Below, piece by piece: positions 1 to 34,036 of a stretch of DNA of 34,036 nucleotides; positions within the stretch are counted from its first letter, which is position 1; each line of letters starts with the position of its first letter. Source of the stretch: Actinomycetota bacterium (GTDB lineage: Bacteria > Bacillota > Desulfotomaculia > Desulfotomaculales > Desulfocucumaceae); contig JAMCVT010000028.1 of assembly GCA_023475565.1 (NCBI GenBank), positions 1 to 34,036 of the forward strand, written 5' to 3'. The translations under genes and the position numbers were made by a program. The notes beneath the pieces were generated by a model. It had not been told where the DNA came from, did not search any database, and worked only from the letters and a program-made list of their open reading frames with translations.

Positions 1-2535
1 GCAGAAGATTTGGAAGGCGCTTCTTTTGCAGGACTTCATGATACTTATCTCGACATATTAGGTGTGGAAAATGTTCTCGACGCAGTGAAACGCTGCTGGG
101 CATCGATGTGGACGGCAAGAGCGGTATCTTATCGCCAAGCTCAAGGGTTTGATCACTTTAAAACATCTATAGCCGTTGTGGTCCAGACAATGGTGGAGTC
201 GGAAGTATCCGGCGTTTTGTTCACAGGTAATCCTATAAACACTGCTACTGATGAAATGCTAATAAATGCATGCTGGGGATTAGGTGAGGCAGTTGTTTCC
301 GGCATAGTAACACCGGACGAATACATTGTTAAAAACCCGGTGAATACTTACCGGGATTTTTCCGACACATCTAACTACCCTGAGTTTAAGCCCAGAACGA
401 TTGTCACCGATACAGGAATTCCTTTCAAAGCGAACCCCCTAGGGTACTTGGACAACGATGAGCCCCGCCCATCCAAAAGAAGCCACAAAATGAGAGTGAT
501 TAATAAAACCCTGGGGACTAAGGAGACTAAAATAGTTCGTGATCCTAAAACGGGGAACGGGACAATTCATTTGGCCGCATCTGAATCTGAGCGGGCAGAG
601 TTCACGCTTTCCGAAGACCAGATAATACAGCTTGCCGAATTAGCAAAACGTATCCAGGAAGCCTATGGCGGTTTTCCGCAAGATATCGAATGGGCCTTTC
701 AAGGTGGACAGTATTATATTCTCCAGGCGCGGCCTATTACCGGTGTAGACTTCTCCTGGGACGCGGAAGTTACGGCGAGTATCCAAGGTAATGATGATGG
801 GATCGAAGAGGACAATGTCTTTTCTAGAAACTTTCCTGAGGAAATGTGGACAGGAGGGATTTCTCCCCTCATGTTCTCCTGGCGGTGCTGGGGACTTTGT
901 ACGTGCCATAGTATTGGTTGGCAAATGGATGGTTATCCCGAGCTCGATTACGATACCAGGCGGCTATGGGTATATCACAAGGGACTATCCTACCATAACG
1001 CAGCTGTCGACCGAGACATGATAAAAAATTGTGTCCCTACAATGTTCCGGGAAGCATTTCTTCCTAAATGCCCGGTTTCTTGGCACGATGATATAAAGGC
1101 TGCGCCTTTTGACTGGATTAGATACTTTAAGTTCTTCTTCAGGGTAGAAACAATGGCGCCTCATATGGGATTTAATTGGTGGAGGTCTATTAGAGACGAC
1201 TACATTGAACACAAGGAGCGAGTCGCCGAACATTGGCGTTATTCGCTAGAAGACATGAAACGCCTGTCAGATAACGAATTGAAGCAGCGTATTTGGGAGT
1301 TGGTCGTATGGGAGGTTTCTTCCTACGATCCCCCGTGGCATGGCCTGTTGTCGTACATGAGAGAAGGAATGAACTGGTTGTTCTGGATGATTGGAAACTG
1401 GTACGATGGCGGCAGACCAACCGTGATGATGGACATAGTGACCGGCTCACGTACGACAACTATTACGCTACAGGACAACTTCGCTGTTTGGGAGCTGGCT
1501 GACATTATTGACAAATCACCGGTGCTGAAGGATCTATTCAACAAGTATCAAGACCCTCGTTTTATGACCGAATGTGAGAAGTTTAGGGAAGGTCAGGAGT
1601 TCCTTGTCAAGTATAGGAAAGTTGTCGCAGAAAGAGGTCACAGGGGCCATCCTGATAGGGATATCATCTTTGACCGCCGCGCTGATAACCCGATGGTAGA
1701 TATCCGGATGATCAAGTCTCTCATGGGCTCTGCAGATCCGAGAATCGGTGAGATGAAGACTAGAGCGAAGCTTGAGGAAACTATTAATCATGTATACGAA
1801 AATATTGCCCAGAAGCCGTTTGGCGCTATAAAAGCGGAGGCTTTCAAGTTAGTTGTTGACTTCTGTCACCATAGCTTAGACTATCGGGACAATGAGCGCG
1901 ACTTTATGGATAAATCAACATATGCCATTAAGAAGACGTACGACGAGGTAGGCCGCCGCTGTAAGGAACGCGGGTATTTGGAAGGTGAAAAGGATCACTA
2001 CTTCCTGACCTATCAGGAGCTCTACGACGTGCTGGACGGCAAGGCCAACTTAGAGCTGGCTAAAGCCAAGATTAAAGCACGGAAACGCAATTTTAACTTG
2101 GTTGACAAGAAAGAAATAACCCCACCCTATTATATCCAAAATGGAAGAGGAGTTAATCTTGACGCACCTGTCGAGATGGGTGAAGGCGTGCTCGTTGGAA
2201 AAACTACGAGCCTCGGCAAAGTGACCGGGACAGCTCGTGTGGTCCGCAGTCTTGAGGAAATCGGCATAGTACAGAAGGGCGATATATTGGTTGTGAATTC
2301 TACCGACCCGGGCTGGACACCGGTATTCATGTATATCAGCGGGATCGTGCTCGAGACGGGAGGACTTATCTCGCATGCTGCGCTTCTCTCAAGAGAATAC
2401 GGCTTGCCGGGTGTGCAGATTCCGGGGGCACTTAACCTCATTCCAGATGGTGCAACCATCACTGTTGACGGTGACGCCGGAATTGTAAAAATTCATGACC
2501 CTGAGGATGAGCCTGATCAGGAGGTTGCTGTTTAA
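1..2535 (+). CDS. PEP-synthase / rifampin-phosphotransferase-like dikinase, 5'-truncated
   Basis: The reading frame is open to base 1, so the N-terminus lies outside the window; 844 residues are visible. The first ~250 residues are the C-terminal part of a PPDK-type ATP-grasp domain (AEDLEGASFAGLHDTY, SGVLFTGNP, GLGEAVVSG, DIEWAF, YILQARP). A long Trp/Tyr/Phe-rich middle segment follows (about residues 260-730). The end is a swivelling phosphohistidine domain (TDPGWTP, ETGGLISHAALLSREYGLPG), with the phospho-carrier His at 2374-2376. Known enzymes of this architecture transfer phosphate from ATP via His to a small acceptor: pyruvate, rifampicin, or phenol in the split phenylphosphate synthase. 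The domain order fits the one-chain rifampin-phosphotransferase branch; the acceptor here is unknown. It lies upstream of an MFS permease and bssCAB with the same orientation and composition, so a role in hydrocarbon or aromatic metabolism is a guess. Confidence 0.85.
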   Translation, partial: AEDLEGASFAGLHDTYLDILGVENVLDAVKRCWASMWTARAVSYRQAQGFDHFKTSIAVVVQTMVESEVSGVLFTGNPINTATDEMLINACWGLGEAVVSGIVTPDEYIVKNPVNTYRDFSDTSNYPEFKPRTIVTDTGIPFKANPLGYLDNDEPRPSKRSHKMRVINKTLGTKETKIVRDPKTGNGTIHLAASESERAEFTLSEDQIIQLAELAKRIQEAYGGFPQDIEWAFQGGQYYILQARPITGVDFSWDAEVTASIQGNDDGIEEDNVFSRNFPEEMWTGGISPLMFSWRCWGLCTCHSIGWQMDGYPELDYDTRRLWVYHKGLSYHNAAVDRDMIKNCVPTMFREAFLPKCPVSWHDDIKAAPFDWIRYFKFFFRVETMAPHMGFNWWRSIRDDYIEHKERVAEHWRYSLEDMKRLSDNELKQRIWELVVWEVSSYDPPWHGLLSYMREGMNWLFWMIGNWYDGGRPTVMMDIVTGSRTTTITLQDNFAVWELADIIDKSPVLKDLFNKYQDPRFMTECEKFREGQEFLVKYRKVVAERGHRGHPDRDIIFDRRADNPMVDIRMIKSLMGSADPRIGEMKTRAKLEETINHVYENIAQKPFGAIKAEAFKLVVDFCHHSLDYRDNERDFMDKSTYAIKKTYDEVGRRCKERGYLEGEKDHYFLTYQELYDVLDGKANLELAKAKIKARKRNFNLVDKKEITPPYYIQNGRGVNLDAPVEMGEGVLVGKTTSLGKVTGTARVVRSLEEIGIVQKGDILVVNSTDPGWTPVFMYISGIVLETGGLISHAALLSREYGLPGVQIPGALNLIPDGATITVDGDAGIVKIHDPEDEPDQEVAV

Positions 2536-2840
2536 TCTTGAAATCTTGACAGATTGAGGAAATGTTCTTGTTGTTTTTCCTCAACAGGGCCCCCATTAAG
2601 AAAATGGCGTTATCCACCTCGGTAAAATATATTTTTTCCGAGGTGGATATTCTTAAAATTATCGAATACCTGCCCGTCTGCTTTGAATCACAAGTCAGCT
2701 CGTCTATTATCGACATTGTGCACCGTGTGGCTGACTTAATTGTACTCATGTGCTGTCTGGACAGTATCCTTTTAATTTGTTTTTACACTGAGGAGACGGT
2801 GGGCCTTTCCCCTTCTTGGCAAAAGTGAGGTCTTTTAAGA
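2536..2840. other. 305-bp intergenic gap with two inverted repeats
   Basis: No convincing gene is present. The gap contains a perfect 12-bp inverted repeat (2611-2622 / 2638-2649) and a second 8-bp inverted repeat, AAGTCAGC 2692-2699 / GCTGACTT 2730-2737. Short open frames here lack ribosome binding sites and protein-like composition. The gap is probably the 3' end of the dikinase transcript plus the promoter region of the MFS gene, but I could not fix a convincing -35/-10 pair. Confidence 0.5.
2611..2649. terminator. Perfect 12-bp hairpin, possible terminator or operator
   Basis: TATCCACCTCGG (2611-2622) is followed by a 15-base A/T-rich loop and its exact complement CCGAGGTGGATA (2638-2649). 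It lies 75 bases after the dikinase stop. The 3' flank (TTCTTAAAATT) is only weakly T-rich, so it may be a poor intrinsic terminator or a protein-binding palindrome. Confidence 0.5.
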
Positions 2841-4022
2841 ATGAGCTCAGAAAAAATTTCCATAAGCGCTCGTCTTAGTATCGTTTGGCTAATAATCATT
2901 GGTATTGCTGGAAGTCATACTAACTCCATCATGCCTGCAATAATTGGCACTTTGTCTAGCAAAGGAAATTTTGGTGCTGCTTTAGTCGGTTTTATCGCTT
3001 CCCTTGAATTAGTGGGTATGACAATTTCTATAGTGGCTCTTGCAGTTTTCGTGAATTATGTTCCACACACAAGAATTGTGCGATTGGGAAGCGTTCTTTT
3101 GTTGGCAAGCAATATTGCTTCGATTTTCTTACAGAGTTATTTTTTGTTATGTATATTTCGTTTCTTTGCAGGTGCTGGAGCCGGGCTTCTTCTCGGTCTA
3201 GCCTCAAGCAGGTTGGGCAAATCGGCTTCACCTCAGAGAATGTTTGGTATATTCTATTGTTGTAGTTACCTTTTAAGTATGTTGGCTTATCAAGTATGGA
3301 GTTGCGTGGAAAGGTCCCAAGGCGTGCGAGGTCCCTATCTGTGGTTGTCGCTTGTTGCCGTAATGGGCATTTTAGCAAGTTGTCAACTGACTGATGATAG
3401 AGTCAGGGATGAAAAGGTCAGGGATGATGATAGCCGAATTTCTATTGTTATGTGCGGAATTGCGTTAATCGGAATATTCTTGTTTAATATTGCTGGCAAC
3501 GGTTTATGGAGCCATGTTGTAGGATTGGGCGTCTATAAAGGAATTCATGCGGAAGACATTCAAAAAGTTCTATCCTATGCTCAGATAGCATCGTTTTCCG
3601 GGATGATTGTCTCAGCCTGGATTGGACCGAAATTAGGGTCAAGGTTACTTTTCCCGCTTGGAGGCGGAGGGTTTTTGGTTGCTATGCTATCGATAATACT
3701 AAGCAACTCAAAATTTGTATTTGCTGCATGGCTGTTCGTCTTTATTTTCTTTTGGGCATTCTCTACCCCTTTTGTCATAAGCATTGCCTCAATACTAGAT
3801 CCCAAAGGCAGGCTTGCCCCATTGAGCATGGCCGCAATGTACGGGGGGCTGGCGGTTGCTCCTGCCATCAGTGGCGCATTGTTAGGAATTTCAAGTGGCG
3901 AATACACACCTGTCTTTTATTTCTCAATTATTCTGCTCCCGATAAGTTTTGTACTGCTAATCTACGCGTCAAGTCATTCTTATCTGAAACCCGCAGAGAT
4001 GTTGGACCGATCCGTAGGTTAA
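2841..4022 (+). CDS. MFS-type membrane transporter
   Basis: A 393-residue, very hydrophobic protein with about twelve predicted membrane segments. The first starts near residue 12 (LSIVWLIIIGIAG), and a charged cytoplasmic loop near residues 183-202 (DDRVRDEKVRDDDSR) separates two six-helix halves, as in the major facilitator superfamily. Gly-rich helix motifs such as FFAGAGAGLLLGLASSRLG, near residue 110, also fit MFS. The start at 2841 has GAGGT at 2826-2830, a slightly long spacing of 10. It lies between the dikinase and bssC on the same strand and shares their A+T-rich codon usage. Import of an aromatic substrate or export of an intermediate is plausible, but the substrate cannot be read from sequence. 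Confidence 0.8.
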   Translation: MSSEKISISARLSIVWLIIIGIAGSHTNSIMPAIIGTLSSKGNFGAALVGFIASLELVGMTISIVALAVFVNYVPHTRIVRLGSVLLLASNIASIFLQSYFLLCIFRFFAGAGAGLLLGLASSRLGKSASPQRMFGIFYCCSYLLSMLAYQVWSCVERSQGVRGPYLWLSLVAVMGILASCQLTDDRVRDEKVRDDDSRISIVMCGIALIGIFLFNIAGNGLWSHVVGLGVYKGIHAEDIQKVLSYAQIASFSGMIVSAWIGPKLGSRLLFPLGGGGFLVAMLSIILSNSKFVFAAWLFVFIFFWAFSTPFVISIASILDPKGRLAPLSMAAMYGGLAVAPAISGALLGISSGEYTPVFYFSIILLPISFVLLIYASSHSYLKPAEMLDRSVG

Positions 4023-4148
4023 GTGTTCAGGGGAACGGCTCGGTCTTCCTCATCCTCATTACATATCGGCACAAAAATTTATGTCTTTGCTCATTATTAA
4101 ACATAAGAAAGCCGTTTTGCATTAAATTGAGAGGGGGTGTTTGCATCA

Positions 4149-4322
4149 ATGATCATATGTAGTAATTGCCAATCTTTTTTCGAACTTCCCAAGGACGCAG
4201 ATGATTACGCAGAGGGCAAGGGCGATTGTGTGCGCGAAGAGAAAGATGAAAAAGGTAAGTTTTGGTTATCCAAATCGACACAAGAGAATAGTACTTGTTC
4301 CTTGTTTAAAGCAAAACATTAA
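4149..4322 (+). CDS. bssC: X-succinate (benzylsuccinate) synthase gamma subunit, BssC-like
   Basis: A 57-residue protein with four cysteines (C4, C7, C27, C50; CSNC near the start) that fits the small [4Fe-4S] gamma subunit of benzylsuccinate synthase, usually about 60 residues. The core PKDADDYAEGKGDCV and GKFWLSK is typical of BssC. In the known enzyme this subunit binds the large subunit and affects radical installation at the active site. I chose ATG 4149, placing MIICSNC at the N-terminus; an in-frame GTG at 4137 would overlap the GAGGGGG ribosome binding site (4131-4137). It is 19 bases upstream of bssA, matching the canonical C-A-B order. Confidence 0.85.
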   Translation: MIICSNCQSFFELPKDADDYAEGKGDCVREEKDEKGKFWLSKSTQENSTCSLFKAKH

Positions 4323-4341
4323 TTTTGAGGGGGATATGTAA

Positions 4342-6933
4342 ATGGCAACAGAAGCTAAGCCCTTAGAGTATAAGGGAAAGGTAATAGAATTTCCGTTTGA
4401 AAACCCCGACGAAAGCAATCTCCCGCTTGAAAGTTTGCACGAAAATTTAGCTAAACCCTCTACCGGGCGAACCAAGCGTCTAAAAGCCAGATGCCGCTGG
4501 AAACATACATCGGCGGGAGAGTTTGTCGATGATAGTGTGCGTGCCGGCATTGAGCGCATGCGCTATATAACTGAATCATATAGAGAAAGCGAAGGCAGAC
4601 CGGAAGTAATTCGTCGGGCATTAGGACTGGCCAACATATTAGAGAAAAATACTGTCATTTTGCAGGAAGACGAATTTATTTTAGGCTTTAATGCTGAGCG
4701 CCCCAATTATGTGCCCATGTATCCTGAACTATCGCCGTATACTGTTTTGGACTACATGCAGGGAAAATACGCTCCTCAGCCGGCCTCCGAGGCCCAGGAA
4801 ATTGTTCAGTATTGGAGTAAACATTCGCTTCTTACACATGCAGCACCTTACTTTACCCAGGATGAAATGGATCGCATGAACCAAGTAAGCACAATGTCGG
4901 CTCCTCCGTTTGCCTCAGGTTTCAGCAGCATGATTCCTCCTTATGAGACTGTTTTGGAAGACGGGTTATTAAAAAGAATCCAATTGGCAGAAGAACATCT
5001 TCGGGAAGCGAAGGAAAAAATGGCCGCTCCTTATTGGAACGCTGGCGAACGTCTTGAATTAATTGCTAAGATTGACGTGTGGCAAGCAATGATTATTGCC
5101 GATAAGGCCGTAATTTCCTGGGCGAGGCGTCATGCCCGTCTGTGCAAGATTGTTGCCGAAAATTTTGAAAGCAATCCCAAACGCCAAGAAGAACTGCTTG
5201 AGATGGCAGAAATCAGCCATCGCATACCGGCAGAGCCCTGTAAGGGGTTGAAGGACGCCATGCAGGCAAAATGGTATGCCTTTCTGATCTGTCATGCGAT
5301 AGAAAGATATGCCAGCGGCTACGCGCAAAAAGAAGATAAACTGCTGTGGCCTTACTATAAGGCCAGTGTCATTGACAAAACGTCCCAGCCGATGACGCAC
5401 GGGGATGCCGTGGAATTGTTTGAAATTGAACGCCTCAAGGTTTCCGAGCATGGGGCTGGTAAGGGAAGATTGTATAGGGAAACCTTCCCAGGAGCCAATG
5501 ACCTGTTCATCCTGGCAGTTGGCGGTCTTAACCGGGATGGATCTGATGGCTGCAACGACTGCACTGATGCTATTTTAGAAGCAGCCAGAAATATCCGGAC
5601 CACTGAACCCTCAATTGTTTTCCGTTGGAGTCCCAAAGGCCGGCTAAAAACCAAACGTTTGGTGTTTGAGTGTATCCGAGATGGTTTGGGCTTCCCGTCC
5701 ATTAAACATGATGCGATTGGCACGGCCCAGATGATCTATTTCTCGCAGTTCAGCAAAAATGGCAATGGAGCAACCCTTGAGGAAGCGCACGATTGGTGCA
5801 ATGTATTGTGCATGTCTCCGGGCTTGGTGGGAAGGAGAAAAACCCAAAAAACCAGATCGGAGGGCGGCAATAGTGTTTTTATGGCGAAAATTTTTGAGGT
5901 CACGCTGAATAACGGCTTCGACTGGAGTTATTCCGATATGCAGATCGGACCGGAGACCGGGGATATTGAAGATCTCAAAACTTTCGAAGATTTATGGGAA
6001 GCTTACCGGAAGCAATACCAGTACTGTGTGAACATGGTTAGCAGTGCTAAAGACGTATCCCGGTACTTTGAGATACGGTATTTACAAATGCCTTTTGTCT
6101 CCAGCATTGATGATGGATGCATGGAGTTAGGGATGGATGCCAACGAGTTGTCGGAACAGCCTAACCCTTGGATAAATCCTATTACGACTGTCGTTGCGGC
6201 TAACTCGATGGTCGCGATGAAAAAACTGATTTATGACGATAAGAAATATACTTTAACTCAATTGAAGAACGCCTTGTTTAATAACTGGGAGGGTTATGAG
6301 GAAATGCGGAAAGATTTTCTCAATGCACCCAAGTTTGGTAACGACGACGAATATGCAGATCAAATCGTCAAGAGGTTCTACGAGGATATTATTTCCGATG
6401 AACTACGTAAGATTTACAACTACTCGGGGGCACCGCAACTGCCTTCTGGTCAGGCAGTGGGGATGTCCATAGAAGCAGGTTCACGGGTCGGTCCTACTCC
6501 CGATGGCCGTTTTGGAGGGCAAGCCTGCGATGACGGTGGGATTTCACCTCATTTGGGTACTGATAAGAAGGGTCCGACTGCAGTTCTTCGCTCGGTATCA
6601 CAGGTTAATGCCGCCACCCAGAAGGCAAATCTCTTGAATCAGCGGCTCTCCCAACCAATCATGCGCAGTAAACACGGCTTTAAGATCTGGCTCGCATATA
6701 TGAATACCTGGCATGACCTGAACATCGACCATGTTCAGTTTAACGTGGTGAGTACGGAAGAAATGCGGGCAGCGCAGAAAGAGCCTGAAAAGCATCAGGA
6801 CTTGATTGTCAGGGTTGCAGGTTACAGCGCGCGGTTCGTTGACCTGACCACCTATGGACAGGAAACCATTATAAGGCGGAGCGAACAAGACTATAGCGCT
6901 GAGGACCTTGAATATCTGGGTGTTGAGCTATAA
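4342..6933 (+). CDS. bssA: X-succinate synthase glycyl-radical large subunit, benzylsuccinate-synthase type
   Basis: An 863-residue glycyl-radical enzyme, the usual length of BssA. The catalytic thiyl cysteine is C490 in LCMSPG and the radical glycine is G827 in VRVAGYSARF. Both sit 2-3 residues from the Thauera aromatica positions (C493, G829, from memory). R505 in KTRSEGG matches the fumarate-carboxylate arginine. I614 and V706 occupy the positions of I617 and V709 of the toluene pocket, which favours a toluene-like substrate over p-cresol or alkanes. The family adds the substrate methyl carbon to fumarate under strict anoxia. ATG 4342 has GAGGGGGAT at 4327-4335. BssC- and BssB-like subunits flank it directly. 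The activase BssD, normally just upstream, is absent from the window. The fumarate-adding family is nearly certain; the exact hydrocarbon is not. Confidence 0.93.
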   Translation: MATEAKPLEYKGKVIEFPFENPDESNLPLESLHENLAKPSTGRTKRLKARCRWKHTSAGEFVDDSVRAGIERMRYITESYRESEGRPEVIRRALGLANILEKNTVILQEDEFILGFNAERPNYVPMYPELSPYTVLDYMQGKYAPQPASEAQEIVQYWSKHSLLTHAAPYFTQDEMDRMNQVSTMSAPPFASGFSSMIPPYETVLEDGLLKRIQLAEEHLREAKEKMAAPYWNAGERLELIAKIDVWQAMIIADKAVISWARRHARLCKIVAENFESNPKRQEELLEMAEISHRIPAEPCKGLKDAMQAKWYAFLICHAIERYASGYAQKEDKLLWPYYKASVIDKTSQPMTHGDAVELFEIERLKVSEHGAGKGRLYRETFPGANDLFILAVGGLNRDGSDGCNDCTDAILEAARNIRTTEPSIVFRWSPKGRLKTKRLVFECIRDGLGFPSIKHDAIGTAQMIYFSQFSKNGNGATLEEAHDWCNVLCMSPGLVGRRKTQKTRSEGGNSVFMAKIFEVTLNNGFDWSYSDMQIGPETGDIEDLKTFEDLWEAYRKQYQYCVNMVSSAKDVSRYFEIRYLQMPFVSSIDDGCMELGMDANELSEQPNPWINPITTVVAANSMVAMKKLIYDDKKYTLTQLKNALFNNWEGYEEMRKDFLNAPKFGNDDEYADQIVKRFYEDIISDELRKIYNYSGAPQLPSGQAVGMSIEAGSRVGPTPDGRFGGQACDDGGISPHLGTDKKGPTAVLRSVSQVNAATQKANLLNQRLSQPIMRSKHGFKIWLAYMNTWHDLNIDHVQFNVVSTEEMRAAQKEPEKHQDLIVRVAGYSARFVDLTTYGQETIIRRSEQDYSAEDLEYLGVEL

Positions 6934-6993
6934 ACCATCTGTCTTGTTCAAAAAGAGAGTTTTGCTGTAAATATCTGCGAAAGGGTGTTTATT

Positions 6994-7221
6994 ATGTCCA
7001 AGGAAGAAAAGTCACTTAGGCAAAGGCGTGAGCCGGGGACCAGCAGGCCCTGTATTAAGTGCAAATATGGTGTGGAGAATTCCACTGATCCAAGTAAAGG
7101 TGCTTGCATTGCTATGAAGTCTGCAGACGGGGCTATATGGAAAAAATTAATTAAGGATTACTACAATACCACCTGTGATAGATTCGAAGAAGGGGAAACC
7201 CACTTTAGGGACCGTGTTTAA
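6994..7221 (+). CDS. bssB: X-succinate synthase beta subunit, BssB-like
   Basis: A 75-residue protein with four cysteines, C20, C23 (CIKC), C38 and C61, spaced as in the HiPIP-like [4Fe-4S] beta subunit of benzylsuccinate synthase (about 75-80 residues). The basic N-terminus (SLRQRREPG) and the NTTCDRFEE end fit the family. ATG 6994 is preferred over the in-frame GTG 6985 because GAAAGGG (6979-6985) lies 8 bases upstream of it. It follows bssA by 60 bases. In characterised systems BssB and BssC shield the large subunit and tune access to the glycyl radical site. The 4-hydroxyphenylacetate decarboxylase small subunit is a distant alternative, ruled out by the BssA partner. Confidence 0.85.
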   Translation: MSKEEKSLRQRREPGTSRPCIKCKYGVENSTDPSKGACIAMKSADGAIWKKLIKDYYNTTCDRFEEGETHFRDRV

Positions 7222-7292
7222 ATAAATAGCAGGCAAGGTACATTCCGCCATGGTAATGGGATGGATCTTGCTGCTAAGGAGGAGAAGCTTAA

Positions 7293-8033
7293 GTGAGCCG
7301 GGATACCAACCGAAATCGACATCTGCCCATCCCCGGTACGTACAACCTTCGTGACATGGGGGGCTACTCAACACTTGATGGACGGACTACGCGCTGGGGG
7401 GTGTTATTCCGTTCGGATAGTCTGCACAATTTAGGGGCTGACGGCCTGGACGCTCTGGTGAATATAGGTGTCAGGGCGGTCATAGACCTGAGGCATGAGG
7501 GCGAAACGCAGACGGCGCCGAGCCCCTGCGCCAAAAGTCTGCTGGCGTACCGGAATGTTCCTATCTCCTTAAACCAGTATCTAACTGGCGGGCAGACAGA
7601 GCACGAAAACCTCGGTGAGCTTTATGTACTCATGCTCGAATATCGCAAGGGTTTAGTATGCGATGCCATCGAAGCTATCGGGAGTCACTGTGACCGTCCG
7701 GTTCTTGTCCACTGTTCTGCAGGCAAAGATCGTACCGGGATTATAGTGGCCCTTGTTCTAGGGGCCCTAGGGGTTCCGCTGGAAGTGATTGCTACGGACT
7801 ATGCCCAATCAGGTCCACTAATCAAGCCGATACTGGATAATCTACGTCAGAATTCCCGAAGGGAAGGGCTAGATATGGATGTCGTTGAACGGAACTTTTC
7901 CTGTGATCCGGAGCACATCACTTTGGCGCTGAATCACCTAAAAGAGAGGTATGGCTCGGTTCAGGAATATCTCCTGAGTATAGGTGTAAAAGCAAAGACT
8001 ATCACAAAGCTGCATAGCAAGCTGGTGAATTGA
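7293..8033 (+). CDS. Cys-based tyrosine/dual-specificity-type phosphatase
   Basis: A 246-residue protein. It contains the phosphatase P-loop HCSAGKDRTG at residues 140-149, with nucleophile C141 and R147, and an N-terminal NLRDMGGY motif (18-25) typical of the Y_phosphatase3 family. A plausible general acid lies in the region around residues 65-100. GTG 7293 has a strong AAGGAGGA (7276-7283) at good spacing. No signal peptide is present, so it is cytosolic. It follows bssB by 71 bases, where bssE is usually found, and is probably co-transcribed. Family members hydrolyse phosphotyrosine, phosphoinositides or small phosphoesters. With an upstream dikinase in the same cluster it could remove phosphate from a phosphorylated metabolite, but that is inference. 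Confidence 0.85.
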   Translation: MSRDTNRNRHLPIPGTYNLRDMGGYSTLDGRTTRWGVLFRSDSLHNLGADGLDALVNIGVRAVIDLRHEGETQTAPSPCAKSLLAYRNVPISLNQYLTGGQTEHENLGELYVLMLEYRKGLVCDAIEAIGSHCDRPVLVHCSAGKDRTGIIVALVLGALGVPLEVIATDYAQSGPLIKPILDNLRQNSRREGLDMDVVERNFSCDPEHITLALNHLKERYGSVQEYLLSIGVKAKTITKLHSKLVN

Positions 8034-8191
8034 TAAGGGTTAGTAGTACGTTTCGCTGTGATCGAAATAGCTCATTGAATAACGCTGTTTATACATGAAC
8101 TAAATACGATTATATATCCTAAAGATACGTAGACCCCAGGAGCCCAAATATAGCTAAATGGCATAAAAAACATTAACAGAGGAGATTTGTG

Positions 8192-9172
8192 ATGAATTAT
8201 TTCTATCCTGGAGCGGAAGAAAGACATGGATGGAAAGATAATAACCCAAAATGGAATGAAAGTTACTTTTTCGACTTCTATGATCCGAAGAGCACCGTAG
8301 GGGCTTACATTCGAATTGGCATAAACGAGTACGAACAATCCTCCGGCATATGGTTGATTCTGTTCAAAGATAGAAAACCACTTTACAACCGTGTCGTTCA
8401 GGTAGCGCCCTACACCCCGAAGCGGATGGCTGACCCGGATGGGGTCGAGGTTGCCAACTTGCGCTTTACCAGCATTGAGCCTTTGAAAAAGGCATTGGTC
8501 GAGTACTCAAACGACCAAACATCCCTGAGTCTGACATTTGAGGCAACGGCGCCGATGGCCGACGCATTTTCGATAACCAAGAAGGGGATAGACGATGTAG
8601 ATTCCTTCGTACATCTGGAAGGACCAACACGGGTTAACGGCACACTCAATTTGCGGGGTGAGAAAATCGAAATAGTAGACGGTTTGGGTTTTCGTGATGT
8701 CCACTGGGGTATACGCGATTGGGAGTTTATGTACACCTACAGACTGTCTTGGCCCGTCTTCACCAACGGCCAAACAGTAGCCATTGTCCATACACTAACC
8801 ATCACTGGCAAGAGGGCCTATATGAAGATGGTTTGGGACGGCAAGGAGTGGCTCCCGATACGCGAAGTCGAAGACAACATCGAATTTGCCGAGGATGGGA
8901 TGACAGTCAAATCCTTACACTATCGTTTCTGGGACTGCAATGACAGGCTATGGGAATATACTGCCAAGCCCTTCTATTGTTTTATGATCCCAGTCGATGG
9001 CTTTTTAGTGGCCATGAATTGGGGAGAGTACCGGCTTAGCGACGGTACGGTCGGTTACGGCCCCATTGAGTGCGGTTTCCGTCTCCCCTGGGATCCGAGC
9101 TATTTTACCCCTGGACCTACAAGGAAAGACTGCCCTGAAAATAACAGTTCCGAAAAGGCAACACCTGACTAA
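8192..9172 (+). CDS. Unrecognised 326-aa protein, possibly AttH/CrtC-like beta-barrel
   Basis: I do not recognise this protein with certainty. It is soluble (no signal peptide or membrane helix) and rich in Trp, Tyr and beta-strand-like alternation. Notable segments are GLGFRDVHWGIRDWEFMY (about residues 165-182), TVAIVHTLTITGKRAYMKMVW and MNWGEYRLSDGTVGYGPIE. These resemble the two-domain lipocalin-like proteins grouped with carotenoid hydratase CrtC and AttH, some of which hydrate or isomerise hydrophobic substrates. ATG 8192 is preferred to GTG 8189 because GAGGAG at 8179-8184 then has 7-base spacing. It lies 158 bases after the phosphatase, with the same A+T-rich style, and closes the putative island. 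The C-terminal ~20 residues look disordered. Function unknown. Confidence 0.75.
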   Translation: MNYFYPGAEERHGWKDNNPKWNESYFFDFYDPKSTVGAYIRIGINEYEQSSGIWLILFKDRKPLYNRVVQVAPYTPKRMADPDGVEVANLRFTSIEPLKKALVEYSNDQTSLSLTFEATAPMADAFSITKKGIDDVDSFVHLEGPTRVNGTLNLRGEKIEIVDGLGFRDVHWGIRDWEFMYTYRLSWPVFTNGQTVAIVHTLTITGKRAYMKMVWDGKEWLPIREVEDNIEFAEDGMTVKSLHYRFWDCNDRLWEYTAKPFYCFMIPVDGFLVAMNWGEYRLSDGTVGYGPIECGFRLPWDPSYFTPGPTRKDCPENNSSEKATPD

Positions 9173-9234
9173 GCCCCCCAAAAAGGGGATCCAACAGCGT
9201 AGCACTCTTTATGACAAAACAAATAGCAAAAAAC

Positions 9235-9381
9235 TTAAGCGGCCTCAATATTGACATGGTAGCCTAACATCTCAAGCTGTTTGATAGCACGGTTTTTAAT
9301 AGCCTTGGCGTTAATCTTGGCAAAGTAATCAAGGCACCAATGAAAAATCGACCTCGCTTCGCCAGCCGCTAAAGAATTGAT
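9235..9381 (-). pseudogene. Transposase C-terminal remnant
   Basis: Reading the minus strand, an open stretch ends at TAA (9235-9237). It encodes about 48 residues containing IFHWCLDYFAKI, NRAIKQLEMLGY and HVNIEAA. The basic helix followed by QLEMLGYHV and a short tail resembles the last ~45 residues of insertion-sequence transposases. An in-frame TGA immediately upstream (about 9382-9384) and absence of the remaining protein show that it is a fragment. I could not assign the IS family. It marks the right edge of the A+T-rich bss region. Confidence 0.5.
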
Positions 9382-9435
9382 TCAACAGATCCTATTTTCG
9401 TTCCTCTATGGTGCCGCTTTTAGCGGCGTGTGGGT

Positions 9436-9462
9436 CTGGATACTGACTCTTGTATTCCGACC
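9436..9462 (-). repeat. Dispersed repeat, copy 1
   Basis: CTGGATACTGACTC then TTGTATTCCGACC. It is the inverse of the copy at 33886-33912, with one or two mismatches. Confidence 0.65.
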
Positions 9463-9484
9463 GTAAATATTATACAGTATTAGT

Positions 9485-9528
9485 AGAAGGAAAAGGCTGC
9501 GGGAGGTTCCCCGCAGCCTTTTCCTTCT
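9485..9528 (-). terminator. Long intrinsic terminator, probably bidirectional
   Basis: A perfect 19-bp stem (9485-9503 / 9510-9528) with core GGCTGCGGG/CCCGCAGCC and flanking AAGGAAAA/TTTTCCTT. The T-rich arms serve either direction. It overlaps the stop codon of the minus-strand ATPase by two bases. Confidence 0.85.
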
Positions 9529-10636
9529 ATTTAAAGTCTTCCGCCAGCTCCAGTATCCTGGACATTGTCTTTTCCCGGCGGGCGTTTATTTCCTCAAAGT
9601 TCATGTAGGGCACATAATAGGTCTCCATGTGGTCGTGCTCGGACTTGGCCTTGGAGATGAACTCTATGGCCAGCTCCATGCTGCGGCGGTACATCTCCCG
9701 GGCGGTGGTCTTTTCAGCCAGGTACCGGGTGTCCAGCACCTGGTTGACGAACTCCATGGTGTCTATGACCCGGTCGCCCTCCCGGGGCTTGTAGAAGTGG
9801 GGCTCCACCGAGTTGATCACGGCTATGTCCAGGGCCGGTATAACCAGGTGGTCTATGTTTTCCGGGGTGAGGGCGCAGTGGTAGGACTCCACGTTAAAGC
9901 CCCTCATCATGGCGGCGTCCATAAGTCTTTTAACCAGGGTGCTTTTCCCGGTGCCGTCATCCCCGCTTATAATATAGCGTTTATTTAAATGATCCACCAC
10001 GGTGTCCAGGTGGCTGACCGACCCGTCCGGGGTGATAGCCGTGATAAAAAGGTGGCGGGCCCTGGGAGTGGCGGCCTGCCTCTCCCTGCCCTCAAAAATT
10101 TCGTGGGTCAGCTCCAGGCACATATTGTCCAGCGCCCCCACATCCAGCGCCCGGGTGTCCTGGTAGTAGGACTCCACCTGGTCCAGGAATATCTTGGCGC
10201 TGGCCAGGAACCCGTAGGCCCTGCGGAAAAGCCTGCCTACCTCGCGGTTGGAGTCCAGTATATCAGACTTGTTCTTAACCAGCCCCCCGGCGTTCCAGTG
10301 GTCCCCCAAATGAATTATTTCATCGACGGCCCCCGGGTTCTTGGGGTCCACCACGTGGGGGGCTGTGCCGTCCAGGAGGGCCACCCCAATGGCCGGAATC
10401 ATCACCCCGTCCAGGGATCCGTTGTCCGAGGAGCAGCAGTGGAACTCCACATCGTAGCCCCTGCCCAGCATAGTCTCCCCAATTTTTCTCATGAAGGTTG
10501 ATTTTCCTACCCCAGGGCCTCCCTTTATCACAAATATCCTGGTGGCGTCCGGCTCAATGATGTAGTCGTAAAAGGAATGAAAACCCTTACTGGTGTTTCC
10601 CCCGGGGAAAACCTTCTTCAGCCTTCCCATGCCCAT
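9527..10636 (-). CDS. Tandem P-loop ATPase, PRK06851-type
   Basis: A 369-residue protein made of two homologous P-loop halves. Walker A motifs are GGPGVGKST (residues 39-47) and GDDGTGKST (225-233). Each is followed by a matching block: VEFHCCSSD...MIPAIGVALLDGTAPH in the first half and VESYHCALT...VIPALDIAVINSVEPH in the second. This duplication and the length fit the uncharacterised PRK06851 ATPase family of Firmicutes. No membrane segment or fused effector domain is present. It is alone on the minus strand and ends in its own strong terminator, and it is divergent from the histidine kinase across a 267-bp gap. Role unknown; nucleotide-dependent regulation is a guess. Confidence 0.85.
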   Translation of the reverse strand: MGMGRLKKVFPGGNTSKGFHSFYDYIIEPDATRIFVIKGGPGVGKSTFMRKIGETMLGRGYDVEFHCCSSDNGSLDGVMIPAIGVALLDGTAPHVVDPKNPGAVDEIIHLGDHWNAGGLVKNKSDILDSNREVGRLFRRAYGFLASAKIFLDQVESYYQDTRALDVGALDNMCLELTHEIFEGRERQAATPRARHLFITAITPDGSVSHLDTVVDHLNKRYIISGDDGTGKSTLVKRLMDAAMMRGFNVESYHCALTPENIDHLVIPALDIAVINSVEPHFYKPREGDRVIDTMEFVNQVLDTRYLAEKTTAREMYRRSMELAIEFISKAKSEHDHMETYYVPYMNFEEINARREKTMSRILELAEDFK

Positions 10637-10903
10637 CAGTCCATAACCCCCTTATAATAGGGCAGCCTGCTATAGGCGCCCTTTTGATTTGAAGATATAT
10701 TGCAGCTTAAGTCATATTCAATATATGCCGGCCGCTGCTGTCTTGACATACTGCGCTGAGAGGTTATCCAAGAGCCTTTTGATAAGTTAAAAAACTAGTG
10801 ACAAAAGAGTAATATTGTGTTACCGTTTAGCATCAAAGGATGTTTTGTGCTGATGTCCGGCGCATAAGGCCGGGGCGGACGGGGGACGGGAGGTGTTGAT
10901 AAG

Positions 10904-12013
10904 ATGTCCGGCAGTGGTTTTCTGGAAGACAGTTTTTTAAGCCACTCGGAAAACTTCAAACGTACCCTTTTAAGTGTAAATGACGGAGTTTACATGACGG
11001 ACAGGGAAAGACGGATTGTATTCTGGAATCCTGCCTCTGAGAGAATAACCGGCTACACTGCCGTTGAGGTGCTGGGTAGAAAGTGCTCCGACAATATATT
11101 GAGCCACGTGGATATGAACGGCCATTCCCTGTGCGACACCCGCCTGTGCCCTCTGTACCAGACAATGGAAAAGGGAGTCCCCGGGGAAAGTCCTGTGGTG
11201 GTGAGAGCCAGGCGCAGTGACGGCACCAGGGTGGCCGCCGAGGTCAGCGTAGCGCCGCTGTTCGGAGATGACGGGGTGGTCATAGGCGGGGTGGAGGTTT
11301 TCCGGGATATCACCGAAAAGCAGAAGCTGGCGGAAATAAAGTCCCGCTTCCTTTCTGGCGTAACCCACGAGCTTAAAAACCCCCTCACCATAATGCAGGG
11401 CTTCATTGAGCTGGTTCTTTCCGGGGACACCGGTGAAATAAACCAGCTGCAGAGGGAATTCCTGGACAGCGCCCGGGAGGAAGGGGACCGCTTTAAAAGA
11501 ATACTGGATGATCTCCTTGATTTTGCCCGCTATGAGGCCACGGAGTATTCTTACAACCTTAGGGGTATCGACCTGTCGTCCATGCTGCTCCAGGTGGCCG
11601 GAAGCTGCAGCGCCGAGGCGTCAAGGAAAAAGATTGCTGTAAACACCAACATACCTGGCGGTATTTTTATTTTCGGCGATGGGGACAGGCTGCACCAGGC
11701 CTTTGCCAACCTGATGGGCAATGCCCTTAAATATACAGAAAAAGGATCGGTGGGAATTACCGCCGGGACATCGGACGGCCACGCCGTAGTTGTGGTCCGG
11801 GACACCGGCATAGGGATTCCGGTGGAGGACCAGGGGCGTATTTTTGACCAGTTTTACAGGGTGGGCAACGATTTGACCCTTAAGGTGGGTGGTACAGGCA
11901 TTGGCCTTTCCATCGTTAAAAAGATTATTGATAGGCACGGCGGAGAGATTGGTGTCAGGAGCAGGCCCGGGGCAGGCAGCGAATTTACCGTCACTCTTCC
12001 CCTCAAGGCTTGA
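10904..12013 (+). CDS. Cytosolic PAS-domain sensor histidine kinase
   Basis: A 369-residue kinase without membrane segments. One PAS domain spans about residues 15-137 (NDGVYMTDRERRIVFWNPA...VFRDITEKQ). The phospho-acceptor is H155 in VTHELKNPL. The HATPase domain contains NLMGNALKYT (N box), VVRDTGIGIP (G1), IFDQFYRV (F box) and GGTGIGLSIVKKI (G2). The PAS domain carries CSDNILSHVD and LCDTRLCPL, with cysteines C61, C77 and C82 that could bind metal, an Fe-S cluster or heme, or act as a redox switch. It precedes the first ANTAR regulator by 193 bp and is the only histidine kinase in the window. It is therefore the best candidate to phosphorylate one or both ANTAR regulators and so control the GS-GOGAT genes. 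The signal it senses is unknown. Confidence 0.92.
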   Translation: MSGSGFLEDSFLSHSENFKRTLLSVNDGVYMTDRERRIVFWNPASERITGYTAVEVLGRKCSDNILSHVDMNGHSLCDTRLCPLYQTMEKGVPGESPVVVRARRSDGTRVAAEVSVAPLFGDDGVVIGGVEVFRDITEKQKLAEIKSRFLSGVTHELKNPLTIMQGFIELVLSGDTGEINQLQREFLDSAREEGDRFKRILDDLLDFARYEATEYSYNLRGIDLSSMLLQVAGSCSAEASRKKIAVNTNIPGGIFIFGDGDRLHQAFANLMGNALKYTEKGSVGITAGTSDGHAVVVVRDTGIGIPVEDQGRIFDQFYRVGNDLTLKVGGTGIGLSIVKKIIDRHGGEIGVRSRPGAGSEFTVTLPLKA

Positions 12014-12070
12014 ATATTTATACAGTGTAGGTACCATCAGATCATGAAAATATAAGTAATGCTTAAACCA

Positions 12071-12106
12071 TTCTGGCTTCTGAATTCTGAATTTTGTATT
12101 CCGACC
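12071..12106 (-). repeat. Dispersed repeat, copy 2
   Basis: TTCTGGCTTCTGAATTCTG then AATTTTGTATTCCGACC. It is the inverse of the left half of the copy at 23167-23203. It lies between the kinase and regulator genes. Confidence 0.7.
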
Positions 12107-12206
12107 GATAAGAATTTCAGTACAAGCGTTTTTCAGGGTAGGCTAGCGGGTCCTGCCGTGTTAAAATTAGTCGTGTAAAATACAACTTTGTCAGAGGTGC
12201 GGCGGG

Positions 12207-12809
12207 ATGTTCGGAACCCGAATAGTCATAGTCGATGCTGACGCTGCCTATCGCCGCTGTTTAAAAGAAGCTTTTCGCCACGCCGATTACTATGTGGCAG
12301 GGGAGGCTTCAGACGCCAGGGGAGCGCTGCAGATCATATTTCAGTCCGATCCCCAGGTGATCGTCATGGACCCTTACATCCCCGGGAGCGAGGGCATAGG
12401 GCTGACCGGCATAATAGACGAGCACCGGGTGGCCCCGGTGGTGGTTATTGTTCCCCAGACCGAGGGAGAAATAGAAGAGTACGTCCGCCTGCCGGGAGTT
12501 TACGGAGCGCTCCTCAAACCACTCCAGGAGGGAACTGTGCTGCCGGTTATAGAAACGGCCCTGGCCAATTTCGAACGGGCCCTTAAATTGGAAAAGGAGC
12601 TCAGGGAAGTGCGCCGGGAGCTGGAGAACAGGAAGATTGTAGAAAAGGCCAAGGGACTTCTTATGGAAAGAAAAAAGATGTCTGAGAAGGAGGCCTACAA
12701 ATATCTTCAGAAAATGAGCATGGACCAGTGCGTGCCCCTGTCCAGGGTGGCTATGGATTATATAAAAAGATGCCAGCTTCCGCCGGGAAGATCCCCTGAC
12801 AGGGTCTGA
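12207..12809 (+). CDS. ANTAR-domain response regulator 1 (antiterminator)
   Basis: A 200-residue protein. The receiver domain (residues 5-123) has the acidic pair D10/D12, phospho-acceptor D55 (VIVMDPYIPG) and conserved K104 (LLKPL). A coiled-coil linker runs from about 124 to 143. The ANTAR domain (about 135-190) has NRKIVEKAKGLLMERKKMSE and AYKYLQKMSM. ANTAR proteins bind paired hexaloop RNA hairpins and prevent intrinsic termination. The switch Thr/Ser that normally follows beta-4 is absent: IVPQTE here, against ILTSTY in regulator 2. Phosphorylation may therefore couple differently. It lies between the PAS kinase and the pseudo-glutamine synthetase, 175 bp before the latter. Clostridial glnA-nitR clusters also pair an ANTAR regulator with GS-GOGAT genes. 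Confidence 0.92.
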   Translation: MFGTRIVIVDADAAYRRCLKEAFRHADYYVAGEASDARGALQIIFQSDPQVIVMDPYIPGSEGIGLTGIIDEHRVAPVVVIVPQTEGEIEEYVRLPGVYGALLKPLQEGTVLPVIETALANFERALKLEKELREVRRELENRKIVEKAKGLLMERKKMSEKEAYKYLQKMSMDQCVPLSRVAMDYIKRCQLPPGRSPDRV

Positions 12810-12873
12810 AGAAATTTAATTTAATTTCTCCTGTATACAGTATTATTATAGTGACATCATTGATTTTGGGCAG

Positions 12874-12902
12874 TTACAGGTGTATACTTACTTTTATATA
12901 AT
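12874..12902 (+). promoter_or_regulatory. Probable sigma-A promoter of pseudo-glnA
   Basis: TATAAT at 12897-12902 is preceded at 17 bp by TTACAG (12874-12879), a weak -35. Transcription would start near 12909, at the base of the first leader hairpin. Confidence 0.5.
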
Positions 12903-12906
12903 ATCT

Positions 12907-12967
12907 CAGGGCAAGGGAGTCCTGCGCAGGCTATCTTTTTAAAGAAAGCCTGTGTGGGCTTTTTTTG
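12907..12967 (+). promoter_or_regulatory. Variant ANTAR-type leader with terminator switch
   Basis: Hairpin CAGGGC-AAGGGA-GTCCTG (12907-12924) has a six-base loop with A at position 1 and G at position 4, the ANTAR signature. Next, CAGGCT (12927-12932) can pair with AGCCTG (12947-12952). The latter overlaps AAAGCC (12945-12950), which forms a terminator with GGCTTT (12957-12962) followed by a T run. Antiterminator and terminator are mutually exclusive. Only one clear hexaloop hairpin is seen, unlike the other four leaders. Confidence 0.55.
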
Positions 12968-12984
12968 TTTTGGAGGGTATGCAA

Positions 12985-14316
12985 ATGATTAAAACATTTA
13001 GCAGGGAAGATGTTCTTGACCGGGTCAGGGACCAGAATGTAAAGTTCATAAGGCTTCAGTTTACAAGTATTCCAGGCTTTCTAAAAAACATAGCGGTAAC
13101 GGTGGAAGAGCTGCACACCGCTCTGAAAGGCAGGGTGATGTTTGACAGCTCTGTCATTGAGGGGTTTGTGGGCAGCAGGGAGTCGGACATTTACCTGATG
13201 CCTGACCCCACCACCTTTGTGGTGTTTCCCTGGCGGCCCAGAGAGGGTGCAGTGGCCAGGCTTATCTGCGACATTGCCAGCCCCGACGGGAATTCTTTTG
13301 AGGGCTGCCCCAGGCTAGCATTGAAAAGGGTTTTGGAGGAGTATTCGGCCAAAGAACTGGAGGTAAGGGTAGGGGCTGAAATAGAGTTTTATCTTTTCCA
13401 TGTTGACGAACATGGGCGGCCCACCTCCAGCACCCAGGACCAGGCCGGCTACTGTGACCTTACCCCGGTGGACAGGGGAGAGAACGCCCGGCGCGACATG
13501 GTGCTGACACTGCAGGAGATGGGTTTCGATGTGGCCACCTCTTTTCACGAGATAGGGCCTGGCCAGCATGAAATATACCTCAAGGAAGATACAGTCCTTA
13601 GCATGGCCGACAGCATAACCACCTTTAAATTCGTAGTCAGGACAATAGCCCAGAGGCACGGTCTGCATGCCTCCTTTATGCCCCGCCCCCTGGGGGGCTG
13701 CAACGGGTCCGGCATGAACCTGCACCTTTCTGTTTTTCAAAAAGGGCTTAACGCCTTTGACAGCCCCGGGGATGAGTATCAGCTGAGCAGCCTTGCGCAA
13801 AGCTACATGGGGGGAATACTGGATCACGCGGCTGCCATAACGGCGGTGGCCAATCCCACTGTGAACAGCTACAAGAGGCTGATGGCCGGAGGCACTGCCC
13901 CGGTCCTGGCGGCCTGGTCCCGCCAAAACCGGAGCACCATGATAAGGGTTCCCGCCGAGAGGGGAGAGGGCGCCAGAATAGTGATCAGGAGCCCGGACCC
14001 CTCCTGTAACCCGTATATTGCCCTGGCGGCCTGCCTGAGGGCCGGTCTTGACGGAGTGAGCCGCGGCCTTCCGGCGCCGGAGCCCCTGGACGACCTGCCC
14101 CAGGGGAACGGTGAGCTGAGGGAACTGGTCAGAAGGAAGGGCCTCCCCCGCAACCTGGAGGGGGCGCTGATTGCTCTATCCCGGGACCGGGTGATCAGGG
14201 AAGCATTGGGAGAGAGGATTTACAGGAGGTTTACCGCTTCCAAGGAGGATGAGTGGGAGAGGTATCAGTCTACCGTGCACAGCTGGGAAATAGAGGAGTA
14301 CCTGACCAATTATTAA
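12985..14316 (+). CDS. Glutamine-synthetase paralogue lacking catalytic residues (pseudo-GS)
   Basis: A 443-residue GSI-alpha-like protein, exactly the length of the two intact synthetases downstream. ATG 12985 is chosen because GGAGGG (12972-12977) has correct spacing only for it. The beta-grasp and catalytic folds are clear ([45 protein letters not shown]). The n1-metal glutamates and substrate arginines remain. However, the n2-metal histidine is N245 (GSGMN), the n2-metal glutamate is V333 (RIVIR), and the flap glutamate that accepts the ammonium proton is T304 (GGTAPV). In Salmonella numbering these are H269, E357 and E327. The feedback arginine of GSI-alpha (FVRIEE) is also lost (FVGSRE). 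It is probably catalytically dead or repurposed; a regulatory subunit or sensor role is inferred. Confidence 0.9.
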   Translation: MIKTFSREDVLDRVRDQNVKFIRLQFTSIPGFLKNIAVTVEELHTALKGRVMFDSSVIEGFVGSRESDIYLMPDPTTFVVFPWRPREGAVARLICDIASPDGNSFEGCPRLALKRVLEEYSAKELEVRVGAEIEFYLFHVDEHGRPTSSTQDQAGYCDLTPVDRGENARRDMVLTLQEMGFDVATSFHEIGPGQHEIYLKEDTVLSMADSITTFKFVVRTIAQRHGLHASFMPRPLGGCNGSGMNLHLSVFQKGLNAFDSPGDEYQLSSLAQSYMGGILDHAAAITAVANPTVNSYKRLMAGGTAPVLAAWSRQNRSTMIRVPAERGEGARIVIRSPDPSCNPYIALAACLRAGLDGVSRGLPAPEPLDDLPQGNGELRELVRRKGLPRNLEGALIALSRDRVIREALGERIYRRFTASKEDEWERYQSTVHSWEIEEYLTNY

Positions 14317-14378
14317 ATATAGACTTATCTGAATCGGGGGGAGGGCGTAATACAAAAAAACAAAGAACAACTTAATAC

Positions 14379-14453
14379 CGGCTTTTCGGAAAAGAACCGT
14401 AAATAAGCCCCGTAAATAAAGAAAGGGGCGGCGGGCGAAACCATTTTCGCCCG
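14379..14453 (+). promoter_or_regulatory. Three consecutive stem-loops before the FMN glutamate-synthase-like gene
   Basis: The elements are CGGCTTTTC...AAAAGAACCG (about 14379-14399), GCCCC 14407-14411 with GGGGC 14425-14429, and a 9-bp stem CGGGCGAAA 14432-14440 / TTTCGCCCG 14445-14453 with loop CCAT. No T run follows, so these are not a standard terminator, and the loops do not match the ANTAR hexaloop. They end 16 bases before AGGAGG at 14470-14475. Confidence 0.5.
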
Positions 14454-14485
14454 GTAATAATTGTGTTTTAGGAGGATGGTTAAAA

Positions 14486-16066
14486 ATGAGTTTTAGCAAA
14501 GGTATCAATGCCACTGCAGCTACCCTTACCCGCACCCGCACGGGAGAAAGCAGGTGTCCCTTCAGCGGAATGTGCGTAACCTGCCTTGACGGTTGCCCGG
14601 GTCTGTGTGAGGTGGGAAAATCTGCTGTGCGGGCAAAAGAAGTACTTTATCCCCAGCCTTTCGGAAAAATTACCGCCGCCTCGGAAAAGGACTATCCGGT
14701 TGACTACTCGCACTTTAATATAATGGGAACCGCCGTAGGCGCCATTGGTATCGAGCCCAATCCCGACAAGGCAATTTTCCCGGCCGTGGACCTCACCTCG
14801 GCCGTGGGATCAAAGGGAGAGGTCAAGCTGGATCTCCCCATAGTTGTGGCCGCCATGGGGTCCACCAACGTGGCCGCGGACAACTGGGACCACCTGGCTG
14901 CCGGCGCGGCCATTTCCGGCTGCGGTATAGCCATAGGCGAGAATGTCTGCGCCATGGACCCCAACGTTGAAATCAAGAACGGCAGGGTTGTTCACTCTCC
15001 CAACCTTGAGCGCCGGGTGAAGGACTTCCAGAACTGGTACAACGGCAAGGGCTTTATAGCCGTCCAGGCCAACGTTGAAGACACTACCCTGGGGGTGCAG
15101 GAATACGCCCTTGAAAAACTGGGCGTTGAGGCTGTTGAGCTCAAGTGGGGCCAGGGAGCCAAGGACATCGGCGGAGAGGTTAAGCTGAACACCCTGGAGA
15201 GAGCCCTCCAGCTTAAATCAAGGGGCTATATCGTACTGCCCAATCCCGAGGACCCGAAGGTTCAGGAAGCATACAGGGCCGGCGCCTTCAGTGAATTTGA
15301 GCGCCACTCCCGCATCGGCATGGTTGAGTACGAGTCCTTCATGAAGAGGGTGGAGGAACTGCGTAAGCGCGGGGCCAGGCAGGTATTCCTCAAAACCGGC
15401 GCGTACCGCCCGGCCGACCTGGCCAGGGCCGTCAAGTACGCCTCGGACGCCAGACTGGACCTGCTCACCGTTGACGGCGCGGGCGGCGGCACCGGAATGA
15501 GCCCCTGGAGAATGATGAATGAATGGGGCATTCCCACCGTCTACATCCAGGCCCTGCTGGTCAGGTACCTTGACAAACTGGCCGCCAAAGGCGCCTACAT
15601 TCCGCCTGTGGCCATCGCCGGAGGCTTTGCCCTGGAGGATCAAATGTTCAAAGGTTTGGCCATGGGCGCCCCCTACATCAAGCTTATCGGAATGGCCCGC
15701 TCCGCTCTGTCTGCCGCCATGGTCGGCAAGACCGTGGGCGAGGCTGTCAGGACCGGCAAGGTTCCCAACGAGTACAAAAAATACGGGGAAACCCTTGATC
15801 AGGTATTTGTCTCGGCCAGCGAGCTGAGGGAAAAACTTGGCCCGGACGCCTTCAGCAGGCTGCCCGTGGGCGCCATCGGAGTATATTCCTATTTCGAGCG
15901 CCTGGCCCAGGGGCTGCGCCAGTTCATGTGCGGCGCCCGCAAATTCGGCCTGCAGTACATCACCAGGGACGATCTGGTTTCTCTGACCAGGGAGGCTGCC
16001 GAGATAACCGGCATAAAATATATAATGGAGGCAGATGCCGACGAAGTTGAACAAATTTTAGGCTGA
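14486..16066 (+). CDS. Stand-alone FMN glutamate-synthase-domain protein
   Basis: A 526-residue protein equal to the FMN-binding synthase domain of glutamate synthase, without the N-terminal glutamine amidotransferase domain. Barrel motifs include VELKWGQGAKD, LLTVDGAGGGTGMSP and PPVAIAGGFA. The N-terminus has a cysteine cluster, C24, C30, C33, C37 and C41 (CPFSGMCVTCLDGCPGLC), that could hold an Fe-S centre. The C-X5-C-X4-C 3Fe-4S motif of true GltB was not seen. AGGAGG at 14470-14475 supports ATG 14486. It lies between pseudo-GS and gltB on the same strand. The physiological reaction of this 'glutamate synthase-related' group is not established; ammonia-dependent or redox functions are possible. 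Confidence 0.85.
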   Translation: MSFSKGINATAATLTRTRTGESRCPFSGMCVTCLDGCPGLCEVGKSAVRAKEVLYPQPFGKITAASEKDYPVDYSHFNIMGTAVGAIGIEPNPDKAIFPAVDLTSAVGSKGEVKLDLPIVVAAMGSTNVAADNWDHLAAGAAISGCGIAIGENVCAMDPNVEIKNGRVVHSPNLERRVKDFQNWYNGKGFIAVQANVEDTTLGVQEYALEKLGVEAVELKWGQGAKDIGGEVKLNTLERALQLKSRGYIVLPNPEDPKVQEAYRAGAFSEFERHSRIGMVEYESFMKRVEELRKRGARQVFLKTGAYRPADLARAVKYASDARLDLLTVDGAGGGTGMSPWRMMNEWGIPTVYIQALLVRYLDKLAAKGAYIPPVAIAGGFALEDQMFKGLAMGAPYIKLIGMARSALSAAMVGKTVGEAVRTGKVPNEYKKYGETLDQVFVSASELREKLGPDAFSRLPVGAIGVYSYFERLAQGLRQFMCGARKFGLQYITRDDLVSLTREAAEITGIKYIMEADADEVEQILG

Positions 16067-16080
16067 TAATTAAAAAAATA

Positions 16081-16110
16081 TTGTCATGGCGTAAGTACAG
16101 GGTTTATAAT
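16081..16110 (+). promoter_or_regulatory. Sigma-A promoter of gltB
   Basis: TTGTCA (16081-16086), 18-bp spacer, TATAAT (16105-16110). Transcription would start about 15 bases before the first ANTAR hairpin. Confidence 0.75.
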
Positions 16111-16131
16111 ATATAAACGAAAAATTATATA

Positions 16132-16217
16132 TTAGATACAATGAAGTATCTAAAACATTAAGGCAAAGATGCCCTTTCTCATGGTTTTTATGACCTTGGG
16201 AGGGCATTTTCTTTTTT
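16132..16217 (+). promoter_or_regulatory. ANTAR antitermination leader of gltB
   Basis: P1 is TTAGATAC-AATGAA-GTATCTAA (16132-16153), an 8-bp stem with a hexaloop having A1 and G4. After a six-base linker, P2 is AAGGC-AAAGAT-GCC (16160-16173), again with A1/G4. The P2 3' strand begins the terminator stem ATGCCCT (16169-16175) / AGGGCAT (16201-16207), followed by a T run to 16217. P2 and the terminator cannot form together, which is the known architecture of ANTAR-regulated attenuators. ANTAR binding should allow read-through into gltB. Confidence 0.85.
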
Positions 16218-16312
16218 GGGTTATCAGTTGGAGGATCTTGTCACTTTCTATGGTCTGATGGGTACTGCTGCCCATTTATAAAATTATAGGTACAAAGAGG
16301 GGACAGCTTGAT

Positions 16313-19300
16313 ATGATTAAACAGGGACTCTATGATCCAGCATTTGAGCATGATGCCTGCGGGGTTGGTTTTGTTTGTAACATCAAGGGGAAAAAGTCCA
16401 ATCAGATTGTCCGCCAGGGCCTGGAGGTACTGGTGCGGCTGTCTCACCGGGGCGCCACCGGCGCCGACCCTAAAACCGGTGATGGCGCGGGCATACTGAT
16501 CCAGTTTCCCCATCAATTTTTTGTTAAGGCAGCCAAAGAAGCAGGCATTTCTGTCCCTCTGGAAGGGGAATACGGCAGCGGCCTGGTTTTCCTGCCCAAG
16601 GCTGTAAAGGACAGGGAATTCTGCAAAAAGGTATTTGAGGATATAATTAAAGACCAGGGCCAAAATGTATTGGGGTGGAGAAAAGTACCGGTAGATAATA
16701 CCGATATTGGGAAAACGGCCCGGGAGACAGAGCCGGAAATAGAGCAGATCTTTATCGGGCGCTCAGCAGATATAAAAGACCAGCTGCAGTTTGAAAGAAA
16801 GCTGTATGTAATCCGCAAGCTTGCAGAGAATAAGATACGCTCTTCTGATATTGGGCAGAAGTCTTATTTTTATATACCAAACATATCTTCCAGGACATTT
16901 TGTTATAAAGGGCTTCTTACTCCGGAACAGGTGGAAAAATTCTTTGTTGATTTAAGTGACAGCTCAATAGAAAGTTCTATTAACCTTGTTCATTCCCGCT
17001 ACAGCACCAATACCTTTCCCACCTGGGATCTGGCGCAGCCTTTCCGCTTTCTGGCCCATAATGGTGAAATCAATACCCTGCGCGGCAATATGAATTGGAT
17101 GAGGGCAAAGGAAGGTCTTTTGGAAAGCAGTCTTTTCGGCGATGATTTAAGGCGCACGCTGCCGACAATTATTTCCGGAGGCAGTGACTCGGCCATCATC
17201 GATAATGTTCTTGAACTGCTGGTTCTTGCCGGCAGGCCTCTGGACCTGGTCATGACCATGCTGATACCTCCCGCCTGGGAGCATAATCATCTGATGAGCT
17301 TAAAGCACCGTGATTTCTATAAATACCATGCCTGCCTGATGGAGCCCTGGGACGGTCCGGCGGCCATGGCCTTTACCAATGGCAGTCAGATTGGCGCCGT
17401 GCTGGACAGGAACGGACTGCGGCCGGCCCGCTATATAATCACCAAGGATGACCTGGTGGTTATGGCCTCGGAAATGGGTGTGCTGGATATTGAGCCTAAG
17501 AATATATTAAAAAGCGGACGGCTGGAGCCCGGCAAGATGTTTTTTATCGATACCGAGGCCGGGAAAGTAATTGATGACTCCGAGCTGAAAGAGGCCATGG
17601 CCTCCAGAAAGCCTTACGGAAATTGGCTGAAAGCCAATATGCTGGAGCTAGACCAGCTTCCGGAAAATGTGGTCGACTGGTCTGTGGTTGAGGAGCCCCC
17701 CAAATCTTCCGATCTGCTGACCGACATGAAGGCCTTTGGCTATACCAGGGAAGACATAAAGGTTGTTATGAAACCCATGTGCGAAACAGGCAAGGAGCCT
17801 GTGGGGGCTATGGGGAACGATACCCCGCACGCAATTTTGTCTAACAGGCCGCAGCTTTTATTTAACTATTTCAAACAGCTTTTCGCCCAGGTAACCAACC
17901 CGGCCATTGATCCCATCCGTGAAGAGCTGGTAATGAGCATGGACAGTTATATGGGGTGCAGGAAAAATGTGCTGGATGAGACTCCCGATCTCTGCAAAAA
18001 GCTCCATGTTAAATCCCCTGTCTTGAAGAATAAAGAGCTGGCCAGAATTATGGCTTTAAAAGAGCCTGGCTTTAAGGCGAAGAAAATATCCACATTATTC
18101 AAGGTAAATAATGATAAAGATTTTATGGATACCCTGGACCGCATCTGTATGGAAGCCAATCAGGCCATTGACGGGGGACATACTCTCATAGCATTAAGTG
18201 ACCGGGGTGTGAGCCGGGAATATGCGGCAGTGCCGGCCTTACTGGCAGTTGGCGCAGTGCACCAGCACCTGGTAAAGAACGGCAGGCGCTCGCAGACAGC
18301 CCTTATACTGGAAAGCGCCGAGCCAAGAGAAGTCAACCACTTTGCTCTGCTGTTCGCCTTCGGGGTGGGGGTGATTAATCCCTATCTTGCTTTTGAAGTC
18401 GTTGAGCAGATGGTTAAGGAAAAAGACTTGAACATGGACCCGGAGAAGGCCATTTACAATTATATAAAATCAATAGATAAAGGCATTAAAAAAGTTCTCT
18501 CCAAAATGGGTATTTCAACCCTGCAGAGCTACCGGGGCGCCCAGATATACGAGGCCCTGGGACTGGGTGATGAGGTTATCGGGCGCTGTTTTACCGGAAC
18601 TGTGTCCAGGATAGGCGGCATAGACTTTGAGGTTATCCGTAAAGAGGCCCTGCTAAGGCACCGGGACGCATACCCGCGGAGGAAGGAAGCCTATACCAGG
18701 TATTTGAATACCGGCGGGCTTTTCCAGTGGAAGCGCGATGGTGAATTCCACCTCTGGAACCCGGACAGCATATCGTCTTTACAGGATGCGGCAAGAACCA
18801 ACGACTATGGCAAATATAAGCAGTTTGCCGGTTTAATCAATGACCAGTCGAACAATCCCACCACCTTGAGAAGCCTTCTTAAATTCAGTCCGGCGCAGGC
18901 AGTTCCTTTAGAAGAGGTTGAGCCGGTGGAAGAAATATTAAAGCGGTTTGTTACCGGGGCCATGAGCTTTGGCTCCATAAGCAAGGGGGCCCATGAGGCC
19001 ATGGCCATAGCCATGAACAAGCTGGGCGGAAAGTCAAACACCGGTGAGGGCGGGGAAGACCCGGCCAGGTTTCACCCCCTGCCCAATGGCGATTTGGCCA
19101 GAAGCGCCATTAAACAAATTGCCTCGGGCCGGTTTGGTGTTACCAACAACTATCTGACCAATGCGGATGAAATACAGATTAAAATATGCCAGGGCGCAAA
19201 GCCGGGAGAAGGCGGCCAGCTGCCCGGCCACAAGGTCAGCTCCATTATCGCCAAGACCAGGTATACCACACCCGGAGTAACTCTTATATCACCTCCGCCG

Positions 19301-20827
19301 CACCACGACATTTATTCTATAGAGGATCTGGCCCAGCTTATATTCGATCTTAAAAACGTCAATCCCAGGGCCCGGGTCAGCGTCAAGCTGGTGTCGGAAA
19401 TGGGTGTGGGCACAGTGGCTGCCGGTGTGGCCAAAGGGCATGCGGACATGATCCTTATCTCAGGGGGTGATGGCGGAACAGGGGCCTCACCGGTCAGCTC
19501 CATTCGCCATGCGGGGCTGCCCTGGGAGCTTGGCCTTTCGGAAACCCATCAAACACTGGTGCTGAATGACCTGAGGAGCCGTGTGCGCCTGCAATCCGAC
19601 GGGCAGATGAGAACCGGCCGGGATATAGCCATCGCTTCCATTCTGGGTGCTGAAGAATACGGCTTCGCCACCGCTGCCCTTATTGTGCTGGGCTGCGTAA
19701 TGCTAAGGCACTGCAATCTGAACAACTGCTCGGTGGGTATTGCCACCCAGAATGACATTCTGGAAAAGCGCTTCCGGGGTAATCCGGATCACCTGGTCAA
19801 CTATTTCCGCTTTGTGGCCCGGGACCTGCGTGAGATTATGGCCTCCATCGGGGTAAGGAAAGTTGATGATTTAATCGGCAGGACAGAGCTGTTAGAAGTT
19901 AATCCGGCTATGCTGGACTGGAAGAGGAAGGATATCGATTACTCCAAAATACTGTACCGGCCGCAGGTGCCGGCAGCGGTGGGAACCCGCTGCACCATTA
20001 AGCAGGACCACGGCATTGATAAGGTACTGGACAGGGAATTGATCAGGATAGCCGGACCGGCGCTGGCGGATAAACAGGCTGTTAAGGCTGAAATGACCAT
20101 TAAGAATGTCAATAGAACCACCGGCGCCATGCTTTCCGGCGAGGTTTGCCGGATCTGCGGCGAGGAAGGCCTTCCGGAAGGTACCATTACCTTTAAGTTT
20201 AAGGGTGTTGCCGGGCAGAGCTTTGGAGCATGGCTGGCCAAGGGAGTAACCTTCGAGCTGGAAGGAATGGCCAATGACTATGTGGGTAAAGGTATTTCCG
20301 GCGGGAAAATAATCATCTACCCTGACACAAGAACCACCTTTGCGCCGGAAGAAAATATAATTATCGGTAATACCACTTTCTATGGGGCTATCAGTGGGGA
20401 GGCGTATATTCGCGGCATGGCCGGCGAGCGCTTCTGCATCAGGAATTCAGGCTTAAATGCCGTGGTGGAAGGGGTAGGCGACCATGGCTGTGAATACATG
20501 ACCGGCGGAAGGATAGTGGTAATAGGTAAAACGGGACGAAACTTTGCCGCGGGTATGTCCGGCGGTATAGCCTATGTTTATGATGCGGAAGGTAATTTTA
20601 AAGACAGGTGCAACCAGGAAATGGTGGAACTGGATAAAAATCTGACAGAAGAAGATCTTTTTACTATAAGAACCTTGATTCATAATCATTACAACAGTAC
20701 AAGCAGTGATAAGGCAGAATTCATTCTTGACCATTTTACTGATGAGAAAGATAAATTTGTCAAAGTAATGCCTTTGGAATATAAAAAGATACTGGAGACC
20801 ATCCAGGTCAAAAAAAAATCAATTTGA
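16313..20827 (+). CDS. gltB: Glutamate synthase (GOGAT) large subunit
   Basis: A 1504-residue enzyme of full family length. It converts 2-oxoglutarate and glutamine to two glutamates. Residues 1-15 are a propeptide; C16 (DACGVGF) is the N-terminal nucleophile of the class II amidotransferase domain, about 16-430. The central domain and the FMN synthase domain (about 780-1200) follow, with SNTGEGGEDP, SVKLVSEMGVG and ISGGDGGTGASP. The 3Fe-4S ligands are C1128, C1134 and C1139 (C-X5-C-X4-C). The C-terminal GXGXG beta-helix covers about 1230-1450. Its stop lies 12 bases before the gltD ATG, so the two form an operon. Control is by the promoter and ANTAR leader upstream. No defect seen. Confidence 0.97.
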   Translation: MIKQGLYDPAFEHDACGVGFVCNIKGKKSNQIVRQGLEVLVRLSHRGATGADPKTGDGAGILIQFPHQFFVKAAKEAGISVPLEGEYGSGLVFLPKAVKDREFCKKVFEDIIKDQGQNVLGWRKVPVDNTDIGKTARETEPEIEQIFIGRSADIKDQLQFERKLYVIRKLAENKIRSSDIGQKSYFYIPNISSRTFCYKGLLTPEQVEKFFVDLSDSSIESSINLVHSRYSTNTFPTWDLAQPFRFLAHNGEINTLRGNMNWMRAKEGLLESSLFGDDLRRTLPTIISGGSDSAIIDNVLELLVLAGRPLDLVMTMLIPPAWEHNHLMSLKHRDFYKYHACLMEPWDGPAAMAFTNGSQIGAVLDRNGLRPARYIITKDDLVVMASEMGVLDIEPKNILKSGRLEPGKMFFIDTEAGKVIDDSELKEAMASRKPYGNWLKANMLELDQLPENVVDWSVVEEPPKSSDLLTDMKAFGYTREDIKVVMKPMCETGKEPVGAMGNDTPHAILSNRPQLLFNYFKQLFAQVTNPAIDPIREELVMSMDSYMGCRKNVLDETPDLCKKLHVKSPVLKNKELARIMALKEPGFKAKKISTLFKVNNDKDFMDTLDRICMEANQAIDGGHTLIALSDRGVSREYAAVPALLAVGAVHQHLVKNGRRSQTALILESAEPREVNHFALLFAFGVGVINPYLAFEVVEQMVKEKDLNMDPEKAIYNYIKSIDKGIKKVLSKMGISTLQSYRGAQIYEALGLGDEVIGRCFTGTVSRIGGIDFEVIRKEALLRHRDAYPRRKEAYTRYLNTGGLFQWKRDGEFHLWNPDSISSLQDAARTNDYGKYKQFAGLINDQSNNPTTLRSLLKFSPAQAVPLEEVEPVEEILKRFVTGAMSFGSISKGAHEAMAIAMNKLGGKSNTGEGGEDPARFHPLPNGDLARSAIKQIASGRFGVTNNYLTNADEIQIKICQGAKPGEGGQLPGHKVSSIIAKTRYTTPGVTLISPPPHHDIYSIEDLAQLIFDLKNVNPRARVSVKLVSEMGVGTVAAGVAKGHADMILISGGDGGTGASPVSSIRHAGLPWELGLSETHQTLVLNDLRSRVRLQSDGQMRTGRDIAIASILGAEEYGFATAALIVLGCVMLRHCNLNNCSVGIATQNDILEKRFRGNPDHLVNYFRFVARDLREIMASIGVRKVDDLIGRTELLEVNPAMLDWKRKDIDYSKILYRPQVPAAVGTRCTIKQDHGIDKVLDRELIRIAGPALADKQAVKAEMTIKNVNRTTGAMLSGEVCRICGEEGLPEGTITFKFKGVAGQSFGAWLAKGVTFELEGMANDYVGKGISGGKIIIYPDTRTTFAPEENIIIGNTTFYGAISGEAYIRGMAGERFCIRNSGLNAVVEGVGDHGCEYMTGGRIVVIGKTGRNFAAGMSGGIAYVYDAEGNFKDRCNQEMVELDKNLTEEDLFTIRTLIHNHYNSTSSDKAEFILDHFTDEKDKFVKVMPLEYKKILETIQVKKKSI

Positions 20828-20839
20828 CGGAGGATTATG

Positions 20840-22273
20840 ATGGCTGATGCTCATGGATTTCTTAAAGTAAATAGGAGAAAGACAAAATACAGGCCGGTTT
20901 CTGATAGAATAAAAGATTTTAATGATGTGGCGCTGGCCCGGGATGAGGCCGGGTCAAAAGAACAGGCCTCCCGCTGCATGGACTGCGGCACCCCCTTCTG
21001 CCACTCAGGATGCCCGGCGGGCAATTTAATACCGGAGTGGAACGACTTACTATATCAGGGCCGTTGGGAAAAGGCCCTGGATCTGCTGCATGCCTGCAAC
21101 AGCTTTCCTGAGTTTACCGGAAGGCTTTGCCCGGCACTCTGCGAGGCCGCCTGTGTGCTGGGTTTAAATGATGATCCGGTTACCACCAGGGAAAATGAGC
21201 TGGCCATTATTGAGCATGCTTTTCAGACCGGCTATATTAAGCCCAGGCCTCCTGAGAACAGAACAGGTAAAAAAGTGGCGGTAATAGGGTCCGGCCCGGC
21301 CGGCCTTGCCTGTGCCGATCTGCTCAACAAAGCGGGCCACGAGGTTACTGTATTCGAAAAGGACGATAAAATAGGCGGTATACTTCGCTACGGCATACCC
21401 AATTTCAAGCTGGAGAAATGGGTAATAGACAGAAGGGTTGACCTGATGCAGAAAGAGGGAATTGTATTCAGGTCCGGCGTCTATGCCGGCGTGGATTATC
21501 CTGCGGACAGATTAATGGAAGACTTTGACGCCATCTGCCTGGCCGGCGGCTCCAGGGAGCCCAGGGACATGAAGGTGGAAGGCAGGGATTTAAAGGGCAT
21601 CTATTTTGCCATGGATTACCTGACCCAGGCCGGCAAAAGGCTGGAGGGCGCCCAATATCCCGGGGACAGCCTTATCGATGTCAAAGGCAGGCGGGTAGTG
21701 GTTATAGGCGGAGGTGACACCGGGTCTGACTGCGTGGGCACGGCGCACAGACAGGGGGCGTCGGGCATTGTGCAGATTGAGCTGCTGCCAAAACCGCCGG
21801 CCGGGAGGACAGAAGCATTCCCATGGCCTAAATACCCCATTATTTTAAAGACCACCTCCAGCCACGAAGAGGGAGGGGAAAGGCTGTGGTCAGTCCTTAC
21901 CAGGCGTTTTACAGGGGAAAAGGGCACGGTAAAGAGGCTGGAGTGCGTAACTGTGGATTTCTCTCAGAAAGACGCCAAAGGAAACGCCGTTATGAAAGAG
22001 GTGCCGGGCACAGAATTTGTGATTGAAGCCGATATAGTGGTGCTGGCCCTCGGGTTCCTGCATCCGGTTCATGACAGGCTGCTGGCCGACCTGAATGTTG
22101 AATTTGACGAAAGAGGCAATGTCAAAGCAGGTCCGGACGGGAAGACCGCGGTGGACAAAGTATTTACAGCCGGTGATATGAGGCGCGGGCAGTCCCTTAT
22201 TGTCTGGGCTGTTTCAGAAGGAAGGCGCTCCGCTTCAGAAATAGATAAATATTTAAATGGGATTAAGCTGTAA
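20840..22273 (+). CDS. gltD: Glutamate synthase small subunit
   Basis: A 477-residue NAD(P)H-dependent subunit that passes electrons through FAD and two [4Fe-4S] clusters to GltB. The N-terminal cysteine motifs are CMDCGTPFCHSGCP and LCPALCEAACV. The FAD-binding fold is GSGPAGLACADLL (about residue 151). The pyridine-nucleotide fold is VVIGGGDTGSDC, and TAGDMRRGQSLIVWA closes the second FAD contact. Two adjacent ATG codons exist (20837 and 20840); I chose 20840 because GGAGG at 20829-20833 is then six bases away. It is translationally close to gltB. No terminator is obvious directly after it; a new promoter begins at 22350. Confidence 0.96.
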   Translation: MADAHGFLKVNRRKTKYRPVSDRIKDFNDVALARDEAGSKEQASRCMDCGTPFCHSGCPAGNLIPEWNDLLYQGRWEKALDLLHACNSFPEFTGRLCPALCEAACVLGLNDDPVTTRENELAIIEHAFQTGYIKPRPPENRTGKKVAVIGSGPAGLACADLLNKAGHEVTVFEKDDKIGGILRYGIPNFKLEKWVIDRRVDLMQKEGIVFRSGVYAGVDYPADRLMEDFDAICLAGGSREPRDMKVEGRDLKGIYFAMDYLTQAGKRLEGAQYPGDSLIDVKGRRVVVIGGGDTGSDCVGTAHRQGASGIVQIELLPKPPAGRTEAFPWPKYPIILKTTSSHEEGGERLWSVLTRRFTGEKGTVKRLECVTVDFSQKDAKGNAVMKEVPGTEFVIEADIVVLALGFLHPVHDRLLADLNVEFDERGNVKAGPDGKTAVDKVFTAGDMRRGQSLIVWAVSEGRRSASEIDKYLNGIKL

Positions 22274-22349
22274 GGGGTTATTAGTGCCGGAAGGCTGTGA
22301 AAGCCGGGTGGTATGGGAAATAAATCATGGCTCCCGGGCAAAAAAACTA

Positions 22350-22378
22350 TTGTCATGAGGGTGTGGCGAGGTTATAAT
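22350..22378 (+). promoter_or_regulatory. Sigma-A promoter of ANTAR regulator 2
   Basis: TTGTCA (22350-22355), 17-bp spacer, TATAAT (22373-22378). The -35 and following bases (TTGTCATG) match the gltB promoter. Confidence 0.78.
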
Positions 22379-22402
22379 TAGTACATACAAAAGGATAATA
22401 TT

Positions 22403-22488
22403 ATAGATACAAGGGTGTATCTATTAACCAAGGCAAAGCTGCCCTCTAAGGATCTGTCGTTTTGACATCTGTAGGAGGGCATTTTTTC
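22403..22488 (+). promoter_or_regulatory. ANTAR antitermination leader of ANTAR regulator 2
   Basis: P1 is ATAGATAC-AAGGGT-GTATCTAT (22403-22424), an 8-bp stem with loop A1/G4. P2 is GGC-AAAGCT-GCC (22432-22443), with loop A1/G4. Terminator TGCCCTC (22440-22446) / GAGGGCA (22475-22481) has a T run to about 22488 and shares the P2 3' strand. The layout is nearly identical to the gltB leader. The regulator gene therefore probably sits in its own antitermination circuit. Confidence 0.85.
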
Positions 22489-22560
22489 TTATTGTTTATT
22501 GTATCTGCAGGTACATCTTAAAAAGGGTAGTTTCACTATAGAATCACGGAGGCAAGCTCC

Positions 22561-23142
22561 ATGGCCGAACAGAGAATTGTACTGGTGGACAGTGACCCCG
22601 TCGCAAGAAAGAATTTAAAATCTATGCTCACCAAATTGGGCTATTGGGTAGTGGGGGAGACTGGAGACGGACTGAACGCTCTGAAAATGGTAAGGACCCG
22701 TCAGCCTGAACTGGTCATTCTTGACTCTGCGATTCCCGGAATGGATGGCTTTGAAGTGGCCAAGATTATACACGAGGACAAACTGGCCCCCGTGGTAATA
22801 TTGACCTCAACCTATTCCCAGGGTATGGTTGAAAGGGCCAAGGAGGCCCGCGTATCCGCCTTTCTGGTCAAACCTGTGGATGAGATAAGCATACTGCCGG
22901 CCATTGAGCTGGCCCTGGCCAGTTACGGGGAAATAGTCAACCTGGAGACCAAGCTCCAAGACCTGAAAGAACTTCTGGAGACAAGGAAGATACTGGAAAA
23001 AGCCAAGGGTATTCTTATGGAAACCATGGGGCTTTCCGAGGCCGAGGCCTTCCGCAGGATGCAAAAGCAGAGCATGAACAAGCGGGTTTCCATGAGGCAG
23101 GTGGCCGAGGCGGTCATTCTGGCCCAGAACCTGAAGGAGTAA
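22561..23142 (+). CDS. ANTAR-domain response regulator 2 (antiterminator)
   Basis: A 193-residue regulator. The receiver domain (residues 5-122) is complete, with D10/D12, phospho-acceptor D55 (LVILDSAIPGMDG), switch T82 (ILTSTYS) and K104 (FLVKP). A coiled-coil region (about 124-142) leads to the ANTAR domain (about 138-192) with TRKILEKAKGILMETMGLSE and AFRRMQKQSM. All canonical phosphorylation residues are intact, unlike regulator 1, to which it is clearly homologous over its full length. CACGGAGG ends at about 22551, before ATG 22561. Its transcript begins with an ANTAR leader, suggesting positive autoregulation. It sits between gltD and glnA, as the NitR-type ANTAR protein does in clostridial glnA-nitR-glt clusters. 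Confidence 0.93.
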   Translation: MAEQRIVLVDSDPVARKNLKSMLTKLGYWVVGETGDGLNALKMVRTRQPELVILDSAIPGMDGFEVAKIIHEDKLAPVVILTSTYSQGMVERAKEARVSAFLVKPVDEISILPAIELALASYGEIVNLETKLQDLKELLETRKILEKAKGILMETMGLSEAEAFRRMQKQSMNKRVSMRQVAEAVILAQNLKE

Positions 23143-23166
23143 TATTAGCTTTGGAGTATTACAGTG

Positions 23167-23282
23167 GGTCGGAATACAGAAGCCAGAAGTCAGAATACAG
23201 AATAAAAGTGAATTAACGTCTAATTACTAAAAGACACCTACATCAAAACTACTGAATTCTGGATTCTGAATTCTTAATTCCA
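23167..23282 (+). repeat. Dispersed repeat, copy 3, with inverted halves
   Basis: The left arm starts GGTCGGAATACAGAAGCCAG and continues with AGTCAGAATACAGAAT to 23203. The right arm (23251-23282), CTGAATTCTGGATTCTG then AATTCTTAATTCC, is its imperfect inverse. The two arms flank about 45 A/T-rich bases, like a small MITE or degenerate palindromic element. No protein-coding capacity. Confidence 0.7.
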
Positions 23283-23313
23283 AGCCAAAATGAAGGTCTC
23301 AAAATAAAAAATC

Positions 23314-23406
23314 ACCGGCATGATGGAGTGCCGGTAAAATGGGCAAAGATGCCTTCTTATAGTGTGTGACTTTTTATAGTTGCGCCCTTTTGAAGGCATT
23401 TTGTTT
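23314..23406 (+). promoter_or_regulatory. ANTAR antitermination leader of glnA copy 2
   Basis: P1 stem is ACCGGCA (23314-23320) / TGCCGGT (23329-23335), with an eight-base loop, or hexaloop GATGGA closed by a T-G pair (G at position 4, but G instead of A at position 1). P2 is GGC-AAAGAT-GCC (23342-23353), with perfect A1/G4. Terminator ATGCCTTC (23349-23356) / GAAGGCAT (23392-23399) with T run to 23406 shares P2's 3' strand. Confidence 0.8.
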
Positions 23407-23450
23407 TATATGAAAATTGCATACAAAAATCACGGAAGGTGGTATTTAAA

Positions 23451-24782
23451 ATGGAAGCGGCAGTGAAAAATGAAATTCTGGCCAAGGCCAGGGAGGCCCA
23501 GGTTAAGTTCATTCGCCTTCAGTTCACCGATATTCTGGGTGTTCTGAAAAATCTGGCTATTACCGTGGAACAGCTGGAAAAGGCTCTGGACGGGGAACTA
23601 ATGTTTGACGGCTCCTCCATTGAGGGCTTTGTAAGAATTGAGGAGTCAGACATGTATCTTCGCCCGGATCCCAAGACCTTCGAGGTATTTCCCTGGAGAC
23701 CCAGGGAGGGCGCGGTGGCCCGTCTTATGTGCGATGTATACAATCCAGACGGGACACCCTTTGACGGCTGCCCCCGCAATGCTCTGAAAAAGGCGCTGGC
23801 CGAGGCGGCGGAAATGGGATACACTATGAATGTCGGACCCGAGGCAGAATTCTTCCTGTTCCAGGTTGACGAGAACGGACAACCTTCCCTGAAAACCCAC
23901 GACAAGGCCGGCTATTTTGACCTCACCCCCGTGGACATGGGCGAAAATGCCCGCCGGTCCATGGTGCTCACCCTGGAGGAAATGGATTTTGAAATTGAGG
24001 CCTCGCACCATGAAGTGGCCCCCGGCCAGCATGAAATTGACTTCAAGTATTCCGACGCCCTGGACGTGGCCGACAAAATAGTCACCTTCAAGTATGTGGT
24101 CAGGACTATAGCCCAAAGGCACGGCCTGCATGCCACCTTCATGCCCAAGCCCATCTTCGGCATCAATGGCAGCGGCATGCACTGCAACCAGTCCCTTTTT
24201 GAGGGTCCCCAAAATGCTTTTTACGACGCCAACAGCCCGGATGGGCTGAGTAAAATTGCCAAGTACTACATCGGTGGGCTTATGAAGCACGCCAGGGCTT
24301 TCGCGGCTATCACCAACCCCACGGTCAACTCATACAAGCGCCTGGTTCCCGGCTATGAGGCCCCTGTGTACATTGCCTGGTCCGGCCGCAACCGGAGTCC
24401 TTTGATCAGGGTTCCGGCCAAGCGGGGTATGTCCACCAGGGTCGAGCTCAGAAACCCGGACCCGTCCTGCAACCCGTACCTGGCCATCGCCGCCATGCTT
24501 AAGGCAGGACTGGATGGTATCAAGAACAAAATACAGCCTCCGGAGCCCTGCGAGCGTAATATTTACCACATGACCGATTCTGAAAGGAAGGAGCTGGGGA
24601 TCGGCAGCCTGCCCTCCAGCCTCCAGGAAGCCCTGCAGGAGATGGCCGCCGACGAGGTTGTCAAATCCGCCCTGGGCCCGCATATCTTCCAGAAGTTTAT
24701 GGAAGCCAAGGCCAAGGAGTGGGATTCCTTCCGGATACAGGTTCACGCCTGGGAAGTGGAAGAATACCTTTCCAAGTTTTAA
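23451..24782 (+). CDS. glnA: Glutamine synthetase, GSI-alpha, intact copy A
   Basis: A 443-residue ATP-dependent glutamine synthetase (glutamate + ammonium). All catalytic residues are present: metal glutamates in GPEAEFFLF and [11 protein letters not shown]244 (GSGMH), flap E303 (GYEAPV), substrate arginines in NSYKRL and [10 protein letters not shown], and E332 (RVELR). The GSI-alpha feedback arginine is present ([10 protein letters not shown]). The adenylylation-loop tyrosine context of enteric GSI-beta is absent. ATG 23451 is chosen over GTG 23439 because GGAAGGTGG (23434-23442) then has 8-base spacing and the length matches the paralogues. It is preceded by an ANTAR leader and followed by a strong terminator, so it is likely monocistronic. 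Confidence 0.96.
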
Positions 24783-24883
24783 TGGGCCTGCTGTAAAAAT
24801 ACAGTTATATGGTCAGTTGAGGCAGTCCCCGGCCCAGGGCCGGCTTCCAACGGGACAGGGCCGCAACTGTTGTACCATCCTCC

Positions 24884-24910
24884 CCCCGGCTAAAAGCCGG
24901 GGTTTTTTTT
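24884..24910 (+). terminator. Intrinsic terminator of glnA copy A
   Basis: CCCCGGCT (24884-24891), loop AAA, AGCCGGGG (24895-24902), followed by eight T. Confidence 0.92.
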
Positions 24911-24949
24911 GCTAAGCAAGAAAAAACGCTTTTTTTTTCAAGAAGTTAT

Positions 24950-24957
24950 GCTATACT
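24950..24957 (+). promoter_or_regulatory. Extended -10 promoter of glnA copy B
   Basis: TGCTATACT gives an extended -10 (TG-N-TATACT) with TATACT at 24952-24957. There is no good -35; the upstream stretch is A and T tracts. Confidence 0.5.
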
Positions 24958-24976
24958 TATTCCTAGAGTTTAATAC

Positions 24977-25072
24977 TGTGGCACAGCGTGGTGCCGCAAG
25001 GGTGAAGGGGCGACGAGGCCGTGAGCAGGACTTTAAAGTCTTTATTTATTCCTGCCTGGGGGGCCTTTTTTT
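24977..25072 (+). promoter_or_regulatory. ANTAR antitermination leader of glnA copy B
   Basis: P1 is TGTGGCAC-AGCGTG-GTGCCGCA (24977-24998), an 8-bp stem with one T-G pair and loop A1/G4. P2 is GGC-GACGAG-GCC (25009-25020), with G4 but G instead of A at position 1. Terminator: AGGCC (25016-25020) pairs with GGCCT (25062-25066), with inner stem GCAGGA (25025-25030) / TCCTGC (25050-25055) and a T run to 25072. P2 and terminator share AGGCC. Confidence 0.75.
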
Positions 25073-25112
25073 GATATTTCCATAAATAAAAAAGCGAAGA
25101 GGTGTGAATACG

Positions 25113-26444
25113 GTGGCTCAATTGACGAACGACGATGTACGCAGTTTGGCCAAGGAACTGGGAGTGAAGTTTGTCAGACTTCAGTTTACTGACATCTTCG
25201 GTGTCTTAAAGAATGTTTCGATCACGGTGGAGCAGCTGGACAAAGCGCTGGAAGGTGAACTGATGTTTGACGGTTCATCAATAGAAGGTTATGTCCGCAT
25301 TGAAGAGTCGGACATGTATCTCCGGCCCGACCCTTCCACCTTTGTGGTGTTCCCCTGGAGGCCCAGGGAAGGATCGGTGGCCAGGCTTATATGCGATGTA
25401 TACAACACCGACGGCACTCCTTTTGCCGGAGATCCCCGCTATGTGCTCAAAAAGGCTACCGCTGAGGCCAAAGAACTTGGCTATACCATGAATGTAGGGC
25501 CCGAGGCGGAGTTTTTCCTCTTTCATGTAGACAGTGAAGGCAGGCCCACTACCGTAACCCATGACAGCGCGGGTTATTTTGATCTCACCCCGGTTGACCT
25601 GGGGGAAGATGCCCGCAGGGATATGGTCATGACCCTGGAGCAGATGGGCTTCGAAATCGAGGCCTCTCACCACGAGGTAGCCCCGGGCCAGCATGAAATA
25701 GATTTTAAATACTCGGACGCGGTTGATATTGCCGACAAGGTGGTCACCTTCAAGTTTGTGGTCCGCACCATAGCTCAGCGGCACGGACTGCATGCCACCT
25801 TTATGCCCAAACCGGTCTTCGGTATTGCCGGGTCCGGGATGCACTTAAACCAGTCCCTGATGCACAATGGAAGCAATGCCTTTTACGATCCGGGCACTCC
25901 CCACCAGCTCAGCGATGTGGCCATGCACTATATCGGGGGGCTGATGGATCACATAAAGGCCATTACGGCTGTCACCAATCCTACGGTAAACTCATATAAG
26001 AGGCTTGTGGCGGGTTATGAGGCCCCGGTTTACATCGCCTGGTCATACAGGAACCGGAGCCCCCTAATCAGGGTTCCAGCCAAGAGGGGACTGTCCACCC
26101 GCATTGAGCTGCGCAGCCCCGACCCTTCCTGCAACCCCTACCTGGCACTGGCGGTTTGCCTTTCGGCCGGGCTGGACGGCATTAAGAGAAAGATTGCTCC
26201 CCCGCTGCCCTGTGACCGCAATATATACGAAATGAGTAATGAAGAGCGCAGGGATCTGGGTGTGGGCAGCCTTCCCGGCAGCCTGGAGGGCGCCCTTGAA
26301 GAATTAAGCAGAGACAAGGTTATTCTGGAGGCCCTGGGACCCCACGTCAGGGAGAGGTACCTGGAGGCCAAGAGGATTGAGTGGGACAGGTACCGCATTC
26401 AGGTTCACCAGTGGGAGACTGAAGAATATCTGACCAAATTTTAG
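25113..26444 (+). CDS. glnA: Glutamine synthetase, GSI-alpha, intact copy B
   Basis: A 443-residue glutamine synthetase closely related to copy A and with the same complete active site: [20 protein letters not shown]244 (GSGMH), E303 (GYEAPV), [16 protein letters not shown], and the feedback motif [11 protein letters not shown] chose GTG 25113 rather than the in-frame GTG 25104, because the latter falls directly on AGAGG (25098-25102) and 25113 gives exactly the paralogues' length. It has its own promoter and ANTAR leader and ends in its own terminator. Two active isozymes plus one pseudo-enzyme in one cluster suggests a division of labour or regulation by hetero-oligomers; that is inference. 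Confidence 0.95.
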
Positions 26445-26457
26445 AGACTTAAAGTTG

Positions 26458-26478
26458 CCCCCGCCAAGGCGGGGGTTT
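26458..26478 (+). terminator. Intrinsic terminator of glnA copy B
   Basis: CCCCCGCC (26458-26465), loop AA, GGCGGGGG (26468-26475), then TTT. It lies 13 bases after the stop. Confidence 0.8.
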
Positions 26479-26501
26479 ATATTTAAATATAGGAATAATT
26501 T

Positions 26502-26560
26502 CGCCCCCCTTGATTGCGGGGTGAAGGACCGATAGTCCTGAGGGGCGGCAGCCCCTTTTA
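26502..26560 (+). promoter_or_regulatory. G/C-rich structured block ending in a terminator
   Basis: AGGGGC (26541-26546), loop GGCA, GCCCCT (26551-26556) and a short T run form a terminator. CGCCCC (26502-26507) can instead pair with GGGGCG (26542-26547), and AGGAC...GTCCT forms a hairpin between them. It lies upstream of the ilvN promoter, so it is not the ilvN leader. Its origin is unexplained. Confidence 0.5.
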
Positions 26561-26562
26561 AA

Positions 26563-26592
26563 TTGTCATTTGGTGAACCGGTGTGGTAAAAT
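26563..26592 (+). promoter_or_regulatory. Sigma-A promoter of ilvN
   Basis: TTGTCA (26563-26568), 18-bp spacer, TAAAAT (26587-26592). The -35 matches the gltB and ANTAR-2 promoters. Confidence 0.7.
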
Positions 26593-26629
26593 GTTTAATA
26601 TGACAAACTGCTAAACGGGGGAATAGTAA

Positions 26630-27130
26630 ATGAAACACACCCTTGCCGTTCTCGTTCTTAACAAGCCGGGAGTTCTGGCCAGGATCTCGGGCCTTTTGAG
26701 CAGACGTGTCTTCAATATCGAAAGTATTGCGGCCAGCTATACCGAGGAGATTGATATCACCCGTATAACTATAGTGGTTCAAGGTGACGACCATATACTG
26801 GATCAGGTTATCAAGCAGCTCTCCAAGCTGGTGGATGTCATCAAGATTCAGGAACTGGAGGGGCGGGAGTCCATAGACAGGGAACTGGCCCTTATAAAGG
26901 TTAAGGCCTGCACCGACCGCCGGCACGACATAGTGGACATAGTCAATATTTTTAGGGCCAATATAGTTGATGTCAACCGCGAAACAATGGTTATTGAATT
27001 AACCGGCGACGAGCAAAAAATAAATGCCCTTTGCGCGGTACTGGAAGAACACGGTATAGTGGAAATGGTGCGCACCGGTAAAATAGCTCTTTCCAGAAAC
27101 CCGGTGGCCATAAAACACTGTATTGAATAA
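26630..27130 (+). CDS. ilvN: Acetolactate synthase regulatory (small) subunit
   Basis: A 166-residue protein with an N-terminal ACT domain (residues 1-75: HTLAVLVLNKPGVLARISGL, RRVFNIESIAAS) and a C-terminal domain (about 80-160: IKVKAC, IVDVNRETMVIELTG, GIVEMVRTGKIAL). These match IlvN/IlvH, which binds valine and regulates the catalytic subunit IlvB in branched-chain amino acid synthesis. Length is typical. It is separate from any ilvB, which is absent from the window, so the catalytic partner must lie elsewhere. It has its own promoter and starts 19 kb of same-strand genes after the GS-GOGAT block, linking nitrogen assimilation to amino acid synthesis only by proximity. Confidence 0.93.
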   Translation: MKHTLAVLVLNKPGVLARISGLLSRRVFNIESIAASYTEEIDITRITIVVQGDDHILDQVIKQLSKLVDVIKIQELEGRESIDRELALIKVKACTDRRHDIVDIVNIFRANIVDVNRETMVIELTGDEQKINALCAVLEEHGIVEMVRTGKIALSRNPVAIKHCIE

Positions 27131-27394
27131 TCCAAAAATTTCATAAGGCCGTTAAATCAGACCCGCCTTCTTTTCCTGTTTTTGACTGGAGGAATTCAAC
27201 CGCCAGCCGGAGAAATATAATCTACGGCTGCCCATAAATACAAGAATCCTGATTGTTGATATGGACATAAATATTGAGCCGGGGGTTTATAATATATATA
27301 CGGGGCGCTGCCAATCTTTAGCGCGCCGGGGCTTGAAACCGGGAAGACTTTTATGGGCGTCATTGGGGCAGGCAAAGCCAGGGGGTGTATTTGA

Positions 27395-27667
27395 TTGACT
27401 CAGGTTAAAAGGATAATGATAAGCCTTCCCGACAGCTTATTGGCCGAGGTGGACGGTATCGCTGCAGCCGAGAGGCTAAACCGCAGTGAGTTCATCAGGG
27501 AGGCCATGAAGCTGTATATCTCCGAGCGTAAGCGCCGCATGCTGCGTGAGCAGATGAAGGCCGGGTACATGGAGATGGCCGGTATAAATCTTTCACTGGC
27601 CATGGAGCAGTACCAGCTGGAGGATGAGGTTATATCTCCCTTTGAGCCGCTGGTGGAGGCAAAATAA
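27395..27667 (+). CDS. mazE: MazE/EndoAI-type ribbon-helix-helix antitoxin
   Basis: A 90-residue protein with an N-terminal ribbon-helix-helix DNA-binding fold ([34 protein letters not shown]) and an acidic C-terminal tail that in homologues wraps round the toxin. This matches Bacillus EndoAI (YdcD). It starts at TTG 27395 with AGGGGG at 27380-27385, spacing 9. The stop is two bases from the mazF ATG, so the pair is translationally linked. The protein neutralises MazF and represses its own operon in known systems. In the 5' region, a TATAAT (27288-27293) may be the -10 of the promoter; the -35 is unclear. Confidence 0.9.
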
Positions 27668-27669
27668 CA

Positions 27670-28020
27670 ATGCTTGTCCGACGCGGTGATGTCTTTTTTG
27701 CTGAGCTGAGCCCGGTGATTGGATCGGAACAGGGCGGCACCAGGCCGGTTTTGATTCTGCAAAACGATATAGGTAACCAGTACAGCCCTACCACCATTGT
27801 AGCGGCCATAACGTCCCAGATTTCCAAAGCCAAGCTGCCCACCCATGTGGAGATGCTCAAGGAGTATGGGGGCCTGGAAAGGGACTCCGTCATACTGCTG
27901 GAGCAGATAAGGACTATAGACAAAAGCAGGCTGATGGAAAAAGTGGCCACCTTGAGCGATGAAATGATGAAAAAGGTAAACCAGGCCGTAGAGATAAGCC
28001 TGGGGCTGGTTGAAATATAG
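27670..28020 (+). CDS. mazF: MazF/NdoA-type endoribonuclease toxin
   Basis: A 116-residue protein of exactly NdoA length, with [30 protein letters not shown] and [18 protein letters not shown], the conserved PemK/MazF barrel and active-site Arg/Thr regions. It cleaves mRNA at short specific sites. Together with the upstream ribbon-helix-helix gene it forms a chromosomal toxin-antitoxin pair typical of Firmicutes. It ends 16 bases before a strong terminator. No sign of degeneration. Confidence 0.95.
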
Positions 28021-28036
28021 CATGAATGTATAGACA

Positions 28037-28060
28037 GGCACCCCGAACGGGGGTGCCTTT
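28037..28060 (+). terminator. Intrinsic terminator after mazF
   Basis: GGCACCCC (28037-28044) and GGGGTGCC (28050-28057) form an 8-bp stem with a five-base loop, followed by TTTATAA. Confidence 0.85.
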
Positions 28061-28104
28061 ATAAATGCACCTGCCAAAGTTTATATAAGACAGGAGGCGG
28101 TTAT

Positions 28105-28827
28105 GTGAAACCTCTTATAGGTATTACTTGCTCCTGGAATGAAGAGAAGGGGCACTATTTCCTCGGCAGCATGTATGCCGAAGCGGTGGAGGCAGGGGGA
28201 GGCATACCCATTCCCCTTGTGTACAGCCGGAGTGACGATGCTTTGAAAAGAATATGCGCCACCGTTAACGGGCTGGTTTTGTCCGGGGGTGGGGATGTGG
28301 ATCCCTTTTTTTTCGGGGAGGATCCCATCCCCGCCGGGGGTGAGATTTGCCCCGGGAGGGATGAATTTGAAATCAGCCTGGCCAGACAGGCCCTGGCCGC
28401 CAATATTCCGGTTCTGGGCATTTGCAGGGGTATGCAGGTGCTGAATATAGCGGCTGGAGGGGATATATACCAGGATATCGCCAGCCAGCTGGGGGGGCGT
28501 ATGATCAATCATTCCCAGCTGGCGCCCCGCTGGCATCCCACCCATGAAATAACGGTGGCCGGAGGAACTATGCTGGCTTCAATACTCTGTCCCGGAGTAA
28601 TGAGGGTAAACAGCTTTCACCATCAGGCCGTCAGGAACCCCGCCCCGGGGTTTATCATATCGGCCAGGTCCCCGGACGGGGTGGCTGAGGCTATAGAGTC
28701 AAGAGATTTCAGTTTTACCCTGGGTGTTCAGTGCCACCCTGAGACCTTATGGGAAAGGAGGCCGGCATTTCTGGCTCTTTTTGAAAAACTGTCCCTGGCC
28801 GCCAGAATGCGGTTTGCCATTAATTAG
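28105..28827 (+). CDS. Class I glutamine amidotransferase-like gamma-glutamyl hydrolase
   Basis: A 240-residue protein of the peptidase C26 family (PuuD-like gamma-glutamyl-GABA hydrolases). The triad is visible: C107 in GICRGMQVLN, H211 in GVQCHPE and E213. The oxyanion and substrate loop is LVLSGGGDVDPFFFGEDP (59-74). GTG 28105 has AGGAGG (28092-28097) at spacing 7. Family members hydrolyse gamma-glutamyl bonds of polyamine-derived or peptide substrates; the substrate here is not fixed. It lies alone between mazF and an amidohydrolase gene on the same strand, with a 99-bp gap to the latter. Confidence 0.88.
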   Translation: MKPLIGITCSWNEEKGHYFLGSMYAEAVEAGGGIPIPLVYSRSDDALKRICATVNGLVLSGGGDVDPFFFGEDPIPAGGEICPGRDEFEISLARQALAANIPVLGICRGMQVLNIAAGGDIYQDIASQLGGRMINHSQLAPRWHPTHEITVAGGTMLASILCPGVMRVNSFHHQAVRNPAPGFIISARSPDGVAEAIESRDFSFTLGVQCHPETLWERRPAFLALFEKLSLAARMRFAIN

Positions 28828-28926
28828 CCAGTTGGTTTAAAAGAAAAACAGGAAAAAATGCAGGCGCCAAATATATAATAGGGCTGACTTTGTTAAAAGT
28901 ATTGTATTTTATCGGGGGGTGCGGGG

Positions 28927-30102
28927 ATGATTGCCATAGCGGGCGGCAGGATATTAACCATGGCCGGAAAGGTTCTCGAACAGGGGACGGTGCTGGTCAG
29001 GGACGGGAAAATCCAGGGTGTGGCTGACGGGGTGGTGGAGCCTGAGGGCTGGGAGGTGATAGACGCCCGGGGTAAAATGGTGTTGCCCGGGCTGATAGAC
29101 TGTCATAGCCATCTTGGTATAGTAGAAGAGATATATAGGGTTGAAGGGGACGATGCCAACGAGACCACTGACCCTGTCACTCCCCACCTCAGGGCTGTGG
29201 ATGCAGTGTATCCCTGGGATTTGGGGTTTAAGGACGCCCTTTCCGGAGGGGTAACCACGGTGGTAACCGGGCCGGGAAGCGCCAATGTAATTGGTGGTGA
29301 GATGGTGGCCTTAAAAACCTGGGGGCCGTCACTGGACGGGATGATTTTAAAATCTCCTGTAGGGCTTAAGGCTGCCCTGGGCGAAAACCCCAAGCGGAGT
29401 TATGGCAGCAGGCAGAAGACCCCTCTTACAAGGATGGCGTCAGCCGCCCTTTTAAGGGAAACTCTGGCCGGGGCAGCCGATTATTTAAGGAAATGCGATA
29501 AGGCTTCGGAAGGGGCCGAATATCCCGACAGGGATTATAAAATGGAATCTGTGGCCAGGGTGTTGAAGGGGCAGATACCTTTACGGGTCCACTCCCACCG
29601 GGCCGATGACATACTGACGGCAATACGGATTGCCAGGGAATTTAACATTAAGCTGGTTATTGAACACTGCACTGAAGGTTATAAAATTGCCGGAGAACTG
29701 GCCGAAAACGGTGTCAGGGCGGTAATAGGCCCGATCATAGGAAACCGGGCCAAGGTGGAGCTTGCCGGTATATCCCTGGAGACTGGAAAAATACTGGCCG
29801 GGGCAGGGGTGGAGTTTGCCATCATGACCGACCACCCGGTGGTCCCTATACAGTATCTGGCTATCTCTGCCGGGCTTTCCGTCAGGGGAGGGCTGGATGA
29901 GGAGAGGGCGCTGCGGGCTATAACTGCGGGCGCTGCCGAAATTCTCGGACTGGGTCACCGGTTGGGCAGCCTTGAGCCGGGGAAGGATGCCGATGTGGTG
30001 GTGTTTGACGGGCACCCTTTCGATGTAAGGACCCGGGTGGCGAATGTTATTGTTTCTGGTCGTATTGTGTATGATAATGGAGATTATTGTTGTACATTGT
30101 AA
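28927..30102 (+). CDS. Amidohydrolase-superfamily metal-dependent hydrolase
   Basis: A 391-residue TIM-barrel hydrolase resembling imidazolonepropionase- and adenine-deaminase-like amidohydrolases. The N-terminal beta-sandwich contains GGRILTMAGKVLEQGTVLVRDGKI. The first metal motif is LIDCHSHLG (H at about residues 59 and 61). Further ligands are in VHSHRAD, VIEHCTEG and the aspartate of IMTDHPVVP. The C-terminal sandwich returns in GSLEPGKDADVVVFDGHPF. ATG 28927 follows a G-rich ribosome binding region (CGGGGGGTGCGGGG). The substrate is unknown. No signal peptide. It may share function with the upstream gamma-glutamyl hydrolase, but nothing proves an operon. Confidence 0.88.
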   Translation: MIAIAGGRILTMAGKVLEQGTVLVRDGKIQGVADGVVEPEGWEVIDARGKMVLPGLIDCHSHLGIVEEIYRVEGDDANETTDPVTPHLRAVDAVYPWDLGFKDALSGGVTTVVTGPGSANVIGGEMVALKTWGPSLDGMILKSPVGLKAALGENPKRSYGSRQKTPLTRMASAALLRETLAGAADYLRKCDKASEGAEYPDRDYKMESVARVLKGQIPLRVHSHRADDILTAIRIAREFNIKLVIEHCTEGYKIAGELAENGVRAVIGPIIGNRAKVELAGISLETGKILAGAGVEFAIMTDHPVVPIQYLAISAGLSVRGGLDEERALRAITAGAAEILGLGHRLGSLEPGKDADVVVFDGHPFDVRTRVANVIVSGRIVYDNGDYCCTL

Positions 30103-30313
30103 TATTATATGAATATCGCGATAAGGGGATTGAAGTCGAAATATAGGGAAAGGCGGCTCATTGCTTTATTAAATAGTAGTTTAGCCTAATTTATAAATTT
30201 TTTCATGAATATAATCATTTTAGCAGGATATTTTGATATAGTGTAGAACATTCTATAGAAAAGTGTTGTTTTGCCTGTTTAAGCTTTGTCTAATGTTGTC
30301 GGGAGGCTTGGAG

Positions 30314-30724
30314 ATGAAGAGAAAAAAATTAGATGTGCTGGTGGTTGATGACCAGCCGGGGGTCCGCTATCTGCTCGATGTGATAATTACCGAGGAGGGC
30401 CACCGGGTCAGGCTGGCCAGGAACGGGAATGAGGCGGTGGAGGCTGTAAAGGCATCCAAGCCTGATCTTGTTATAATGGATGTGCGTATGCCGCAGATGG
30501 GAGGTATAGAGGCCCTGGGAAAAATTAAAATAATTTCCCCGGAGACAGAGGTTGCTCTTATGACAGCCTATGTTTCAGCCGAGACCGTGCAGATGGCCTT
30601 TAAAAAAGGAGCTCTTTGTTGTTTTACCAAACCCTTTGATGTTGATGACATAAAATCTTTTATTATTGATTTTAGCGTAAGGTTATCGGGCCAAAGCTGT
30701 AATATGCCGGCGATAGTTGGCTGA
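30314..30724 (+). CDS. Single-domain response regulator (Spo0F/CheY-like)
   Basis: A 136-residue protein that is only a receiver domain: DD pair in VLVVDDQPG, phospho-acceptor Asp in LVIMDVRMPQMGG, switch Thr in ALMTAYV and Lys in FTKPFD. These features, and the sequence YLLDVIITEEG and NGNEAVEAVKASKPD, are close to Spo0F. ATG 30314 is preferred to the upstream 30263 start because GGAGG at 30302-30306 lies 7 bases away and the upstream extension is non-conserved and hydrophobic. No kinase gene is adjacent, as expected for a phosphorelay intermediate. Sporulation phosphorelay is possible but not shown. Confidence 0.88.
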   Translation: MKRKKLDVLVVDDQPGVRYLLDVIITEEGHRVRLARNGNEAVEAVKASKPDLVIMDVRMPQMGGIEALGKIKIISPETEVALMTAYVSAETVQMAFKKGALCCFTKPFDVDDIKSFIIDFSVRLSGQSCNMPAIVG

Positions 30725-30794
30725 AATAAAGCTTATAAACATTACCCTGCCATCACCATTTTGGGATTCTGACTTCCGCCGTCAGTTAAGAAGG

Positions 30795-30814
30795 CACCGC
30801 CGGAAACGGCGGTG
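30795..30814. terminator. Bidirectional terminator between convergent genes
   Basis: CACCGCCG (30795-30802), tetraloop GAAA, CGGCGGTG (30807-30814), with TTATTT on the right and AAGAAGG on the left. It directly abuts the end of holA on the minus strand. Confidence 0.8.
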
Positions 30815-31864
30815 TTATTTCCTGCACGTGTCAAGTATAAGGGCCTCCATGCCCGGCAGAAAATCCCGCTTTCCCGATTTTACCGACTGGTCCAGCCCGT
30901 GCAGCGCAATAAGCGCTCCCACCAGCTGCCGGCGGTTGAAATTCTTTTGCTGGGAGGCCATCTTTTTGGCCACATATGGGTGAATTCCCAGCCGGGGCGC
31001 CAGTTCGGCGGCTGTGTTTCCGGACCTTATGGCTTCTCCGGCCAGGAGCAGCAGCCTTATCTGCCTGGCCACCATACCCAGTATTACCGGGGGCGGATGT
31101 TTTTGCATGACCAGCCTGTTAATTCCGGCTATGGCCCTGGCCGCATTTCGCCCGCCGAGGGCGTCCACCACCGCGAATATATCTTCCTCAGGGTTCGGAG
31201 GAGTTACTGCCGCCACATCCTTTTGGGAGATAACCTTATTTTCCCCAACATAGCAGATGAGCTTGTTTATCTCCATCGAAAGTGCCTGCATTGTGTTGCC
31301 CGCCCGGTCTATTATCCCGGCTGCCGTTCCTGGAGCCAGTGATTTTCCTGCCCTTCTTGCCTGTTTATCCAGCCAGGCAGACAGATCTTCATTTTTTAAA
31401 AGTGTAAATTCAATGGCCCTGCCCACCCTGGAGATCTCCCGGTATACTTTTTTCCTCTTGTCAACGGCTTCCCCGGCGTCAAAAACTATGCAGGTGTCTG
31501 GAGAGGGGCCGGCCAGGTATTTGATGAGACGGGCTTCATCTCCCTTTGGAGCGTCTGCCTCCTCTTCACCCGGGCTGTCGGGAGAACCTTTTTTACGGGA
31601 GAAATGCCGGGCATTACTGACCACCACCAGCCTTTTCCCGGCAAAAAGCGGTGACATGGCGGCCAGGGACAGTATTTCAGAAGTGTGTTTTTCCTCTCCG
31701 TCAATGGTTATAAAATTGAAATCGTCAGCTCCTCCGGGCAGCAGGCATTCTCTTATTCTTTTTACAGCTTCCCTGCGCAGGTAGCTTTCCGGCCCGTATA
31801 AAAGGTAAACCGGGTAAAACCTGCCCTCTTTAAGGTCTTTTACCAGGTCAATGAAGTAGCGCAC
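30815..31864 (-). CDS. holA: DNA polymerase III delta subunit
   Basis: A 349-residue protein that loads the sliding clamp as part of the gamma/tau complex. The N-terminus YPVYLLYGPESYLRREAVKRI, FNFITIDGEE and LSLAAMSPLFAGKRLVVVSNA are typical of HolA. Later blocks are FTLLKNEDLSAWL, NTMQALSMEINKL, the Ala-rich VDALGGRNAARAIAGI, and RQIRLLLLAGEA. The family is divergent and lacks its own Walker A, as here. It is next to rpsT on the same strand, the usual arrangement in Firmicutes, and converges with the Spo0F-like gene. Confidence 0.93.
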   Translation of the reverse strand: MRYFIDLVKDLKEGRFYPVYLLYGPESYLRREAVKRIRECLLPGGADDFNFITIDGEEKHTSEILSLAAMSPLFAGKRLVVVSNARHFSRKKGSPDSPGEEEADAPKGDEARLIKYLAGPSPDTCIVFDAGEAVDKRKKVYREISRVGRAIEFTLLKNEDLSAWLDKQARRAGKSLAPGTAAGIIDRAGNTMQALSMEINKLICYVGENKVISQKDVAAVTPPNPEEDIFAVVDALGGRNAARAIAGINRLVMQKHPPPVILGMVARQIRLLLLAGEAIRSGNTAAELAPRLGIHPYVAKKMASQQKNFNRRQLVGALIALHGLDQSVKSGKRDFLPGMEALILDTCRK

Positions 31865-31952
31865 CTTTTTTCTCCTAACACCCCTATAGTGTCCAGGGCC
31901 CCTTCTAAAATTGTTCCCACATATAAATTATATCCCGGTATAAAAAGGAAAA

Positions 31953-31975
31953 CCACCCTCTTTCGATGGGTGGGA
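31953..31975 (-). terminator. Terminator of rpsT
   Basis: CCACCC (31953-31958) pairs with GGGTGG (31968-31973). On the minus strand the stem is followed by TTTTCCTTTTT. It lies just after the rpsT stop. Confidence 0.75.
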
Positions 31976-31980
31976 TTTCT

Positions 31981-32253
31981 TCAGCTCTGGGTGTTCTGGT
32001 TGTTTAATCTCTTGGTAAGGCGAGATTTTTTTCGGGCTGCTGTGTTTTTATGTAATATGCCCTTTGTCACAGCCTTGTCGACGGCAACCAGTGCCTGGCG
32101 CAGCTTGGTGCTGGATTCTTCCGCCGATCCCCTGTTAAGCGATTCGTCAAACTTTTTTACGGCGGTTCTCAGGTTGGACTTGAGACTTGTATTACGCAGG
32201 GTTCTTTTGCGGATTATATCAACTCTTTTTTCGGCTGATTTGATATTCGGCAA
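31981..32253 (-). CDS. rpsT: 30S ribosomal protein S20
   Basis: A 90-residue basic protein (PNIKSAEKRV, KSNLRTAVKKFDE, TKGILHKNTAARKKSRLTKRL) that binds 16S rRNA early in 30S assembly. The start is TTG at 32253. GGGAGG lies 8 bases upstream of it, and MPNIKSAEKR is the conserved family N-terminus. The in-frame GTG at 32262 would overlap the ribosome binding site and add three non-conserved residues. It is read away from the small membrane protein gene and toward holA. The unusual TTG start may lower expression or allow autoregulation, as seen for S20 in E. coli, which also uses a weak start codon. Confidence 0.96.
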   Translation of the reverse strand: MPNIKSAEKRVDIIRKRTLRNTSLKSNLRTAVKKFDESLNRGSAEESSTKLRQALVAVDKAVTKGILHKNTAARKKSRLTKRLNNQNTQS

Positions 32254-32277
32254 CTTTCTCACCTCCCAACAGCCACA

Positions 32278-32306
32278 ATTTTACCACGGCGAAAACAAAA
32301 ATGCAA
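32278..32306 (-). promoter_or_regulatory. Sigma-A promoter of rpsT
   Basis: On the minus strand: TTGCAT (plus 32301-32306), 17-bp spacer, TAAAAT (plus 32278-32283). The expected start is about 18 bases before the TTG codon. Confidence 0.7.
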
Positions 32307-32380
32307 GTAATGCCTGTATAGGTTTGATTATTTAAGTTAATGATAATAAAGAATCTAAAGAAAGAGGGAGGTGAATTATT

Positions 32381-32719
32381 GTGAACTGGGTAAAAGCTAT
32401 TATCAGGTTCGTCGTTTCCGCGCTGGTGCTGATAGTGGTAAGCTGGCTCTCCCCCGGCTTTGCCGTAAAAGGGGGGTTTGTAGGCGCACTGGTTGTGGCA
32501 GCGATTATTGCTATACTGGGCTATATCGCCGAGGCGCTGCTGGGCGATCGGATATCTCCGCAGAGCAGGGGACTGGTGGGATTTATCACCGCCGCCGTAG
32601 TTATTTACCTTGCCCAATTCATTGTTCCGGGGCTGCTCAGCGTCAGTATCATCGGCGCTCTTATAGCGGCTTTTGTCATTGGTCTTATTGATGCAGTTGT
32701 GCCGACTTTTTTACGGTAG
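32381..32719 (+). CDS. Small multipass membrane protein, YvlD / holin-4-2-like
   Basis: A 112-residue protein with four hydrophobic segments (about residues 6-25, 33-52, 64-86 and 87-108) and few charges. The pattern WLSPGFAVKGGFVGALVVAAIIAIL and the end GLIDAVVPTFLR fit the phage-holin-4-2/YvlD family of conserved small membrane proteins, whose function is largely unknown. GTG 32381 has GGGAGGTG (32366-32373) upstream. It is divergent from rpsT and is followed by a strong terminator, so it is probably monocistronic. There is no phage context, so a true holin role is unlikely. Confidence 0.75.
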   Translation: MNWVKAIIRFVVSALVLIVVSWLSPGFAVKGGFVGALVVAAIIAILGYIAEALLGDRISPQSRGLVGFITAAVVIYLAQFIVPGLLSVSIIGALIAAFVIGLIDAVVPTFLR

Positions 32720-32760
32720 AAGAGGTATTCCGCCACGAGGCAGTTATTTACATAGTATAA

Positions 32761-32784
32761 GCCCCCGCCGTTTACGGCGGGGGC
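32761..32784 (+). terminator. Intrinsic terminator, likely bidirectional
   Basis: A perfect 10-bp stem: GCCCCCGCCG (32761-32770), loop TTTA, CGGCGGGGGC (32775-32784), followed by TTATAT and preceded by AA. Confidence 0.85.
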
Positions 32785-32809
32785 TTATATGCGAAGCGCC
32801 GGTTTTGCT

Positions 32810-32838
32810 TTGACTTCCGGGCTTTTTAAATATATCAT
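32810..32838 (+). promoter_or_regulatory. Sigma-A promoter of the MBL-fold gene
   Basis: TTGACT (32810-32815), 17-bp spacer, TATCAT (32833-32838), 32 bases before the ATG. Confidence 0.65.
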
Positions 32839-32870
32839 ATTATAAGAAAAGATTAGTTCCGAGGTGCATT

Positions 32871-33845
32871 ATGCTGAGTGAGCTTCCAATTAAAAGAATA
32901 CCTCTTCCGACTCCTTTCCCGGTGGGTGATATCAATTCTTACCTGATTATCTCAGACCCCCTTACAATAATAGATCCGGGGCCTTGCTACCAGCCTTCGG
33001 AGGATTTACTGTACAGGTTCCTTAAAGAATCAGGGGTGGAATTAAAAGATATTAAAAGGATAGTTATTACCCATGGGCACGCCGACCACTACGGCATGGC
33101 CGGTAAAATACAGAGGGAAACCGGGGCCGAGGTGCTGGTGAGGGACAGGGAGGTGGAAAAGCTGGAGCTTACCCCCGGCTACATAGAGAATAAACGCAGG
33201 ATCATGCTTACTACCGGTATTAGCGGGGAAACCCTGGATATGGACGGGCTGTACCGGGGCGATGTGCCTTTTACCCACCCCATAGACAAAATCAAGACAT
33301 ATTCAGGCGACTGCCTGCTGGGTTTTGATAATTTTGAGATTCGCCTGCTGCACACACCGGGGCACAGCGGAGGCCATACCAGCCTTTTTTGGGAAGAAAT
33401 GGGGGTGCTCTTTTCAGGGGACCTGCTTCTTCCTGAGATCACCGCCATCGCACTGATAGAATATGACCCCCGGGAGAAAAACCTGCGGTGCAGGAGCCTG
33501 GCTCACATGCTGAAAAGCATGGAGCTTGTGGGAGCTATAAATCCATCACTGTGTCTGCCCGGACACGGGGATCCGGTGTCCGGGCCGGCGGCCCTGGCCA
33601 GGTCCAGGATAGATTTTCATAAGGTCAGACTGGATGAAATATACAGTATTGTCCCAATGGGCAGGGAAAACGCGGCTGACCCCTGCAGCCTGTCCAGAGT
33701 CTATTACCCCAATGTAAAGGATCTTGACATTATACTTGCGGTAATAGAGGTGGTGGCGCACCTGGATTACCTGGCCGACGAGGGAAGGATAGAGGAATAT
33801 ATTGATGAGAAAGGGGTATCCCTCTTTTATCGCAGACTGCAGTAA
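32871..33845 (+). CDS. MBL-fold metallo-hydrolase
   Basis: A 324-residue metallo-beta-lactamase-fold protein with the dinuclear metal motif THGHADHYG (H68, H70, D72, H73), a later HTPGHSGGHTSLF histidine, FSGDLLLPE aspartate and LPGHGDPVSG histidine. The C-terminal extension (about 225-324) has a helical, winged-helix-like look (IIEVVAHLDYLADEGRIEEYI) often found in LACTB2- and glyoxalase-II-like proteins. These hydrolyse thioesters, lactones, RNA or nucleotides; the substrate is not clear. No signal peptide. It has its own promoter and no close partner. Confidence 0.88.
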   Translation: MLSELPIKRIPLPTPFPVGDINSYLIISDPLTIIDPGPCYQPSEDLLYRFLKESGVELKDIKRIVITHGHADHYGMAGKIQRETGAEVLVRDREVEKLELTPGYIENKRRIMLTTGISGETLDMDGLYRGDVPFTHPIDKIKTYSGDCLLGFDNFEIRLLHTPGHSGGHTSLFWEEMGVLFSGDLLLPEITAIALIEYDPREKNLRCRSLAHMLKSMELVGAINPSLCLPGHGDPVSGPAALARSRIDFHKVRLDEIYSIVPMGRENAADPCSLSRVYYPNVKDLDIILAVIEVVAHLDYLADEGRIEEYIDEKGVSLFYRRLQ

Positions 33846-33885
33846 AAAACTCTATCTAAAATACGCTTATACTGAAATTCTATGT

Positions 33886-33912
33886 GGTCGGAATACAGGA
33901 GTCAGAATCCAG
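33886..33912 (+). repeat. Dispersed repeat, copy 4, interrupted by group II intron
   Basis: GGTCGGAATACAGGAGTCAG followed by AATCCAG, a near match to the inverse of the copy at 9436-9462. The match stops exactly where GTGCGACC begins. Confidence 0.65.
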
Positions 33913-34036
33913 GTGCGACCGGGCAAGGTCGTGTGATTTAGCGGGTGGAACTCCCGTCCGGTAAGGCTTAACCAAGCCACCGGTAGCGAGTCATGGATGT
34001 AAGGAAGTAATTCCTTGCATTAAGCGTTGACAGTCA
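33913..34036 (+). mobile_element. 5' end of a group II intron (domain I), continues outside window
   Basis: The segment starts with GTGCGACC, the conserved GTGYG 5' end of bacterial group II introns. It continues with the characteristic pattern GGCAAGGTCGTG, GGGTGGAACTCCCG, AACCAAGCCACCGGTAGCGA and GTCATGGATGTAAGG, which resemble domain I of bacterial lineages in Peptococcaceae. No reverse-transcriptase/maturase reading frame is reached. Domains V and VI are outside the window. Confidence 0.75.

Follow-up and report, generated by a model that had tools for sequence, protein, structure and literature searches.

Lengsin, a protein of the vertebrate lens, belongs to the glutamine synthetase (GS) family and has no GS activity. 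AmiC and NasS are small-molecule-binding proteins of another kind, without a GS fold. In the pairs AmiC-AmiR and NasS-NasT, they act as sensors that hold an ANTAR antiterminator (PMC3795266). In Bacillus, the D50 loop and the E flap of GS are involved in the ammonium step, in reading glutamine and in holding the regulator GlnR, and in the B. subtilis enzyme Glu304 and Arg62 bind and lock glutamine (PMC9249791). An ANTAR regulator of the GS/GOGAT genes, NitR, has been described in Clostridium saccharobutylicum, as cited in PMC6316151. The signature of an ANTAR target is a hexaloop hairpin with A at position 1 and G at position 4, and ANTAR leaders have been predicted at the glutamate synthase genes of D. 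reducens, together with at least 13 attenuators in D. acetoxidans (Ramesh 2012, PMC3369931).

Here, we analyze a pseudo-glutamine synthetase (pGS) encoded next to an ANTAR gene in a window of 34,036 nucleotides, by which we mean the whole stretch of DNA that was studied. It makes up one contig of a draft genome of 2.7 Mb. Among public genomes, 'Peptococcaceae bacterium' BICA1-7 and BRH_c4a are the closest relatives, with Desulfofundulus and Desulfovirgula also giving close matches. Since catalytic residues have been lost and yet the gene is intact beside an ANTAR gene, pGS is probably a sensor or a regulatory partner rather than an enzyme. We give a probability of roughly 50% to the more specific reading that it is a non-catalytic, ligand-binding regulatory partner of the adjacent ANTAR protein, and the pGS family would then be a concrete candidate for the receptor that couples nitrogen status to ANTAR antitermination.

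Organization of the locus

All the genes of the block lie on the forward strand of the window. A PAS histidine kinase (10904-12013) is followed by ANTAR1 (12207-12809), which has a receiver and an ANTAR domain and lies directly 5' of pGS (12985-14316). Next come GltB2 (14486-16066), a glutamate-synthase-domain protein of 526 aa, the large and small subunits of glutamate synthase (GltB, 16313-20827; GltD, 20837-22273), a second receiver plus ANTAR protein (ANTAR2, 22561-23142), and two intact glutamine synthetases, GS_A (23439-24782) and GS_B (25104-26444). Within the class, a group of anaerobes allied to Desulfotomaculum, the order ANTAR - pseudo-GS - GltB2 - ANTAR - GS forms a fixed block. 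The histidine kinase has a close match beside ANTAR1 in G000, G001 and G005 only, and most relatives have none at that place.

Other features of the window were also recorded. A protein encoded on the reverse strand at 9527-10636, and so transcribed away from the block, combines two P-loop ATPase halves, and it has a counterpart (47-94% identity) in the neighbourhood in many relatives. The glycyl-radical enzyme encoded at 4342-6933 matches none of the NCBIfam equivalogs, its best score being 384 bits where 1000 are required. The contig end cuts off a group II intron (Rfam RF02005), of which the start lies at 33948-34036.

A GSI-alpha fold with a replaced active site

The pGS reading frame is open across 443 aa, with an alternative GTG start upstream at 12952, and both GS domains are present (PF03951 and PF00120). 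The best match of its AlphaFold model (pLDDT 83, pTM 0.88) among solved structures is, by Foldseek, the P. polymyxa GS-GlnR complex (7tfa; TM 0.93). We read the residues of pGS by alignment to B. subtilis GS (PDB 4lnf/4s0r) and to both paralogues of the cluster. Four replacements stand out in the window protein, namely H to N245, E to V333, the flap glutamate E to T304, and the feedback arginine R to G63 (equivalent to Arg62), while E132, E134, E189, E196, R298, R316, R321 and R335 are retained. For the roles of the sites, which we number below after Salmonella (E129, E131, E212, E220, H269, R321, E327, R339, R344, E357 and R359), we assume those generally given for the family.

The first-pass annotation, made from the sequence alone, had described a GS fold with the glutamate-binding arginines kept and with the flap glutamate and the GSI-alpha feedback arginine lost, and the alignment and the structural match agree with it on each of these points. 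It was also right that the paralogues of the cluster are intact, as GS_A and GS_B retain every catalytic site. Its statement that both visible ligands of the n2 metal had been replaced needs qualification: the changes at 245 and 333 are real, but the third ligand, E132 (Salmonella E129), is retained, so that two of three are lost. A separate genome (L052), whose pGS is 91% identical, has the same residues at the replaced sites, and the substitutions are thus not a sequencing error.

The window protein scores 452 bits against the equivalog model TIGR00653, above the cut-off of 429, and a pipeline using this model would label it an active type I glutamate-ammonia ligase. Judging from this one protein having passed the cut-off, GS gene counts are probably wrong in at least 57 genomes of the class.

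Conservation of the active-site changes

We searched for relatives of the pGS protein in the class (113 genomes) and in the phylum (398 genomes), and extracted about 60 loci with their neighbourhoods. Relatives are present in at least 57 of the 113 genomes of the class, a count that takes in G006 (split across two contigs), G062 and G063; the site counts rest on 55 full-length sequences. The equivalent of the flap glutamate E327 (E304 in B. subtilis) is kept in none of the 55, being Leu in 36 and otherwise Val, Thr, Met, Phe, Ile, His, Pro or Ala. That of E357 is likewise never kept (Ile 26, Val 20, Leu 4, Thr 3, Ala 2). The other sites vary more: the H269 equivalent (window 245) is His in 32 and lost in 23, the E129 equivalent is Glu in 36 and Gln in 15 (Gln or Gly in 19), and Arg62 is kept in 11 and lost in 44. 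The glutamate-binding arginines, on the other hand, are nearly invariant (R321 and R339 in 55/55, R359 in 54/55), and the E131 equivalent is Glu or Asp in every sequence. Except for one divergent member, the 101 other GS genes on the same stretches keep their catalytic sites. Conservation of the particular residues N, T and V at 245, 304 and 333, which the first-pass annotation had proposed as a check, does not hold, as position 304 is mostly Leu, 333 mostly Ile or Val, and 245 is still His in the 32 sequences counted above. What is conserved in pGS, universally in these 55 sequences, is the loss at 304 and 333 and not the replacing residue.

Active GS has 177 invariant sites, of which pGS retains 109 (each in at least 90% of the sequences) and has lost 33. 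Among the latter are S57 of the D50 loop, which is Val in most, and I64, E65, D198, F199, E304, Y308 and E333. In 55/55 sequences, Val, Ala, Ile or Leu takes the place of the ammonium-site serine of the D50 loop, and D54 of the same loop is kept. Thus the D50 loop and the E flap have been remodelled in pGS while the arginines that bind the amino acid stay, a combination that favors a ligand-binding partner of ANTAR1.

These residues also bear on whether pGS could catalyze another reaction, either an ammonium-free gamma-glutamyl transfer or a glutamate-binding step serving GltB2, the gene directly downstream in most genomes. The retained arginines, most n1 ligands and D54 would be compatible with this, and the outgroups described below, which lack the flap glutamate only, may still form gamma-glutamyl phosphate. 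In pGS itself, however, the E357 equivalent is always a residue that does not normally bind Mg or Mn here, and together with the changes at E129 and H269 this means that the n2 metal, which positions the ATP phosphates, should be lost. With the ammonium-site serine gone as well, we regard a different catalytic activity as very unlikely.

Two more GS relatives lie outside the block (L024, at G001 C33:252079-253392, and L134:18451). They are 51-54% identical to pGS, and have the flap glutamate replaced (by His and Arg) along with further active-site changes.

The C-terminal region corresponding to the inter-ring helices contains residues that are invariant in pGS (K420, E423, H432, W434, E435, Y439 and L440), which makes assembly into a double ring plausible, either of pGS alone or mixed with other subunits. 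The main rival to a partnership with ANTAR1 builds on this point, and supposes that pGS is a regulatory subunit mixed into the GS_A/GS_B double ring, tuning its activity or feedback inhibition. Its length and fold, which are those of the paralogues, and the 109 retained invariant sites suit such a role, and most genomes have one or more active GS genes within the block. The first-pass annotation, too, had suggested a dodecamer partner of active GS. But the locus of many genomes contains a single active GS, so that there is no fixed partner, and GltB2 and ANTAR2 separate pGS from the active GS genes while ANTAR1 touches it. Moreover, the distance correlations of pGS with GS_A and GS_B are indistinguishable from the species background. 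We therefore think a mixed ring unlikely.

Genes adjoining pGS

By a strict rule, ANTAR1 adjoins pGS in 53 of 58 contexts. Of the five misses, L059 and L186 are explained by the edge of a contig or of the fetched stretch, and L134 by the rule itself (its ANTAR1 is at 14006), which leaves G103, with no visible ANTAR1, and a second pGS copy in G033. This second copy (L139) lies away from any ANTAR or GltB2 gene, and its leader ends in a terminator-like element without the scanned hairpin. In L174 and L175, ANTAR1 is divergently oriented. The two genes are also usually missing together: in nine GS loci without pGS (G008, G009, G014, G026, G027, G057, G068, G075 and G077), ANTAR1 is absent as well from the stretch seen. 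The exception is G003 (L172), where ANTAR1 is followed directly by GltB2, an apparent loss of pGS alone. The link between pGS and ANTAR proposed in the first-pass annotation is thus borne out by gene adjacency, as it is by the leader RNA described below; ANTAR1 without pGS in G003, and pGS without ANTAR1 in G103 and the second copy of G033, count against a partnership.

GltB2 also adjoins pGS in 53 of 58 contexts, which raises the possibility that the two work together in glutamate metabolism as a structural or channelling unit, with the ANTAR genes only sharing the regulon. Against this, pGS occurs without adjacent GltB2 in G074, G076 and the second copy of G033, and GltB2 persists without pGS in G003, G026 and G027. 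We consider such a unit highly improbable, and return to the partnership with ANTAR1.

Of 44 ANTAR1 proteins, 30 have the acceptor Asp and 12 a complete Asp-(Thr/Ser)-Lys triad; for ANTAR2 the corresponding numbers are 16 and 10 of 40. Because most triads are incomplete, phosphorylation probably does not serve as a general switch in the block, which leaves room for a partner protein. The window is less favorable to this idea, as its ANTAR1 keeps the phospho-Asp and adjoins a histidine kinase, and there phosphorylation by the neighbouring kinase may also carry signal. Two further observations speak against the partnership. The C-termini of ANTAR1, compared by eye, are short and variable, with no conserved GlnR-like tail seen. 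In mirror-tree comparisons, the partial correlation between pGS and ANTAR1 was 0.63 with weak controls and 0.21-0.34 with GS_B as control, but this coupling disappeared (-0.03) once both GS paralogues served as controls.

Leader RNA of pGS

Upstream of pGS, a promoter-like site (GTTACA - 18 - TATAAT, 12873-12902) was called by a consensus scan that found 3 sites in the region against 2.0 expected. Directly after the TATAAT lies the hairpin CAGGGC-AAGGGA-GTCCTG (12907-12924), whose six-base loop has A at position 1 and G at position 4 and which resembles an antiterminator. The 3' arm of this hairpin also contributes to the 5' arm of a terminator-like fold, so that the entire leader (12907-12972) contains a competing terminator stem with a U-run (-34.2 kcal/mol and z -6.1 for the 70 nt folded).

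This arrangement recurs across the relatives. The hairpin nGGGC-AANGNN-GTCCn occurs in 52 of 55 leaders, by a search pattern that itself required A1 and G4, and in 50 of these 52 a terminator arm with 5 or more pairs competes with it; the outer pairs of the hairpin vary between species. Strong A1/G4 hairpins were found in 44 of 55 pGS leaders against 4.4 in shuffles, and ahead of ANTAR1 in 2 of 52. The dual motif has a different distribution, being present in 1 of 55 pGS leaders as against 31/50 for ANTAR2, 16/38 for GS_A, 16/46 for GS_B and 11/18 for gltB. In the window, dual ANTAR-type leaders lie ahead of GltB (about 16132-16215) and ANTAR2 (about 22403-22480). When dual hairpins were sought in the window with stems of 4 or more pairs, all matches were intragenic, since P2 stems at these leaders are 3 pairs long; a relaxed scan over the relatives recovers them. 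At the gathering threshold, Rfam gave no match at the leaders, and the attenuators come from our custom hairpin scan.

We interpret the pGS leader as a single-hairpin variant of the ANTAR target that starts right after the promoter. A conserved attenuator of this type supports the reading of pGS as a regulatory partner of ANTAR1; EutV, however, needs two hairpins (P1 and P2), and the single hairpin of pGS is a point against the same reading.

Phylogeny and selection

In a quick IQ-TREE run with 105 sequences, pGS forms a single clade (SH-aLRT 99). Its sister (SH-aLRT 99) consists of L193, L194 and L214, from another family of the phylum, which share the gene order ANTAR - GS - GltB2 and have only the flap glutamate replaced (by Leu), with E357 intact. 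Two genomes of a further family (L230 and L231), not placed in the tree, have also lost the flap glutamate alone at the same locus. Because these outgroups at the same locus lack the flap glutamate only, the catalytic loss appears to have been stepwise. They possibly represent an intermediate state, and the likely order is the flap glutamate first, then E357, and later H269 and E129, repeatedly. The stepwise change of an enzyme into something else can thus be followed here.

The reading frame is open in every copy of pGS found. Its dN/dS is 0.12 against the L052 genome and 0.037-0.171 over 12 close pairs, which is somewhat above GS_A and GS_B in most pairs and similar to ANTAR1; pGS is under strong purifying selection. 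One might still see in it a decaying duplicate on its way to becoming a pseudogene, given that the replacing residues at 245 and 304 differ between lineages and that pGS changes more quickly than active GS, with a mean identity of 62% as compared with 76-78%. The intact frames, the dN/dS values, and the maintenance across the whole class with fixed synteny and a conserved leader of its own make this scarcely credible, and we rejected decay on dN/dS and distribution. Instead, the earlier suggestion of a selected, non-catalytic use is strongly supported by the monophyly of pGS, its conservation across the class, the purifying selection on it and its fixed synteny.

A second lineage with degenerate GS beside ANTAR

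A scan of the genome collection revealed a distant clade from Clostridia, Christensenellales and Treponema, in which 18 contexts have a GS gene and then an ANTAR gene within about 110 bp on the same strand. The ANTAR domain was confirmed in all four neighbours tested. With the exception of L061 and L095, the GS of this clade is degenerate (E129D, E357Q and R344G; or E327K, E327R or E327D), and the ANTAR receivers have Asn at the phospho-acceptor position wherever it is readable. This includes the receiver beside L061, an intact Clostridium GS. Loci of Clostridia and Christensenellales with a degenerate GS followed by ANTAR are L074, L085, L097 and L109-L126.

The branches of the clade are long and its exact placement is unsure, but it lies outside pGS, so degeneration of GS next to ANTAR seems to have arisen at least twice. 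This repetition of the pattern adds to the case for a partnership of pGS with ANTAR1. We hold it possible, at clearly less than even odds, that GS has repeatedly become a dedicated non-catalytic receptor for ANTAR proteins, in at least two independent cases (the Desulfotomaculum-like class and Clostridia/Christensenellales), with the GS active site and the receiver both degenerating. If true, nitrogen sensors of a new class would be at work here, in which a dead enzyme reads an amino acid and acts on RNA.

A possible mechanism

How could pGS act through ANTAR1? Its arginines and n1-metal site may still bind an amino acid, for which glutamate or something closely related is the likeliest candidate, glutamate being the most economical choice because the arginines that bind it are intact. 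Glutamine sensing in the Bacillus form, one of the uses suggested by the first-pass annotation, is disfavored, since Glu304 is always and Arg62 mostly lost. The bound state of pGS would decide whether ANTAR1 acts on the hexaloop leader RNA, and this action would let the polymerase read through the terminator ahead of pGS. Readthrough could extend, directly or via ANTAR2, to the terminators of the GS/GOGAT genes, while the leader of pGS itself would close a feedback loop.

Comparison with known systems

An ANTAR regulon on the nitrogen genes of Desulfotomaculum is already known in kind; the main text of Ramesh 2012 (PMC3369931) does not mention glutamine synthetase, nor a dead one within such a regulon. 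NitR of C. saccharobutylicum is similar in that an ANTAR antiterminator governs GS/GOGAT genes, but in the account cited in PMC6316151 the GS is treated as a working enzyme, whereas pGS is without catalytic residues. We found no catalytically dead GS paired with ANTAR in the literature searched, whose coverage leaves out most subscription journals. Lengsin, likened here by general description only, is also a pseudoenzyme of GS fold; in contrast to pGS, it is eukaryotic, has another role and has no associated regulator gene.

Two kinds of system provide precedents for a partnership between pGS and ANTAR1. The first is the pairing of GS with GlnR or TnrA in Bacillus (PMC9249791; PDB 7tfa, 4s0r), which shares with our locus the same fold and a GS gene tied to the gene of a nitrogen regulator. 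However, Bacillus GlnA is active and senses glutamine through the two residues that pGS has always (Glu304) or mostly (Arg62) lost, and its regulator is a DNA binder of MerR type, while the neighbour of pGS is an RNA-binding ANTAR protein without a visible conserved C-tail. The second comprises AmiC-AmiR and NasS-NasT (PMC3795266), where, as in our locus, a gene for a ligand-binding protein (in our case a candidate) adjoins an ANTAR gene. In addition, the ANTAR receivers of our block are often degenerate, and the target is a leader hairpin. The difference is that pGS brings a GS fold to this arrangement, in a complex with ANTAR1 that is putative.
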